The notes under the pieces are model-generated. The model had not been told where the DNA came from and made no database searches. It was given only the letters and a program-made list of their open reading frames with translations. The translations under genes and the position numbers were made by a program. Positions 1-64,000 of a stretch of 64,000 nt of DNA are shown here, one piece after another. Every line of letters begins with the position of its first letter. Positions within the stretch are counted from its first letter, which is position 1. Origin of the DNA: Candidatus Obscuribacter phosphatis (GTDB lineage Bacteria; Cyanobacteriota; Vampirovibrionia; Obscuribacterales; Obscuribacteraceae); contig MOYA01000001.1 in assembly GCA_001899315.1 (NCBI GenBank), positions 2,022,599 to 2,086,598 of the forward strand, read 5' to 3'.

Positions 1-82
1 CCATTTCAGCCATCATGCGAAAGACACGCCAAGTGTCCTTCACATTCATCTCATCGAGTACGAAATTGGATCCTTCGCTCAC
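1..82 (-). CDS. LOG-family (TIGR00730-type) Rossmann protein, N-terminal fragment
   Basis: Only the first 27 codons are present; the gene runs off the left edge. Reading the minus strand from GTG at 82 gives a peptide containing DTWRVFRMMAE, which resembles the N-terminus of LOG-family proteins (lysine-decarboxylase-like, cytokinin-riboside-monophosphate phosphoribohydrolase fold). The GTG is preceded by AAGGAGG four bases upstream, which fixes the start. It begins 10 bases after the holA stop, so it is probably the last visible member of the phoR-phoB-phoU-holA transcription unit. The family assignment rests on this short stretch and the catalytic PGGxGT motif would lie outside the window. 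Confidence 0.6.
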   Translation of the reverse strand, partial: MSEGSNFVLDEMNVKDTWRVFRMMAEM

Positions 83-92
83 AGGGCCTCCT

Positions 93-1163
93 TCAATTGA
101 AAAAGAATAATTCGAGAGCCTGATTCTCAGGCATTTGTCCAGTCTTCACCAGATGCTCCATTCTGGTCAATTCTTGCTTCTTGCTAACTAAAAAAGATAG
201 GGACACATGAGAGAGCTTCTTCAGGTCCTTCTCAAGCGCAAAGGGATGAACTTTGAGCGGACCGCTCAAACGCTTGGCAAGTTCGTTGGCTGATATCTCT
301 CGTCTTTGAATGCCGGGTTTGTACGGCAATTTCTCGTTCTCCATTTCGGCATGGGTCTTGAAGCTCACCCATTTACTGAGCATGGTCTGCAAGGCAGCCA
401 TTACCTGCATAGCGTTCTGCTTAGTCAAGACCTCTTTCAGCCCGTTCAAGGTCTCTCTTCTTTTGCCTAAGAGCCAATTTTCAGCTACGGTGAAGATCTG
501 AGAATTGTGGGGACTGAGAGTCTTTACCACATCTAGAGTGATATGTGTTTTGGGCAATATATATGTAGCAGCTTTAGCCAATTCGCTATGAATGTGCCTG
601 AGATTAGCCTCTAGACCATCAATCAAATAGAAAGCAGCATCATCATCGATAGTGCAACCGAGGGCATGGGTTTCGGTTTGCATAAAGTTTTTGAGAGCCG
701 CTGAAGGCTCACTGCCTGGCCAATATTTCACCTTTTCAAACTTTTCGATTTTGGCGTGCTTCTCAAAGAGTTTTGAAAGTCTGAGACTTGAATCAAAATT
801 GCTGGTCGAAACAAAAATCAAATAAGTATTCTCGTGCACAGAGGCAATGGCGTCAGCCAAGGTTTCTTCCGCTACTTCTTTTGAGGCGCCGCCCTTAGAG
901 GCAGCGCTCTTTTGTGGTTTGGCTTTGCTCTTTTCGGTACCTCGCTTTTTCGAGAACCAATCACAGCGATCGATGATAATCACTTTATTGCCCATGCCGA
1001 AAGGTATGGAAGCCGCCAGGTCAACAGCATCATTTGTAGAAACATTGTCTAGACGCTGATAGTTGAAGCTTGCAAAAGCCGGGTCCAAATACTTTGCCTT
1101 CAGCTCATCGAGACGACGATAGAGCAGGAAGTCTTCTTCTCCAGCCAGCACAATTACAGGCAT
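93..1163 (-). CDS. holA: DNA polymerase III subunit delta (HolA)
   Basis: The 356-residue product is predicted to be the delta subunit of the clamp loader, which opens the beta sliding clamp during replication. The N-terminus (PVIVLAGEEDFLLYRRLDEL) matches the HolA start, where the protein enters an AAA+-like fold without a working Walker A motif. The C-terminal part (about 210-350) has the helical collar character of the family, and the length is typical. A lysine/alanine/serine-rich insert lies at about residues 75-95. Its ATG overlaps the phoU stop by one base (TGATG), implying translational coupling. Linking a replisome gene to phoU is probably only genomic context. Confidence 0.85.
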   Translation of the reverse strand: MPVIVLAGEEDFLLYRRLDELKAKYLDPAFASFNYQRLDNVSTNDAVDLAASIPFGMGNKVIIIDRCDWFSKKRGTEKSKAKPQKSAASKGGASKEVAEETLADAIASVHENTYLIFVSTSNFDSSLRLSKLFEKHAKIEKFEKVKYWPGSEPSAALKNFMQTETHALGCTIDDDAAFYLIDGLEANLRHIHSELAKAATYILPKTHITLDVVKTLSPHNSQIFTVAENWLLGKRRETLNGLKEVLTKQNAMQVMAALQTMLSKWVSFKTHAEMENEKLPYKPGIQRREISANELAKRLSGPLKVHPFALEKDLKKLSHVSLSFLVSKKQELTRMEHLVKTGQMPENQALELFFFN

Positions 1164-1813
1164 CAGTGGCCGCCCTTGCCGATTCTTTCGCCGGTGGAAA
1201 GAAAATAGACTCGCTTGGCAATTGATGTACAGGCATCACCCATGCGTTCAAGAAAACGCCCGCAAAATAGAAATTGCGCCTTCATCTGAGCGCCGGCACT
1301 ATCTTGTTCACCCAAATCGCTGAGCAGTCGCTTGGAAAGCAAGTCATGCAAATAATCCACATTGCTGTCAGAGGCTAAAATCTCTTTCGCCTTAGACGGC
1401 GAGTCGGTAAGAAAACAAAGCAATAGTTCCTGCACCATGTGATAGACGCTGGCAGCCATGCGCGGCAATTCTTCCGGAATTTCTATTTGGTCTTCGATTG
1501 CCCAATTGGCAAAGCGTGCCACACGATTGGCATGATCGGCCAAGCGCTCAAGTTTTGCGGCAATAAGGGGAATCGAAACAAGCGCCCGAATCTCTCTAGC
1601 ACCATTGGCAGTATCGCGCTCAACCAAGAGATCGACGCATTTTTCTTCGATCTCAAGACAAAGGGCGTTGATCTCCGCTTCTTGTCTTTCTACCAAACTG
1701 AGGTCGGCGCGCTTGTCGCCTTTCAAAAGTCTAGTCACCTCATAAACCGTAGTCTCGACTAAGCGACCGAGGGTAAGAACTTCTTCTTTGATTAGGGTGA
1801 TTGACTCACTCAC
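1163..1813 (-). CDS. phoU: PhoU-like phosphate signalling regulator
   Basis: This 216-residue, all-helical cytoplasmic protein has the two PhoU-type three-helix repeats. The first carries ERLADHANRVARFA (about 90-105) and the second LERMGDACTSIAKRV (about 185-200), both resembling the acidic metal-cluster motif E(R)xxDxxxN of PhoU. PhoU normally links the PstSCAB phosphate transporter to the PhoR kinase and silences the Pho regulon when phosphate is sufficient. The start is GTG at 1813, overlapping the response regulator stop (GTGA) with GGGAG seven bases upstream, so the two are translationally coupled. No pst transporter genes are in the window. Confidence 0.85.
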   Translation of the reverse strand: MSESITLIKEEVLTLGRLVETTVYEVTRLLKGDKRADLSLVERQEAEINALCLEIEEKCVDLLVERDTANGAREIRALVSIPLIAAKLERLADHANRVARFANWAIEDQIEIPEELPRMAASVYHMVQELLLCFLTDSPSKAKEILASDSNVDYLHDLLSKRLLSDLGEQDSAGAQMKAQFLFCGRFLERMGDACTSIAKRVYFLSTGERIGKGGH

Positions 1814-2514
1814 TTGTCTTCTCCCAGTTGATTTAGTCTATAACCAGACCTATGAACGGTCTCCAAAAGCTTCGGCTCTTTCGGGTCCTCTTCTAGTTTC
1901 TGCCGCAGCCAACGAATATGCACCGCCACTGTTTTGACGTCACCGTCAAAATCAGTGCCCCAAACTTTATCGAGCAAGACATCGGTGGTAAGCACTTTGC
2001 CGGCATTTTGCATAAGCACTTTCAGCAAAGCAAATTCTCTGGGTGAAAGATCGATATTGCGCCCGCTAAAGACGACCTTGCGGGCGTCTTCATCCAAAGA
2101 GAGGGCGCCGACGCTAAGGCGCGCACCACTGCGCTTCTTCTTGCCGCTACGGCGCAAAAGGGCTTCGATGCGAGCCATAAGCTCAACCATAGAAAAAGGC
2201 TTGACTAGATAGTCATCGGCGCCCGAAGACAAACCATGCGCAATATCAGTGGGAGCCGAGCGCCCGGTGAGCATCAAGATTGGCAGTTCCGGTGCTTGCT
2301 CGCGCAGAATGGCGCAAAGGTCGGGACCTTTCATATCGGGCATCATCCAGTCGAGCATAACCAGGTCAGGATTAGCCTCGGTAAAGCCAGACACAGCCGC
2401 CAATGCCCGATTAAATGAAATCACCTCAAAACCGGCTCGCCTAAAGTTAAAGGTGAGCGTATCAACGATTGTTTCATCGTCATCGACAACCATGATGCGC
2501 GTTTTTACCGTCAT
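1810..2514 (-). CDS. PhoB/OmpR-family response regulator
   Basis: A 234-residue two-domain regulator. The receiver (about 5-120) has the acidic pair DDD at 11-13, phosphoacceptor D55 in VMLDWMMP and the conserved lysine in VKPF. The C-terminal winged helix (about 135-230) ends with the usual HRSGYRL segment. It lies between a PhoR-like kinase, with zero bases between the kinase stop and its ATG, and phoU, so a PhoB role (activating phosphate-starvation genes) is the best inference. OmpR-family members cannot be told apart by domain content alone; the assignment relies on the phoU neighbour. Confidence 0.85.
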   Translation of the reverse strand: MTVKTRIMVVDDDETIVDTLTFNFRRAGFEVISFNRALAAVSGFTEANPDLVMLDWMMPDMKGPDLCAILREQAPELPILMLTGRSAPTDIAHGLSSGADDYLVKPFSMVELMARIEALLRRSGKKKRSGARLSVGALSLDEDARKVVFSGRNIDLSPREFALLKVLMQNAGKVLTTDVLLDKVWGTDFDGDVKTVAVHIRWLRQKLEEDPKEPKLLETVHRSGYRLNQLGEDK

Positions 2515-3261
2515 TTACTTAGTATCCACAAAATTGGAAGAGCCCGGAAACTCTATACTGAAACGAGATCCTCGCCCTTCTTGGGAATAGACATTGATTT
2601 TAGCACCGTGCAAATCGACAATGTGTTTGACAATCGATAGACCAAGCCCTGTCGAACCTCTGGTTTTGCTGCGATCGACTCTATAGAAACGCTGAAAAAT
2701 CTTGGGAATCTCAGATTCGGCAATACCAATGCCGGTATCCTCGACTTCCAACATGAAGGGTCGAACTCTGACAGTGACCAATCCACCCTCATCGGTAAAC
2801 TTAATGGCATTCTCAAGCAAATTAACCAAGACTTGATGCAACTGATCGGCATCAGCCAAAAAAGTAGTGCCTTTACAAACTTCGCAAGCTACTTTTACCC
2901 CCTTAGAAAGGGCGAGACTTTCGGTGGTTTCAACCGCCGCTTTTACAGCCCTTTCTGCATCAATGTCGGCAAAAGAAACCAGGCTGAAAGAACCTTCCCC
3001 CCTGGCTCTACTTAACTTTTCGTGCGAAAGCAAGTCTGAGACTAGGTTCTGCAAACGAGTCACTTCTTCATCAGCACGCACCAGCATGCGACGAGCTGTG
3101 ACCGGCTCATCGAGGGCGCCCGACAACAGGGTCTCCACCAAAAGCTTGATATTAGCGAGCGGCAGCCGCAACTCATGCGAGACTTCGGCTATCCAGTTAT
3201 TGTTGTTGCCGGCACTGTTCAGAGCTGTAGCTGTGTCGGCGGCTTGTTCGTCAGGAGACAT
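2515..3261 (-). CDS. PhoR-like histidine kinase core without sensor or membrane domain
   Basis: The 248-residue product is a bare kinase: HisKA with H29 in EVSHELRLPLANI, then an ATPase domain with N box (NLLENAIKF), G1 (VEDTGIGIAESEIP), F box and G2 (GSTGLGLSIV). Only about 20 polar residues precede the H box, so there is no transmembrane segment, PAS or HAMP. Classical PhoR has one or two membrane helices plus PAS. The next in-frame stop upstream is at 3316-3318, so the missing domains cannot be recovered in this frame. It heads the phoB-phoU operon, diverges from gpmI and is expected to phosphorylate the adjacent regulator. No clear Shine-Dalgarno is visible before ATG 3261. Confidence 0.8.
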   Translation of the reverse strand: MSPDEQAADTATALNSAGNNNNWIAEVSHELRLPLANIKLLVETLLSGALDEPVTARRMLVRADEEVTRLQNLVSDLLSHEKLSRARGEGSFSLVSFADIDAERAVKAAVETTESLALSKGVKVACEVCKGTTFLADADQLHQVLVNLLENAIKFTDEGGLVTVRVRPFMLEVEDTGIGIAESEIPKIFQRFYRVDRSKTRGSTGLGLSIVKHIVDLHGAKINVYSQEGRGSRFSIEFPGSSNFVDTK

Positions 3262-3420
3262 CGCACCACCGGTGGAGGCAGAGCCCGAATTCAGGCAAAT
3301 TTCTTGAGCGCGAGGTTAGTTTCATTTGATCCCCGGGTCTGGCCCGATGCATTAAAATATTACTACTGTGAAGCGAACTTACTGACTTCTTTTAAAACAA
3401 TTCAAGATACGGGGAACATT

Positions 3421-4998
3421 ATGGGACCACTGGTACTGGCGATTCTCGACGGCTGGGGTATTACAACTGAAACCAGGGGAAATGCAATATTAGCTTGCAA
3501 AACTCCCAATTACGACCTTTTGAAGTCTCGTTATCACTTTTCCAAACTACAAGCATCTGGAGAGTTCGTCGGTCTGCCCAAAGGTCTGATGGGCAATTCC
3601 GAGGTAGGACACCTCACCTTAGGTTCGGGCCGGGTAGTGATTCAGAAACTCACCCTCATTTCCAACACCATGGCTGACGGCACCTTCTTCAAGAACCCCA
3701 CCCTGGTGGAGGCAGTGGAAAACGTCAAGAGAAGCGGCGGCAACTTACATATATTAGGTTTGGTTTCAGACGGCTGTGTGCACTCCAGCCCTGACCATCT
3801 AGACGGTTTGATTGAACTGGCTAAGCGAAATCAAATTAGCAATTTTGTCATTCATCCAATCTTAGACGGCCGAGACACGCCGCCGCGCTCTGCTCTTGGC
3901 TTTATGCGCGAGCTTGAAAGAAAACTCTCTAACCTTGGCATGGGCAAGATAGGTGTCGTCTGCGGGCGATACTATGCCATGGATCGAGACCAGCGCTGGG
4001 AAAGAACCGAACTTTATTATCGCGCTCTCACAGAAGGCATAGGCGAGAAAGCAGAGTCGGCAAAAGAAGCAGTGGAAGCTTCATATGCCAAAGATACCGG
4101 CGATGAATTTGTCAAACCAGTCATCGTCAACGATATTCGTATCAAAGACGGCGACAGTGTTATTTGCTTCAATTTTCGCCCCGACCGGGTGAGACAGATC
4201 AGTCGAGTCTTGACCCAGCCTCATTTTGATGGCTTTGTCCGCAATGTTGTGCCCAAGATCTACTATGCCTGTATGACTGAGTACGACTCGTCGTTGGCTC
4301 TGCCCGTAGCCTTTAATCCTGAAGTCTTGCCCTCACAAGAATTGCACAATACCCTGCCTGAAATCTTGAGTTGCCACCATATTGGTCAGCTGCATACCGC
4401 TGAAACCGAGAAGTACGCCCACGTTACTTATTTTTTCAATGGCGGCAAAGAAAAGGCAGTAGAAGGAGAAACCAGAGAGCTTATTCCCTCCTTAAAAGTT
4501 GCCACCTATGACCTCGCCCCTTCCATGCAAACCCCTAAAGTTTGCGACTTAGCCTGCCAAGCCATCAAATCGGGCAAGCATCCATTTATAGTTTTGAACT
4601 TTGCCAATCCTGATATGGTCGGTCATACAGGCATGATGGAAGCGGCGGTGGAAGCAGTCAAATCAGTCGATGCGGCTTTCGGGCAGCTCTTGGCGGCAGT
4701 ACAAGAAGCAAACGGCACGCTTATGGTCACAGCCGATCATGGCAATATCGAGCAATTAATCGATTATCAGACCGGTGAACCGCACACAGCCCACACCACT
4801 AATCCGGTACCATTTATAGTGGCAAGCTTCCAGAAGGGCGACAACGACCCTCTCAAAATTGCTGATAATACAAGCACTGGTTGCAGCAATCGCCTCAAGG
4901 ACGGCACCATTGCCGATGTAGCGCCTACTATTCTCTCGGTGCTCGGCATTGAAAAGCCAAAAGAAATGTCAGGCACTTCATTAATCGCTCAGGCTTGA
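3421..4998 (+). CDS. gpmI: 2,3-bisphosphoglycerate-independent phosphoglycerate mutase
   Basis: This enzyme interconverts 3- and 2-phosphoglycerate in glycolysis and gluconeogenesis without a bisphosphoglycerate cofactor, using two Mn ions. The 525-residue length is typical. It starts MGPLVLAILDGWG, with metal ligand D10 in the alkaline-phosphatase-like DGWG motif, and has nucleophile S60 in GLMGNSEVGH; the C-terminal metal site reads MVTADHGNIEQ. ATG 3421 is chosen because the family starts right at this motif and a GGGGA stands upstream, although the frame is open back to 3175 through the divergent kinase start. Enolase, the next glycolytic step, is encoded at 32969-34285. Confidence 0.95.
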   Translation: MGPLVLAILDGWGITTETRGNAILACKTPNYDLLKSRYHFSKLQASGEFVGLPKGLMGNSEVGHLTLGSGRVVIQKLTLISNTMADGTFFKNPTLVEAVENVKRSGGNLHILGLVSDGCVHSSPDHLDGLIELAKRNQISNFVIHPILDGRDTPPRSALGFMRELERKLSNLGMGKIGVVCGRYYAMDRDQRWERTELYYRALTEGIGEKAESAKEAVEASYAKDTGDEFVKPVIVNDIRIKDGDSVICFNFRPDRVRQISRVLTQPHFDGFVRNVVPKIYYACMTEYDSSLALPVAFNPEVLPSQELHNTLPEILSCHHIGQLHTAETEKYAHVTYFFNGGKEKAVEGETRELIPSLKVATYDLAPSMQTPKVCDLACQAIKSGKHPFIVLNFANPDMVGHTGMMEAAVEAVKSVDAAFGQLLAAVQEANGTLMVTADHGNIEQLIDYQTGEPHTAHTTNPVPFIVASFQKGDNDPLKIADNTSTGCSNRLKDGTIADVAPTILSVLGIEKPKEMSGTSLIAQA

Positions 4999-5147
4999 GA
5001 GAGCAATTAAGTTTTGCAAAATAAGGTAACGGGATGTTTTCAGAGCAAGCGATCTCATTTCCCCACCAAAACATATTCAGCGCCTAGACTCTAAATATAG
5101 TTCGCATCTAGAATGACAGATAATTAAAGAAAGACTTTTCAAGTAGT

Positions 5148-5175
5148 TTTACTTAGTCTGGATTACCTGTATAAT
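5148..5175 (+). promoter_or_regulatory. Sigma-70-type promoter of the repeat lipoprotein gene
   Basis: A consensus -10 TATAAT (5170-5175) lies 16 bases downstream of TTTACT (5148-5153, four of six matches to TTGACA). It is in the 306-base gap between gpmI and the lipoprotein gene, and would give a leader of about 120 bases. No terminator is obvious just after gpmI. Confidence 0.45.
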
Positions 5176-5181
5176 TCGAGC

Positions 5182-5304
5182 GATTTCAGGTGGGCAAAAC
5201 TTACTAAACTTTGCCTCCAAATGACACTCTGAGAGTTCTGTCACTGACAAATGAAATCTCTGGCGGAAACAAACTCATCAGGACTAAAAGGAGACGAATA
5301 GTCA
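5182..5304 (+). other. Leader region of the lipoprotein gene with two small hairpins
   Basis: This is the expected untranslated leader. It can form GGCAAA/TTTGCC (5193-5198 with 5210-5215) and TGACA/TGTCA (5222-5226 with 5239-5243, with an inner TCT/AGA pairing). AAAGGAGA then sits nine bases before ATG 5305. I recognise no known riboswitch in it, and the hairpins could be incidental. Confidence 0.25.
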
Positions 5305-5574
5305 ATGATTACTTTGAGAAACCTGGCCCTTGCTGGCGCTAGCCTCGCTCTCGTGGCCTCCCTTGCTGCTTGCAGCGGCGGAAGCGAGTCCAGCACCACT
5401 GGCGCTACCACAGGTGCTTCCACCGATGCTGCCGCTCCGGCTGCTTCCACCGATGCTGCCGCTCCGGCTGCTTCCACCGATGCTGCTGCTCCTGCTGCTT
5501 CCACCGATGCCGCCGCTCCGGCTGCTTCCACCGATGCTGCTGCTCCGGCTGCTTCCACCGGCGAATCGCACTAA
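5305..5574 (+). CDS. Small alanine/proline-rich repeat lipoprotein
   Basis: An 89-residue secreted lipoprotein of unknown function. Residues 1-22 form a signal peptide ending in a lipobox (SLAAC), with C22 the lipidated residue. The mature part is almost entirely a nine-residue repeat, STDAAAPAA, present five times, so it is an extended, low-complexity, weakly acidic tether with no folded domain. It has its own promoter and strong terminator, so it looks monocistronic and may be abundantly expressed. Such Ala/Pro-rich lipoproteins often act as spacers or surface coats, but that is a guess here. The start is supported by AAAGGAGA upstream. Confidence 0.8.
   Translation: MITLRNLALAGASLALVASLAACSGGSESSTTGATTGASTDAAAPAASTDAAAPAASTDAAAPAASTDAAAPAASTDAAAPAASTGESH
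5416..5559 (+). repeat. 27-base in-frame tandem repeat, five copies plus a partial
   Basis: Units begin at 5416, 5443, 5470, 5497 and 5524 and encode ASTDAAAPA; a partial sixth unit follows. Copies differ mainly at third codon positions (GCT/GCC, CCG/CCT), so copy number could change by slippage or recombination without breaking the frame. Confidence 0.9.
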
Positions 5575-5599
5575 TTCTCTTTAGAGAATCAGAAATGGA

Positions 5600-5627
5600 A
5601 AGACCCCCTTACAGGGGTCTTTTTTTT
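5600..5627 (+). terminator. Rho-independent terminator after the lipoprotein gene
   Basis: Perfect stem AAGACCCC/GGGGTCTT (5600-5607 with 5614-5621), loop CTTACA, followed by an unbroken T run to 5627, 26 bases after the stop codon. Confidence 0.9.
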
Positions 5628-5733
5628 ATGCAAAAAATAAGTAAGCGCCCGGGCGGAACAATCTCAAGCTGGTCCTCTTCTATAATTTAGCGACTTCAAT
5701 AATCTAAAGACGATACTGGTGACTGCAACAAAA

Positions 5734-6696
5734 ATGAACAAGTTCCCTTTCTATACAAATTTGGCTGGTCTTTTGCTGGCACTGACCGTGGGCACTGAGG
5801 TCAGTGCCCAACCGGTTTTTAATCTCAATAATAGCCAACCAACCAATCAAGCCCTAGCGGCACCGCCGCTTTCTTTTGTCGATGTCAATTCAGGACGCTT
5901 CGGCAAGCTTGAGATTTCGATGGATGACGGTCAATTTCTATCCGGTTCCACAGATAACTTGCATTTGATAGCCAGAGACATGGATTTTGCTCAGGGCGAA
6001 TTGAAAAGTCTTGATCTCGAACTAAAGGGTGCCCATCTAAGAGACTTCATAGTCGATAAATTGACCCTCAGCACCCAAGGCACTCTCAGTTTCGACAGCG
6101 GTCTTCTGCTCAATCAAAAGATGCTGCAGTTTCGCAGCCCGGCTGAGGCGCAAGTCACTGCCCTAATTTCACAAGAGAGTCTAAATAAGTTTCTCAAAGC
6201 ACCAACTACACTCAATCGCCTTTCGGTAACAGCCGGTCAACCGGGCTCTATTTTAAGCAAGCTATTAGGTCTAGCCCAAGGGGCGCCAAACCAAAATGGA
6301 CAACCGGGTCAACCGGGACAAGCTGGACAATTTGGCTTGACAATGGAAACGGCCAATATCTCGCTTCTAAAAGCGAACAAAATCAATATCCAGGCAGTGG
6401 GCAAACTAGGTTTGTCCCAACTTGCCATTCCCCTCAATGCCGAGGTGGAAAGTCGTCTATTTCTTGAAAACGGTTGGGTTCAGGTAGGCGATACAAAACT
6501 AATGACAGCCGGGCAAGAAATTTCACCCCAGCTTTCGCAAATGCTGGTTGAGAAGATAAACAATCTCTCCAACCTTGGTCAAAAATCGGATGACATTCAT
6601 TTCAGCTTCACCGATCTCAAGGTAGTGCCTGGAAAGCAGCTTATGGTTACCGGAACGGCCATGGTAAATAGGCTTCGCTTTGGCCGACAAGGCTAG
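5734..6696 (+). CDS. Secreted DUF2993 (LmeA-like) protein
   Basis: From ATG 5734 the product is 320 residues, starting with a signal peptide (about 1-26, cleavage likely near VSAQ). The following region alternates short beta strands (GKLEISMDDGQFL..., LKSLDLELKGAHLRDF) in the way of DUF2993 proteins, a family found in cyanobacteria and actinobacteria that includes the mycobacterial lipid-binding LmeA. A glycine/glutamine/proline loop (QNGQPGQPGQAGQFG, about 195-210) interrupts it. A periplasmic lipid-binding or transfer role is inferred from the family only. GTG 5719 is an alternative start, but the signal peptide is better formed from ATG 5734. The end overlaps the open frame of rph but not its likely start. 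Confidence 0.7.
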   Translation: MNKFPFYTNLAGLLLALTVGTEVSAQPVFNLNNSQPTNQALAAPPLSFVDVNSGRFGKLEISMDDGQFLSGSTDNLHLIARDMDFAQGELKSLDLELKGAHLRDFIVDKLTLSTQGTLSFDSGLLLNQKMLQFRSPAEAQVTALISQESLNKFLKAPTTLNRLSVTAGQPGSILSKLLGLAQGAPNQNGQPGQPGQAGQFGLTMETANISLLKANKINIQAVGKLGLSQLAIPLNAEVESRLFLENGWVQVGDTKLMTAGQEISPQLSQMLVEKINNLSNLGQKSDDIHFSFTDLKVVPGKQLMVTGTAMVNRLRFGRQG

Positions 6697-6748
6697 ACAT
6701 AAGATATACTATACGGGTCGCTTGCTTCACCTAGAAAGCGAGATATTG

Positions 6749-7477
6749 ATGTATAAGCGGCGCGATAACAGACAATGGGACCAGCTTCGGCCGGTTCGGT
6801 TTACGCGCAATTACACTAAAAACGCAGACGGTTCGGTCCTTGTAGAGTTTGGCGATACCAAAGTCTTCACAACGGCGAAAATCGAAGAGCGTGTGCCGGC
6901 CTTCCTCATCGGTAAAGGTGAGGGTTGGGTTACGGCTGAGTATTCGATGCTGCCTGGCTCGACCCTGGTTCGCTCCCCTAGGGAAGTGACCAGAGGGCAA
7001 CCGAGCGGTCGCACCTCAGAGATTCAAAGACTGATTGGTCGCTGCTTGAGAGCAGTGGTTGACCGGCGCGCCATGGGCGAAAGAACCATCACCATCGACT
7101 GTGACGTTCTGCAGGCCGATGCCGGCACCCGTGTAGCCAGTATCTGCGGCGGTTTTATCGCCCTTTATGATGCCCTCTCTAAGCTTAGAAAGAGCGGCGT
7201 TTTCGACGATCTGCCCATTACCGAGCACATGGCTGCTGTTTCAATCGTGCAGATAAATGGTCAACTGCTCATCGATCCCAATTATTCGGAAGACTCACAA
7301 GCCGAAATGGATTCGAACATAGTGCTCACCGAATCGGGCAAGATTCTAGAGCTGCAGATGACCTCGGAAGCAAAGCCCTATGACCCGACCAAATTGGCTG
7401 ACTTGATGACCCTGGCCAATAAAGGCATCAAAGAGATCATCTCGCTGCAGATGGAAACCCTGAATAAGAGACACTAA
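6749..7477 (+). CDS. rph: Ribonuclease PH
   Basis: RNase PH is a phosphorolytic 3'-5' exoribonuclease that trims tRNA 3' ends and degrades structured RNA. ATG 6749 gives 242 residues starting MYKRRDNRQWDQLRPV, equivalent to the usual MKRRDGRxxDQLRPV start, so it is preferred over the open frame from 6680. The phosphate-binding segment (RGQPSGRTSEIQRLIGRCLR, about 72-91) and core TITIDCDVLQADAGTRVASICGG are intact. It follows the DUF2993 gene after 52 bases and may be cotranscribed. No Ham1/RdgB gene, a common partner, follows it. Confidence 0.93.
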   Translation: MYKRRDNRQWDQLRPVRFTRNYTKNADGSVLVEFGDTKVFTTAKIEERVPAFLIGKGEGWVTAEYSMLPGSTLVRSPREVTRGQPSGRTSEIQRLIGRCLRAVVDRRAMGERTITIDCDVLQADAGTRVASICGGFIALYDALSKLRKSGVFDDLPITEHMAAVSIVQINGQLLIDPNYSEDSQAEMDSNIVLTESGKILELQMTSEAKPYDPTKLADLMTLANKGIKEIISLQMETLNKRH

Positions 7478-7600
7478 TAAGAGACTTTAGGTCACTTATC
7501 TGAATTAGAGTCTGTACATAGATGTTAAATTTATGCTTTTTCCTCGTGACAACATAGAATTAGTCTATACACTTAAGTAGTTAGATCTTGAGAATGGCAG

Positions 7601-9148
7601 TTGGAAGAAACATTAGACTTCAATCCGATCAGGGAATCATTCAGGGACGTTACCCCCTGGAGATTGTTTGCTTCCACCCTCAAGGTGATGACTCGAATTT
7701 ACAAGTTGCAGGGTATGCAAGCCACCCTGCGCGTCATTCCCATAGTCTGGACGATAATCTGGTCCACCCGGGGCTTCTCCCGCTACCATGCCGAAGAATT
7801 TGAAAAGGCGCGCAGCTCAGTAGGCGAGGCTGTGGACCGCGAAGAAGAAGCCTTATCTAGCCAAGACTACGAAGAATATAGACTTTTGGGACGCTGGCTG
7901 ACCAGAAGACTGCACGACCTGGGACCTACTTTCATCAAGATCGGGCAGACTCTATCAACCCGTGCCGACCTTTTGCCCTTGCCGGCCATGCTCGAACTGG
8001 CTCAGTTGCAAGAAAATGTCGACGCCTTTCCCTACGAGATTGCTCAAGCTGTAATTGAAAGAGAACTGGGTGGCAAACCCGAGACTCTTTACAAGACTTT
8101 CGAAAAAGAAGCACTGGCAGCTGCCAGTCTCTCACAAGCTTACCGAGCCACCTTGCATGATGGCCGCGAAGTGGTAGTGAAAGTGCAGAGACCCGACCTC
8201 TCTAAAGTAATTGTGCTCGATATTCAAATACTTTCGGCAATTGCCGATGAAGTGATGAAATACCCCAGCCTTTGCAGACATACAGATTGGCCGGGCGTGG
8301 TAGAAGAATTCGCCCGCACCATCATGGAAGAAGTGGACTATATCAGGGAAGGTCGCAATGCCGACACTTTCAGAAGTAACTATCGCAATTTCGATCGCAT
8401 CTACATTCCCAGAATTATCTGGAAACTGACCGGAAGACGCGTTCTCACCATCGAATATGTCTCCGGCATCAGAATCACCGATGTGGAAGGTATTAAGGCC
8501 ATGGGTCTCGACCCGGAAGAAATAACCCGCACCGGAGCTAACTTCTACTTAAGACAGCTCTTGGAAGAAGGCTTCTTTCATGCCGACCCACACCCAGGCA
8601 ATATGCGCGTCATGGCCGACGGCAGAGTCGGCATCTTTGATTTCGGCATGGTTGGCAGACTTTCGCCCGAGCTGAAACAGCACCTGGTAAACGCCTTCCT
8701 GCATACTGTGCAAAGAGAGTACAGACTTTTGGTGGACGATTTTGTCGGTATGGGCTTCCTCAAACCGGAAGCTGACCGCGACGCCCTCTGCCGCGACCTC
8801 ACCCCTATTATCGATTCTCGCTTTGCCGATGGTCTCACCCGAGTGCGCTTCCGTAAAATGCTCTTTGATTTCTCCGAAGTCTGCTTTGAGTATCCCTTCC
8901 GTCTTCCCTCCGAATTTACCTATGTGATGCGCGCCCTGCTCACATTGGAAGGCATCGCTCTGACAATCAATCCCAAATTCAACTTTGTCGACGCAGCCAT
9001 GCCCTTTGCCCATCGTCTGGTACTGAAAAACAATCAGGTCCTCAGTCAAGCTATTTTCAAAGAAGTCTTCAACGACGGAAAATTCAACCGTCAGGCAGCC
9101 ATCAAGCTGCTCAAAACCGCGGCATCCCTGACCGGTAGCCTTAGATAG
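7601..9148 (+). CDS. ABC1/UbiB-family atypical kinase
   Basis: A 515-residue member of the ABC1/UbiB/ADCK family, membrane-associated ATPases that support ubiquinone and other prenyl-lipid metabolism. The kinase-like core is present: KVGQTLSTR-type N-motif (FIKIGQTLSTRADLLP), VVKVQRPDL lysine, ADPHPGNM catalytic loop and IFDFGMVGRL metal site. TTG 7601 is the only start available after the in-frame stop at 7589; an internal ATG at 7687 would drop about 30 residues. No quinone-biosynthesis gene is adjacent, so the substrate pathway cannot be named. It stands about 120 bases after rph. Confidence 0.88.
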   Translation: MEETLDFNPIRESFRDVTPWRLFASTLKVMTRIYKLQGMQATLRVIPIVWTIIWSTRGFSRYHAEEFEKARSSVGEAVDREEEALSSQDYEEYRLLGRWLTRRLHDLGPTFIKIGQTLSTRADLLPLPAMLELAQLQENVDAFPYEIAQAVIERELGGKPETLYKTFEKEALAAASLSQAYRATLHDGREVVVKVQRPDLSKVIVLDIQILSAIADEVMKYPSLCRHTDWPGVVEEFARTIMEEVDYIREGRNADTFRSNYRNFDRIYIPRIIWKLTGRRVLTIEYVSGIRITDVEGIKAMGLDPEEITRTGANFYLRQLLEEGFFHADPHPGNMRVMADGRVGIFDFGMVGRLSPELKQHLVNAFLHTVQREYRLLVDDFVGMGFLKPEADRDALCRDLTPIIDSRFADGLTRVRFRKMLFDFSEVCFEYPFRLPSEFTYVMRALLTLEGIALTINPKFNFVDAAMPFAHRLVLKNNQVLSQAIFKEVFNDGKFNRQAAIKLLKTAASLTGSLR

Positions 9149-9284
9149 CCGAGAAGATTTGCCTTGCCCTTTAGCTATCCAGCTATTTGTCCCTTTAAAT
9201 GTTTCTAGTAAAGGCCCACAAAAGCCTCTAGGCATGCAAAATATCAATGTAAAGAGGGTCTATCTTTTATGTGGCTGAAAGCAA

Positions 9285-9983
9285 GTGTCTAGAGATACGA
9301 CTGTCGTAGACAAAAACTATGCAGAGGAAAAAGCCTGCATAAAATGTCGTCGTTCTCTGGAAGCCAGGGCTAAGTTCTGCGGCAATTGCGGTTCTGAACA
9401 GCCTAAAATGGTCTATTACCCTGAATTACAGTCGGTGCAGCTTAGCCCGCTCAGTCAAAGTAATCAGATGAGTCAGCTTAGTCAGATAAGACATCTGAGT
9501 CTTAGCCAAGAACTAATGATGGTGGGCAGCCGTGTGGAAGAGGCAAAACAAGCCAGCCTCATCGCCCCAGGTCAACCGATCTTGCAAGCGAGCTTGAACG
9601 AAAACCCAGCACAAGAAGCGGCTCGGGCGGTCTACACTACACCCGACTTCGCCAAGCGCAGGAAAAGACGCATCCCTGTTGAATTGAAAGAAGAATTAGC
9701 GGCGCTGCAGCTTTCTAAAGCGAAGCAGAAAGCCTTTCTTTTAATGCACTGGATTATCTTTCTGATTAGCAATTTAATCGGCTTGTACATTGCCTTGAAG
9801 TGCTATTTTGAATTTAACGGAGACGAAGTAGCCAAGATCATGGTGGCGACGACGCCTCTTATGTTTATCAATCTGACGGCCTTAGTTTGCCTCAGCCCGA
9901 TAAAAGGCACCAAAAGGGAACTAGCTCGACTAAAAGAGCGGGAAACCTATATCAGACTGGAATTGGAAGTAGACGCCGACTAG
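9285..9983 (+). CDS. Zinc-ribbon protein with C-terminal membrane hairpin
   Basis: I do not recognise this 232-residue protein. It has an N-terminal double-CxxC zinc ribbon (CIKC...CGNC, about 18-37), a Ser/Gln/Leu-rich linker with repeated LSQ units (about 48-80), a basic stretch (AKRRKRRIP) and two hydrophobic segments (about 155-175 and 190-208) forming a probable membrane hairpin, followed by a charged helix. This zinc ribbon plus membrane layout is common in bacterial proteins of unknown role. Start is GTG 9285. A seven-codon upstream frame (ATG 9269 to TAG 9292) overlaps that start. It lies 32 bases before the hybrid kinase, so cotranscription is likely. Confidence 0.65.
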   Translation: MSRDTTVVDKNYAEEKACIKCRRSLEARAKFCGNCGSEQPKMVYYPELQSVQLSPLSQSNQMSQLSQIRHLSLSQELMMVGSRVEEAKQASLIAPGQPILQASLNENPAQEAARAVYTTPDFAKRRKRRIPVELKEELAALQLSKAKQKAFLLMHWIIFLISNLIGLYIALKCYFEFNGDEVAKIMVATTPLMFINLTALVCLSPIKGTKRELARLKERETYIRLELEVDAD

Positions 9984-10015
9984 TTTATTCCAAGCCATTT
10001 GCTCGGCATTTTCGT

Positions 10016-13000
10016 ATGGATAAATTGCATTTAGAGGCCCTTAAGGCCCAGATATTTGCCCTAGCCCTTAAACATGGGGCTAAACAGTGTTTGCTGCTCA
10101 AGAGCGACGAGAGCGGCATCGAATGGAGCGAAGGCCAAGAACTGCTCTCAATAGATGTGGACTTCAAAAAACTATTAGAAGAAGCAAGAAATAATCTAGA
10201 GATCAATCTAGAGATCAAGGTGGAGACAATAAAGGTCGAAGGTATAAGCCGCAAAGTCTTGTTTGTTTCAGAGAAAAAAGAAGACTTTGAATACGAAAGG
10301 CTCAGACAGGAACTAAAGGACCTTAAGCAAAAGTTTTCAGCTATCTTTGACCAGACTTTTCAGTTCACCGGGCTTGTTTCACCAGACGGCATTCTATTGG
10401 AATGTAACCAGACTGCCCTAAAGTTTGCCGGATTGACCTGGGATGAGGCAATTGGAAAACCCTTCTGGGAATTGAAATGGTGGTCTCGCTCGCCGGAGGC
10501 AAAAGACCAACTAAAAGATGCCATTGCCAGAGCCAGGAAAGGCGAATTAGTTAGAGCCACAGTAGAAAACATTGGCGTCGATGAAAGTTCAGTCATGCTG
10601 GACTTTTCGATGAAACCAATTTTCAATGACGAGGGCGAAGTCATTTTCTTGATCCCGGAAGGCAGAGATATCACCGATAGACTGGAAGCCGAAAAGGAGC
10701 TGGAATTGAGAGCCGAAGCCTTGGCAGAAGCCAATGCCAGGTTGAAAGAGTCGGAAAAACTAAAGTCTGAATTTCTCGCCAATGTCTCGCATGAATTGAG
10801 AACACCGCTTACCTTGACCTTGGCGCCGCTGGAAACCTTGCTGGCAGGCGAAATAAGCAAAGAGCAAAAGCCCTTTCTAGAGCTCATGCACAATAACTGC
10901 AATCGCCTGCTATCCATGGTGAATGGTCTGCTCGACTTCTCAAAACTGGAAGCGGGCAAGGTGAACGTCAATAGAGAAGCAGTCGACCTGGTCAAACTAG
11001 TGCAAACATTGGCGAGCGACTTCAAGCCTCTCTTGGCAAAGCGCGATCTAAAGCTGACTCTTGCCTTGCCTGAGCAACCACTTTGGGTTGAAATTGACCG
11101 TTATCTAACCGAACGTATACTTTTCAACTTACTTTCTAACGCAGTCAAATTTACACCGAAAGGTTCTGTTTCAATTGAGCTAAGACGCTTGCCTGATGAT
11201 ATGGTGGAAATCTTGGTTAGCGATACCGGTGTTGGTATCAAGACAAGCGAGTTGCCCAATCTTTTTGTGCGCTTCAGACAGCTAGAAGGCTCATCGGCTA
11301 GGCGTTTTGAAGGGACCGGCTTGGGACTGGCCTTGGTCAAGGAATTTGCCGAACTGATGCAGGGTGATGTGCGAGTGGAAAGCGCAGAAGGACGAGGCTC
11401 GACCTTTTCGGTCAAACTAAAGGCCCAAGAATGCCAAAAGAGTGAAGGCAACGAACCGGAAGGGCGGACAAAACGTCAGCCCCTGCCCCGCTTTGATCCG
11501 ATGAAGGAGTATCAGAAGGGAGTTCAATCAGCTTCTGATCTTAGTCAAAACAGCAAAACCACAGTCTTAGTTGCCGAAGACAATAGTGAACTAGCCAATT
11601 ACATACACTATTTGCTTAAAGACTTTTGCCAGGTGAAGCTGGCGTCAAACGGCAAAGAAGCCTTGCGTATTCTAGAAGAAGAAGAACAACAACCTGACCT
11701 GATTTTATCCGATGTGATGATGCCCGAAATGGACGGTTTGAAGCTCTGTCAGGAAGTGAAAAGCAACGAAGCATGGTCCTCAATACCAGTTATTTTTCTG
11801 ACCGCCTTGACTCACCGCGATGCCCTCTTGAAAGGTTGGCAAGCCGGTGCCGATGACTATCTCTTCAAGCCCTTTCACCCAACCGAGCTCACCACCAGGG
11901 TAAGGTCGGCACTGAAGATCAAAAAAGATCTCAACAAACTGCACCAAAAACTGCGAAACAGCAGAGATGAAGCTCTGCAAGCCGATACTTTCAAGAGCCA
12001 ATTCGTCTCGATGCTCTCTCATGAAATCAGAACCCCCTTGAACGCTGTCATCGGCATGAGCGAATTGCTCAGCCAGACCAAGCTTAGTGCAGAGCAGGAA
12101 AACCTGCTCAAGACTGTGCAGTATTCGGCTTCTATGCTCATGGACTTGCTCAATAATGTGCTTGACTTTACCAAGCTGGAGGCGGGCAAATTAGAACAGG
12201 AAACAATCGAATTTATGACCAAAGATCTGGTCAATGAATCGCTGGAATTACTAAGCCCGGCAGCCAGACGCAAAAATCTTAGCCTGAAAGCCGAAATAGA
12301 TCAGGAAGTACCGTTAACTGTGGAAGCCGACCTCTCTAGACTGAGACAGGTGCTGGTCAATCTCTTGAGCAATGCCGTCAAGTTTACTGAAAGCGGCGAA
12401 GTTGCACTAAAGCTTAAGCTGGAAGCCAAAGACAAAAGGCGTGCCATCTTGAGATTCTCGGTGATTGATACCGGCTGCGGTATCGCCGCCGAAAAACTGG
12501 AAGATATCTTCAAACCATTTTTTCAAGCCGACGCCAGTATTGCTCGTAATTTTGGAGGCACCGGTCTGGGTCTGGCCATCTGTCGCAGTTTGGTGGAAAG
12601 TATGGGCGGCAGCATTGAACTAACAAGCAAAGTGGGCAGAGGCTCATGCTTTAGCTTCTCCATCCCGGTAAAGATAAAAGACAGAAAAGAGACGACTGAG
12701 AAGAGCAAAGAGAAAGTGTCAGACATATTTGTTGAGGCAAACAGCCACGAGAAACTTTTCAGCGTCAAGCATAGACCAGAAGAAAAGCGTGAGTTGATTC
12801 TGATTGCCGAAGACAATCCAGCCGATCGAGCCCTGCTTTCCTTACAGCTCAAGGCCTTGGGCTACCGCTCACAAGCAGTAGATAGCGCCGACCGACTTAT
12901 CTTAGAGTTCCAGAAAGGTCTCTACGACCTAATCATTGTCGACTGCCAAATGCCCATAATGGACGGCTTTGAAGCAGCTTTAAAAATAAGACAGCTAGAA

Positions 13001-13201
13001 GAAACAGATAAAGAAGAGGCTCTTTCCAGTGTCGATTTTCACGAGAGAAAACGTGTTCCCATCTTGGCCATCAGCGCCGAGAGCTTATCTGATCATCAAA
13101 AACCTTACAGCCAATATGGCATAAACCGACTGCTTCTAAAGCCGGCAAAACTGAGCACTTTGCGCCAAGCCATAGAAGACTGCTTTAGCAGCTCTACTTA
13201 A
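10016..13201 (+). CDS. Soluble double hybrid histidine kinase (PAS-HK-REC-HK-REC)
   Basis: From ATG 10016 the protein is 1,061 residues with two complete kinase-receiver modules in series. Order: an N-terminal region without similarity I recognise (1-100), PAS (about 105-225), coiled linker, HisKA with H259, ATPase (about 360-470), receiver with D566 (LILSDVMMPEMDG), second HisKA with H669 (MLSHEIRTPLNAVIG), second ATPase (about 770-885), and terminal receiver with D976 (IIVDCQMPIMDG). All phosphorylation sites and nucleotide boxes look intact. No membrane helix is visible, so it senses a cytoplasmic signal, probably through PAS. No output domain is fused and the partner is unknown. The frame is open from 9887, but that part overlaps the preceding gene. 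Confidence 0.88.
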   Translation: MDKLHLEALKAQIFALALKHGAKQCLLLKSDESGIEWSEGQELLSIDVDFKKLLEEARNNLEINLEIKVETIKVEGISRKVLFVSEKKEDFEYERLRQELKDLKQKFSAIFDQTFQFTGLVSPDGILLECNQTALKFAGLTWDEAIGKPFWELKWWSRSPEAKDQLKDAIARARKGELVRATVENIGVDESSVMLDFSMKPIFNDEGEVIFLIPEGRDITDRLEAEKELELRAEALAEANARLKESEKLKSEFLANVSHELRTPLTLTLAPLETLLAGEISKEQKPFLELMHNNCNRLLSMVNGLLDFSKLEAGKVNVNREAVDLVKLVQTLASDFKPLLAKRDLKLTLALPEQPLWVEIDRYLTERILFNLLSNAVKFTPKGSVSIELRRLPDDMVEILVSDTGVGIKTSELPNLFVRFRQLEGSSARRFEGTGLGLALVKEFAELMQGDVRVESAEGRGSTFSVKLKAQECQKSEGNEPEGRTKRQPLPRFDPMKEYQKGVQSASDLSQNSKTTVLVAEDNSELANYIHYLLKDFCQVKLASNGKEALRILEEEEQQPDLILSDVMMPEMDGLKLCQEVKSNEAWSSIPVIFLTALTHRDALLKGWQAGADDYLFKPFHPTELTTRVRSALKIKKDLNKLHQKLRNSRDEALQADTFKSQFVSMLSHEIRTPLNAVIGMSELLSQTKLSAEQENLLKTVQYSASMLMDLLNNVLDFTKLEAGKLEQETIEFMTKDLVNESLELLSPAARRKNLSLKAEIDQEVPLTVEADLSRLRQVLVNLLSNAVKFTESGEVALKLKLEAKDKRRAILRFSVIDTGCGIAAEKLEDIFKPFFQADASIARNFGGTGLGLAICRSLVESMGGSIELTSKVGRGSCFSFSIPVKIKDRKETTEKSKEKVSDIFVEANSHEKLFSVKHRPEEKRELILIAEDNPADRALLSLQLKALGYRSQAVDSADRLILEFQKGLYDLIIVDCQMPIMDGFEAALKIRQLEETDKEEALSSVDFHERKRVPILAISAESLSDHQKPYSQYGINRLLLKPAKLSTLRQAIEDCFSSST

Positions 13202-13231
13202 GGGTCTTGTTTTGACAGGTCCAACAAATAC

Positions 13232-14686
13232 CTAATTCTCAGGCTTCCAGCGCAAGTTGGGCTTACGAGCGGCGGTGGCTTCATCAAGACGACCGACCGG
13301 GGTATTGTGAGGAGCGCTGAGGACTAGCTCTTTGTTCTCGTCAATCTCTTTATCTATGGTGACCATGATTTCGGCAAAGCGATCGAGAGTTTCCTTGCAC
13401 TCAGTCTCGGTGGGCTCAATCATCATTGCTTCAGGCACCACCAGAGGGAAATAAACGGTCGGGGCATGCACACCATAGTCGAGCAAGCGCTTAGCTATGT
13501 TGAGAGTAGGCACACCTCTCTCTTTCTGCTTAACGCCAGAAAGAACAAATTCGTGCATACAAGGCTGATGATGTGCCACCACGAAATTATTGGAGAGTTT
13601 CTTCTTGAGATAATTGGCGTTCAAAATGGCATCTTTAGAAACTTGGAAGAGTCCGTCGCCGCCATGGGCCAGCAGATAAGAATAAGCTCTGACCAAAATA
13701 CCGAAGTTGCCGTAGAAACCCTTTACTTTCCCGATAGACTGAGGTCTATCCCAATTGAGTGTGAAGCCGCCTTCTTTGGTTTTCTCAACGGTTGGTTTGG
13801 GCAAGAAAGGCTGCAATATATCGCGACAAGCTACAGCACAACCACCGGGTCCACCGCCGCCGTGCGGTGTGGAGAAAGTCTTGTGCAGATTGAGGTGACA
13901 GACATCAAAGCCCATATCGCCTGGTCTGACGATGCCCATGATGGCGTTCAAGTTGGCGCCGTCATAGTAGAGCAAGCCGCCGGCATCGTGTACCAGTTTC
14001 TGCACTTCCATGATTTCTTCTTCGAAGAGACCAAGGGTGTTGGGGTTAGTCAACATAATGGCGGCGGTATCGTCGCCGAGCACTGCCTTGAGCGAATCGA
14101 TATCGACGAGACCTTTGCTGTTGCTCTTGATCTCAACCACTTCAAAGCCGAGTAAGGCAGCCGTGGCCGGGTTGGTACCATGGGCAGTATCAGGCACGAT
14201 CACTTTCTTGCGCTTATGATCGGCTTTAGCCTCAAAATAAGCCTTTATAAGCAAAAGACCGGTCATCTCACCGTGAGCACCGGCAGCCGGCTGCAAGGTA
14301 ACATGGGGCAATCCGACAACGGCGGCAATAGCTTCCTGCAAGTTATAGAGCAGTTCCAAGGCACCTTGTATCTGGTCTACAGGCTGATGGGGATGCAATT
14401 CTCTAAAGCCGTCCAAAGCAGCCATGGCATCATTGACCTTGGGGTTGTACTTCATCGTGCAAGAGCCCAGAGGGTAAAAACCAGTATCGATAGAGTGATT
14501 CAACTGTGAGAGTCGAACAAAGTGACGCACGGCCTCCAGTTCGCTCACTTCGGGCAAGGCCGGCGGCTTATCACGCAAGAAAGCGGCAGGAATCAAATCA
14601 CCGAGCTTCTTTGACGGTACCTGGGTGCCAGGCAAAATCTCGGCTCTTCTTCCGGCTCTTGATTTTTCGTAGATAAGCTTTTCCAT
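13232..14686 (-). CDS. gcvPB: Glycine dehydrogenase (decarboxylating) subunit 2
   Basis: This is the PLP-binding half of the split P-protein of the glycine cleavage system, which decarboxylates glycine and loads the aminomethyl group onto GcvH. The 484-residue product contains PLGSCTMKYNPKVN near the N-terminus and the PLP-lysine segment HLNLHKTFSTPHGGGGPG. The split form needs GcvPA, which is not in the window, nor are gcvT or gcvH. Two ATGs stand in tandem at 14689 and 14686; AGAGGG upstream is better spaced for 14686. It converges with the hybrid kinase across 30 bases. I see no glycine riboswitch upstream. Confidence 0.93.
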   Translation of the reverse strand: MEKLIYEKSRAGRRAEILPGTQVPSKKLGDLIPAAFLRDKPPALPEVSELEAVRHFVRLSQLNHSIDTGFYPLGSCTMKYNPKVNDAMAALDGFRELHPHQPVDQIQGALELLYNLQEAIAAVVGLPHVTLQPAAGAHGEMTGLLLIKAYFEAKADHKRKKVIVPDTAHGTNPATAALLGFEVVEIKSNSKGLVDIDSLKAVLGDDTAAIMLTNPNTLGLFEEEIMEVQKLVHDAGGLLYYDGANLNAIMGIVRPGDMGFDVCHLNLHKTFSTPHGGGGPGGCAVACRDILQPFLPKPTVEKTKEGGFTLNWDRPQSIGKVKGFYGNFGILVRAYSYLLAHGGDGLFQVSKDAILNANYLKKKLSNNFVVAHHQPCMHEFVLSGVKQKERGVPTLNIAKRLLDYGVHAPTVYFPLVVPEAMMIEPTETECKETLDRFAEIMVTIDKEIDENKELVLSAPHNTPVGRLDEATAARKPNLRWKPEN

Positions 14687-14708
14687 CATTTCCCTCTAGT
14701 TTTTAGGT

Positions 14709-15365
14709 TCAGTGCTCAAAAATATCTCTGTAGCCAAGCCTGTCGAGTTCACAAATAGTAGGCAAAGCCTGACAGAGTTTGGCATGCACATCGGTGCGCT
14801 CTTCTCTTTCGAGAAGCTCGACAATAATCTTGTAAATTGGCAGCAGCATACGCACATCATTGGCGGCATATTCCAACTGCGACTCGGTAAGATGCGGCTG
14901 TGCCCAGTCGCTGGTCTGGTCAGACTTATCTAGCTCGATAGCCAAAAGCTCGCGGGTAAGCTCTTTCAGGCTATGTTTGTCTGTATAAGTACGCACCAAT
15001 TTGGAAGCAATCTTGGTACAAAAAATAGGATTAACGTCAATACCAAGGTAATACTTCAAAACTGAAACATCGAAACGAGCATAATGAAATAGTTTGATCA
15101 CATTTTCAGCATGACAAAGGGTTTTGACATTGCTTGGCAAACTCGGGTCGAACATGCTCTTGTCTTTATATCTGACAAAACTGACAACGCCTTCATCGTC
15201 GCAAATCTGCACCAGGCATAGACGATCACGGCGCAGAATCAAGCCCCTGGTTTCGGTATCAATAGCTATAACTTTCTTGGTCAAGTAATGTCTCAGTCTG
15301 TCGTCGGGCAGATCGCCTTCAAACAGCTCAGGTTTTCTATGCTTGACCAGTAAATCAGTCTTCAA
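14709..15365 (-). CDS. rnd: Ribonuclease D-like 3'-5' exonuclease (no HRDC)
   Basis: A 218-residue DEDDy-type exonuclease. Visible motifs are Exo I VIAIDTETRGL, Exo II (FHYARFDVSVL) and Exo III (YAANDVRMLLPIY), which supply the four acidic metal ligands and the tyrosine. The protein stops after the nuclease domain, so it lacks the C-terminal HRDC domain of E. coli RNase D, as in many short alphaproteobacterial and cyanobacterial forms. It probably trims tRNA or other stable RNA 3' ends. Start is TTG 15365, supported by CAGGGGG upstream. A promoter with an unusual palindromic spacer lies just before it. Confidence 0.85.
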   Translation of the reverse strand: MKTDLLVKHRKPELFEGDLPDDRLRHYLTKKVIAIDTETRGLILRRDRLCLVQICDDEGVVSFVRYKDKSMFDPSLPSNVKTLCHAENVIKLFHYARFDVSVLKYYLGIDVNPIFCTKIASKLVRTYTDKHSLKELTRELLAIELDKSDQTSDWAQPHLTESQLEYAANDVRMLLPIYKIIVELLEREERTDVHAKLCQALPTICELDRLGYRDIFEH

Positions 15366-15396
15366 AAGGGCCCCCTGATATTTATCACTGAGCCAA

Positions 15397-15426
15397 ATTA
15401 TAGAAGCTTGGCGAAGCTTCAGTCCA
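15397..15426 (-). promoter_or_regulatory. Promoter of the RNase D-like gene with a palindrome filling the spacer
   Basis: On the minus strand TGGACT (15426-15421) and TATAAT (15402-15397) are separated by 18 bases. Those 18 bases (15403-15420) form the inverted repeat GAAGCTT-(4)-AAGCTTC. This would leave a leader of about 20 bases before TTG 15365. The palindrome could be an operator, or part of a weak terminator for glcF. Confidence 0.4.
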
Positions 15427-15465
15427 AGTATAGAGAGCTTCTAATCTTTACCCCAGTGGCAGTGC

Positions 15466-16794
15466 TTAAGACTGGCAGTTCTTAAGAGCAGCAGCCTCAG
15501 CCAAGTGCATCACCTTGACATTCTGCTTGCGTGCCTTGACGCCCGCTTCCAATTGCAAAAGGCAGCCAGGGTTAGCCGTCACGACCACATCAGCGCCACA
15601 TTTTTCTAAACAATCCATCTTGGCATCGAGCACTGCCAAAGAAGTTTCTGTATTGATGAGGTTGTAAATGCCGGCGCTACCGCAACAATGCTCATTATTC
15701 TCCAGTTCCACCCGCTCAATCAGACCGATCTTGCTTAGATAGTCAAGAATCGCCTCGGGCTCAGAGCGCACCCCTTGAGCATGGGCCAGGTGACAGGCAG
15801 CATGATAAGCCACCTTTTTCCTAGGAGCAGAGGACTGGCTGTCTTTACCGGCACAGTCATTTAGACTTGCGGCATAGACCTCTGAAAAATCACGCACTCG
15901 CCCGGCAAACAATCGCGCCCGCTCAACGAGGTGCTTATCGACTGCCGCCCCCTGCAATAAATGTTCATAGCTCTTGAGCATTGCCCCGCAACCGGCCGAA
16001 GTGACAACTATTTCACCGCTAGTCTTTTCGAAGAACTCTATATTGGCAATAGCAAGTTTTACTGCCAGGTCCGAGTCGCCGGCATGGTGGGCAAGCGCAC
16101 CGCAACAGGTCTGCTTGGGCAACTGCAAATTATGACTTGCGGCTAAGACTCTGACAGCATCAAGATTGACGTGGTTGTAAAAAACATCCATGACACAGCC
16201 GCGAAAAAACTGAATTACCGAAGTATTCTTAGAAATATTCTTACGCTCTATTTCTGAAGCCAGACTGCGATGCAATCTCATTGCTGGTGTAAAAGTGACA
16301 AAATCACAAAGTTTGGCGATAAAGGGATGAGGAAAGACCGACCGGATTAGATAGGGGACTTTGGTTAAGCCCAAAATCTGCACAAAATACAAAAGATAAC
16401 CAAGCAATCTAAGCAACCAATAATTAGGCAAGACCTGGGCAAAGGCAAAACGCATCAAGGCGGCAAGAAGCGGTGTTCGACGCGCCGCCAGCTGCGGTCG
16501 CACACTCTCCAAAATCTCTTCGTAATGCACCCCGGAAGGACAAGCAGTCTGGCAGCCCAGACAACCCAAACAAGCAGATAAGTGCTGGGCGGCCCGATCT
16601 GACAAACTTCCTGCTTCAGCGCTCTTAGCAACAGCCAATATGCGCCCTCGCGGAGACTGGCTCTCTAAGCCAGAGACAAGATAGGTAGGACAGGCAGGCA
16701 GACAAAGTCCACAATGAATGCAACTGGAAAGCAGGTCCTTCGAGACTTTCAAACTGGAGAGATCTATTAATCCATCGTGTTCAGTACTGCTCAT
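15466..16794 (-). CDS. glcF: Glycolate oxidase iron-sulfur subunit (GlcF)
   Basis: GlcF passes electrons from the flavin subunits of glycolate dehydrogenase (GlcD/GlcE) to the respiratory chain. The 442-residue product has two N-terminal 4Fe-4S motifs, CIHCGLCLPACP and CLGCLGCQTACP, and two cysteine-rich CCG domains (CCGALAHHAGD, CCGSAGIYN). ATG 16794 with AAGGA upstream is chosen over the longer frame from 16863; it overlaps the end of glcE by 14 bases, so the two are coupled. The catalytic subunit GlcD is not adjacent. Lactate-utilisation LutA-like proteins share the CCG domains but lack this double ferredoxin layout, so GlcF fits better. Confidence 0.88.
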   Translation of the reverse strand: MSSTEHDGLIDLSSLKVSKDLLSSCIHCGLCLPACPTYLVSGLESQSPRGRILAVAKSAEAGSLSDRAAQHLSACLGCLGCQTACPSGVHYEEILESVRPQLAARRTPLLAALMRFAFAQVLPNYWLLRLLGYLLYFVQILGLTKVPYLIRSVFPHPFIAKLCDFVTFTPAMRLHRSLASEIERKNISKNTSVIQFFRGCVMDVFYNHVNLDAVRVLAASHNLQLPKQTCCGALAHHAGDSDLAVKLAIANIEFFEKTSGEIVVTSAGCGAMLKSYEHLLQGAAVDKHLVERARLFAGRVRDFSEVYAASLNDCAGKDSQSSAPRKKVAYHAACHLAHAQGVRSEPEAILDYLSKIGLIERVELENNEHCCGSAGIYNLINTETSLAVLDAKMDCLEKCGADVVVTANPGCLLQLEAGVKARKQNVKVMHLAEAAALKNCQS

Positions 16795-18079
16795 AGATTT
16801 CCTTGATTCCTCGATTTCCTCGATAAATACTATCGAAGACACCAAAACGCGCTCTTGGATCAAGCGCCTCTTTCAGCCGACCAAAATAATATGAATCTGC
16901 GCCTTGGTCTGAGGAAAAAACAAGCAGTCCGGAGAGGCGCAACTGAAAGACAAATCTATCGAAACTATAAATGCTGGACCCGACTTCTCTTTCATTTTGT
17001 CTATCTTTTTTGAAGACTGCAAAAAGAGCACCAAGAATTTGATCTATAGAAGAAAACAGGTCGAGCGCCCCATCTTTGACACTGTGGCTGCGAAGCAAGC
17101 CGGCGAGAGAAATAGTGAGACGACCGTGAGCCGGTCTGTAGCGAAAGGGGAGAGCACAACTTGCCAAAGCCTCGATAAACTTGGCAGCCAATTTGAGAGA
17201 ACAAAATAGGTCTAAGCGATCAAGCCAAGGACTATCGTAATCGGCAAAGAAAGTTTCTTCACTGAGCCCACTTGCTTGCACCGGCAAATCGGGCGGGGCA
17301 AGAGTCAAGACTTTAGCGCCTAGTTCATCGACATAGCTGCCAGGCCCATCAAATGACATAGCCAAGGCGCAATTTTCGTCTTGAGAAACAAGCTCAAGAG
17401 CACTAAAAGCAATGCCGGAAGAAAGAGCCTTTGCGGCAAAATCAAGCAAAGTCTTTGCCTGCTGCTGTTTTGACCGCGTATGCAGCAAGAAAAACCGCCT
17501 GGTTTGGGGCTTGGCAAAGAGTCTCAAGAAATAAGTGAGGGGCAAGCCAAAAAAGTGATTGCCGACAAAAAGCTTGGTGACATCATAGCCGGTGACATTC
17601 TTAACCACGCGCCCACCGCCTTTGACAAGCCTGCCATCGCCATCAAGAAAGCTCAGACCAAGCAAATTGGAGCGCAGGGCACCATAGCCGGTTTCAAGAA
17701 CGCCACCGTCCCCCAAGCGGAAAAGCTCTAATAAGGAAAGCGAAGCATAGGCGCTTGAAACAGGGAATATCTGCCCGGCCAGTTGCTCTTGCACAAAAGA
17801 CAAAGCTGTACCTGCTTGAAATTCAGCCACAAGATCTGAAACCACGTACTCGCATTGCCCGAAAAAAGCCGACATGTCTAAGCAGGCAAGATCGCGAGCG
17901 CCTCTTGTCTGGTCTGCTAAATACAATAAATCAGCTGCTAACTGAGAGTTATGGGGCAGCACCAATTGAGATGCTTGCAACAGCCGCACAAGCTCGACCA
18001 TGCCCACCGGGCGAAAACTGAGCGCCTCACTTTGTGGCGCTTTTGCAACCGCCGAGAAGAGAGTCGATATAGATGGCAT
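16781..18079 (-). CDS. glcE: Glycolate oxidase FAD-binding subunit (GlcE-like)
   Basis: A 432-residue FAD-linked oxidase subunit. The PCMH-type FAD-binding part includes AGTALSFVQEQLAG, a glycine-rich GYGALRSNLLG segment and GGRVVKNVTGYDVTKLFVG, a hallmark of GlcE. It pairs with GlcF downstream (14-base overlap); GlcD must be elsewhere. The N-terminal 60 residues are unlike standard GlcE and the protein is longer than the E. coli form (about 350). ATG 18079 is preferred to TTG 18148, because the latter would abut the divergent csaB start and leave no room for either promoter. Confidence 0.82.
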   Translation of the reverse strand: MPSISTLFSAVAKAPQSEALSFRPVGMVELVRLLQASQLVLPHNSQLAADLLYLADQTRGARDLACLDMSAFFGQCEYVVSDLVAEFQAGTALSFVQEQLAGQIFPVSSAYASLSLLELFRLGDGGVLETGYGALRSNLLGLSFLDGDGRLVKGGGRVVKNVTGYDVTKLFVGNHFFGLPLTYFLRLFAKPQTRRFFLLHTRSKQQQAKTLLDFAAKALSSGIAFSALELVSQDENCALAMSFDGPGSYVDELGAKVLTLAPPDLPVQASGLSEETFFADYDSPWLDRLDLFCSLKLAAKFIEALASCALPFRYRPAHGRLTISLAGLLRSHSVKDGALDLFSSIDQILGALFAVFKKDRQNEREVGSSIYSFDRFVFQLRLSGLLVFSSDQGADSYYFGRLKEALDPRARFGVFDSIYRGNRGIKEIYEQY

Positions 18080-18148
18080 ATATTCCACTTTGAAAAACTT
18101 GCCTTCTGCTTGGGCGAAATTGCCTGGGCAACTGATAATATAACGCAA

Positions 18149-19237
18149 ATGAAGGTTTCAGGCACTCGCAATAAAATTGTCGTATCGGGCTACTATGGCT
18201 TCGATAATCTTGGCGACGAGGCAATACTAGAAGTTCTTACCTCTGAACTCAAAGAATTTTCAGATCCCCAAAATATTGTCGTACTCTCGCAAGACCCGGA
18301 AACCACGAAAAACCGTTATGGCGTTGATGCCATAAACCGTTGGCGACTGACTGAGATAGCCGCCCAGCTTAGACAAGCCCGACTATTTGTCAGTGGAGGC
18401 GGTGGACTTTTCCAAGATACCGAATCGGTCAAGTCTGTCATCTACTACGGCGGACTCATTTCGCTTGCCACTGCCTGCGGTGCAGCGACTTTTATTTACG
18501 CCCAGGGACTGGGCCCCCTTAAGACCGCACTGGGAAAGTTGATTACCAGACTAGCCTTGGCTCAGCCCGCGCTCATTGCAGTAAGAGACTCAAAATCGCT
18601 GGCCTTATTGCAAGAATGGCGCTTGCCGGCTCATGAAACCGGCGACCCGGTTTGGTTGATGGAGCCGAGCACCTTGCCGCCCAGCATTACCGAAAAACTG
18701 AAAGCACAGCAAGGAAAAATTTTAGCCCTCTCTTTGCGCAAACTAGAGAAGTTTGGGGAAGGACAGATTCGCCTGCTCGCCAAAAGTCTAAGCAAGACAT
18801 TTGGCGGCGACTATACACTCCTGGCTCTGCCTTTGCAAAAAAATCAAGATCTAGAACCTTTGGCGGTTTTTACCGATGAATGGCTCAAGCTTGGGGGCAA
18901 GGACCTCCCACTAGATTTCACATTGATTGAAAAGCCAAGCCAGTGGCTAGCTCTCATCGCCCAGGCTGATTTTCTAGTAGGCATGAGGCTGCATTCTCTT
19001 ATCATGGCGCTCTCTCAAAATGTACCGGTGGCTGGTTTAGCCTATGACCCCAAAGTAACGCATGTGCTTGAGGAATTCGAAGCTCTTTCGCTACCTCTGC
19101 AGACAGAAAAAGAAAGTGACTACGCCATAGACCTTCAGAATTATATAAATCAGTCAAAATCAGCAAATCATCTGCTCAGGATGAGACAGGCGGCTTGTCA
19201 GAACAAGGCGCTTCTGGCTAAAATTCTCTCCGATTGA
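18149..19237 (+). CDS. csaB: CsaB-family polysaccharide pyruvyl transferase
   Basis: CsaB enzymes add a ketal-linked pyruvyl group to cell-wall polysaccharide, which can anchor S-layer-homology proteins. The 362-residue product starts with SGYYGFDNLGDEAIL, the diagnostic motif of the family, and has the glycine-rich VSGGGGLFQD and the late GMRLHSLI segment. Cyanobacteria and Firmicutes carry orthologues. ATG 18149 is taken as start; the open frame back to 17951 overlaps glcE. It heads a close run with the TagA-like glycosyltransferase (10-base gap) and mini-RNase III. No SLH-domain protein is visible in the window. Confidence 0.88.
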   Translation: MKVSGTRNKIVVSGYYGFDNLGDEAILEVLTSELKEFSDPQNIVVLSQDPETTKNRYGVDAINRWRLTEIAAQLRQARLFVSGGGGLFQDTESVKSVIYYGGLISLATACGAATFIYAQGLGPLKTALGKLITRLALAQPALIAVRDSKSLALLQEWRLPAHETGDPVWLMEPSTLPPSITEKLKAQQGKILALSLRKLEKFGEGQIRLLAKSLSKTFGGDYTLLALPLQKNQDLEPLAVFTDEWLKLGGKDLPLDFTLIEKPSQWLALIAQADFLVGMRLHSLIMALSQNVPVAGLAYDPKVTHVLEEFEALSLPLQTEKESDYAIDLQNYINQSKSANHLLRMRQAACQNKALLAKILSD

Positions 19238-19247
19238 GGCAAGTAAA

Positions 19248-20087
19248 TTGAACAACTTAAGTGCACAAAATCTGCAAAATCGCGGCGTAGCCAGAGCCTA
19301 TGTCTTAGGCTACCCGGTCGACATAGTCTCTATGGTAGATGCCCTCAATCTGATTGGCGAGTTTTGGCAAAACCATAAGCCCATGCATGTTGTCACACTC
19401 AATGCCGAAATGACCATGCAGTCGCTTAGCAATAACGAACTTGGCCAAATCATCGAGAAGGCCGATTTAGTTGTCCCAGACGGCGCCGGAGTAATTTTAG
19501 CCTTACGCGCTCGCGGGGCAGAATTTGAAAAGGTCAGCCGTTTGCCGGGTATCGAACTGGCAGCAAACACACTTGAAACAGCAAACAGATTAGGCAAGAA
19601 AGTTGCACTTCTGGGTGGAAAACCCGAAGTGATGGAGAACCTGATCAAAGTTGTGAAAGAGAAATATCCAGGTATCAAGCTGACAGCAGCAATCAATGGC
19701 TACTTCAAAGAAGAGGAAGAAGCCAAAGTTGTGGAAGAACTGGCAGCAGAGAGTCCTGATTTGCTTCTGGTCGCGCTTGGAGTACCAAGGCAGGAATATT
19801 TCATCCATAAGCATCGCCCTAAGTTTCCCAACACAGTCATGATTGGTGTCGGCGGTTCTTTCGACGTCTGGACCGGCTATGTACAAAGAGCGCCGGAAAC
19901 CTATCAGAAATTACACCTAGAGTGGCTCTATCGTCTTATCAAAGAACCATGGCGCTTCAAAAGAATGGCTGGTACCCTGCCCAAGTTTGCCGTAAGCTCG
20001 TTACTTGAAAGCCTTTCAGGCAAGATGAAAGCCACTATTGCCCGGAATCCCTTACAAGAGGCGCTGGAAGCCGAAGCGCGGAAGTAA
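19248..20087 (+). CDS. WecG/TagA/CpsF-family glycosyltransferase
   Basis: The 279-residue enzyme belongs to the GT26 family, which transfers N-acetyl-mannosamine(uronic acid)-type sugars onto undecaprenyl-linked intermediates. It shows the family blocks HVVTLNAEM near residue 45, KADLVVPDGAGVILALR (about 68-84), ALLGGKPEVMENL, and VALGVPRQEYFI with GVGGSFDVWTG. Adjacent csaB supports a role in cell-wall polysaccharide assembly, with csaB adding the pyruvyl group. Start is TTG 19248, with GAGG eight bases upstream; no in-frame ATG lies near. The exact sugar and acceptor cannot be deduced. Confidence 0.88.
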   Translation: MNNLSAQNLQNRGVARAYVLGYPVDIVSMVDALNLIGEFWQNHKPMHVVTLNAEMTMQSLSNNELGQIIEKADLVVPDGAGVILALRARGAEFEKVSRLPGIELAANTLETANRLGKKVALLGGKPEVMENLIKVVKEKYPGIKLTAAINGYFKEEEEAKVVEELAAESPDLLLVALGVPRQEYFIHKHRPKFPNTVMIGVGGSFDVWTGYVQRAPETYQKLHLEWLYRLIKEPWRFKRMAGTLPKFAVSSLLESLSGKMKATIARNPLQEALEAEARK

Positions 20088-20093
20088 GTCATT

Positions 20094-20498
20094 ATGCTCT
20101 TCGATCTCAGTTTTATGCCCGACTTGGCACAAGAAGAAAGACAGAGAGCGGTGAAGGAGCTCGACTTGAGAAGTCTGGCCCATCTTGGTGACGCTGTTTT
20201 TGAACTCTATGAAAGACAGCGTCAAATTTTAGAACAAAGCACTGTGCGCAAATTGCACGACAAAGTTGTGGGCAGGGTTAATTCAAAAGAGCAAGCAAGA
20301 CTGCTTTTGGCACTAAAGCCACACCTGACAGAGGAAGAAAACGATATCGTCCGCCGTGCCCGCAATCTCAAGGCCGGCATAAGACGAAATGTCGAACAAG
20401 CCACTCTGCGCCAAGCCACGGCTTTTGAAGCCCTGATAGGCTTCCTTTACCTGACCGATGAGACCAGGCTAAGGCTCTTGCTCGATATGACAACTTAA
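20094..20498 (+). CDS. mrnC: Mini-ribonuclease III
   Basis: A 134-residue RNase III catalytic domain without a double-stranded-RNA-binding domain. Family signatures are LAHLGDAVFELY with catalytic D33, the VNSKEQARLL segment, RRARNLKAG and the second acidic site in ATAFEALIGFLYL. In Bacillus the enzyme matures 23S rRNA ends; cyanobacteria also carry it. It starts six bases after the TagA-like gene and is the last gene of that run. In Firmicutes mrnC follows cysS, so the context here is different. Confidence 0.88.
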   Translation: MLFDLSFMPDLAQEERQRAVKELDLRSLAHLGDAVFELYERQRQILEQSTVRKLHDKVVGRVNSKEQARLLLALKPHLTEEENDIVRRARNLKAGIRRNVEQATLRQATAFEALIGFLYLTDETRLRLLLDMTT

Positions 20499-20628
20499 GT
20501 GGACTAAATCTTAAGAGTAGGTTGTAATGCACCGAGCACCGACTAACTGGTGTTAACTTTACGACAGGGGCGCTAATTCAGCGTCCGCGCGACTTACTGA
20601 AAGCCCTCATTATTTAGAATAGATAAAG

Positions 20629-21738
20629 ATGTCTCTTCAAACCGAAGAAATCTACCGCACGCTCCTGCTCTATTCGGCCGACGCCGTAATAGTCACAGAC
20701 TGCGCCGGCACAATTACCACCACTAATCCATCTTTTGCCAAACTGGTGGGTGCCGCTGTCGAAGAACTTATCGGCACAAGTCTGGCTAATCTAGTAGTAG
20801 CAGATTGGGAACACGCCGAAGAGAAAACAATCGGTCAAAATATAAATGCTGACAATAGTGAGGCAGAGTCGGCAGGCGACACCCAAGCCGTCACTATATT
20901 GAGTCGCACCGGTTCCGAGCTGATCATGCCCGCAGCCCGCTTTCCTCTCTTCAATCAAAAGAGCGGAAAACCAGATGGTCATTTGACCATCATTTATGTT
21001 ATTCAAGCCAATTCCTTGCAACAAGCCCAAACCGAATTCGTCAGCACGGTTTCGCACGAGTTACGTACGCCGCTCACCAGTATCAAAGGCTTTGCCGACA
21101 CCATATTGAGGGCCGGCGACCGCCTCGACAGCTCGCAGCAGAGACGCTATGTCGGCATCATCAAAGACCAGGCCGATAGGCTCACCAGGCTGGTGGAAGA
21201 TCTACTAGCCGTATCAAGGCTGGAGTCGAAGAAACTGCAACTAACAATTAGAGCTCTAGACTTAAAAGAAGCAATCGAAAGGGTGCAGCAAAACCTGGCT
21301 GATAAAGCCAAGAAGCACACCGTGATACTACAGATACCACCAGGGCTGACACCAGTCTGGGCCGATGCCGACCGGCTCGAACAAATTCTCACCAATCTTA
21401 TCGACAATGCCATCAAGTATTCGCAAGCCGGCACCACGGTAACGATCACAGCCAAAGGCATACAAGATACACCAGAGATGGTCGAATTCAGCGTCTGCGA
21501 TCAAGGTGTAGGCATACCGGAAGAGCACCTCCCTCAAGTCTTTTCAAAGTTCGGCAGACTAGATAACCCACTGGTTAGACAGACAGAAGGCACAGGCTTG
21601 GGACTCTATATCACCCGCTCTCTGGTGCTTGCCTTAGGCGGACAAATCACTGTAGAGAGTGTACCTGGTTCCACCACATTTACAGTCAAGCTACCCGCAG
21701 CCACCCCCGAACAACAAGCAGCCCGAGGCAGAGGTTAA
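20629..21738 (+). CDS. PAS-domain histidine kinase
   Basis: A soluble 369-residue sensor kinase. PAS domain about 8-125; HisKA with H143 in VSTVSHELRTPLTSIKGF; ATPase domain with N box NLIDNAIKY, G1 CDQGVGIPEEHLP and G2 TEGTGLGLYITR. No transmembrane segment is visible, so the signal is cytoplasmic. One base separates its stop from the ATG of the REC-GGDEF-REC protein, so they are almost certainly a pair, yet that partner lacks a usable phosphoacceptor aspartate. The true phosphorylation target is therefore uncertain. A 130-base gap precedes it. Confidence 0.88.
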   Translation: MSLQTEEIYRTLLLYSADAVIVTDCAGTITTTNPSFAKLVGAAVEELIGTSLANLVVADWEHAEEKTIGQNINADNSEAESAGDTQAVTILSRTGSELIMPAARFPLFNQKSGKPDGHLTIIYVIQANSLQQAQTEFVSTVSHELRTPLTSIKGFADTILRAGDRLDSSQQRRYVGIIKDQADRLTRLVEDLLAVSRLESKKLQLTIRALDLKEAIERVQQNLADKAKKHTVILQIPPGLTPVWADADRLEQILTNLIDNAIKYSQAGTTVTITAKGIQDTPEMVEFSVCDQGVGIPEEHLPQVFSKFGRLDNPLVRQTEGTGLGLYITRSLVLALGGQITVESVPGSTTFTVKLPAATPEQQAARGRG

Positions 21739-21739
21739 T

Positions 21740-23131
21740 ATGCTTTTGCCCACACCGGTGATCTTGATTATCAACCAGCCCAGACAGGCTGCCGAGTTTT
21801 CACAAGTTCTAGAAAAGACCGGTGCTAAAGTTCATGCCGCCACATCCTTCGAAGAGGCGAACGAACTGCTTTCCTTTCTACACCCAGACATTATAATCTT
21901 GCCCAACCAGCTGGAAGGCAGCGAAGGCGGTGATGGTCGACTTTATTGCCAACAGGTGAGAGCCACATTAGCGCCACCACGGCCGGTGCTGGTCTTGCTG
22001 CATCCATCTACCGATGTCACCGAAAGAATCAACGCCTTTCGCTATGGCGCCGACGATGTGCTTGGTGATCCTATCGACAAAAACGAGCTGGCAATCAGGG
22101 TTCTTGCCCACCTCAGGCGCAGGCAGGAAGAATTTTCACACCAACTGACACAATTGCCGGGTCCAAACCAGATAAGAAGGATGCTCGAACAATGTCTTTA
22201 TAGCGATAGACATTGGGCGGCTATTTCTATCGACCTCAATAAAATCAGGGTCTATAACGAAACCTATGGAGACCTAGCAGGTGATCAGCTGATCAAAGCC
22301 TTGGCAGCGATTCTCACTGATATAGCCGACGACAACGAATTTGTTGGTCATATCGAAGCCGATGATTTCTTGATGGTGACCAGACCTGAATTAGCCGAAA
22401 AGAAAGCTGAACTAATTTGTAGACAATTCGACAGCATCAGTTCCCGCTTCTATCCTAAGGGCGATATAGAAAGGGGTTACCTGATCTCGACCGGGCGAGG
22501 TGGTATTCGCCGAAGAGTTCCGTTAATTTCCATCGCCTGCGGTATCGTCAGCAGTACCACACGCAAGTTTCAATCATATGTCGATGTGCTCACTACGGCC
22601 AGAGACTATCGCTATCTGGCCAAGCAAAAGCAAGGCAGCTGCTGGATCTCAGAAAAGAATGCCGACGAAGTCCCTTATCCGCTGCCGGTGGGTCAAGATG
22701 CCCAGAGCGGTAATGCCGGGTCTGAACAAAACGAACAAGAATTTTGCGAGCGCACGACTCGTATCTTGGTTGTGGAACCAGATGGAGCCATGGCCTGTCT
22801 CTTGCAAGAGACCCTCGCCCTAGAAGGCTATACAGTACAAGTGACCAGCTCGGCCGATGATGCCCTGGAATTGGCCCGCTACGAGCCGCATCCAGACCTG
22901 ATTTTGCTTGAATCAAATCTGACTGGGCGCAAACTGGACGGCTGGAAGCTCTGCCGCGAGCTAAAGTCGGATGAAGAACTTTCCAAAATCTGGATTGTTA
23001 TGGCGACATCTCATCCTGACCAGTCACTCGCCCTAGAGGCGGGCGCCGACCTTTACCTGCCCAAGCCCTTCGACATGCCGTCTTTACTTAGCGAAGTCAG
23101 CCTTTTGTTGCGTTCACGCTTCAGTTTCTAA
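21740..23131 (+). CDS. Degenerate REC-GGDEF-REC signalling protein
   Basis: A 463-residue protein with three signalling domains, each missing catalytic residues. First receiver (about 5-125): phosphoacceptor position is P55 in IIILPNQ, and the conserved lysine is D110. GGDEF-like domain (about 140-305): the fold block DLNKIRVYNETYGDLAGDQL is clear, but the active-site loop reads EADDF (206-210) instead of GGDEF, so diguanylate cyclase activity is unlikely. Second receiver (about 340-460): acceptor is E391 in LILLESNL, a built-in phosphomimetic, with K442 kept. It probably acts as a binding or scaffold protein for the kinase encoded one base upstream. Start ATG 21740 lies just after the kinase stop. 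Confidence 0.82.
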   Translation: MLLPTPVILIINQPRQAAEFSQVLEKTGAKVHAATSFEEANELLSFLHPDIIILPNQLEGSEGGDGRLYCQQVRATLAPPRPVLVLLHPSTDVTERINAFRYGADDVLGDPIDKNELAIRVLAHLRRRQEEFSHQLTQLPGPNQIRRMLEQCLYSDRHWAAISIDLNKIRVYNETYGDLAGDQLIKALAAILTDIADDNEFVGHIEADDFLMVTRPELAEKKAELICRQFDSISSRFYPKGDIERGYLISTGRGGIRRRVPLISIACGIVSSTTRKFQSYVDVLTTARDYRYLAKQKQGSCWISEKNADEVPYPLPVGQDAQSGNAGSEQNEQEFCERTTRILVVEPDGAMACLLQETLALEGYTVQVTSSADDALELARYEPHPDLILLESNLTGRKLDGWKLCRELKSDEELSKIWIVMATSHPDQSLALEAGADLYLPKPFDMPSLLSEVSLLLRSRFSF

Positions 23132-23145
23132 AGCAGCACCAAGCA

Positions 23146-23739
23146 CTAACCTAGTTGTTCGATAATCCAACGAGCCGCTTCTACTATTGAGCCGGCTTGA
23201 AAATCGGGCTGAACCTGCCACTGATAAGTGCCCGCCAAGACCTCTTTACCATAGCCGGTCTCGACCAGAATTCCTTTAGCCCCGCAGTTATGAGCTAACT
23301 CCACATCGGTAGCTTTATCGCCGACGACAAAAGCCCGGCTTCTATCAAGCTCTTCATTTTCAAGAAAGGCTTTCTCGACTAACCCTGGTGCAGGTTTACG
23401 ACAATTACACTCGATATTGTAAGGACTAACCGTGCCGCCTTCCTGCGCACTTAAATGGGGGCAATAATAGACGGCATCTAGTTTGGCACCATGACCGGCC
23501 AAAAGCTGGACCAAGCGTTGGTTGAGGTCCAAAATATGCGACTCGAGATAATAGCCCCGAGCCGCGCCAGTCTGATTGGTAGTCAAAACGCAGGCTATGC
23601 CGGCTTCATTCATAAGCCGCACCGCATCACCGGCGCCCTCAATCAGGTTCAAATTACTCAAGTCTCGAATATAGCCCGCCTCTACATTGAGAGTACCGTC
23701 TCGATCAAGAAAGACAACGGGTCTTTTGGGAAGGGCCAA
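23146..23739 (-). CDS. gmhB: HAD-family heptose-bisphosphate phosphatase (GmhB-like)
   Basis: GmhB removes the C7 phosphate from D-glycero-manno-heptose 1,7-bisphosphate on the way to ADP- or GDP-heptose. The protein has HAD motif I VVFLDRDGTLN, motif II TTNQTG, the zinc-binding YYCPH...NCRKP loop and motif IV VVGDKATDVELA. I take TTG 23739 as start: GGAGGA stands just before it and the 197-residue product matches the family length. ATG 23829 would add 30 residues with a hydrophobic stretch (PWALALAWVYWLF); that form is possible but has no clear Shine-Dalgarno. Histidinol-phosphate phosphatases are close relatives. No other heptose genes are visible. Confidence 0.85.
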   Translation of the reverse strand: MALPKRPVVFLDRDGTLNVEAGYIRDLSNLNLIEGAGDAVRLMNEAGIACVLTTNQTGAARGYYLESHILDLNQRLVQLLAGHGAKLDAVYYCPHLSAQEGGTVSPYNIECNCRKPAPGLVEKAFLENEELDRSRAFVVGDKATDVELAHNCGAKGILVETGYGKEVLAGTYQWQVQPDFQAGSIVEAARWIIEQLG

Positions 23740-23925
23740 GGTTCCTCCAATAAATTCAGACAACGCCTTAGAGAATAACCAATAAACCCAAGCCAGAGCA
23801 AGAGCCCAGGGACGGAAGCCTGCACGCATACGGTATATGCACTTTAAATATAAACAACGGCAAATAGTACTATCAGGCTACGCAGGATATGTTACGATGG
23901 TCTGTAGTGGTAAGGAAATTAAGTG

Positions 23926-24327
23926 ATGAGATTACAAGACGAAAACGCATCTTTCCGCATCAATCAAAGCGGTCTTCAAAAGTTTCTAGGCGACCTCGAG
24001 TGTGAAATCATGGAATTAGTCTGGAAATTGGCAAACCCTACTACAACTGTCAGAGATGTCTTTGACGCCCTCAAGGTGAAGAGAGACATTGCCTACACTA
24101 CTGTTATGACCACAATGGTTCGTCTCTCTGAAAAAGAACTGCTCAAGATTGTGGACAAGGCTGGACTGGCCAATGTCTATGTACCTCGCTATAACCGCGA
24201 GCAATTTGTCGAAGAAGCCATCAAACAGATTATGCGCAGCCTCTCAGACGAATATCCTCGCGAAGTCTTGAACTTCATGGAAGCCAACGAAGCGCGCATA
24301 ACTAAGAAGGCAAGCAAGCGTCGCTAA
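23926..24327 (+). CDS. BlaI/MecI/CopY-family winged-helix repressor
   Basis: A 133-residue regulator. Residues about 18-90 follow the BlaI winged-helix pattern: LGDLECEIMELVWKL, TVRDVFDAL, AYTTVMTTMVRLSEKELL, with the turn between the recognition helix and wing clear. A helical C-terminal part (about 95-133) would dimerise; it ends in a basic tail KKASKRR. BlaI-type repressors bind inverted repeats and are usually inactivated by a BlaR/MecR membrane protease. No such protease is adjacent; the nearest M50-type protease is at 40890. ATG 23926 follows AAGGA; GTG 23923 is equally possible. It may regulate itself or the divergent gmhB. Confidence 0.85.
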   Translation: MRLQDENASFRINQSGLQKFLGDLECEIMELVWKLANPTTTVRDVFDALKVKRDIAYTTVMTTMVRLSEKELLKIVDKAGLANVYVPRYNREQFVEEAIKQIMRSLSDEYPREVLNFMEANEARITKKASKRR

Positions 24328-24363
24328 GTTAAAGTCGCTGAGTCAACTAAAAACTAAAAGGAA

Positions 24364-24429
24364 AGGACCGCTCCCATTAATCTTCGGAGCGGTCCTAAAA
24401 CTAAAGAGGGAGGCATTGCCTCCCTCTTT
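24364..24429 (-). terminator. Two tandem hairpins between the converging repressor and secretin genes
   Basis: Hairpin one is AAAGAGGGAGGC/GCCTCCCTCTTT (24403-24414 with 24418-24429). Hairpin two is AGGACCGCTCC/GGAGCGGTCCT (24364-24374 with 24386-24396), followed on the minus strand by a T-rich tract. They should terminate the secretin transcript and could also stop the repressor transcript. Confidence 0.75.
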
Positions 24430-24448
24430 ATCATTACTTGACCCGTTC

Positions 24449-26479
24449 TTATTCGTTGTCTGGAACAGGAGCGCCTTCAGGCAAGGTCGGAGAGGTCTTC
24501 TGGTGACGTTCCGCACGACCGGTGGTGTAGTGACGTTCGTCAACAACAGTCGGTTCAACTTGGAACATGTTCATGTCACGAGGACCTTCAACACGGCCGA
24601 TTTCTTCGGGCAACTTGAGCTGACCGGGAGTTCCGGGCAAGATGATCTCAGGTCTGACGGCAACAACCAATTCGCTCTCGTTTTTGTTGAAAGCTTTGGA
24701 ACGGTAGAGCGCGCCGAGTACCGGAACTTCACCGAGCATCGGTAGCTTGGTCAATTCACGACCGTTGTTGGTGCTGACCAAACCGCAAAGATAAAGCTCT
24801 TGTCCAGGCTTCAGTTCTACGATGGTCTGGCTCTTTCTGGTTGTGAAACCAGGTATCTGTTGGTTGGCAGCGCCGCCCAACGAGAAGGCTAGTTCTGCAG
24901 AGAGGATTCTTTCTTCAGGAGAAATTTGGAGGTTGATTGTTCCATTTTCCTGGAGAACAGGAATCATGTTGAGCCTCATACCAAACGGTTCGAAGGTAAC
25001 CGAGGTAAGAGCGGCACCAGCTGTAGCGATCTGCTGAATGATTGGGATCTCACCACCAGCCAAGAAGGCGGCTCTCTCACCAGATATGGTGACCAGGGTC
25101 GGCTCAGCAAGAACGCGAGCGCGGCGCTGGGAGATGATGCCTTGGATGGTCGGGTTGATGGAGAACTGCGGACCGGTACCGTTACCGAAGTTGGAAATAC
25201 CGGTGAACATGTTGATCAAGCCGCCGGGGTTGAAGGTGGCACCACCGGGAGAGGCTAGCAAGATGGCTTGCTGAAGCAGAGCAGCAGGAGCTGTCAACGG
25301 AATGGGCTGAGCTATACCGAGAACGCCACCAGCAGCAGTTGTGAAGGAAACCGGTCTAAGAGTACCGACCAACTGAGGGTTTGTGGCACCACGTTGAGCG
25401 AGGGTTAGACCAGGAACAGCGGAGAAGTCTCCGTAAGGAGCCTGGATACCGGCTGTCGCAGCGGTCAAGCCTTGCAAGTAGCGGAAGCCTGGGTTGGATT
25501 GCAGAAGGGCAGCAGGGTTACCAACGTTGGCCGATGGAGCAGGACCACCGATACCGAAGGCAAAGCCTCTACCAGCCACACCGAAACCAAGTTGAGTACC
25601 GAGTTCACGAGCAGCAGCCGTGTTCATTTCCATGAAGGTGACGTGCAGAGCGATGAGCGGCACTTTACGGACCTTAACGAGGGAGGTAACGCGACCGCCA
25701 TCGGAAACCATGACCTGGGCTTTACCGATGTTATTGGGGATGTTGCCGAAGAAGGTGTATTGGTCAACAGAGGCGATCTGAGCCAGTCTGCCGGTACCAC
25801 CGCCACCAGCCATACCGCCGCCGGCGCCAGCGCCACCTTGTTCACCCAACCTGCCGGCCACAATGCGGCTGTTGGCCACTTGGATGTTCATGCCGCGGTC
25901 ATCCATAAATACGTTGGATGCAGCGAAGGCTCTGATGATTGATTCGGGGTGGTCGACATCACCGGTCAAGAGAACGCGGTCTGAACCACCTACTGAATAA
26001 GCCTTAACGATGATACGGGGATCGATCTCTCTGAGAGTAGCTTGGAGCTGGGAGTAATCTTTGGAGACTCTCAGGTCTACGTTAATGGAGTTGCCTGCAT
26101 CGTCCCAAAGGAGCATGGTGCAGGTGCCTTGGCTCTTGCCGAGGAGTACCATCTGGTTCTCAGAAACCACGACCGGTTCGGCAATGCTGGGGTCACTTAT
26201 TGATGTACGTACAACTTTGTTTTTGAACTTAAAAGTTCTCGACTGAGAAACTTTCAGATCGATTGCGCTTGTAGTCTTAAACTCTTCGAACTCAACTACG
26301 CCAGTCACCACCGGCGGAATCGGCTGAGCCGTGACAAAGTTGCTCTGATCAGCAGCCGCTTGGGCAATGACCTGATCTGGAGCGAACTTGCCAACCTCGT
26401 CTGCCTTGGCAGCCGGTGCAACAAATTGCAGCGCCATCACAGAAAGGCTCAAAGCTAAGCTCAATTTGGGCTTATTCAT
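24449..26479 (-). CDS. Secretin of CpaC/RcpA type (copy 1)
   Basis: A 676-residue outer-membrane secretin subunit of the type IVb (Tad/Flp) pilus kind. Order: signal peptide (1-26), linker, pilus-assembly N-terminal domain (about 65-140, VRTSISDPSIAEPVVVSEN), BON-like domain (about 145-215, DRVLLTGDVDHPESI), a Gly/Ala-rich loop, and the secretin beta-domain (about 260-610) with RRARVLAEPTLVTISGE, GGEIPI and LPMLGEVPVLGALYRSK. The last 50 residues are a charged tail shared with copy 2. GAGGGAG precedes the ATG. No ATPase, prepilin or TadB/C gene is in the window, so whether it builds a pilus or an export channel is unknown. Confidence 0.88.
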   Translation of the reverse strand: MNKPKLSLALSLSVMALQFVAPAAKADEVGKFAPDQVIAQAAADQSNFVTAQPIPPVVTGVVEFEEFKTTSAIDLKVSQSRTFKFKNKVVRTSISDPSIAEPVVVSENQMVLLGKSQGTCTMLLWDDAGNSINVDLRVSKDYSQLQATLREIDPRIIVKAYSVGGSDRVLLTGDVDHPESIIRAFAASNVFMDDRGMNIQVANSRIVAGRLGEQGGAGAGGGMAGGGGTGRLAQIASVDQYTFFGNIPNNIGKAQVMVSDGGRVTSLVKVRKVPLIALHVTFMEMNTAAARELGTQLGFGVAGRGFAFGIGGPAPSANVGNPAALLQSNPGFRYLQGLTAATAGIQAPYGDFSAVPGLTLAQRGATNPQLVGTLRPVSFTTAAGGVLGIAQPIPLTAPAALLQQAILLASPGGATFNPGGLINMFTGISNFGNGTGPQFSINPTIQGIISQRRARVLAEPTLVTISGERAAFLAGGEIPIIQQIATAGAALTSVTFEPFGMRLNMIPVLQENGTINLQISPEERILSAELAFSLGGAANQQIPGFTTRKSQTIVELKPGQELYLCGLVSTNNGRELTKLPMLGEVPVLGALYRSKAFNKNESELVVAVRPEIILPGTPGQLKLPEEIGRVEGPRDMNMFQVEPTVVDERHYTTGRAERHQKTSPTLPEGAPVPDNE

Positions 26480-26529
26480 TCCACTCTCCCTCTACAACTC
26501 CCCACTTATTTTCCAATTTTTAGCGACTC

Positions 26530-26592
26530 TGGGAGCACTCATGGTAATGCCGGTACAGGACCGACCAGTACAGAAGCTTAACACGATTGCCC
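26530..26592 (-). promoter_or_regulatory. Conserved 63-base block upstream of secretin copy 1
   Basis: This block matches the one at 29321-29383 with only about two differences. On the minus strand it includes a small hairpin GTCGGT-CCTGT-ACCGGC and a repeated CTGTAC with 15-base spacing. It lies about 50 bases before the start codon, so it is a promoter, operator or leader-RNA element shared by both secretins. Confidence 0.6.
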
Positions 26593-26721
26593 GGACAATG
26601 CACCAATATTTTTTCAGACTGGTGGCACTTTCAACATCAAGTTAACAATCAAGTTCAACTTTTGTCGATAGTGAACTCAGGCTCAGCAAGCCGGGTTTCA
26701 AAGATAATGCCGATAAGCGAT

Positions 26722-26744
26722 TGACAACCACCTGTGGTGCACGA
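26722..26744. promoter_or_regulatory. Conserved 23-base palindromic block upstream of secretin copy 1
   Basis: It reads TGACAACCACC, W, GTGGTGCACGA apart from a one-base difference from the copy at 29515-29537. The core ACCAC-NN-GTGGT is an inverted repeat, typical of a dimeric regulator site. It lies 129 bases beyond the 63-base block; at copy 2 the distance is 131. The rest of 26593-26843 shows nothing I recognise. Confidence 0.55.
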
Positions 26745-26843
26745 CGTCTGCTAGTAGCGTCACTGCTAAATATGCAAGAGAAATATCAAACTTCAATCAA
26801 TTTTTTTTAACCCAAGCCTGAACCTTTGCTGTCAAGGCAAAAG

Positions 26844-26871
26844 AAAAGAGCCAACCAAAGTTGGCTCTTTT
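26844..26871 (-). terminator. Terminator after secretin copy 2
   Basis: Perfect stem AAAAGAGCCAAC/GTTGGCTCTTTT (26844-26855 with 26860-26871), loop CAAA, with TTTTGCC following on the minus strand, 30 bases after the stop codon. Confidence 0.85.
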
Positions 26872-26900
26872 CAATTTCTCTATCGCTTGGTTCGGATGAC

Positions 26901-29270
26901 TTATTCGTTATCTGGAACAGGAGCGCCTTCAGGCAGAGTGGGTGAAGTCTTCTGGTGACGTTCTGCTCTACCCGATGTGTAGTAGCGCTCGTCGATGACA
27001 GAAGGTTCAACTTGGAACATGTTGAGGTCACGAGGTCCTTCAACACGACCAATCTCTTCGGGAAGCTTGAGCTGACCAGGAGTACCAGGAAGGATGATCT
27101 CAGGTCTCACAGCAATCACAAGTTCGCTTTCGTTCTTGTTGAAGGCTTTCGATCTGTAGAGGGCACCGAGTACCGGTACTTCACCCAGGACGGGCATCTT
27201 GGTTATTTCTCTACCGACGTTGGTTGATACCAAACCGGCGATATAGAGTTCTTGACCAGGCTTGAGTTCAACGATTGTCTGGGTCTTTCTGGTGGTGAAA
27301 CCAGGGACGACACCGTTACCACCAGCGATGGTGGAAAGAGCCAAGTTGTTAGCCAAGAGACGCTCTTCTGGCGAAATTTCTAAGTTGATTGTGCCGTTGT
27401 CTTGCAGCACAGGAATCATGTTGATTCTCATGCCGAAAGGTTCAAACACAACAGACTGCTGAGCAGCACCAGCGGCAGCCACAGCCTGGAGGATCGGAAT
27501 CTCACCACCGGCCAGGAAGGAGGCACGCTCACCAGATATGGTGACAAGGGTCGGCTCAGCAAGCACACGGGCTCTTCTCTGACCGATGATGCCTTGCACT
27601 GTCGGGTTTAGAGAAAAGGCAGTTCTGCCGCCCCAGTTGCTCTGACCGGTAAACATGTTGCCGCTCAGACCAGGTGCGAAGTTGACACCACCAGGAGATC
27701 CAAGCAAGTTAGCCTGGGTCAAGAGTGCGGTGGGACCGTAAACAATGTTCTGACCGATACCGGCTCCACCGATGAAGTTAACCGGCTGAACAACCGGACC
27801 ACGAGGGTCGAAGGTCAGAGCCTGAGGAGTGGTGACAGGCACGTCGACACCACCCAATGGGTTCTGATAAGGACCAGCGCCGAGACCGAGGGCGGTCTGG
27901 AACTGCCTTAGACCAGGGTTGGAGATATAAGGCACGCCTTGGTTGGCAGCAACGGCAGCGCTTGTACTACCGCCGACACCGAAGGAGAAACTCTTGTTCG
28001 CGACACCGAAGCCAAGGTTCATCGCCAATTCGCGAGCCGATGTGGTGTTCATCTCCAAGAAGGTGACGTGCAACACGATCAGAGGCACTTTGCGAACTTT
28101 GACGAGGGAGGTGACGCGACCACCGTCAGAAACCATAACTTGAGACTTACCGATGTTGTTGGCAAGGTTGCTGAAGTAGGTGTAGCGGTCAACGCTACCG
28201 ATGGTGGCAAGCTGACCGACCGAGGATGAAGTAGCGGAAGTACCGCCCTGTTCACCGATACGACCAGCGAGGATGCGGCTATTGGCCACTTGGATGTTCA
28301 TACCGCGGTCATCCATAAATACGTTGGATGCAGCGAAAGCTTTGATGATTGACTCGGGGTGATCTACGTCGCCGGTGAGGAGCACTCGGTCGGAACCAGC
28401 CACCGAGAAAGCCTTAACGATGATACGAGGATCAATCTCACGCAAGGTTGCTTGCAGCTGCGAGTAGTCGCGACTGACACGCAAGTCTAGAGCCACCGAG
28501 TTACCGGCATCATCCCAAAGAACCATGGTGCAAGTACCGGCAGATTTACCGAGGAGCACGAGTTGATTCTCAGACACAACTACAGGCTCAGCAATACCAG
28601 GATCAGAGATGGAAGTTCTCACGATCTTGTTCTTGAGCTTGAAGGTACGGGACTGTTGGGTCTTGAGGTCGATGATGTTGGTTACTTTGTACTCTTCGAA
28701 ATCTAGAGTACCGGTAACGACTGGAGGAATAGGCTGAGGAGTGAGGGTGGAGTGGTCAGCTTGAGCCATGATATGGTCCGGGGCAAGCTGAGCGACTAAC
28801 TGCTTGGAGGAAGCGCTGGTCAAAGCGGAAGAAGGAAGAGCGGCAATCTTTGGAGCGACTACCGGCGCTTCGGTTTGAGCTACTTCCGGATAAACCTGGG
28901 CTTCACCAGGCTTGATATCACCACCCATGGTGGCGGCGCCGACTGGGGCGGCGGCAATCTCTTCAAGCGGCAGAGCCGGGTGTATGGTCAAGGCTGCTGC
29001 TGGAGCAGCGCCACCGGCACCGACTTCTTTGCTCTTACCTGAAAGGAAGAGCATTGCGTGAGGATCTAATTCTTTTGTATTTGCTGTTACAGCTTTTGTC
29101 GACTTAACAGCGCTCTTGGCAGCGACAGCTCTCTGCGATGCTTTCGCGACGCCAGAACCGGACATCTGTTGCCAGATGGCACCTTGCGGTTCAGACTTGG
29201 CAGTCAGCGTATTAGCCTGGAGCAGCACTAACGAAAGACTCAAAGCTAAGCTCAACTGGGGCTTATTCAT
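26901..29270 (-). CDS. Secretin of CpaC/RcpA type (copy 2, extended N-terminus)
   Basis: A 789-residue paralogue of the secretin at 24449. Signal peptide (1-24), then an Ala/Val-rich region of about 130 residues absent from copy 1, then the same pilus N-terminal, BON-like and secretin domains and an almost identical C-terminal tail ending LPEGAPVPDNE. The Gly-rich loop between BON and secretin domains and the stretch near residues 440-560 differ most. Each copy has its own leader and terminator, so they are separately regulated tandem duplicates rather than one operon. They might form mixed or alternative channels. Some blocks are almost identical in DNA, e.g. 25874-25926 and 28281-28337. Confidence 0.88.
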   Translation of the reverse strand: MNKPQLSLALSLSLVLLQANTLTAKSEPQGAIWQQMSGSGVAKASQRAVAAKSAVKSTKAVTANTKELDPHAMLFLSGKSKEVGAGGAAPAAALTIHPALPLEEIAAAPVGAATMGGDIKPGEAQVYPEVAQTEAPVVAPKIAALPSSALTSASSKQLVAQLAPDHIMAQADHSTLTPQPIPPVVTGTLDFEEYKVTNIIDLKTQQSRTFKLKNKIVRTSISDPGIAEPVVVSENQLVLLGKSAGTCTMVLWDDAGNSVALDLRVSRDYSQLQATLREIDPRIIVKAFSVAGSDRVLLTGDVDHPESIIKAFAASNVFMDDRGMNIQVANSRILAGRIGEQGGTSATSSSVGQLATIGSVDRYTYFSNLANNIGKSQVMVSDGGRVTSLVKVRKVPLIVLHVTFLEMNTTSARELAMNLGFGVANKSFSFGVGGSTSAAVAANQGVPYISNPGLRQFQTALGLGAGPYQNPLGGVDVPVTTPQALTFDPRGPVVQPVNFIGGAGIGQNIVYGPTALLTQANLLGSPGGVNFAPGLSGNMFTGQSNWGGRTAFSLNPTVQGIIGQRRARVLAEPTLVTISGERASFLAGGEIPILQAVAAAGAAQQSVVFEPFGMRINMIPVLQDNGTINLEISPEERLLANNLALSTIAGGNGVVPGFTTRKTQTIVELKPGQELYIAGLVSTNVGREITKMPVLGEVPVLGALYRSKAFNKNESELVIAVRPEIILPGTPGQLKLPEEIGRVEGPRDLNMFQVEPSVIDERYYTSGRAERHQKTSPTLPEGAPVPDNE

Positions 29271-29320
29271 TCCACTCTCCCTCTATGAACTCCCGACCTA
29301 ATTTCCTTAACACTTGACAC

Positions 29321-29383
29321 TGGGAGCACTCATGGTAACGCCGGTACAGGACCGACCAGTACAGAAGCTTAACACGACTGCCC
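29321..29383 (-). promoter_or_regulatory. Conserved 63-base block upstream of secretin copy 2
   Basis: Second copy of the block at 26530-26592, in the same orientation and about the same distance (50 bases) from the start codon. The intervening sequence next to the start differs except for the Shine-Dalgarno GAGGGAGAGTGG, so conservation of the block suggests a function. Confidence 0.6.
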
Positions 29384-29514
29384 CATATCTGCACGAATCT
29401 TTTTTCAGAGCGCCCACACATTGAACATTGACTTAACACTTATCTCTTCACAACCCGCCAATTAGCCAGGAGAGAAGGGTTGCGGCGATCACGGCAACCG
29501 CAACAAAAGCCGCC

Positions 29515-29537
29515 TGACAACCACCAGTGGTGCACGA
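29515..29537. promoter_or_regulatory. Conserved 23-base palindromic block upstream of secretin copy 2
   Basis: Second copy of the ACCAC-NN-GTGGT inverted repeat block found at 26722-26744, including flanking TGACA and GCACGA. It lies in the 693-base gap shared with the divergent rpaB-like gene, so it could serve either. Confidence 0.55.
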
Positions 29538-29683
29538 TCGTAAGTAGTAAATAGGAATGTCAAGCCAGCGACACGCCGGATCGGATATGCAGCGCCCAAG
29601 CCTCAGATATGCAGATGGCACCACAGGCGGCACCATGAATTTCTGCTAATTTCTGAAAATTTCGCCCGTTTCTTTTGCAACAA

Positions 29684-29735
29684 GGCTTATCAGTCGTTCC
29701 TCTTCGCAAGAGAAGCAATATTTCGAGTTGATAAG
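29684..29735. other. Nested hairpin with GGCTTATCA motifs upstream of the rpaB-like gene
   Basis: CTTATCA (29686-29692) pairs with TGATAAG (29729-29735), enclosing CTCTT-CGC-AAGAG (29700-29712). GGCTTATCA occurs at 29684 and again at 29832. I recognise no known RNA family. The remainder of 29538-29873 holds no convincing gene. Confidence 0.3.
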
Positions 29736-29873
29736 AGCTTGTCGCAAAGACAGTCTTCCTTATTTATAAGAAGGCTCACTGCACTCTTCTTCACAAATTG
29801 CCCGAAATCGCGCCATGACTGGAGGCAGGCAGGCTTATCAAGCAGCCTTATCCCTCGCGCTCGGCTTAATAAG

Positions 29874-29882
29874 TGGTATATT
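29874..29882 (+). promoter_or_regulatory. Extended -10 promoter of the rpaB-like gene
   Basis: TGGTATATT fits the extended -10 pattern TGnTATAAT with one mismatch. No good -35 lies at the expected place, as is usual for extended -10 promoters. The leader would be about 75 bases. Confidence 0.35.
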
Positions 29883-29963
29883 CTCTTACTAAGGATAGGT
29901 CTTTGCGCTTGCGGGCCGATCCAGAGATTCAATTGCAATACAGAACGCAGGAAGGACTTAGCA

Positions 29964-30689
29964 GTGGAAAACTCTTCCGAACAGGAGAAGGTGCTGGTAG
30001 TAGACGACGAAGCTTCTATTCGTCGCATTCTGGAAACCAGATTGAAACTAGCCGGTTATAACGTCGCCACAGCGGCGGACGGACAGGAAGCGCTAGAGCA
30101 GTTCAACGCTTTTCAACCGGATCTGGTCATCCTAGACGTCATGCTTCCTAAGATGGATGGCTATGAAGTCTGTCGCGAAATCCGCAAAACTTCCGACACC
30201 CCAATAATCATGCTCACAGCCGTAGCTGATGTTTCAAATCGTATTCAAGGTCTTGAAATCGGAGCAGACGATTATGTCGTCAAACCTTTCAGCCCGTCCG
30301 AACTGGAAGCTCGCATAAAAGCTGTCTTGAGAAGGACAGTCGAGAGAACTCAAGAGGTAGGTCAAAGCAAGAGCACCAATGTAATCACCATTGGCAACCT
30401 CAAGATTGATCTGAACAAACGCCAAGTGACTCGCAAAAACGAGCGCATCCGATTAACTGGAATGGAATTCAGCTTGCTTGAACTGCTGGTGACCAATTCA
30501 GGCAAACCTTATTCTAGAGGTGAAATCCTTCAGCAAGTTTGGGCTTATCCGCCGGATCATCGTATCGATACCAGGGTAGTGGACGTGCATATAAGTAGAT
30601 TGCGCTCCAAGCTCGAAGAAGATTCATCCAACCCAGACCTCATCTTGACAGCTAGAGGTATTGGCTACATGTTCCAAAAGATTAACTAA
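29964..30689 (+). CDS. rpaB: RpaB (Ycf27)-like OmpR-family response regulator
   Basis: A 241-residue regulator with receiver (about 8-122, D58 in LVILDVMLPKMDG, lysine in VVKPFSPSELEARI) and winged helix (about 145-240). The wording of many segments (DDEASIRRILETRL, RIRLTGMEFSLLELL, DTRVVDVHISRLRSKLEED, LTARGIGYMFQ) is that of cyanobacterial RpaB, which binds HLR1 sites and controls light-stress, division and housekeeping genes. No photosynthetic target is present here, so its regulon must differ. GTG 29964 with AAGGA eight bases upstream is the start; the open frame from 29739 is not supported. No kinase is adjacent; in cyanobacteria the partner NblS/Hik33 is also unlinked. Confidence 0.88.
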   Translation: MENSSEQEKVLVVDDEASIRRILETRLKLAGYNVATAADGQEALEQFNAFQPDLVILDVMLPKMDGYEVCREIRKTSDTPIIMLTAVADVSNRIQGLEIGADDYVVKPFSPSELEARIKAVLRRTVERTQEVGQSKSTNVITIGNLKIDLNKRQVTRKNERIRLTGMEFSLLELLVTNSGKPYSRGEILQQVWAYPPDHRIDTRVVDVHISRLRSKLEEDSSNPDLILTARGIGYMFQKIN

Positions 30690-30720
30690 TTGGCAGAGCC
30701 AACAAGTAAGGTAAGCAAAA

Positions 30721-30754
30721 GAAAAGGACCGGCAAATGCCGGTCCTTTTCTTTT
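30721..30754. terminator. Bidirectional terminator between rpaB-like gene and ahcY
   Basis: Stem GAAAAGGACCGGC/GCCGGTCCTTTTC (30721-30733 with 30738-30750), four-base loop, T run on the plus side and TTTTGC on the minus side. It serves both converging genes. Confidence 0.88.
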
Positions 30755-30782
30755 GCAAATCAGCCGAACTTAAGTACCGATC

Positions 30783-32153
<1,371 letters not shown>

Positions 32154-32276
32154 TCAAGATGGGTAGGGTAAGTGAATGAGCTCCACTTATATGGGTCTAA
32201 CCCTTGACACGCTTAGAATTTCGTTTTCAAGGGAATTATGGATTTAGAGAAGCAGTCCTAGATCAGGTAGCCCGCC

Positions 32277-32894
32277 ATGTCCGCTCGTAAAATTGCCAAA
32301 GCGCCTAAATCAGCTCTCATAAACACCCTGGCAGCAACCCTTTATATCTGTATGGGTATGGGTCTGATTTCGATTGCGCCGGCTGAAGCGGTGGTTCTCA
32401 ACGGTCAGTTGGAAGAAGTGGAAGTGGCAGATGAAAACGCCTCCCCCGGTGTGCAACCGGGCGCCCTCATTCCCAATACCTTCCCCACCCATTATGCCGG
32501 CAAGTGGGTCTGCGAGACGACAATCACCGAATCTTCAGTACCGACTGTACTGCCCGGCACTAAAGTGCAGTCAGAGGTGCATTTCATTCCCACCGCCGAC
32601 GGACGCATCGAAATGCGCCATTATCAGCCGGGCTGGGTGAGAAATAAATGCCTGACTGTAAGCTTTAACGGCAATGAAGCTAAAGCCGACACTACTTCCT
32701 ATTATTTCGGCGAGAAAGTGCAGGGCGCCTGGGCTGCCCGCACCCGTGACCAGTACTTGCAAGAAACCGATGACCTAATAAAAGCTAAGAGTTATGTGGA
32801 TCAATACATAAACGGGCAATATGTCGGACGCTACAGAACCATATCGGTCTTGCGCAGAGTAGCAGAAGATAATCGCAGCGTAGCTAGCAAATAG
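32277..32894 (+). CDS. Secreted orphan protein
   Basis: I do not recognise this 205-residue protein. It has a basic N-terminus and signal peptide (cleavage likely after AEA, about residue 38). The mature region begins with an acidic linker, then a probable small beta-rich domain starting GKWVCETTI (about residue 80) with two cysteines (one in WVCE, one in NKCLT) that could form a disulfide. The pattern of repeated short strands with polar turns resembles lipocalin-like or sequestering folds, but this is only an impression. It ends at a strong hairpin and is probably monocistronic. A TTGACA is present at 32204 but without a matching -10. Confidence 0.6.
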   Translation: MSARKIAKAPKSALINTLAATLYICMGMGLISIAPAEAVVLNGQLEEVEVADENASPGVQPGALIPNTFPTHYAGKWVCETTITESSVPTVLPGTKVQSEVHFIPTADGRIEMRHYQPGWVRNKCLTVSFNGNEAKADTTSYYFGEKVQGAWAARTRDQYLQETDDLIKAKSYVDQYINGQYVGRYRTISVLRRVAEDNRSVASK

Positions 32895-32924
32895 AGAGGA
32901 GAGGTCGCCCTCTCCTCTCTATTT
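32889..32924. terminator. Long hairpin terminator between the secreted orphan and eno
   Basis: A 16-base-pair perfect stem (32889-32904 with 32909-32924, loop TCGC) includes the stop codon of the upstream gene. The T tract after it is short, so it may work mainly by stem strength; it lies between two converging genes. Confidence 0.7.
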
Positions 32925-32968
32925 ATATTGCCTTGTATCGACTCGACCTAATTTTTGGTCTATCTGGT

Positions 32969-34315
<1,347 letters not shown>

Positions 34316-34577
34316 TTATTTTCTTAGAGAGTTGGCTCAGAGAGCCGCCGTAGAGCGATCTCTCCGGCGTTTTGTAAATCGGTGTCTGCATTTATCAAAG
34401 AAAGTTTCTCCGAAATGCAAAATTTCACTGCTGCGATTTACAAAGGTTCAAGTATAATCCTTTCACTGGATTTCTAATTTAGATGCACCAGGAAAGATCA
34501 TCTTTCAGGTCATAAAACTAAGAAAACGTAGTCTTCACTAAATCGTTCCTTTCGGAACCTAGAATTGGCGGAATAAA

Positions 34578-34949
34578 ATGGGCAACCTGCATGGTGGCAG
34601 TTTCCAGGCGATCCAGGAATACTTCCAACAGAAAGAATGCCGCTTTTGTTCAAATTCCTTTAAGCCTGACGGCATCCAGCTTTTGCGCGAAGAACCGGGT
34701 GTTTTGGTAGTCAGAGTTACTTGCAGCACTTGCGGACACCCACTCGGTGTGGCCATCGTAGGTACAACACCTAAAGCTCAAGTAAAGCCGGCCCAAAGCC
34801 ATCCGCGTGATTGGACGAAGCGAGATAAAGACCGCTTGGTGGGGCTACCTCCCATCACCTATGACGATGTCTTGAATGCCCATCAGTTCTTTAAGAGCCT
34901 GGACACCGACTGGCACAAGCACCTGCCAAAAGTCGGAAAAGCCAGCTAG
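34578..34949 (+). CDS. Small zinc-ribbon-like orphan protein
   Basis: I do not recognise this 123-residue soluble protein. It has two CxxC pairs, CRFC (about residues 21-24) and CSTCGHPLG (about 49-57), separated by a predicted beta-rich segment, which makes a zinc ribbon likely. The C-terminal half is polar and mostly helical (ITYDDVLNAHQFFKSLD). GGCGGA precedes ATG 34578, and a terminator follows, so it is probably monocistronic. A nucleic-acid-binding or assembly role would be usual for such folds but nothing here shows it. Confidence 0.65.
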   Translation: MGNLHGGSFQAIQEYFQQKECRFCSNSFKPDGIQLLREEPGVLVVRVTCSTCGHPLGVAIVGTTPKAQVKPAQSHPRDWTKRDKDRLVGLPPITYDDVLNAHQFFKSLDTDWHKHLPKVGKAS

Positions 34950-34978
34950 AAGACAAGAAGCAAATTCAAAAGCTCGAG

Positions 34979-35003
34979 AAAGAACCGGAAACGGTTCTTT
35001 TTT
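34979..35003 (+). terminator. Rho-independent terminator after the zinc-ribbon orphan
   Basis: Stem AAAGAACCG/CGGTTCTTT (34979-34987 with 34992-35000) with a GAAA tetraloop and a run of six T residues. Confidence 0.88.
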
Positions 35004-35081
35004 GTTTAGAACAAAGTAATATCTACCCCTGACAGCCTCCGTACCGCTAATGCCGACCCAGTCAGGGCTTATGATTTAAGC

Positions 35082-36740
35082 ATGTTCAACACCGAAACCA
35101 GATTAGCCCCCAAAATCAGCAAGAACCAGAACCCCTCTCTGCAGGTAGCCTGGTACTTCCCCAACACCTATGAAATAGGCATGTCTGGGCTGGGCTATCA
35201 GCTTGTTTGGTGGCTTATGGAACAAGACCCGGAGATCAATGTTAGGCGTTGCTTCCTCGATATAAAAGAGCCAGGAAGAGCCGCCAGCGACCTTATCGGC
35301 TTTACTGTATCGTGGGAATTAGATTTCGCCAACATCATCCGACTACTCAAAGAAGAGGGTATTCCGCTCAGCCGAAAAGAGCGGCTTGAGCTCGCCCAAA
35401 GCGGAATGGAATTGCCGATAATCTTCGGCGGTGGACCCGTCCTTACGGCGAATCCAGAACCTTTCCATGATTTATTCGACGTCATTTTGCTGGGAGACGC
35501 GGAAACTTCCGTGCCATCACTGGTAGAGTCATTGAAAGAGTCTAAGAGAAGTGGACTAAGCCTTAGCGATAGCGATGAGATACTAAATAGACTGGCAAAG
35601 ATACCTGGTCTCTACGTGCCTAGTCGCTATATTGTCAGCTATGACAAGGGTAGCGGCGGTAAGAGGTCAGACTTTGCAACCATAAAATCTATTGATCCGA
35701 TAGATTCCTCAATACCACCAGTGGTGCAAAGACAAAACTTTTCGCCGCCAAAAGAGTATGCAGTACATACGCAGATATTAAGCAGTGCCACCACCTGGAG
35801 TGACCGGTTCCTTATTGAGGTTGTGCGCTCTTGCCCCCAGGAATGCCGTTTTTGCCTAGCCAGTTATCTGACCCGCCCCTTTCGCGCCACCGATGTAGAT
35901 ACGATGATGCAAGCCATCGAAGAGGCGCTGCAAGTGACCAATAAAATAGGATTGCTTGGCCCCTCGGTGACCGAGCATCCTCTTTTTGATAAATTAGCAG
36001 CCCGTCTAAAAGATAGGCAAGAGATAGATCTTTCAATCGCATCGGTGCGGGCTGATAGTCTCAATGACGAAGTCTTAGCAGTGCTCAGAGGACTGGGGCA
36101 GAAAAGCCTCACTATAGCTATCGAATCGGGCTCGGAAAGACTAAGAGGCATAATGAAGAAGAATCTGAGCACCGAAGAAATAGAAGCAGCAGTAGCCAAA
36201 ATCGAAAAAGCCGGCTTTGAAGGAATCAAGTTTTACGGCATAGCCGGTTTGCCCTTTGAAATACAAGAAGACCTTGATGAAACGGTAAAGCTAATGCAAA
36301 AGCTCAAGAAAGCGCACAAAAGAATGCGCTTTGTCTTTGGGGTTTCGTCCTTTGTGCCCAAAGCCCAGACTCCCTTTCAATGGTACGGACGTGACCGCGC
36401 CGCCGGCAAGAAGCTGGAATACCTGCGCAAAAATCTCGCCAAACTTGGCATCGAAGTAAGACCGGAAAGTCATAATTGGAGCGATATCCAAGCCCTCATT
36501 TCCAGGGGAGATCGGAGACTTTCGCAAGTTATCAAGGAAGTCTCTACTGAGGGCGAGAACCTGGGCGCCTGGAAAAGAGTGCTGCGCAACTTGCCGGAAG
36601 ACATCCCCGGTCTTGACTTCTATGCCTTTCGCGAGATCCCCAAGGATGAATTATTACCCTGGTCTCATCTAACCGAAAAGAGCAAAGCCGACAATCTGCT
36701 GCGCCAAGCCGGCGAGGCCGAGAAGCTTAGCCTGGATTAG
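35082..36740 (+). CDS. B12-binding-type radical SAM protein
   Basis: A 552-residue protein. The N-terminal part (about 15-180) resembles a cobalamin-binding-like Rossmann domain (AWYFPNTYEIGMSGLGYQL, IIFGGGPVLTANPEPF). The radical SAM core (about 240-470) has the cluster motif C251-x3-C255-x2-C258 in CPQECRFC, the usual CxxxCxxC. It resembles the N-terminal half of TIGR03960-type radical SAM proteins, which in many bacteria are followed by a TIGR03936/DUF2344 partner; none is seen here. The reaction is unknown. ATG 35082 has no clear Shine-Dalgarno. The eIF2B-like gene follows after 66 bases. Confidence 0.78.
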   Translation: MFNTETRLAPKISKNQNPSLQVAWYFPNTYEIGMSGLGYQLVWWLMEQDPEINVRRCFLDIKEPGRAASDLIGFTVSWELDFANIIRLLKEEGIPLSRKERLELAQSGMELPIIFGGGPVLTANPEPFHDLFDVILLGDAETSVPSLVESLKESKRSGLSLSDSDEILNRLAKIPGLYVPSRYIVSYDKGSGGKRSDFATIKSIDPIDSSIPPVVQRQNFSPPKEYAVHTQILSSATTWSDRFLIEVVRSCPQECRFCLASYLTRPFRATDVDTMMQAIEEALQVTNKIGLLGPSVTEHPLFDKLAARLKDRQEIDLSIASVRADSLNDEVLAVLRGLGQKSLTIAIESGSERLRGIMKKNLSTEEIEAAVAKIEKAGFEGIKFYGIAGLPFEIQEDLDETVKLMQKLKKAHKRMRFVFGVSSFVPKAQTPFQWYGRDRAAGKKLEYLRKNLAKLGIEVRPESHNWSDIQALISRGDRRLSQVIKEVSTEGENLGAWKRVLRNLPEDIPGLDFYAFREIPKDELLPWSHLTEKSKADNLLRQAGEAEKLSLD

Positions 36741-36806
36741 TCTAAAGTTTTATCCCGCTTAAGCTGTCAAAAGGCTAAACTGAAATTGTAAGGGTTGGGG
36801 GTAACG

Positions 36807-37787
36807 ATGCAAAGCGGTGAATTAAGCTCGTCTATAAAGGCGAAAATTACAGAACTGACTGCACCTATAAAAGATGATCTTCTCTCTGGAGCGGCCGAAA
36901 TAGCCTTACGCGCTATCACCGTCTATCAAACAGCCCTGAAGATTCAAGACGATGCAAGCCTCAATCTGAGCGCAAGCGAAAGAGCCGATGCCCATCTGCT
37001 CAAAGAAATCATTGCCCAGACAGCCTCAGCTCTGATAGATGTACAACCGGCCATGGCGCCTCTCACCGCCATGGGCAATATCGTTTTGCAGGCAATTGAT
37101 CTAGAACAAAGCAAAGAAGCCATTATTGAAAAAGCCAATCAGGCCTTGACTAGATTTGAAAGCACACTTTGCGCCTCAGCAGCCACTATCGCCGATATCG
37201 CCTATGACCTCATAGATCCGGGCGAGCTTATCTTTGCTTATTCATTCAGCTCTACTGTGGTAAGTTGCTTACTAAATGCCAGGGCTAGAGGGCGCTACTT
37301 TAGAGTAGTTTGCACCGAAGCCAGACCCTCGATGGAAGGAAGAAAACTTGCATCCAGACTGACTTCGGGCGGCATTGAAGTAATTTACACTTTCGATAGC
37401 GCTCTGGGCTTGGTACTAGGCAACTGCTCAGCCGCCTTTATGGGCGTCGATTGCATCACCAGGGCTGGTGTCGTCAACAAAGTCGGCTCTTGGATGTTGG
37501 CAGTGGCCTGCCGCGAATTGAAAGTTCCTCTTTATGCTCTGTCGGGCACTGAAAAGTTCATTTCAGACGATCGTATGTTCGACTTTGAAAAGCACGAAAG
37601 ACCAGGCAGCGAAGTTTGGGAAGGGGCTCCCAAAGGCGTAGCCGTGCTCAACCATCAGTTCGATCTAGTACCTTTCGAACTGCTTACCGGGCTAGTGACT
37701 GAAAATGGCATTCTCAAAGAGAAAGACTTAGATCCTTATTTCTCTGATTCGAATGCTGGTGTGCACAAAGCCCTCAAACTATCCTAG
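36807..37787 (+). CDS. eIF2B alpha/beta/delta-family protein, isomerase cysteine absent
   Basis: A 326-residue protein of the family that includes eIF2B regulatory subunits, methylthioribose-1-phosphate isomerase (MtnA) and ribose-1,5-bisphosphate isomerase. N-terminal helical part 1-120; the Rossmann-like C-terminal part shows TEARPSMEGRKLASRL and VNKVGSWMLAVACRELKVPLYAL. Where MtnA-type enzymes have a catalytic cysteine (THCN), this reads AYSFSS, closer to eIF2B alpha; the acidic residue in MGVD remains. So it may be a ligand-binding rather than catalytic member. ATG 36807 follows TTGGGGG; the TTG 36795 is less likely. It ends one base from the converging gdhA stop. Confidence 0.72.
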   Translation: MQSGELSSSIKAKITELTAPIKDDLLSGAAEIALRAITVYQTALKIQDDASLNLSASERADAHLLKEIIAQTASALIDVQPAMAPLTAMGNIVLQAIDLEQSKEAIIEKANQALTRFESTLCASAATIADIAYDLIDPGELIFAYSFSSTVVSCLLNARARGRYFRVVCTEARPSMEGRKLASRLTSGGIEVIYTFDSALGLVLGNCSAAFMGVDCITRAGVVNKVGSWMLAVACRELKVPLYALSGTEKFISDDRMFDFEKHERPGSEVWEGAPKGVAVLNHQFDLVPFELLTGLVTENGILKEKDLDPYFSDSNAGVHKALKLS

Positions 37788-37788
37788 T

Positions 37789-39081
37789 TTAAGGATAGAG
37801 TCCTCTCAGTTTGCGGGCTTCGACAATGCGTTCTACAGCAATTGACATAGCCGACATGCGCAACGATAGCTGTTTGTCTTTGGCTCTGTCAAAAACACGT
37901 GTACAGACGTTGTTGACCAAACCTTCCAGTCGGCTATAGACCTCTTCTTCGGTCCAGAAGAGACGCATCAAACCTTGTACCCATTCGAAGTAGCCAACAG
38001 TGACGCCGGCGGCATTGGCCAGAATATCGGGGACAACCACTACACCTTTGGAATCGAGCACATCGTCGGCATTGGGGGTAGTCGGGCTGTTGGCCCCTTC
38101 CACAACCACCTTACACTTGAGCCTATCGGCATTACCGGCATGCAACTGGTTTGATACCGCACATGGTGCAAGGATATGACATTCCAGCTCCAGCAATTCT
38201 TCGTTTGTCACTTTATCGGCAGAGGGAAATTCATACATATTGCCGTGCTTATCGATATGAGCCATAAGGGCATCGATATCGAGCCCTTTGGCATTATGCA
38301 GACCGCCATGGGCATCAGAAACACCAATCACCTTGAAACCAGCTTTAGATAGATTGCGCGCCACGGCTGAGCCGACATGCCCAAGCCCTTGAATTACCAC
38401 AGTAGGTTCACCGGTTAATCCAGCATACTCAGCGGCCCTACGGGCTGCCAGAGCCACACCATAACCAGTAGATTGCAAGACACCAAGCGAACCGCCGATT
38501 GACTGCGGCTTGCCTGTGACAACAGAAGGCACTGTATAACCACGGTTGACCGAATAGGTATCCATCATCCAGGCCATGGTCTGCTCGTCGGTATTGAGAT
38601 CTGGCCCGGCTATATCTTGGCTGGGACCAATTAGTTCCAAAATTTCAGATGTATAGCGGCGGGTGATTCTCTCCAACTCTCTTTGCGAAAGTTGATTGGG
38701 GTCCATGCGAATGCCGCCGTGGGCTCCGCCAAAAGGCAGGTTCATCAAAGAACACTTCCAGGTCATGAGCATGGCCATTGATGCCACCTCGCCCAGGGTG
38801 ACATCGTTGTGATAACGCACGCCACCTTTGCCGGGTCCGAGCGCCAAATCGTGCTGCACCCGATAACCCATAAAGGTCCGCACACTGCCGTCATCCATAC
38901 GGGCAGGCACCACTACCGAAAGAGACCTCTTGGGATGGCGCATCGGTTCGAGAGTATTCGAATCGAGCTTGAGAATCTCAGCCGCCTTGTCAAGCCTTTT
39001 CTGGGCGTTGAGAAAGTCGGGAGTTTCCCATTCGTTCGCCACAGCACTACCAAATCCTTTGCTGTCGGTGGCAGTTCCCAT
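37789..39081 (-). CDS. gdhA: Glutamate dehydrogenase (Glu/Leu/Phe/Val family)
   Basis: This 430-residue enzyme interconverts glutamate and 2-oxoglutarate plus ammonia. The substrate domain has GPGKGGVRYH and the catalytic-lysine region LPFGGAHGGIRMDP, in which the usual K of the GGAKGG motif reads H (GGAHGG), while the preceding MTWKCSLMNLPFGG keeps K. The dinucleotide fold has GLGHVGSAVARNL. ATG 39081 with GGAGG four bases upstream is clearly the start. The upstream FtcD-like gene, 62 bases away on the same strand, makes a glutamate-releasing step of histidine degradation, so the two may be cotranscribed. The H substitution deserves attention because that lysine contacts substrate in the family. 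Confidence 0.88.
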   Translation of the reverse strand: MGTATDSKGFGSAVANEWETPDFLNAQKRLDKAAEILKLDSNTLEPMRHPKRSLSVVVPARMDDGSVRTFMGYRVQHDLALGPGKGGVRYHNDVTLGEVASMAMLMTWKCSLMNLPFGGAHGGIRMDPNQLSQRELERITRRYTSEILELIGPSQDIAGPDLNTDEQTMAWMMDTYSVNRGYTVPSVVTGKPQSIGGSLGVLQSTGYGVALAARRAAEYAGLTGEPTVVIQGLGHVGSAVARNLSKAGFKVIGVSDAHGGLHNAKGLDIDALMAHIDKHGNMYEFPSADKVTNEELLELECHILAPCAVSNQLHAGNADRLKCKVVVEGANSPTTPNADDVLDSKGVVVVPDILANAAGVTVGYFEWVQGLMRLFWTEEEVYSRLEGLVNNVCTRVFDRAKDKQLSLRMSAMSIAVERIVEARKLRGLYP

Positions 39082-39143
39082 GTAACCTCCAAAATGTCTC
39101 TTGCTAATGAGTAGAGATTGTAACTGTTTATTGCCTGTTTTTA

Positions 39144-40832
39144 TCAACTGATTCGCGCAAGTACAAGAGCTCTAATTTTCTCAGCTTGCAAACGTACATC
39201 TTTGATAAGTGCCTCGGCTTCCACCCGGCAGTTATGGTTGAAAGTAACTTCCTCTTCACTTTCACCAAAATCTTTCAGGTTGATAAGCACGTTGAAAAAA
39301 GCACCTTCGCCGGCTGTATGGGCAACCAAACCAGCCACACCTGCATCAGAAAGAGAACTGGGATTACCTTTTTCCACCATCACCATGGCAATATGCAAAA
39401 GTTCGGGGACGGTCTTAAGTACAGTGAGCGGAACTATAGTGGCGCGACAATTGGCGGCGATTATGGCGATATCGCGCTTGTGACGCTCTTCTTTACTGCC
39501 CTTGGGCAGACGCCTCGCTTCCAAAATGGCATTGAACGCTTGCATATCTTCGTCCACAAAATAGAGCAGACGACGCTTCAGAGCTTGCGCTTCCCTGGCC
39601 CACTTCTCCATTTCCGGTCTCAAGGGCTCCATACCTTTCTTTTCGAAAGTCAGGTTGGCAACCATTGAGCTCAAGGCAGCCGATAGAGAGCCACACAAAG
39701 CCGATACCGAACCACCACCCGGAGCGGGTGATTCACTGGCCAATTCATGTACAAAACTGGTCAGGCTCATATCACGCAGATGCTTACCTGGTGCAGCTAC
39801 AGTCTGTTCGACAATTTTTTCAGCAGGCTTGAAGGGGCTAAGCTCAGACAGACCAAGAGACTGCACGGCACATGAAATTAGTTCTTCTTCCGGCACTCCG
39901 GTGGAGCGACCTTGTTTACGCAGATAATGCTCACCGGCGGCAAGCATCGGCTTCAAAGGCACAAGACCGACAATTTCAGAGCCGGTCACTCTCATTCCCA
40001 ATTTTTCAGCTTGTCTTGAAACTTCGTCAAAAGCATCATGCAAACTGGTCACTTCAAAATTAGTGAGATTGATAGAAACCTGAGCCCGCTCGTACTCATC
40101 AACATACCAACCCACGGCCCGACATTCTTTCAAGGTACCCGGCACCTTGACCGTATTGCCCTCTGCATCTTTTACTATTTCGCCGCGCTCGTCTCTCTTG
40201 GCTCGGCCGGCTTCTCTTATATTCAAGGCAATTTCATTGGCTAATTTCTTTGAGCGTGTATTGAGATTGACATTGTAAGCAATCAGGAAAGGTCGCGCAC
40301 CAATGACAGTGGCACCACTGACGGCATTAAACTGATTTGGGCCAAAGTCCGGCTGAAAATCAGGGCTCTTCATTTTTTCGCAGAGCGCCTCATACTCACC
40401 CTGCCTGATATCGGCGAGACTGCGACGACTGTCTTTACGCGCCGCTTCTGCATAAAGATAAACCGGTATACCCAATTGAGCGCCGACTCGTTTTCCCAAC
40501 TCTTCAGCCAGCTTGACACAGTCTTCCATAGAGACGCCTGTGACCGGCACAAAGGGACAAACATCGGTGGCGCCCATGCGCGGATGTTCACCTCTATGTT
40601 TGCGCATATCAATTAACTGAGCAGCTTTGCTGATGGCTTGAAAAGCTGCCTCTACAATCAATTCGGGCGGTGCGACAAAAGTCATAACCGTCCTATTCGT
40701 ACTGGCGCCCGGGTCGACATCGAGCAGCCTGACTCCGCTTACTGCAGCAATCGCATCGGCGATGGCATCGATGATTTTTCTATCGCGTCCTTCGGAAAAA
40801 TTAGGTACGCATTCAACCAACCGAATAGTCAA
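39144..40832 (-). CDS. ftcD: Fused glutamate formimidoyltransferase / cyclodeaminase (FtcD-like)
   Basis: The 562-residue product joins two folate enzymes. Formimidoyltransferase (about 1-300), starting LVECVPNFSEGRD with RKHRGEHPRMGATDVCPF, moves the formimino group from formiminoglutamate to tetrahydrofolate. Cyclodeaminase (about 360-560), with SESPAPGGGSVSALCGSL, releases ammonia to give methenyl-tetrahydrofolate. Vertebrate FTCD has the same order; bacteria often have separate genes. No histidine-utilisation genes (hutH/U/I) are visible, so it might serve one-carbon metabolism. Start TTG 40832 is preferred, with AGGGGGG upstream and the family N-terminus right after; TTG 40859 is the alternative. 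Confidence 0.85.
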   Translation of the reverse strand: MTIRLVECVPNFSEGRDRKIIDAIADAIAAVSGVRLLDVDPGASTNRTVMTFVAPPELIVEAAFQAISKAAQLIDMRKHRGEHPRMGATDVCPFVPVTGVSMEDCVKLAEELGKRVGAQLGIPVYLYAEAARKDSRRSLADIRQGEYEALCEKMKSPDFQPDFGPNQFNAVSGATVIGARPFLIAYNVNLNTRSKKLANEIALNIREAGRAKRDERGEIVKDAEGNTVKVPGTLKECRAVGWYVDEYERAQVSINLTNFEVTSLHDAFDEVSRQAEKLGMRVTGSEIVGLVPLKPMLAAGEHYLRKQGRSTGVPEEELISCAVQSLGLSELSPFKPAEKIVEQTVAAPGKHLRDMSLTSFVHELASESPAPGGGSVSALCGSLSAALSSMVANLTFEKKGMEPLRPEMEKWAREAQALKRRLLYFVDEDMQAFNAILEARRLPKGSKEERHKRDIAIIAANCRATIVPLTVLKTVPELLHIAMVMVEKGNPSSLSDAGVAGLVAHTAGEGAFFNVLINLKDFGESEEEVTFNHNCRVEAEALIKDVRLQAEKIRALVLARIS

Positions 40833-40889
40833 GGTAACCCCCCTTTGATCGCCGACCAAATAGTTATAGACCCTGACCCTTCGATTCTT

Positions 40890-41903
40890 CTATTTCTTAG
40901 GCTTTATGTAACCCTGTTTTTTGAATAGAAATGCGCCGTAAGTGAATCTCAATGTAAACAAAAATGCCACTATAGAAGTAAGCATCCAGGAAAGGGCCCA
41001 GACAAAAGCCGGTATGCCGGTAATATCCTGCATACTTGTGGCATCGGTAAAGCCCCGGCCGGTCATGCCAAGAGAGTGCGGCAAGAGAATCCAGATAAGA
41101 GAAAGTGAGTTGAGAGTGCACTGCACTGAAAGAAAAAGCACGAGCAAATTGGCGGTGGCATCATTTAGCTTTTTGCCGGCGAAATAGAACATGGCAGCCA
41201 GTGCCAAAGACCAGACCAAACTGCCAATCACCTGCAAAATCTTGCCGTTCAAAAGACCATTCAAATCTAGGAAACCAGGCAAAACAAAGAAAATTGCCCC
41301 GGCCAAAACAATGCCTCCAAGCAAATAAAGAATGCGCCTAGACCAATTTTTGAACTGACTTAGATAAATCAAAAGACAACCAAAAACGGTCTGTCCCAAA
41401 TAACCCGCTTGGGTAATGAGAAAACTGATACCGCCTACGTACTGGGTGAGTCCGCCGTGGCCGGCTCCGTCTGAAACATTGGTCATGCCGGTGACGATAC
41501 CACCTGTAAGTACAGTCACTATGGCATGACTCATCTCGTGCACAGTCACTACAAACTGGTTGATTGGCACAAGCAACCATCTGACATAAGCAGTATCAGA
41601 AAAGAAAACTGAAAACAAAAGCAAAGCCCAGAACAAAATGACATTGAAACCACCTGGAAAATTTCCCAGAAGACTAGATTGGGGCACCGCACTAGATTGA
41701 GGCACCGCCTCCTCTGCGGCAACCGACCTAAGACCGCCGGCTTTTGCGGTTTTTGCAGCCAAATCGGCTTGCGAAGCCGAGCCTAAGATTTCAGATTCCA
41801 AGGCAGCCAACTTCTCTTCATCACTCAGACTGCCTTCTTCCTTGGCATCTGAGACCTTGAACTTGAGCTTCTCTTTATTCTTCTCTTCCGTTTTATCTTT
41901 CAT
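40890..41903 (-). CDS. M50B-like membrane metalloprotease family protein
   Basis: A 337-residue integral membrane protein. The N-terminal 80 residues are charged and polar (acidic, Ala/Ser-rich) and cytoplasmic. Several hydrophobic segments follow; the zinc motif HEMSH (122-126) lies in VVTVHEMSHAIVTVLTGG, and a second motif region GGLTQYVGG follows. This layout matches the M50B-like (PF13398) proteins of bacteria and plants, whose substrates are mostly unknown. ATG 41903 is preferred to TTG 41909. It diverges from the DMT transporter remnant across about 70 bases. A role in regulated proteolysis is a guess. Confidence 0.75.
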   Translation of the reverse strand: MKDKTEEKNKEKLKFKVSDAKEEGSLSDEEKLAALESEILGSASQADLAAKTAKAGGLRSVAAEEAVPQSSAVPQSSLLGNFPGGFNVILFWALLLFSVFFSDTAYVRWLLVPINQFVVTVHEMSHAIVTVLTGGIVTGMTNVSDGAGHGGLTQYVGGISFLITQAGYLGQTVFGCLLIYLSQFKNWSRRILYLLGGIVLAGAIFFVLPGFLDLNGLLNGKILQVIGSLVWSLALAAMFYFAGKKLNDATANLLVLFLSVQCTLNSLSLIWILLPHSLGMTGRGFTDATSMQDITGIPAFVWALSWMLTSIVAFLFTLRFTYGAFLFKKQGYIKPKK

Positions 41904-41974
41904 GGTCAACTATAATAAGCCGATTAGAATAAGCCGATCACTAGCATCTTTCCCAATTTACTCAAGTTTCGCTC

Positions 41975-42914
41975 TTGTCTAACTCTTTCCAGCTTAACTC
42001 ATTGATCGGCATTTGCTTGCTCTGCTGGAGCACCTGGGGCATATTCGACAAAAAAGCCCTAGAGTCAGCCAGGCACCTGGAAGTACTTATCTACCAGCAT
42101 CTTATCTATGTGCTGGAAGTGCCACTGATATTTCTGCTTCTGGGACTGGTCTATCCTATATGGTTGGCAAATCTGCCCCGAAACCTGGGGCTGGACAGCT
42201 CTCGGCTCCAGTATCTCCAGTTCAGCCATGCTCTTTTATTTAATAGCGATGAGCAGAGCCGAAGCCAGCTTTGTCTTAGGTATAACCGCCAGCTACCCGC
42301 TCATCGTTCAAATTTTGGCGCATTTTTTCCTACATGAAGCCCTGGTGCCTGAGAGACTTTTAGGTTCGATTCTGATTGGTTTAGGGGTAGCCTGCATCGG
42401 CGCCTCCGATAGTAGTGGTGACAATACTAGTAAAAATTCTGGGGAAGATAGTGAGCATCAAAACTCACGCCCTACTAGTAAGCTAAAAATCTTGATTTTG
42501 TGCAGCCTGGCCACCCTTTTCTGGGGCTTAACCGGTTTGTTCGACAAAAAGGCGCTCTTGAGCGACAGCCCCTTTAAGGTCTATTTTGCCCGCTGCGTCT
42601 GGGATGCCGCCATTGTGGCGATCATGCTGATTGTAGCTAAGCTGGCCAAGCAAACTGTTCATTACAGAAAGCCTCAAGCTTGGCGCTATTCCTTCCTCTC
42701 ATCGGTTTGTCTTTCAGCCGGCACAATTTCTTATATGTTCGCCATGACAATGGCTACTGCCTCGTACATTATTGTAATAACGGGCTGCTACCCACTTTTT
42801 ATGTATCTTTTTGCCCTGCTCTTTCTCAAGGAAAAGCTCAAGAAAACTCGCCTGGCGGGTGTTTTGCTGGTTGTTCTAGGAGGACTGCTAGTGCAGGAGA
42901 CTCAGGGGGTATAG
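41975..42914 (+). pseudogene. EamA/DMT-family transporter broken by a single-base frameshift
   Basis: Two overlapping frames together make one ten-helix DMT transporter. The first (41975-42337) carries the first helices (LIGICLLCWSTWGIFDKKAL) and the second (ATG 42228-42914) the rest, including a second copy of the helix-pair pattern FWGLTGLFDKKALL, typical of the internal duplication of EamA proteins. Dropping one G from the GGGG run at 42187-42190 joins them as RNLG-WTALGSS, which aligns with the WRYSFLSS segment of the second half. It is either a true pseudogene or an assembly error. TTG 41975 is a weak start with no Shine-Dalgarno. Confidence 0.75.
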
Positions 42915-42953
42915 ATATATGAGATTAACAATTCCCTTCTATGAGGCCCGCAA

Positions 42954-44507
42954 ATGAGCGAAGATGATAATCGTTTTTCTGCAGAACAAGAGCTGAATGA
43001 GCGCATATTAGCCTCTTTGCAGAGCTCATTCTCGGGAGAAGAGACCAAACGCTGGATGACGGCTATCAAGGACGACCGCATCGAGCAAGCCGAAGAAGTG
43101 GTAGCCGCCGGTTCAAAAGAGAATCAGCTCTCTACTTCTATGGCCAACGTCATCGATAAACTCTTCGACAATTTCAAAAGATACTCTTTCGACTTCAACC
43201 GGCAGCAAGAAAATAAGCAATGGGAGGTCTCCTGCGAAAGACCCTCCAGTATGCGCACCACCGCCGACTATATGGAACATGGCAAACCAATCAAGTTCTG
43301 TATCGGCCACCTTTCTACAAAAGAATTCGCCCTGGTGATTCAGGGAGAAGAAGTACGCATCCGAGCCTATTTCCTACCTGTTGAATTTCTTATGGGCTTT
43401 AAACCAGGTCAAACCGATTTTCCGCCTTATCTTGACATGAGACTGGGCGTCTCCAATAGCTCTGTCACCGAACCAGTCTGGCTTATAGAGGGGCAGACGG
43501 TGGGACTAAACAGCCTGGCGGCGCTATCACGCCGGCTGCTCACCCAATTAATCAAAGTGACCAAGGGTGAAGCCAACTATGACGAACACTTTGTATTCAA
43601 TCCCCAAGAAGCTATCGCGGCCGAAGTCGCCCCTAAAGTGGAACTGGACCGCTCCTATGACGACGATGTCAGCCCCCTAGTTAAGGAAGCAGAGCCCATG
43701 GCTAGAAGCTATGCCGTTGCATCCACTTCGCAAAATGAATTTTTCCAAGATGCCGCGCCGACATCCGTCAGCCAAAGCCGACAGAAATGGCAGGAGGCGG
43801 CCCAGATGGCGGTGGCTAATGCCCAGGCCAGACCTTCAAATTTTGCTGTAAACAACAACATGCCTGGCAACGGCGCCGGGGCGGTAGAAAGCAGTGTGCC
43901 CAGTTCGGCGATGAGCGCCCAACAAATTACCAACCCAAACATTGAAAATCCGGCTCAAATTCAAGCTCAAGCTCCAGTGCAAGCTCAAGCTCCAGTTCAA
44001 GTTCAAGTTCAAGTTCCAGTTCCAGTTCCAGTTCCAGTTCAAGCTCCTGCTCAAACGCAAGTTCCAGCTCCAGTGCAAGCTCCTGCTCAAGCGCCGGTGC
44101 CGGAGCAGGCACAAGCACAGTTTGATGCAGTTCTAGCTGCTGCCGCCGCTAAAGCCCAACCGGCGCAAATATCTCAAGCATCTCAAGTAGCTGAGTCTCA
44201 AGCCGAAGCTGAAACAAAAGCAGAAGAAAGACCCCCCAAGGAGTTCTTTGCCGCCCAAGAAGAACTAAGCAAAACAACGCGCAACACCTTTAACACGGCA
44301 GAAGTGAATCGCAATATCGCCAAGTCGATAAAGGCCCTTTTTGATACGGTTGATGCTTCTATTCATGAACTAACCCAAGCTGGGGTGGAAGCCATGCATG
44401 ACGATGATATTGAAAGGGTCGGCGAAGTAATGAAACAGAGCAAAACTCTCAAGAAGCTGAGAGAGAGCATCGTTCAGCTATCTAAAGATTGGCAAAAGTC
44501 GATCTAA
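42954..44507 (+). CDS. Cytoplasmic orphan with Pro/Gln/Val-rich linker
   Basis: I do not recognise this 517-residue protein. It has an N-terminal globular region (about 1-210, mixed alpha/beta, with VIQGEEVRIRAYFLPVEFLMGF), then a low-complexity linker (about 330-390) of alternating Gln, Ala, Val and Pro, and a C-terminal helical part (about 430-517) with coiled-coil potential. No signal peptide or membrane helix is visible. GAGG lies eight bases before ATG 42954, and a bidirectional terminator follows. It is probably a structural or adaptor protein; nothing in the sequence defines its role. Confidence 0.65.
   Translation: MSEDDNRFSAEQELNERILASLQSSFSGEETKRWMTAIKDDRIEQAEEVVAAGSKENQLSTSMANVIDKLFDNFKRYSFDFNRQQENKQWEVSCERPSSMRTTADYMEHGKPIKFCIGHLSTKEFALVIQGEEVRIRAYFLPVEFLMGFKPGQTDFPPYLDMRLGVSNSSVTEPVWLIEGQTVGLNSLAALSRRLLTQLIKVTKGEANYDEHFVFNPQEAIAAEVAPKVELDRSYDDDVSPLVKEAEPMARSYAVASTSQNEFFQDAAPTSVSQSRQKWQEAAQMAVANAQARPSNFAVNNNMPGNGAGAVESSVPSSAMSAQQITNPNIENPAQIQAQAPVQAQAPVQVQVQVPVPVPVPVQAPAQTQVPAPVQAPAQAPVPEQAQAQFDAVLAAAAAKAQPAQISQASQVAESQAEAETKAEERPPKEFFAAQEELSKTTRNTFNTAEVNRNIAKSIKALFDTVDASIHELTQAGVEAMHDDDIERVGEVMKQSKTLKKLRESIVQLSKDWQKSI
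43961..44102 (+). repeat. Six-base simple repeat array coding for a QA/PV linker
   Basis: Hexamers such as CAAGCT, CAAGTT and CCAGTT are tandemly repeated in frame and encode QAQAPVQVQVPVPV-like sequence. The unit is short and the copies nearly identical, so length variation between strains would be expected. Confidence 0.8.
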
Positions 44508-44510
44508 AAC

Positions 44511-44550
44511 AAAAAAACAAAACCGGGACTGCTGACCCGGTTTTGTTTTT
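44511..44550. terminator. Bidirectional terminator between the orphan gene and tRNA-Ser
   Basis: Stem CAAAACCGGG/CCCGGTTTTG (44518-44527 with 44536-44545), eight-base loop, flanked by an A run and T runs, giving U tails in both directions. Confidence 0.88.
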
Positions 44551-44558
44551 TGAAAATT

Positions 44559-44648
44559 CGGAGAGGGAGGGATTCGAACCCTCGGTACAGATTTTGTCCG
44601 TACAACTTCTTAGCAGGAAGCCGCTTTCGACCACTCAGCCACCTCTCC
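44559..44648 (-). tRNA. tRNA-Ser (anticodon GCT)
   Basis: The minus strand folds as a class II tRNA: acceptor GGAGAGG/CCTCTCC with discriminator G, D-arm with GTGGCTGAGTGGTCGAAAGC, anticodon loop CTGCTAA, a long variable arm (about 16 bases, GTACGG...CTGTAC pairing) and TTCGAATC T-loop. The long variable arm and GCT anticodon (decoding AGC/AGU) identify serine. CCA is not encoded and must be added. Confidence 0.95.
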
Positions 44649-44735
44649 AGATGATTGCGATTAAAAGCGATTGATTTATCATAGCGCAGAATCTATTGCT
44701 TTTGCTTTCTTTTGCCTAATTATTTCGGCTCTTAA

Positions 44736-45668
44736 CTAAAACTGGCCAAGCACCACCAGACAAACCCAGTAATAGGCAACAGCCGCACCGATTATCAAGC
44801 TGTCGCCCCGGTCTAGAAAACCACCATGGCCGGGGATAAAGTCACTTGAATCTTTGAGACCGGCGTCTCTTTTCAAGAGAGATTCACAGAGGTCGCCCAG
44901 CTGGGCCGCCACCGAGACGACAATGGCCATAACCGGCGCCTGCCAGAGATTGAAGCCAAAGGGATGACAAGAAAACAAATAGTGATCTGCCACATAAACC
45001 ACCACTACACCCAAGGCAATCGCCGAAAGCAAGCCGCCGACAGCTCCTTCCACAGTCTTTTTGGGGCTTATCTGGGGATAGAGCAAATGCTTGCCAAATT
45101 TCTTGCCAAAGTAATAGGCAAAAACATCGGTGGCCCAGATGATGAAAAGAGTTGCCCAGACATAGGCCAAGCCCGGCTGTTCGAGGGGATTAGTGGATAC
45201 AGGCATACCGGCGGGGCTGAGATTGCGCAATAAAACCAGGTGACTGGGCAGCCAGCCTACATATATAAATCCCAGAATGGTGGCGGCTATGTCGGCAATT
45301 GTGGCGGGCGGATCAACATTTCTAAAAAGCAGACGAAAGAAAGAAACATAGATGCCGATTGAAAGAAGCAAAGGAAAATGTCTGATCGAAAAATCAGTCC
45401 AATAGCTGGCATCAGCCCCGGCTGGCAAAGGCATGCCGACACCATGATTAGGTATCAAGTCGGGTATGGCCGCCACCACAAAGAAAGCGACAATCATCGA
45501 TAGAACAATGCGGCTGCTGGGATTGATACCCTTGCGCCGAGCCATGCCGATAAACTCTTTACCACCCATAAAACAGGCAGCGCCTAAGACCAGAGCAAGA
45601 AACTTTCCCCCGGCCATAATGCTGGCCACAGAGATGCCAAATAACAACCAGCCATATATAAGTCTCAT
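44736..45668 (-). CDS. cdsA: Phosphatidate cytidylyltransferase
   Basis: CdsA makes CDP-diacylglycerol from CTP and phosphatidate, the precursor of phosphatidylglycerol and other phospholipids. The 310-residue protein is a multi-pass membrane enzyme with about eight hydrophobic segments and the C-terminal signature region VEGAVGGLLSAIALG ... AQLGDLCESLLKRDAGLKDSS, DFIPGHGGFLDRGDSL. Its ATG overlaps the YibE/F stop by four bases (ATGA), so it is translationally coupled to that gene. It is the last gene of the ruvB operon. Confidence 0.93.
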   Translation of the reverse strand: MRLIYGWLLFGISVASIMAGGKFLALVLGAACFMGGKEFIGMARRKGINPSSRIVLSMIVAFFVVAAIPDLIPNHGVGMPLPAGADASYWTDFSIRHFPLLLSIGIYVSFFRLLFRNVDPPATIADIAATILGFIYVGWLPSHLVLLRNLSPAGMPVSTNPLEQPGLAYVWATLFIIWATDVFAYYFGKKFGKHLLYPQISPKKTVEGAVGGLLSAIALGVVVVYVADHYLFSCHPFGFNLWQAPVMAIVVSVAAQLGDLCESLLKRDAGLKDSSDFIPGHGGFLDRGDSLIIGAAVAYYWVCLVVLGQF

Positions 45669-46705
45669 GGACTACCTGTTTTACCTGCCATCAAGCGAGA
45701 AGCAAAAAAAGCGGTGAGCGGAATGGTCAAGACCAGTCCTAGACTACCACTAATCGCCGAGGCCACTTCAGTTGCGACCAGATCGAGATTTACAAGTTTG
45801 CTTACTGGCATCTGGCTGATTAGAAGCAATAAAGGAAGAGCGCCACCGGTATAGGCAAGGATAAGTGTATTGGTCATAGTGCCCATGATGTCTCTGCCGA
45901 CATTCATGCCGGCTTGAAAGAGCTTCTCGGGCTTGCTGTCTTTACCGGCAGAGGCCACTTCGGTCACCGCCGATGCTATAGAAATAGCAACATCCATAAT
46001 CACGCCGAGGGCGCCGATCAGCATGCCGGCAGCCAACAAACCTTGATAAAAGCTGGGTGTACGTACCAAGACCGAGCCCCGCAAAATCTGTGCTTCCTCT
46101 GAAGAAAGACCGGTGAGTGGGGCAAATGTGATCACCAGATGCGCGGACAAGCCGGCGACCGTGACACCACCAACAGTACCAAATATAGCGCAGAGAGATT
46201 TCTTACTCCAACCGGCGACAAAAAACATGGTAGCAAGGGTGGTGGCAACACAGATCAAAACAGAAACAAGCAAAGGGTCGAAGCCGGCCAAACTAGATGG
46301 CAAAAGCACAAAGGCAATGAGCGAAACACTGATTGCCAAAGCCAGCAATGATTTCACTCCTTTTTTGCCGCCCAGCACTATGAAAGCCAAAAGAAAAACA
46401 ATCAGTAGAGTGCCGATAGCCGGAGCCCGATGGTAATCGGCGACATTGATTTCACGCTTGGCGCCTGTCGTATTGACTATCAAAAGTACTTCACGGCCTG
46501 GCAAAAGGTCTATATTAAAGACTGGATTATCGGTGATCTCGTTGAAGACATCCACCTTTTCACCCTGCATACTGCCGGCAAGAACCTCTAGCCGCGCCGG
46601 TTGACGCTTGGCCACGATGCCTGTGCGGCTGGCCAGTTCTTCATTGATTTGAGCCGGGCCAACCGATATCACTCTTGCTGGGACAAATTCTTCCGACTCT
46701 TTCAT
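45665..46705 (-). CDS. YibE/F-family membrane protein
   Basis: A 346-residue multi-pass membrane protein of the YibE/F family. A soluble N-terminal beta-rich part (about 1-90, ending LLIVNTTGAKREINVADYHR) is followed by seven or eight hydrophobic helices, including IVFLLAFIVLGGKKGVKSLLAL and LGVIMDVAISIASAV. The family is widespread in Gram-positives and some cyanobacterial relatives; function is not established and export or peptide transport has been suggested. It sits between ruvB (13 bases) and cdsA (overlapping), so it is expressed with them. Confidence 0.82.
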   Translation of the reverse strand: MKESEEFVPARVISVGPAQINEELASRTGIVAKRQPARLEVLAGSMQGEKVDVFNEITDNPVFNIDLLPGREVLLIVNTTGAKREINVADYHRAPAIGTLLIVFLLAFIVLGGKKGVKSLLALAISVSLIAFVLLPSSLAGFDPLLVSVLICVATTLATMFFVAGWSKKSLCAIFGTVGGVTVAGLSAHLVITFAPLTGLSSEEAQILRGSVLVRTPSFYQGLLAAGMLIGALGVIMDVAISIASAVTEVASAGKDSKPEKLFQAGMNVGRDIMGTMTNTLILAYTGGALPLLLLISQMPVSKLVNLDLVATEVASAISGSLGLVLTIPLTAFFASRLMAGKTGSP

Positions 46706-46718
46706 CTAGAAAACCATA

Positions 46719-47921
46719 CTATTGAAACAGATCGAGTTGTTTAATCTCTCCGGCGGCAAGACGCCCTTGCAGCCCCTGCGGTAAGGGTCTAGAGAGATGT
46801 TGATAGGCAAGAGGAGTAGCCATGCGCCCCCGCGGCGTGCGTTGAATGAAGCCGCTCTGAATCAAAAAAGGTTCCCAGACATCTTCCAAGGTATCGCTGT
46901 CTTCGCCGATGGTGGCAGCTAAAGTCTCAAGACCGACAGGTCCACCCTCATAATTATCGATAATGATAGAGAGCAATTTGCGGTCGGTGATATCCAAACC
47001 GAGGGCGTCGACTTGATAAGAATCAAGAGCGCGCGCCGCCATTTCGCCGTCTATCACCTCTGCCCCTTGATACTGGCCGTAATCGCGCACTAGGCGCACC
47101 AAGCGGTTGGCTATGCGAGGCGTGCCTCTAGCCCGCCTGGCAATAGCCTCCACACCTTCAGATTCCATCTTTACCGAAAGAATACCGGCGGTGCGAGCGA
47201 CAATAGCTGAAAGTTCTTCTTGGGTGTAGAAGTCTAAACGGCAGACAAAACCAAAGCGATCTCTAAGAGCATTAGAAAGCATGCCAGCCTTGGTGGTGGC
47301 ACCAACCAAAGTAAACTTAGGCAAAGGCAAACGCATAGTTCTGGTGGCATGCCCCTTGCCGGTAGTTAAATCAATGACAAAATCTTCGATAGCCGGATAG
47401 AGCAATTCTTCTGCCACCCGCGAAAGTCTGTGGATTTCATCGATAAAGAGCACATCCCCTTCTTCAAGTTGATGCACCAGACCGATGATGTCGCGGGGTC
47501 TTTCCAGGCTGGGACCGGAAGTTAGATGAATACGGGCTTGCATCTCATTGGCGATTACCCGAGCCAAAGTGGTCTTACCCAAACCTGGCGGACCATAGAA
47601 CAAAACATGGTCGAGAGCCTCACCCCGGCTGCGGGCGGCCGAGATAGACATAGAAAGCATTGTCTTAAGTCGTGATTGCCCGATATATTCTGAAAGCGTA
47701 TCTGGTCTGACAGCCTGGTCTGATCGCAAATCAGAATTGCTTTCCTGGCAGGAAAGTAAAGATGAGCGGCGATTGGCCTGTTCATTAACATCTTCTATAG
47801 AAGCCTCGGCAGAATGAGCGAGATCATTTTTTGCAATGTTCTTTGGCTTGTTTTTTGAAGTTTTGTTAGTGCCAGGCTGAGATTCCCCTGAGGGATCGCC
47901 CGATGTTTTGATGATGGTCAT
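46719..47921 (-). CDS. ruvB: Holliday junction branch-migration helicase RuvB
   Basis: RuvB is the AAA+ motor of the RuvABC resolvasome. The 400-residue product has Walker [12 protein letters not shown], Walker [12 protein letters not shown], sensor 1 [20 protein letters not shown], the arginine region and the C-terminal winged helix ([14 protein letters not shown]). It begins with about 70 extra residues that are polar and Lys/Asn/Ser-rich, absent from typical RuvB of about 340 residues, so the N-terminus is unusual or the start is further downstream. ATG 47921 lacks a strong Shine-Dalgarno. It heads the ruvB-yibEF-cdsA operon; ruvA and ruvC are not here. Confidence 0.93.
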
Positions 47922-47992
47922 GGCGGAATTATCTCAAATTAGTCAGTTCATGAGAAGTAATCAAGGTGCTAAGGGGCTTTCCGTCATATGCT

Positions 47993-47998
47993 TATAAT
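47993..47998 (+). promoter_or_regulatory. Consensus -10 box of the GT2 glycosyltransferase gene
   Basis: TATAAT lies 50 bases before ATG 48049. No clear -35 is seen. Transcription from here would begin near 48005, which argues against an earlier GTG start at 48004. Confidence 0.35.
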
Positions 47999-48048
47999 AG
48001 ATAGTGCTAAAGCTCAAGCAGCTGGAGAAATGGAGATATACAGAAGCT

Positions 48049-49122
48049 ATGACTTCGCATACAGTCAATGTCACACCGCCTGTTGTTGAAACCGGCTTCA
48101 GCTCGATTTCAAACGATTCGCTAAAGTATAATCCTAAAGTGCAGCAAAAAACTAAAACTCGATTTCCAGAAATTTCAGTAGTCATCCCCGTATTCAACGA
48201 GGAAGACAATATCGGTTTGCTATACAACAAGCTCACCGATGCCTTGGACAGTCTGGGCAGATCGTGGGAAGCCATCTTGATCGATGATGGCAGCACCGAC
48301 AATTCTTTCAACAAACTGGCTGAAATTGCCGGCAAAGACGAACGCATCAAAATAGTGCGCTTTGTCAAAAACTTTGGTCAAACCGCAGCTCTAGCAGCCG
48401 GCATAGACAATGCCCGCGGCGACGTAATCATCCCGATGGACGCCGACCTGCAAAATGATCCCGCCGACATTCAGCGTCTGCTCGATAAACTCGACGAAGG
48501 CTTTGACGTCGTCAGCGGCTGGCGCAAGGAAAGAAAAGATGAACTCTTTCTGCGTCTTATTCCATCTTGGACAGCCAATCGCATCATCTCTCTCATATCG
48601 GGCGTAAGATTGCATGACTACGGTTGTTCCTTGAAAGCCTATAGAAAAGAAGTCATCAAAGACGTGCGTCTATATGGCGAAATGCACCGTTTTGTGCCAA
48701 TTTATGCCACCTGGCAGGGTGCCAAAGTTTCTGAGATTCCGGTCAATCACCAGGCTAGACAATTCGGACAAAGCAAGTACGGCATTTCTAGAACCTTCAA
48801 GGTGGTATTGGATTTGATGACAGTCAAATTCATGAGCACCTATTTCACCAAGCCCATTTATCTCTTCGGCACAGCCGGTCTGTGGTCGATGGTTCTTTCT
48901 TTTTCAGCCTTCGCCTGGATGGTGGTATTGAAGCTGTTCTATCACACAAGCTTTATTGAAACGCCACTACCGGTGCTGGTCGCCATGTTCTTTATGGTCG
49001 GCATGCAGCTTATCTTGATGGGCTTGCAATCTGAAATATTGATGCGCACCTACCACGAATCACAAGGTAAGCGTATCTATATTGTCAAAACTTCGATCAA
49101 TCTAGAAAACGAACTCGACTAG
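48049..49122 (+). CDS. GT2-family polyprenyl-phosphate-type glycosyltransferase
   Basis: A 357-residue membrane-linked glycosyltransferase. The GT-A domain (about 40-250) has SVVIPVFNEEDNI, IDDGSTDNS, PMDADLQNDP (the DxD-type motif) and a YGCSLKAYR segment, all typical of DPM1/GtrB/ArnC-like enzymes that charge undecaprenyl phosphate with a sugar. Two hydrophobic segments (about 280-310 and 317-337) form the C-terminal membrane anchor. The sugar is unknown. galE follows on the opposite strand, tail to tail. ATG 48049 is chosen over GTG 48004 on promoter position. Confidence 0.87.
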   Translation: MTSHTVNVTPPVVETGFSSISNDSLKYNPKVQQKTKTRFPEISVVIPVFNEEDNIGLLYNKLTDALDSLGRSWEAILIDDGSTDNSFNKLAEIAGKDERIKIVRFVKNFGQTAALAAGIDNARGDVIIPMDADLQNDPADIQRLLDKLDEGFDVVSGWRKERKDELFLRLIPSWTANRIISLISGVRLHDYGCSLKAYRKEVIKDVRLYGEMHRFVPIYATWQGAKVSEIPVNHQARQFGQSKYGISRTFKVVLDLMTVKFMSTYFTKPIYLFGTAGLWSMVLSFSAFAWMVVLKLFYHTSFIETPLPVLVAMFFMVGMQLILMGLQSEILMRTYHESQGKRIYIVKTSINLENELD

Positions 49123-49138
49123 ACCTTCCAATCGCACC

Positions 49139-50122
49139 CTAATAGAGGCGGTTGCGTTCCCAGTTAACGGCGGTTTCGACAGTGCGTCGCAGGTCGTACT
49201 TGGGAGTCCAACCTAGTACTTCTTTAGCTTTGCTATTGTCTGAAACCAAATAAGATGGGTCACCCGGACGGCGCTCGACAAACTCATGGGGCACCTTTGC
49301 ACCCGAGACCGACTCGACCATATTGATTATTTCCTTCACCGAAGCCCCTTTAGCAGTACCAAGATTGACCGCAAGCGAGACTTTTTCTTTATCGAGCAAG
49401 GAAAGGGCCAGCAAATGGGCAGAGGCGAGGTCGTTGACATGAATATAGTCTCTGACACAGGTACCATCGGGGGTATCGTAGTCGTTGCCAAAGACCTTCA
49501 ACTGGGGAATTTTGCCTAAGGCCGCCTGGATAGCCAAGGGCAACAGGTGAGTTTCCGGGTCATGACTTTCACCAATCTCACCCGAATCATCCGCACCGGC
49601 AGCATTAAAATAGCGCAGCACGATATAGCGCAGAGGCGTGCAAAGGGCAAGGGCGGCAAGCATCTGCTCTACCATTAACTTACTTGTGCCGTAGGTGTTG
49701 ATCGGGTTCTGTGGATGCTTCTCGTCAATAGGTGAATAAACCGGATTGCCATAAGACGAACAAGTGGAAGAAAAGACCAATTTCTCAACACCGGCGGCAT
49801 GCATGGCAGCCAAAAGGGAGGTCGTACCGCCCACATTGTTGTCCAAATAAAAGAAGGGGCGCTGCTGAGACTCGCCGACATAAGCCCGAGCCGCAAAGTG
49901 AACCACGGCAGAGACTTTGTGCTTGACCATTATTTCAGTCAGCGCATCCCTGTCGGCTAATTCGGTTTGATAAAAAACAACCTTATCGTCTGAACTTAGG
50001 GCTTGTCTATGACCAAGGGAAAGATTATCGAAGGCAACGACCGCTGCGCCGGCATTTTCAGCCAAATAATGCCTGACAAAATGACTGCCGATATAGCCGG
50101 CCGCCCCAGTGACTAGTAACAT
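49139..50122 (-). CDS. galE: UDP-glucose 4-epimerase
   Basis: GalE interconverts UDP-glucose and UDP-galactose for polysaccharide synthesis. The 327-residue protein has the NAD motif VTGAAGYIGSH, the catalytic SSTCSSYG (Ser) and YGTSK (YxxxK) pair, and the substrate region DYDTPDGTCVRDYIHV, which is diagnostic for GalE. AAGGA lies upstream of ATG 50122. It diverges from the PgpH-like gene (about 90 bases) and converges with the GT2 gene. A cell-envelope role is probable with that neighbour, although a Leloir pathway cannot be excluded. Confidence 0.93.
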   Translation of the reverse strand: MLLVTGAAGYIGSHFVRHYLAENAGAAVVAFDNLSLGHRQALSSDDKVVFYQTELADRDALTEIMVKHKVSAVVHFAARAYVGESQQRPFFYLDNNVGGTTSLLAAMHAAGVEKLVFSSTCSSYGNPVYSPIDEKHPQNPINTYGTSKLMVEQMLAALALCTPLRYIVLRYFNAAGADDSGEIGESHDPETHLLPLAIQAALGKIPQLKVFGNDYDTPDGTCVRDYIHVNDLASAHLLALSLLDKEKVSLAVNLGTAKGASVKEIINMVESVSGAKVPHEFVERRPGDPSYLVSDNSKAKEVLGWTPKYDLRRTVETAVNWERNRLY

Positions 50123-50213
50123 TAGGGTATCCTTTGCAAAGACAAGTGCAAAAACAGGGCAATTTTATCAAAGAATAGGGTTAAGATCTCGAATGTAGCG
50201 TGGAGTGAAGGCT

Positions 50214-52628
50214 GTGGAAGCCCAAAGTAACCAAAGCAAGTTAAGTGAAGCCAAAACAATGATCGGCTGGATCGGCGCGGCTTTATCAGGCTTTGTTTGC
50301 CTCTTCCTCTCACTCTCTACTGTTCATATATTCAGCCCCGGACTGCAAGAAAATGATGTTTCAGACCGAGACCTGATTGCCCCTCAGGCAACTTCGGTTA
50401 TAGATAGATCTGAAACCGAAAAGTCTATTGAAAAGGCCAGACAGAATGTCATACCGGTTTTTCAAGTCGACCGCAGCCGCGACAGAGAAACTTTAGCCAA
50501 GATAGAAGCAGCCTTCGCCCGGGCCGAGAGCCTGCAGGCCCTCGGTCTTGTGCCTTTAGAGACAAAGATAAAGGTCGAAAATAAAGCCAAAGCAAACACT
50601 CATAATAAGGTCAAACACAGTCCAAAAGCGGTTGAGGCTGACGGGGCTGAAAAGCAATTTGGCTACAGCGAACAGTTGAAATATCTGCAAAATCAAAAGC
50701 AACTGCCCGAAACAGACAAGACTGCCTTAAAAGAAGAGTTGGAAAAACAAAGGCTCGCCTATGAACGAGCCCTCAAAGCCGGGCTAATTCAAGACGAAGA
50801 GCTCAATCTCGCTCTTTCGATCAAGCCAGATGAAATGCCTTCTTTCAAAGCCGAGACGATGACTGCTGCCCGGCGGCTCTTGTCTATTTTTGACCGCTAC
50901 CCGGTGACAGACAAATCGGTCTGGCAAGAAGTGGTGCAAGAATTTTTGCCCGATAAATGGCCGGTCGCCACAAGGGTGACGGCTTCGCGTGTGATCAACC
51001 GCTATTTGGAAGCCAATCTTGTCATCGACTCGGAAGGGACAAAAGTAAAGGCTCAAGAGGCTGTCAAAACAGTCGAACCGGTAATGCGACCGGTAAAAGA
51101 GGGCGAGGTGATTGTGCCGCAAGGGGCTCTTATCACCAAAGACAAACTATATATATTGCAAGAACTGGGCATCACCCATGTTAATCGCTGGCCTTTTATA
51201 TTGAGTATGGCCATCTCACTTATCGCAGCCCTCACCCTGGTTGCTCTCTTTCTTTACACCTACGAACCAAAACACTTTTTTGCCCCCAGTTCAATTGGCC
51301 TGATGTTTACTGTGCAAGTGGTGGTGGCATCAGTGGCTTCGCTGGTGGGCAAGACCAATCCTCAATTTGTCCCTATACCGGCGGCGGCGCTTATCCTCAC
51401 TATTTTCTTCGGCAGAAGAGTGGCCATAGCCCTCACCTTGCCGATGATTTTGCTTATCGCAGTTGATCGTCTCATGGACTTGCATTTTATTGCCGCCCAC
51501 CTGCTTGCCACTATCCTCGCCGTTTTGAGCTATTCATCAGTGGGCCGCTCCGCTGTCTTCAAGACTGGAGTATTGGTCGCATTTGGTCTAATTGCCGGTG
51601 ATCTGGCCGCTTCTCTAGTCGACCATTCAATCAGTTTCGACCTGGCCACTTTCGGTAAGCGTTTGCCTCTCGATTTTGCCGGCGGCATAGTATCGTCAAT
51701 AGTGGCAGTAGGCAGTCTGCCTTTCCTGGAAAATCTGTATGGTCTGATCACGCCCTTCCGTCTAGCCGAGCTAACCGACGCCAATCAACCGCTCTTGCGC
51801 CGCCTAGAAGAGAATGCCCCCGGAACCTATCAGCATAGCCTGGCCGTGGCCAACATGGCCGAAGCCGGTGCTAAAGCCATCTATGCCGATGCCAATATGG
51901 TGAGAGCCGGCGCTCTTTATCACGATATCGGCAAAATGGTGCGTCCCAAATATTTCATTGAAAATCAACTTGGCGCCACCAATCCCCACGATAATATGGC
52001 ACCGGAAGACAGCCGAGCCAGAGTCTTGGCCCATGTCACCGACGGTATTGCTCTTGCTCAAAAATATTCGCTGCCGAAAGCCATTCAAGATTTCATCCCC
52101 ATGCATCAGGGTACTACTCTGATGGCCTATTTCTACCACAAAGCCTGCACCAAATATGGTGCTGACAAGGTCGACCCCAATTTCTACCGCTATCCGGGAC
52201 CAAAGCCAAACACAAAAGAGACAGCCATCGTTATGCTTGCCGATGTCTCCGAAGCGGTCACTCACTCTATGAGAGATCCAAGCCAGGAAGAAGTAGAGGC
52301 GGCTTTAGAGAAAGTCTTCCAGAACCGCTGGGACGACGGACAATTTAGTGATTCCGGTCTAAGCTATGAAGAACTGCAGAAAGTGAAAGCAGGCTTTGCC
52401 AGAGTGTGGAGAACCTTGCACCACGAAAGATTGAAGTATCCGTCCACCACCACGGGCAAGATGCCCATTGCGCCCACAGTGACCAAGGCAGAAATAATAG
52501 AAGAAAACAAAGAAGAGAAGCGCGAAGATACTGAAGAAATCGATCCCTGCCTAACCGCCACTAGTTTTGAACCGACAGGCGCTAATTCGCTTCAACCAGA
52601 ACAGAAACCAGAGCAAAAAATAGAATAG
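50214..52628 (+). CDS. pgpH: 7TM-HD (PgpH-type) membrane phosphodiesterase
   Basis: An 804-residue membrane protein of the 7TMR-HDED family, whose Listeria member PgpH degrades cyclic di-AMP; cyanobacteria also have members. Order: one N-terminal membrane helix (about 20-42), an extracytoplasmic domain (about 50-310, charged, with a coiled region), seven membrane helices (about 325-510), and the cytoplasmic HD domain (about 535-700) with HSLAVANMAEAG and ALYHDIGKMVRP. An acidic low-complexity tail ends the protein. GTG 50214 has GGAG at good spacing; GTG 50205 is the alternative. No diadenylate cyclase is in the window. Whether c-di-AMP is the substrate here is inferred from family only. Confidence 0.88.
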   Translation: MEAQSNQSKLSEAKTMIGWIGAALSGFVCLFLSLSTVHIFSPGLQENDVSDRDLIAPQATSVIDRSETEKSIEKARQNVIPVFQVDRSRDRETLAKIEAAFARAESLQALGLVPLETKIKVENKAKANTHNKVKHSPKAVEADGAEKQFGYSEQLKYLQNQKQLPETDKTALKEELEKQRLAYERALKAGLIQDEELNLALSIKPDEMPSFKAETMTAARRLLSIFDRYPVTDKSVWQEVVQEFLPDKWPVATRVTASRVINRYLEANLVIDSEGTKVKAQEAVKTVEPVMRPVKEGEVIVPQGALITKDKLYILQELGITHVNRWPFILSMAISLIAALTLVALFLYTYEPKHFFAPSSIGLMFTVQVVVASVASLVGKTNPQFVPIPAAALILTIFFGRRVAIALTLPMILLIAVDRLMDLHFIAAHLLATILAVLSYSSVGRSAVFKTGVLVAFGLIAGDLAASLVDHSISFDLATFGKRLPLDFAGGIVSSIVAVGSLPFLENLYGLITPFRLAELTDANQPLLRRLEENAPGTYQHSLAVANMAEAGAKAIYADANMVRAGALYHDIGKMVRPKYFIENQLGATNPHDNMAPEDSRARVLAHVTDGIALAQKYSLPKAIQDFIPMHQGTTLMAYFYHKACTKYGADKVDPNFYRYPGPKPNTKETAIVMLADVSEAVTHSMRDPSQEEVEAALEKVFQNRWDDGQFSDSGLSYEELQKVKAGFARVWRTLHHERLKYPSTTTGKMPIAPTVTKAEIIEENKEEKREDTEEIDPCLTATSFEPTGANSLQPEQKPEQKIE

Positions 52629-52640
52629 CTTGGCGAAAGC

Positions 52641-53975
52641 TTATTTGAGCCTGGTGCGATAAAGCACGTTCAATTGCACCAAGGCTTCATCGACAAAGAT
52701 GTCTCGCGCCTGAGCCAGCTCTAGTGCGGCTACCGCCCTTTCATAAGGCACTGCCTTGATATGCAATAAATAGCTCAACCTCAAAGCTTTATAAGAAAGA
52801 CGATGCGGTGCTAAATCATTGTCGTCGATTATCTTTGCCAGATAAAAACCTTGATTGTAATTCACTTCCAGGCGCTCAGAAATGTCGAGCAAGACCTGGG
52901 GATCAAGCCCTTCTGTACGAGACTGAGAGGGCGGCCAAAACCGATTATCTTTCAAGAGCTGCACCATCATACGAGATGGATTACCCGACTGCATGGCACA
53001 GGATGACTGACCAAGAGCTTTCTCAAAGCCTTCTTCGGCAATGAGGCCCAAGACCTCGCGAGCTTGATCGAGGCTGAGGGTTTCGTTGTCGATCATCTCT
53101 TGTAAATCGACGGCACGGTCAATCAATTCTTCGCTCACACCTGCTGTTTCGCGTATGGCTACGCCGCAAGATACAGAACGGGTCAAGGCCATCTGTAAGG
53201 CGGCAATGAGCGACATATCGTCGAGCATGCCCACCGAAAAGAAAAGTTCACCCAAACGCGGTGTACCTCGACGCAAAACCGGTCGATAGTTAGAGTTCAC
53301 TTCTTTCTTCAGATAAGTGATTTCTCTTTCTCTGGCGGCAGCCAAAGCAGAAATACATTGTTCTCTTGAGAGCGAGCCACGTCGCACCAATTGCTGGCCA
53401 AGCAGGGCAGTGTCAAGCAATTCTTGCGAAAGCAAACTGCGATAGCAAAAGATATGACCTAGGGGTAAACCAGTTCGTTGGCTTACAGCAAGCGCTTCTT
53501 CCAGATCTTCAGGGTTGATGATGCGAGATTGAGTCAGTAACTGTCCCAATTTATTGGTCAGAACATCTTCCGGCTGAACTACAGAGGCCCGAGAAAAAGC
53601 TTCAGCTAATGGAATCTTGTCCTGGTAACTGAGATTCAAAACCCGCACACCGACATCAAAAGGTAGCTGGCGATTGTTGATCAGGGTTTGTATTTCAAGG
53701 GCTACCTGCAATTCTGCTTCGCTTAGAAAACCCGACATGGTAAGCATCTTGCCCAAAGGCAGACCTTTCTCTTCAAAACTGGAAAGCGCCTCTTTCAAAT
53801 ATTCGTAGCTGACTATACCCGAGGCCTTCAGCAAATCACCCAAACGGACATGCCCGATAGCCATGCTGAGCGCTTCATTGATACCACTGGCTGTGAACCG
53901 TCTCTCCACTCGCCCCTGGGCTCGATCTGCCTCAATTTCCTTAAGCTTCTCGCCTTCACCGCTCAGTTCGGACAC
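52641..53975 (-). CDS. Standalone protein of multiple MshEN/GspE-N-like repeats
   Basis: This 444-residue soluble protein has no ATPase domain, but is built of repeats like the N-terminal domain of GspE/PilB/MshE ATPases. Units show R/L-LG-x2-L-x3-G/S-x-(V/I/L)-x5-L-x2-AL then LG: 44-58 (RLGDLLKASGIVSYE) with LPLGKMLTMSGFLSE (72-86); 143-158 (LGQLLTQSRIINPEDL) with LPLGHIFCYRSLLSQ; 240-258 (RLGELFFSVGMLDDM). MshEN domains bind cyclic di-GMP or ATPases, so it may be an effector or adaptor. GTG 53975 follows GAGGAG, which lies inside the end of rsmD; the two are coupled by a three-base gap. Confidence 0.7.
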   Translation of the reverse strand: MSELSGEGEKLKEIEADRAQGRVERRFTASGINEALSMAIGHVRLGDLLKASGIVSYEYLKEALSSFEEKGLPLGKMLTMSGFLSEAELQVALEIQTLINNRQLPFDVGVRVLNLSYQDKIPLAEAFSRASVVQPEDVLTNKLGQLLTQSRIINPEDLEEALAVSQRTGLPLGHIFCYRSLLSQELLDTALLGQQLVRRGSLSREQCISALAAAREREITYLKKEVNSNYRPVLRRGTPRLGELFFSVGMLDDMSLIAALQMALTRSVSCGVAIRETAGVSEELIDRAVDLQEMIDNETLSLDQAREVLGLIAEEGFEKALGQSSCAMQSGNPSRMMVQLLKDNRFWPPSQSRTEGLDPQVLLDISERLEVNYNQGFYLAKIIDDNDLAPHRLSYKALRLSYLLHIKAVPYERAVAALELAQARDIFVDEALVQLNVLYRTRLK

Positions 53976-53978
53976 TGT

Positions 53979-54569
53979 CTACTCCTCAACTGTCAACGCG
54001 TTTGCAAAAATAGTGAGAGATGTACTGCCATAACGGCGCTGGTCTATCGGTACAAGCTTACTATCTTGGGGGTAAGACTCGACTTCTATCTTATCAAGTA
54101 GTTCGTTTGGCAGATGTTCCACAATAAGCCGACCTCTATTGCTCAAAAGCCTGCCAGTCTGGACAATTTGGACGATCTTGCCTCCTAAGTGCATTTTATA
54201 AGGAGGGTCGACGAAAATAATATCAAAGCTTGTCCCCTGGCGGGAAAAGAAAGAAAGAGCTTTCTCGAAATCCGCACTTATTATTTCGTATGAATCTGCC
54301 TCTAGCTTGAACTGACGGGCTGATTGCTTGATTGCCGAAGCACAGGATCGGTCTTTATCGACAAAAGTAACGTGGTCCGCACCTCGACTTAAGGCCTCGA
54401 AACCCATGAGCCCGGACCCGGCGAAGAGATCGAGAAAGCGAGAATGTCTCAATCTATCACCTAAAATGTTAAAAAAAGCCTGCCTGACCTTTGCAGAGGT
54501 GGGTCGCACCTGCGGCCCGCTGGGGCAGGTTACTGACCGTCCTCTGAGCTCTCCAGCAGTGATGCGCAA
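53979..54569 (-). CDS. rsmD: 16S rRNA (guanine(966)-N2)-methyltransferase
   Basis: RsmD methylates G966 of 16S rRNA during small-subunit assembly. The 196-residue protein has GELRGRSV near the start, the VRPTSAKVRQAFFNIL motif, the SAM-binding FLDLFAGSGLMGFEAL and catalytic DPPYKM (about 123-128). Start TTG 54569 has GAGG upstream at suitable spacing; no in-frame ATG matches the family N-terminus MRI(x)AG. It overlaps functionally with the MshEN-repeat gene downstream. In many bacteria coaD follows rsmD; here it does not. Confidence 0.92.
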   Translation of the reverse strand: MRITAGELRGRSVTCPSGPQVRPTSAKVRQAFFNILGDRLRHSRFLDLFAGSGLMGFEALSRGADHVTFVDKDRSCASAIKQSARQFKLEADSYEIISADFEKALSFFSRQGTSFDIIFVDPPYKMHLGGKIVQIVQTGRLLSNRGRLIVEHLPNELLDKIEVESYPQDSKLVPIDQRRYGSTSLTIFANALTVEE

Positions 54570-54631
54570 ACCAAAAACCTCAAAATGCTCATGATAACAT
54601 GTTCTTCTGCAATCACCGTGAGGAGTTATAA

Positions 54632-55396
54632 ATGAGCGCTCGCCGGATAGCCCGCGAACTGGCAGTAATTGTCATGCCCCAGTTGCCTAAAAATCAGGAC
54701 AAGCTGGAAACGACTCAAATAATGGAACTCACCGATAAGGCTATACATATGCTGGTCGATTATGCCAGACAGAGCCTCACCGACGCCCAAGCCATGGTCA
54801 TTGCCGCCCAAGATGAATTGAGCGCCATTGAAGTCGAGCATGAAAGCAATCGCAACCGCGTAGATGAGCTGAAGCCGGTAAATCTCACCTCTAAGCAACT
54901 GAAAGAGAAGATGCAGACTTTAGAGACTGCCATTGCCCTCGTTTCTGAGGCTCTGGACATTCCTGAAATGGCTCTTGCCCTTGGCACACAAACGGTACGC
55001 AGCAACTGCAAAAAATGCGGTGCCATCGTCGACGCCACTATCGACAAGCCCCACAAAGATGAAGTGCGCGACTTTGTCATAAGACTGATCTCGGTTTATC
55101 TAGAAAACAAAGAGCTGGTCGACGAATTTATCAAAAGAGCGCGCACAAAATGGCGCGTCGAGCGCATGGTATCCATCGACCGCGACATACTGAGACTGGC
55201 TTGCTCAGAAGCTTTCTTTATGGACGATATTCCAATAAACGTAGCCATATCGGAAGCGGTGGAACTATCGCACCGCTTTGCCGATGCCAAAGCAGCTCGC
55301 TTTATCAACGGCATTCTCGGTGACCTATCGGAAGAAGCAGAAGCGGTAAGAAGAGCAAGAGCTCGCAAAAAAAGAGAGAGCATTACTCTTAACTGA
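54632..55396 (+). CDS. nusB: NusB transcription antitermination factor with extended middle
   Basis: NusB binds the boxA RNA and NusE to promote antitermination of rRNA operons. The product starts SARRIARELAV and ends in the conserved NusB core (about 160-235): FIKRARTKWRVERMVSIDRDILRLA, IPINVAISEAVELSHRFADAKAARFINGIL. At 254 residues it is much longer than E. coli NusB (139): a helical insert of about 90 residues (55-140) separates the N-terminal helix from the core and carries NCKKCG, which could bind a metal. Long NusB with an insert occurs in cyanobacteria. Shine-Dalgarno GAGGAG precedes ATG 54632. ftsY follows 12 bases downstream. Confidence 0.9.
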   Translation: MSARRIARELAVIVMPQLPKNQDKLETTQIMELTDKAIHMLVDYARQSLTDAQAMVIAAQDELSAIEVEHESNRNRVDELKPVNLTSKQLKEKMQTLETAIALVSEALDIPEMALALGTQTVRSNCKKCGAIVDATIDKPHKDEVRDFVIRLISVYLENKELVDEFIKRARTKWRVERMVSIDRDILRLACSEAFFMDDIPINVAISEAVELSHRFADAKAARFINGILGDLSEEAEAVRRARARKKRESITLN

Positions 55397-55408
55397 GGAC
55401 TAAAGACC

Positions 55409-56485
55409 ATGGCAGAAGAGAATCAGAAGCAAGGATTCTGGGGCACAACCCTGACCAAACTGAAGTCGGTCTTGGTTAAGACAAAAGAACAGGTGGCCGA
55501 CCCGGAACAGGCTGCAGACTCGGGCGGCAACGAAACAGATAAAATTGTTTCAGGCAATACTTCAGGTAATGCTTCAGGTAATGCTTCAGGTAATGCTTCA
55601 GGCAATTTCGAGCCTCAGGAAAAAGCCCATAAAGCAGAACAGACAGAAAAGCCTCATCACAGCGCCGTAGTCGACGAAGAGTATATTGAAAATCTGGAAG
55701 AACGCCTGATTAAGGCCGACCTAGGTATGCCGGTGGTGGAACCAATCATTGCCGCCTTGCGGCAGGAAGCACGCGGCAAAAATTGGACAGGCAAAGATGT
55801 AGACAAGTTTTTGAAAGAACAGTTTGATCTTTTGCTAAGCCAAACCAAAGGCAGCAAACTCACCTACGAAGAAGGCAAAGTAAATATCTATCTAGTGGTA
55901 GGTGTAAACGGAGTCGGCAAGACCACTTCAATAGGCAAACTGGCTGCACGCTTGAAAGAAAGCGGCAAGAAAGTCTTACTGGCTGCAGGCGATACCTTTA
56001 GAGCCGCTGCTGAATCACAGCTGGAAATCTGGAGCAAGCGAGCCGGTGTAGATATTGTGCGCCTACCTGATGGTTCAGATCCGGGCGCCGTTGTTTTTCA
56101 AGCGGTCAAGAAAGCTCGCGAAGAAAACTATGATGTGCTGCTCATTGATACAGCCGGAAGACTGCACAATAAAGTCAACTTGATGGACGAGTTGAAGAAG
56201 ATTCGTTCGGTAATCGAAAAGCACGCCGGTGATCTACCTTTGGAAAGCTTGCTTGTCTTGGACGCCTCCACCGGTCAAAACGGTCTGCAGCAAGCCAAAG
56301 TATTTCTCGATATAGCCGGACTGACCGGTGTTGTGCTGACCAAGCTGGACGGCACCGCCAAAGGTGGCGTGGTCTTTGCCATTGCCCGCGAACTCAAGAT
56401 TCCTGTAAAACTGATAGGCATAGGCGAAAAGCTCGAAGATCTAAGAGACTTCGAGCCTTCACTATTTGTTGAAGCCCTGTTTTAG
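55409..56485 (+). CDS. ftsY: Signal recognition particle receptor FtsY
   Basis: FtsY is the SRP receptor GTPase that directs ribosome-nascent chain complexes to the Sec translocon. The NG domain (about 90-358) has G1 [18 protein letters not shown] (G3), [10 protein letters not shown] (G4) and [14 protein letters not shown]. The N-terminal A domain (1-85) is acidic and includes an SGNA tandem repeat instead of the usual charged helix. GAGGA precedes ATG 55409. It follows nusB by 12 bases and its stop lies three bases from the converging synthetase stop. Confidence 0.95.
55549..55606 (+). repeat. 12-base tandem repeat inside the ftsY acidic domain
   Basis: Five units of TTCAGGTAATGC (first and last with small changes) run in frame, giving SGN(T/A) repeats. 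It may be a slippage-prone flexible linker. Confidence 0.85.
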
Positions 56486-56488
56486 AGC

Positions 56489-58471
56489 TTAAGCCTTAAC
56501 AGACTTGATTTGCTCAAGAGCATCCGGATTTTCCACAGAGGAGAGATCTCCGACCGGCTCACCAAGATATTTGCGCTTGATTGATGCGCGAACAATTTTG
56601 CCCGACCTGGTCTTGGGCAAGGCCTGCACTGGAATAATGGTATCAGGTCTGAGAACCGGTCCCAGTCTGTGACCAACCATCTCGCGCAGTTCAGCCTGCA
56701 TTTCGGCAGAATAAGTAGAACTGGGCATGAGCACCACAAAACAAACCAAGCATTCACCTTTAACTTCGTGGGGGACGCCTATAACGGCGGCTTCGGCAAT
56801 TTCGGCGTGTTCAACCAAAACCGACTCTACTTCACCCGGACCGACCCTCTTGCCCGCCACTTTGATAGTGTCGTCGGAGCGGCCAAAAAGGAACCAAGAA
56901 CCGTCGCTGTCTTTGCGAGCCCAGTCTCCGTGGTACCAAATGCCCGGATATTTTGAAAAATAGGTGTCTTCATAGCGGCCGGGATCTTTGAGAAAGCCGC
57001 GAGTCATAGACGGAGCCGGTTTGCGACAGACCAAATGGCCAATCTCGCCATCTAGACTCTTGCCCGACTCGTCAAAAACATCAATAGCCATACCTAGACC
57101 TGGTCCACCCAGAGAGCAGGGCTTGAGGGGCATGACCGGCAAGGGTGAAAGTAAGCAGCCGACTATTTCAGTGCCGCCTGAAATATTGATGATCGGACAT
57201 TTCTTCTTGCCGACCTTATCAAAGAACCACATATAGCTATCTTGGTCCCAAGGCTCGCCGGTGGAGCCGAGCAAGCGCAAAGTGGACATATCGCATTTTT
57301 CCACCCACTCATCGCCAAAGGCACGCATACCTCGAATGAGGGTGGGACTGATACCAAGGGTGGTGACGCGATTGCGCTCGACCATTTGCCAGACAGTATC
57401 AGGATTTGGATGCCCGGGATGGCCTTCGAAGACCACCATGGTGGCGCCCCAGAACATTGTACCGATCATTTCCCAGGGACCCATCATCCAACCGATATCG
57501 GTCACCCAGAAGAAGATATCGTCGTCGCGCAAATCGAAGGCAAACCCTAGTTCTTTTGCGATTTGGGCAAGGGCGCCGGCATGGGTGTGCACAGTGCCCT
57601 TGGGCTTGCCGGTGGTGCCGGATGTATAAAGATACATGCTGGGATGTTCAGCACTGAGGTTCTTTACTGTTGGTGCTTCTACTGCAGACTCGATTAGATC
57701 ATGCAACCAAAGATCGCGACCGTCTTTCATATTGACCATGGTGTCGCAGTGATTATAGACAATCACATGCTCGACGCAAGGGGCCGAAGCGACGGCTTCA
57801 TCAGCTTCAGACTTGATTGCCACCAGTTTGCCGCGTCTCTTGCCGGCATCGGCGGTGAACAAAATGCGAGCCTCGGCATCAACCAGTCGGGTGGCCAGTG
57901 AATGGGGACCAAAGCCGCTGAAAACCGGCACAGCCACCGCCCCAATCTTGAGACAGGCAAACAAGACAGCGACGACTTCGGGCACCATCGGCATATAAAT
58001 ACCGATAGCATCGCCGGGCTTAACGTTTAGGTTGAGCATCGACTGGGCTATTTTGCCCGAAAGAGTGCTCAGTTCACCATAAGTGAGCTTGCGTTTGCGA
58101 CCGTCCTCACCTTCCCAGATGATGGCCAAATGATCTTTGCCCACCGACTTGCGCACACCGGCTTTGCGTCCCTCTTCAAGGTGAAAATCAAGGGTATTGC
58201 TGAGGATATTCATTTCACCATCAACAAACCATTTGGTCCAAGCAAAGCCGCGGCTTTCGTCTTTCAGACTGGTATAGGGTTTATGCCATTGAAAGCCCAT
58301 ATACTTGAGCGCGTTTTCCCAAAACCATTCGGTATCTTCATTAGAACGAGCAATCAACTCTTTCCAATCGGCTATGCCGTGCTCATTCATAAAGTCGACC
58401 ACTCGCGACTCCAGATACTTACCTGAGGGCTGCCAAATAACTTCCTGGGTCGCTTCGACTGTTTTGTTCAT
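56489..58471 (-). CDS. Acetyl-CoA-synthetase-like AMP-forming ligase
   Basis: A 660-residue ANL-superfamily enzyme of the Acs type that activates acetate or a related short acid via acyl-AMP to acyl-CoA. Motifs: YTSGTTGKPKGTVHTH (P-loop, about 265-280), GGTEIVG, the hinge YHGDWARKDSDGSW and the C-terminal acetylation-site lysine in RSGKIVRASIK. It lacks close similarity I can name to acetoacetyl- or propionyl-CoA synthetase, so substrate is open. ATG 58471 is chosen; the longer frame from 58525 adds a hydrophobic non-homologous stretch. It stands alone on its strand. Confidence 0.85.
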   Translation of the reverse strand: MNKTVEATQEVIWQPSGKYLESRVVDFMNEHGIADWKELIARSNEDTEWFWENALKYMGFQWHKPYTSLKDESRGFAWTKWFVDGEMNILSNTLDFHLEEGRKAGVRKSVGKDHLAIIWEGEDGRKRKLTYGELSTLSGKIAQSMLNLNVKPGDAIGIYMPMVPEVVAVLFACLKIGAVAVPVFSGFGPHSLATRLVDAEARILFTADAGKRRGKLVAIKSEADEAVASAPCVEHVIVYNHCDTMVNMKDGRDLWLHDLIESAVEAPTVKNLSAEHPSMYLYTSGTTGKPKGTVHTHAGALAQIAKELGFAFDLRDDDIFFWVTDIGWMMGPWEMIGTMFWGATMVVFEGHPGHPNPDTVWQMVERNRVTTLGISPTLIRGMRAFGDEWVEKCDMSTLRLLGSTGEPWDQDSYMWFFDKVGKKKCPIINISGGTEIVGCLLSPLPVMPLKPCSLGGPGLGMAIDVFDESGKSLDGEIGHLVCRKPAPSMTRGFLKDPGRYEDTYFSKYPGIWYHGDWARKDSDGSWFLFGRSDDTIKVAGKRVGPGEVESVLVEHAEIAEAAVIGVPHEVKGECLVCFVVLMPSSTYSAEMQAELREMVGHRLGPVLRPDTIIPVQALPKTRSGKIVRASIKRKYLGEPVGDLSSVENPDALEQIKSVKA

Positions 58472-58659
58472 AATGCACTCGCTAAACAAGAAAACTATCA
58501 ATATGCAATAGTTCGGACGGTGCACTCAAAAGCTATTGGACAAGAAAATTGTCAAACAGCCGTCTAAGCCCTAAGACCGAACGATTATTTCTTTGAAATA
58601 TTACAGCCAGCAGGCTCTTTACAAGCCGAATCCAGAGCAGATTCCTTGATTAAGAATCT

Positions 58660-59055
58660 TTATAGGCTGGGCTGTCCGCCCCAATAGTCACGGATAGTCC
58701 TGACCAAGACTTCAACTGCCAAAAGAATACAGCCGAGCAAATTGGCAGTAAGGGCGCAGGCCCAGACCAAACGAGCATCCTTGCGCTCCATAAGCATAAG
58801 TACTGTTCCTTCCACCATTACCGAATAAGTGCCAAAAAGGGTCAAGCCCCAAGGTGTATTGCCGGTCAAATAAGGGCCAAGACCAAGCACCAGCCCCAAA
58901 AAGGAAGCAAAATTCATGAGCAGGCTGTCATAGAGACAGCGAGGCAAACTAGCCCAGTGCATGCGCCAGAGCACAAAAGCCTCGACCACCACTATCGGCA
59001 AAAACTGGAAGACGTAGAAGCCCAGCAATGTTTTGAAATCCTCCAGACTGTCCAT
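58660..59055 (-). CDS. Small four-helix membrane protein
   Basis: I do not recognise this 131-residue protein. It has four hydrophobic segments (about 10-33, 45-65, 75-95 and 100-122). The start is taken at ATG 59055 (MDSLEDFKTLLGFY), 32 bases before the divergent Ser/Thr kinase ATG; the longer frame from 59136 overlaps the kinase gene. A shared regulatory region with the kinase is likely. The 188 bases to the synthetase start hold no clear motif beyond a repeated TGCACTC (58474 and 58521). Confidence 0.6.
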   Translation of the reverse strand: MDSLEDFKTLLGFYVFQFLPIVVVEAFVLWRMHWASLPRCLYDSLLMNFASFLGLVLGLGPYLTGNTPWGLTLFGTYSVMVEGTVLMLMERKDARLVWACALTANLLGCILLAVEVLVRTIRDYWGGQPSL

Positions 59056-59087
59056 ATTAAACAATAACCGGTTCTGAGGACTAAAGC

Positions 59088-62030
59088 ATGCCGCCCGATT
59101 TTCAAGGGGCTGGAAGAGAAGAACAGGAAAGGACAACCCGCGTCGACGGCATGGCTTCTTTTGAGCGCATAGTTGCCGACGGATACACCGGTATGACCGG
59201 CTATCAGAAAGGCCACATAGTGGGCGGTCACTATGAAATTGAAGATTTCATAGGTACAGGCGGCATGAGCCGCGTCTATAAAGTCAGACACCTCTTGGTC
59301 AACGAACCAAGGGCAATCAAGGTGCTCTTGCCCCAAGATCGCTCTGAGCAAGCCAAAGCCTTGCTTCGCTTCCAGAAAGAGGCTCGCATGGCTATGCGGC
59401 TTGAGCATGCCAATATCGTTAGAACGATGGAGTTCTGCTCGCCTTCCGATGGTCCACCCTTTCTGGTTATGGACTATGTTGAAGGACGATCGCTGGAACA
59501 AGAGCTTTCGGTCTTGCAAAGACTGACCCCTGAAAGAGCCGTTGAAATCATCTTGCAGGTGGCAAGCGCTGTTCAGCACTTGCTTGAAAAAGAAATTCTG
59601 CACCGAGACCTCAAGCCGGGCAATATTATTCTCAATCGTCTCAAGAACGGCGCCACCCAGGTCAAACTTATCGATTTCGGCATTGCCACGGCGCTCTACC
59701 AAGAAGACGAAGAAGACGAAGATTTTCCAGCTTCGCAGGTTCTCACCCCAGCTGGAGAAGTAATTGGCTCGCCGCAGCATATGAGCCCTGAGGCCTGCGC
59801 CGGCGATAATGTAGACGAAAGATCAGAGATTTATTCACTGGGCTGTATTCTTTATGAAATGCTGGTGGGCAAGCCGCCCATACTAGGAAAAAACGCCCTA
59901 GATACCTTGCGCATGCAGGCAAGCGTCGAGCCGCGACCAATTAACAAGGTCTTGCCGAAAGGCGAAGGCATCGAACAGCTTTCGCAAATAGTCTCAAAAT
60001 GTCTTGAAAAAGAACCAGAGCAACGCTTTCAAACCATTGATGAATTTAAAGAAGAACTAGGCTCGGTCTTTGAAAAAGCAAAGAAGAAAAAGCAGCAGGC
60101 CAGATTACAAAACGCCAGATCTCTAAACAAGGGCAGCCAGCTGGCTAAATTAGCCTTTCTCGCAGCCGGCATCGCCCTTGGTGGCGCCACTGTCTATGGC
60201 GGCACGCTCTTGTTCAATCAAAGCCGACAAGAAAATGCACCGCAATTTGGCACTGCCAATGAAATCAAAAATGGTCCAGGCTTGGTCTACGAATACGGCA
60301 TACAGTGGCGCCGCAATAGTCTTAAAGGTCAGACAATGCTCAATGACGCCAACCTTGAAGCAGTGAAAGACCTAAAGGCAGCCTTGAAAGCTTTACCAAA
60401 GTCAAAGTCGCAAAAGGACAAGACTCTCGACTTCGACGATGCTAGGTCGAAAGAGTCAAGCGCAATTGAAAACAAAGTAGAGCAAGAAGTTAAGGACTTG
60501 AGTATTCTTGCCAAACAAGACCTTTACTGCGCCCAACTTATCAATGACTTCAAATCTTCCAAGGTCAAAGAAGATTCACTAGATTTGGACAAGATTGAGT
60601 TGACCGAAAACACTCGCTCAGATAAGTTGTCGCATTCTCTATTGGAAAAAATCACCGAAGCGAAAAGCTTAGGAAATGAGATCTTTAGCCGCATAAAACT
60701 AATGATCTTTTGCGATGGTGACTACACAAACTTCAACCTGCAAAAGAAAGTTGCCCGGTCGGCACTAGATAAACCCAATTCGGGTCTAAGCGAAAGCCAA
60801 AAGTTGTTATTGAAAAGCCTTTGGCTGCTGCGCTTCTCACAGTATGTAGAAAAAGTGCAAGGCAAGGCTGAAAGGCCTGGCGATTTTTTCTGGAATGAGT
60901 TTGGTGAAGGAGCCTCTGACAAAGAAAGCACAAACTTCGACGAGAACACAGCCCTCGCCTACTTTCTTGCTGGAGAGTACTATTTTAATATCGGCGACAA
61001 CTGGGATGCCAAACATATATATAAGCTCAGCAAAGATGCCTTAACGAGACTCAACGGAGAAGATGCACTTATTACAGTAATGGCTCGCAGTCAGCTCTTT
61101 CTAGCAGGGTCTAAAGATGAAGAGCCAAATCAAGAAGAAGGCAAACATTGCCTCAGAAAGCTAAAGAAGTGGCTAGACCGAGAGCCGGACAATAGTCGCC
61201 TGCTCTATTTAGATGCCATGGTCAGAGCGACTTTAGCGCGCAAAGAAAAGGGCATTGAAAAAGAGCTTGCCCTGAGCGAAATAGACTATGACTTAACAAA
61301 AATGCAGCTAACAGCGAGACGCTCGCCTTATCTTTTGGCCAGGCTACTTCATGAAAGAGAGACAGGACTGCGTCAAATTTATGGCGACAAGAAAAACAAT
61401 CTAATTAACTTTAGAGCCGCAACGCTGCAACTAGTGCAAGGGAATCTGCCCCAAGCAGCCGACCGCTTAGAAGATCTGGCCAAGTATTACAGCAGTCCGT
61501 CAACTGCAATTAGCCGCCACAAACTGCTCCAACTGGCACTTTCAATAGAAGAGAGACTAAAGGCTCTCGGTCTAGAGAGAAATGAAAGGGCTTGCGAGAC
61601 TCATACATATATGGCAGAAACTTTGCTCTTTCAAGAAGACAAGCAATTAGCTCAAACGGCTCTGCAAGAACTGGACCTGGCAGAGAAAGAAGCTCAGACA
61701 ATTGACAGCCGACCATGGGAAGAGGGAGAAGAAAAAATCAGAACCCAAGCACTGAATGCTTTTCGCAGGGCGAAAATATGGCAAGGAAGAGCCAAGGCAC
61801 AGAAAAATCTCTTGTTGCCTAGAGAGGCCCTGGCCAGCATCAAGTCTGGGCTGGCGGAACTGGACAAGAACATAAAGTATCTAGAGAAAACTGTCCTAGA
61901 AGAAAAGAAGAAATCAGCACTCTACATTTCAGACATGCAAGAGCGAAGCGACTTGTACGCCGAACTCAAGCATATAGAAACTGAAATCAAGAATCAAATT
62001 GATAATCTCAATCAGATCGACAAGAAATAA
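59088..62030 (+). CDS. Membrane-anchored Ser/Thr protein kinase with helical-repeat C-terminus
   Basis: A 980-residue Hanks-type kinase. Kinase domain about 48-335: glycine loop GTGGMSRVYK, K78 in AIKVL, HRDLKPGN with D174, DFG 196-198, a strongly acidic activation loop (about 205-212) and SPEACAGDNVDERSEIYSLG. One membrane helix at about 353-377. The outer part (about 380-980) is Lys/Glu-rich, mostly helical, with several stretches resembling TPR-like pairs (LAYFLAGEYYFNIGDNWDAK); it lacks PASTA repeats. GAGGA before ATG 59088 fixes the start. The extracytoplasmic sensor is the most likely reading. It ends inside pdxT on the opposite strand. Confidence 0.85.
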   Translation: MPPDFQGAGREEQERTTRVDGMASFERIVADGYTGMTGYQKGHIVGGHYEIEDFIGTGGMSRVYKVRHLLVNEPRAIKVLLPQDRSEQAKALLRFQKEARMAMRLEHANIVRTMEFCSPSDGPPFLVMDYVEGRSLEQELSVLQRLTPERAVEIILQVASAVQHLLEKEILHRDLKPGNIILNRLKNGATQVKLIDFGIATALYQEDEEDEDFPASQVLTPAGEVIGSPQHMSPEACAGDNVDERSEIYSLGCILYEMLVGKPPILGKNALDTLRMQASVEPRPINKVLPKGEGIEQLSQIVSKCLEKEPEQRFQTIDEFKEELGSVFEKAKKKKQQARLQNARSLNKGSQLAKLAFLAAGIALGGATVYGGTLLFNQSRQENAPQFGTANEIKNGPGLVYEYGIQWRRNSLKGQTMLNDANLEAVKDLKAALKALPKSKSQKDKTLDFDDARSKESSAIENKVEQEVKDLSILAKQDLYCAQLINDFKSSKVKEDSLDLDKIELTENTRSDKLSHSLLEKITEAKSLGNEIFSRIKLMIFCDGDYTNFNLQKKVARSALDKPNSGLSESQKLLLKSLWLLRFSQYVEKVQGKAERPGDFFWNEFGEGASDKESTNFDENTALAYFLAGEYYFNIGDNWDAKHIYKLSKDALTRLNGEDALITVMARSQLFLAGSKDEEPNQEEGKHCLRKLKKWLDREPDNSRLLYLDAMVRATLARKEKGIEKELALSEIDYDLTKMQLTARRSPYLLARLLHERETGLRQIYGDKKNNLINFRAATLQLVQGNLPQAADRLEDLAKYYSSPSTAISRHKLLQLALSIEERLKALGLERNERACETHTYMAETLLFQEDKQLAQTALQELDLAEKEAQTIDSRPWEEGEEKIRTQALNAFRRAKIWQGRAKAQKNLLLPREALASIKSGLAELDKNIKYLEKTVLEEKKKSALYISDMQERSDLYAELKHIETEIKNQIDNLNQIDKK

Positions 62031-62632
62031 GAGTGCACCCTGTTATCGCTGACAAGCTCAGGGTGAAAAGCAGTGGCTAACATATTCTTTTGCCTGGCCA
62101 TAACCGCCAGCCCTGCTAATGCTCCAAAACTTTCTTCGGTGGGGAGCTTGGCTAAAACTTCCACCTCTTTACCGGTCGATAAAAAGAGCGGCGCTCTGAT
62201 GAAAACCGATAGAAAAGGTTGACTAGATAGACATGAAATCGGAAGTGGCAATTCGAAGCTGAATTTTTGTGGACCAAAAGCATTGCGCCGCACTTCGATA
62301 TCCATGAGGGAAAGCCGGCCTTGGCTGCTGCCTTCAATATTGCGGGCCAAAAATATCGACCCCATACAAGTGCCCCAAACCGGCATGCCGCTCTCAATGC
62401 GTTCTTTCATAAGAGAGAATATGCGGGTATCAACACCGCTGCCTGCGGCGGTGAGCTTGTCGATACAAGTACTCTCACCGCCGGGAATAACCAGCCTATC
62501 GATTTGGCTGAGCTGTTCACTGTAGCGAATCAGTATAGGCTCAGCCCCAAGCGCGGCAAACCTCTGGGCATGCTCGCTAAAATTGCCTTGCAGCGCCAAT
62601 ATTCCTATTTTTTGAGCTGACTCAGCCTGCAT
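62012..62632 (-). CDS. pdxT: Pyridoxal 5'-phosphate synthase glutaminase subunit PdxT
   Basis: PdxT hydrolyses glutamine and channels ammonia to PdxS for de novo pyridoxal phosphate synthesis. The 206-residue class I glutaminase has LALQGNFSEH, VIPGGEST, the nucleophile Cys in WGTCMGSIFLA (usually GTCAGM) and the His-Glu pair in AFHPELV. It follows pdxS by 21 bases on the same strand and shares 19 bases with the converging kinase gene. ATG 62632 is well placed. Confidence 0.93.
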   Translation of the reverse strand: MQAESAQKIGILALQGNFSEHAQRFAALGAEPILIRYSEQLSQIDRLVIPGGESTCIDKLTAAGSGVDTRIFSLMKERIESGMPVWGTCMGSIFLARNIEGSSQGRLSLMDIEVRRNAFGPQKFSFELPLPISCLSSQPFLSVFIRAPLFLSTGKEVEVLAKLPTEESFGALAGLAVMARQKNMLATAFHPELVSDNRVHSYFLSI

Positions 62633-62653
62633 ACCCGCATATCCTCTATCTGA

Positions 62654-63565
62654 CTACCAGCCGCGTTTGGCCAGATTTTCATCACCGACCAAGGTGCGTG
62701 CCGAGCGCCCAACCATGGCTTCACCAAGATTGCGGCTTATCTCAGCGAGCATCTCGGGGTCATTGCAATAAGTTGTAGCTTTGACAATAGCCTGGGCGCG
62801 CTTCATGGGGTCGCCCGACTTGAAGATGCCGGAGCCGACAAAGACACCTTCCACGCCAATCTGCATCATCAAGGCAGCATCAGCGGGAGTGGCGATGCCA
62901 CCGGCGGCAAAGTTAACCACCGGCAGTTTTCCTTCCTGAGCCACTTGCAAGACCAGTTCATAGGGGGCGCCTATTTCTTTGGCATAGGTCATAAGCTCTT
63001 CTTTAGGCAAGACGGTCAATTTGCGAATCTCACCGAGTATGGTGCGGGCATGACGTACCGCTTCCACCACGTCGCCGGTACCGGCTTCGCCCTTGGTGCG
63101 AATCATGGCAGCGCCTTCTCCGATGCGCCTCAAAGCTTCACCCAAATTACGAGCACCGCATACAAAGGGTACGTCAAACTTGGTCTTTTCGATATGATAC
63201 TGCTCATCGGCTGGGGTGAGCACTTCACTTTCGTCGATGCAATCAACGCCCAGAGCCTGCAGAATCTGTGCTTCTACAAAATGTCCGATGCGGGCTTTAG
63301 CCATTACCGGAATGGAAACAGAATTGATAATCGAACTAACCAGTTCGGGGTCGCTCATTCTAGCAACGCCGCCGTCGGCTCTGATATCGGCAGGCACTCT
63401 CTCAAGAGCCATAACAGCCACGGCGCCTGATGCTTCGGCAATTTTAGCTTGTTCAGCATTGACTACGTCCATGATGACGCCGCCCTTGAGCATGGCGGGC
63501 AAAGAACGTTTGACCAGTTCGGTTCCGGTTTTTACAGCACCAACGGCGCGTTCGCTTGTAACCAT
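62654..63565 (-). CDS. pdxS: Pyridoxal 5'-phosphate synthase subunit PdxS
   Basis: PdxS builds PLP from ribose 5-phosphate, glyceraldehyde 3-phosphate and ammonia from PdxT. The 303-residue protein contains the (beta/alpha)8 segments [20 protein letters not shown], the Schiff-base lysine region [26 protein letters not shown], and [24 protein letters not shown] stands before ATG 63565. The 5' neighbour is a PLP-dependent aminotransferase, 12 bases upstream, so one operon may combine a PLP-consuming enzyme with PLP synthesis. Confidence 0.95.
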
Positions 63566-63577
63566 TTTATTCTCCTT

Positions 63578-64000
63578 TTAAATAAGCACAGTCTCTGGAC
63601 TGTTCTCATAGCTTCCATTTCTGCTTCTGCCGCTCTCGCGGACTAAAACTCTTTCAAAATCTTGATAGGCAAGATTCAATCTAGCTACCCCTTCTTCAAT
63701 ACGCTCAGGGCTGTTCTGAATGAATGAAAGGCGCATAGTATTTAGCGCCGGCTCATTCACATAGCAATGCCGCGAGGGGGCGAAACTGACACCACTACGC
63801 TGGGCGAATTCATCTAGAAAGCGCTGGGCATCCATATGCTCGGGCAAGGTCAGATAGATAAAGAGTCCGCCTCTAGGATTTGTAAAAGTGACCTTGGTCT
63901 TGGCGAATGCACTGCTCAAGGCTTTGAGCATAGTATCTCTGCGTTCTTTATATAAAGCCCGCACCCGCACAAGATGCTTCAAATAAGAGCCGCGACTGAG
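63578..64000 (-). CDS. PLP-dependent class I/II aminotransferase, C-terminal part
   Basis: Only the last 140 residues are in the window; the gene continues beyond 64000. The frame stays open past the internal TTG 63982 (LSRGSYLKHLVRVRALYKERRD), so the true start is outside. The visible part is the small domain of an AspAT-fold enzyme: KERRDTMLKAL, NPRGGLFIYLTLP, VSFAPSRHCYV and the arginine in NTMRLSFIQN that binds the substrate carboxylate. It most resembles 2-aminoadipate/MocR-type transaminases; substrate unknown. It is followed at 12 bases by pdxS. Confidence 0.85.
   Translation of the reverse strand, partial: LSRGSYLKHLVRVRALYKERRDTMLKALSSAFAKTKVTFTNPRGGLFIYLTLPEHMDAQRFLDEFAQRSGVSFAPSRHCYVNEPALNTMRLSFIQNSPERIEEGVARLNLAYQDFERVLVRESGRSRNGSYENSPETVLI

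Follow-up and report, generated by a model that had tools for sequence, protein, structure and literature searches.

Tandem Tad-type secretins of Candidatus Obscuribacter phosphatis and a tail module shared with macroglobulin bait loops

Two Tad-type secretin genes in tandem

Within the 64,000-nucleotide stretch of Candidatus Obscuribacter phosphatis DNA analyzed here (hereafter “the window”), two secretin genes of the Tad type follow one another on the reverse strand: an upstream copy A of 789 amino acids (26901..29270) and a downstream copy B of 676 amino acids (24449..26479). Both are true secretins by profile search, with Pfam Secretin and T2SS-T3SS_pil_N matches over cut-off in copy A (residues 565–726 and 200–265, respectively) and in copy B (450–613 and 72–135). 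The two best PDB matches of copy B were 8jvb (E 3e-33), named merely type II and III secretion system protein, and then the Tad secretin RcpA (8odn, E 2e-31), and it scored far under the cut-offs of the GspD (91 bits vs 351) and PilQ (72 bits vs 284) models. These results bear out a preliminary description of the locus, which had read the genes as tandem Tad-type secretins with identical C-terminal ends (LPEGAPVPDNE in both) and about 130 extra residues before the pilus domain of one copy: the extension comprises ~128 residues and belongs to copy A, where pil_N starts at residue 200 instead of 72. That the window holds no other pilus gene stands for the families sought, i.e., Secretin, T2SSE, TadE, T2SSF, and listed CpaB-like, which had no further match in it. 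The pair thus resembles the RcpA/CpaC secretins of Tad (type IVc) pili, whose pilotin is TadD, in its pil_N and Secretin domains, its tail after the barrel, and its RcpA match, but differs in being tandem and far from both tad clusters of the genome, in the N-terminal extension of copy A, and in a long conserved tail that is common to other proteins.

Two segments of these secretins recur elsewhere in the order: the C-terminal tail, described below, and an inner linker (MNIQVANSRI...SVDRYTYFSNLANN in copy A, 28155..28301; MNIQVANSRI...SVDQYTFFGNIPNN in copy B, 25730..25891; both on the reverse strand), pieces of which are found in the bait loops of macroglobulins (A2Ms). The predicted structure of copy B is poor overall (mean pLDDT 49), and within it the linker (residues 201–254, pLDDT under 50) and the tail have very low confidence, which suggests that both may be flexible or disordered.

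The two copies share 464 of 660 aligned residues (BLASTP). At the codon level, the encoded residue agrees at 469 of 654 aligned positions and, once Met and Trp are excluded, 240 of 458 same-residue codons are identical; the best 40-codon window reaches 88% nucleotide identity. The near-identical DNA blocks noted earlier are therefore not a property of the coding sequence. They do exist in the leaders, where a block of ~62 nt with two differences (29316..29377 for copy A, 26525..26586 for copy B, both on the reverse strand) stands in a background that barely aligns. Its 25-nt core occurs at only these two places in the genome (≤3 mismatches). Across the order, eight named loci keep the leader core at 24–28 of its 28 positions, and five more do so at 17–21, with shuffles reaching 14–18 of 28 over all loci; the remaining loci were at shuffle level. 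In one locus (L061), only the first secretin copy carries the core, and the second copy is at shuffle level. An ATG within the block is not kept in L061 and L064. The leaders matched no known RNA family at the gathering threshold, the sole match in the window being a tRNA elsewhere, and a consensus RNA fold was unsupported (11 weak pairs, none with two-sided changes). A second upstream element, CGTGCACCAC-N-GGTGGTTGTCA, was read from the sequence ahead of both genes (29515..29536 and 26722..26743, reverse strand); an 18-nt part of it occurs in 7 of 295 loci, and outside this genome only in L038 and L061. Between the genes lies a strong intrinsic terminator (26843..26872, reverse strand) with a 13-pair stem and a T run, and 3′ of copy B an inverted repeat (24403..24429, reverse strand), read from the sequence and absent from the terminator scan list, is a probable terminator. 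Overall, a leader for each gene and a terminator after copy A hold as first described, and the terminator after copy B is reduced to an inverted repeat. The proposal of separate control is weakened by the common element in both leaders, with L061 having it on the first copy only.

Elsewhere in the genome (5.49 Mb, 95% complete), profile searches identified three Secretin matches in total, the third being PilQ-like (best NCBIfam match PilQ, below cut-off). Two Tad clusters were found, at C1 1.15 Mb and C3 0.47 Mb: one includes TadE and CpaB, the other CpaB and a Flp-like pilin (by reading, with no Pfam match), and each has frames of CpaE, TadA, TadB, and TadC type. Neither contains a secretin. 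The suggested search for Tad genes elsewhere was thus positive, and the pair does lie outside a pilus operon, as had been claimed. Since both clusters are without a secretin, the simplest assignment is that the two orphan secretins would serve the two Tad machines, although genes in the 5% not covered by the assembly might alter this picture. Frames of PilB, PilT, and PilC type (by reading) form a set of their own at 2.73 Mb, and there are three weaker T2SSE matches. The genome also holds a third CpaB-like gene away from both tad clusters (L291 2869–3822, forward strand). TadE/TadG-like frames at C1 2.64 Mb (L295 2107–5530, forward strand), one of them over the TadE cut-off and with no secretion ATPase seen beside them in that stretch, may represent one more group of minor pilin-like proteins. 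Separately, the pil_N part of the secretin model matched proteins (L106 4429–5919, L107 2971–4944, L108 1780–3882, and L111 3326–4309) whose pil_N-like stretches look repeated and are without the secretin-like rest; a CpaB-type sequence (IWSG/IWTG..) forms the very end of the L106 protein and precedes a further region in those of L107 and L108. Such proteins might serve as additional connectors of the Tad rings in the envelope.

As to whether both copies are kept in relatives, two consecutive secretin frames occur in 21 of 39 named loci of the order, a survey in which several loci without a tandem pair stop at contig ends and the first member in L075 is odd and long-branched. A tree built from 56 proteins places the A copies from the clade of the window in one group (9 tips, support 0.98) and the B copies in another (10 tips, support 0.99), so that, on this tree, the A/B split of the clade predates the divergence of those genomes. 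Elsewhere in the tree, A and B copies mostly cluster with each other inside their own clade, which points to repeated duplication or conversion in those lineages. Of the two events initially proposed for the window pair, recent duplication is rejected on the tree and the codon divergence, and recent gene conversion finds no support in the tree; misassembly of one locus is very unlikely, tandem pairs recurring in other named genomes.

A charged tail shared with macroglobulins and other proteins

Searching the order with the two secretins also brought up large unrelated frames that matched over roughly the final 57 columns and nowhere else. These columns correspond to a charged tail of ~57 residues (hereafter “T”), located at 26904..27080 in copy A (G000:C1:2049502-2049678, E 7.5e-39) and at 24452..24628 in copy B (G000:C1:2047050-2047226, E 7.1e-40), both on the reverse strand. 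A model built from 12 rows yielded 120 matches in 49 of 53 genomes of Candidatus Obscuribacterales, including 22 of 22 good genomes. In an even sample of 386 genomes of the phylum, T was detected in one, which is the window's own, and in none of the other 385. T had no Pfam match, only a chance match in the PDB (E 1.4), and no relative among viral contigs.

By carrier, the matches divide into 72 in secretins, 20 in macroglobulin-like proteins (here also called A2Ms; 17 genomes), 5 in VIT/vWA proteins, and 23 in small or other proteins, a tally by contig that includes second matches per protein and contig-end pieces. The window's own genome has both secretins, one A2M (L147 3830–8239), and one small protein (L146 3247–3897) whose start is signal-peptide-like; small T proteins of this kind would be exported. 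VIT and vWA domains were found in all five VIT/vWA carriers. One of these (L099) resembles TIGR03788, the VIT/vWA “marine proteobacterial sortase target” family, matching over 94–674 with 479 bits (cut-off 552), but L099-type proteins have T followed by a small C-terminal domain without a Pfam family. This domain of ~65 residues follows T in VIT/vWA proteins and some small proteins (L099, L152, L286–L288, L110, and L158–L161; seven members were aligned, and L286–L288 were assigned by reading). A protease inhibitor identity was considered for it and dropped, there being no significant or member-shared Pfam match.

In the secretins, T forms a conserved C-terminus. Given its location after the barrel, the same place as the S-domain of P. 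aeruginosa RcpA, T is probably the order's form of that flexible domain. In the A2M and VIT/vWA proteins, T is internal. Since the VIT/vWA carriers and the small ones lack a bait, T also serves some purpose other than as bait.

The placement of T in the A2Ms is consistent: all 20 copies lie 17–90 codons before the PF00207 match, and in the A2M domain order this is where the bait loop is found. A bait-region-domain match precedes T in 7 of 8 scanned A2M carriers, two of the seven below cut-off, and is absent before T in L147. The CxEQ thioester motif was present in 10 of 10 T-carrying A2Ms readable by script, which did not pick one of the two L149 proteins. In the 1450-aa class, MG2, PF00207, and TED_complement were over cut-off in all six proteins scanned (L147, L098, L100, L102, L154, and L164). 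In the 2000-aa class (L148 and L149 scanned), PF00207, the bait-region domain, and bMG10 matched, MG2 was over cut-off in L148 only, and TED_complement in neither. In MG2, PF00207, CxEQ, and bait position, with TED in the 1450-aa class, these proteins resemble type I (thioester) bacterial A2Ms, and like them would trap a protease after bait cleavage; what sets them apart is that their baits reproduce, in conserved form, stretches of pilus and secretion proteins of the same cell.

Comparing T between A2Ms and the secretins of the same genome (18 pairings), 805 of 973 residue positions agree (83%), while 300 of 793 same-residue codons are identical (38%; Met and Trp excluded), the same share as for T across genomes (2694 of 7104). 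Because residues agree at 83% while codons stand at the between-genome level, T in the baits looks old and kept by selection at the protein level, not freshly copied. A DNA-level mobile element is disfavored by this codon comparison and by the lack of a viral-contig relative. Nor was concerted change of the A2M copy with its own secretin seen: the own genome took first place, alone or shared, in no more than 4 of 13 comparisons, in a secretin set that included two small proteins (L146 and L153) with too little overlap to score. Instead, T in A2Ms tracks the consensus of the order.

Further self segments in the bait loops

We then considered 99 distinct baits (leaving out, e.g., G031:C137, G017:C57, and the last, weak rows), located with a PF00207 finder profile whose four source sequences were all T carriers, so that baits of other classes may be wrongly placed; as controls, we used 131 segments taken from other parts of these A2Ms, and 990 shuffles. 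By reading, baits hold, in addition to T, two more secretin segments: GTVEFEE from the N-terminus and the linker that joins the N-domains to the core (QVANSRI, LAQLSSVDRYTFF). A profile of 57 secretins matched 20 of the 99 baits and none of the 131 controls or 990 shuffles. Other baits, mostly of the 2000-aa class, contain a CpaB linker (SDLSSLPPPSALPPPPLPG), and two further motifs recur, D (GLVGAPVDPRYGQSNEV) and G (APxLQGATNGTIGPQG). Profiles built exclusively from non-A2M proteins matched 7 baits for the CpaB linker (10 distinct sequences in the profile), 4 for D, 4 for G, and 2 for R (2 sequences), with 0/131 controls each and, for the proline-rich linker, 1/990 shuffles. The C-terminal stretch of CpaB (EIWSG end; 4 sequences in the hairpin profile) was found in none of the 99 baits.

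Overall, the union of these profiles assigned a self piece to 31 of 99 baits, compared to 0/131 controls and 1/990 shuffles, and 68 baits had none of these pieces. Piece-bearing baits amounted to 17/33 in the 1450-aa class, 7/13 in the 2000-aa class, 0/37 in the 1690-aa class, and 7/16 unassigned, in a class split that rests on short motifs. In the window's own genome, the bait of one of four A2Ms has a self piece. A looser 7-mer scan for words of the secretins or CpaB was positive in 28 of 99 baits vs 3 of 131 controls, where the words were isolated; its secretin class included T-only carriers, and a recount without them still gave 28/99. Outside these pieces, and by reading, the baits are unlike one another, and the pieces vary between lineages. 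A glycine-zipper-like stretch, GRGAWSGTAIGAGAG (GRGGW in L239), was also seen in A2M baits and in a VIT/vWA protein (L124, L234, L239, and L152).

D and G at first matched no source protein, and a prediction was fixed beforehand: if baits copy exported parts of their own cell, both motifs should be pieces of exported proteins. The prediction held, each motif being traced to the N-terminal part of small proteins with signal-peptide-like starts. D directly follows such a start in a protein of ~143 amino acids, and 50 of the order's 53 genomes contain the motif (E 0.05). In the window's own genome, the D gene is clustered with a TraG/TraC-type ATPase; R is another small protein of the D cluster. 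In L356, the frame at 156–2975 matches P-loop_TraG (E 1e-16) and lies on the same strand as the D protein (9722–10150), with three frames between them. The whole stretch (L356 156–10866, reverse strand) comprises the ATPase, a 1787-aa unknown protein, and the D-family protein; in the L359 stretch, no ATPase of TraG/TraC/VirB4 type was seen. G lies ~30 residues after the signal-peptide-like start, in the N-terminal part of proteins of 167–181 amino acids encoded in tandem arrays. One genome has such an array at L358 335–6102 (reverse strand), and genome G031 has 36 G-motif matches. Neither family matched a pilin profile in Pfam or NCBIfam; on reading, both would be exported and pilin-like, and we presume the D family to be akin to conjugative pilins of the VirB2/TrbC type. 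D and G also occur near the C-terminus of ~1000-aa frames that end with the whole small protein; baits hold only ~15–32 residues of the D and G proteins, without the hydrophobic segments.

Possible roles of the shared segments

Computation establishes the secretins and the shared pieces, places these pieces ahead of PF00207, and shows the CxEQ motif and the codon divergence of T. From these features we infer a mechanism in which bait loops imitate those parts of the pili and pilus machines of the same cell that are open to proteases, and thus act as self-decoys, a reading to which we would give a probability of about 45%. A protease, presumably either an outside attacker or one of the cell's own, would attack the exposed flexible parts of pili and pilus machines, would cut the look-alike bait of an A2M instead, and by doing so would spring the thioester trap and be captured. 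This reading is favored because cutting of the bait sets off the trap, and the sequence of the bait decides which protease is caught: MagD, a bacterial A2M, traps TEV protease once its bait is changed to a TEV site (PMC5764988), and substrate sequences placed in the bait of human A2M select the protease (PMC8267569). Such engineered baits (a TEV site in MagD, an MMP2 substrate in the human protein) resemble the present case in that a foreign bait sequence determines the protease (PMC5764988 and PMC8267569), but here the baits would be natural and self-copied. Several observations go against self-decoys: T is kept over ~57 residues in many baits, beyond what a cleavage site needs; it is also found in proteins without bait (VIT/vWA and small); T in A2Ms does not track the own secretin; 68 of 99 baits are without a piece, among them the whole 1690-aa class and three of the four in the window's own genome; and the looser 7-mer scan has words in 3 of 131 controls as well.

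The main rival explanation is that T is a docking module: it would bind one and the same partner in the envelope, with a TadD-like pilotin as the likeliest candidate, and so hold its carriers beside the Tad channel. We regard this as doubtful, though a serious contender, and it stays alive because of the length of T, its bait-less carriers, and the baits without pieces. Under docking, the bait loop would be merely a permissive site for T, which we likewise think rather unlikely. The S-domain of P. aeruginosa RcpA is disordered and binds TadD through its last four residues, according to PMC10499894, and docking would also fit a T that is nearly whole in many carriers, bait-less proteins included, and under protein-level constraint. 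However, binding by RcpA is through its extreme C-terminus, whereas the A2M and VIT/vWA copies of T are internal, and the other bait pieces (the inner linker, the CpaB linker, and the two pilin-like N-terminal segments) would each need a partner. For CpaB, the part expected to bind is absent: RcpC (CpaB) reportedly needs its C-terminal hairpin to interact with RcpA (PMC12307814), and the conserved EIWSG end of CpaB, which by analogy may be equated with it, is the stretch found in 0/99 baits.

The ~1000-aa frames with a whole D or G pilin-like domain at their end open another path, in which VIT/vWA-like proteins would be built into pili as pilus-associated adhesins or traps. VIT exceeds the Pfam cut-off in L300 and lies just under it in L307 and L357, but the G-type frames L331 and L343 had no significant VIT or vWA match, and we judge this reading improbable. 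Equally improbable is its corollary that the A2M pieces are relics or mimics attaching A2Ms to the same fibers, as the shortness of the pieces in baits and the absence of hydrophobic segments speak against it. The least probable of the readings, with very little chance of being right in our estimate, is neutral capture, with tolerant bait loops acquiring stray fragments of coding sequence through illegitimate recombination, which would make the similarity no more than a record of history. It would account for baits that are otherwise dissimilar and for pieces that depend on lineage, yet the 83% residue agreement of T at between-genome codon divergence indicates age and selection, the sources found are pilus and secretion proteins or small exported-looking proteins, and by profile none of the 131 control segments contains a piece.

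In the open-access literature, we found no report of pilus pieces in macroglobulin baits, an absence that is not proof. The tandem secretins alone are a modest finding; that their tail is shared with A2M baits, along with other pieces, was unexpected. The role of bacterial A2Ms, that of the thioester-less class in particular, is still discussed as open (PMC5764988). For Obscuribacterales, we tentatively propose, at odds somewhat short of even, that bait loops were assembled from exposed flexible self segments (secretins, CpaB, and pilin-like proteins) and represent a sequence-coded innate decoy defense. If this is true, the bait sequence would name the targets under attack, the natural protease could be fished with the bait, and A2M sequences would reveal the exposed segments of unstudied pili.
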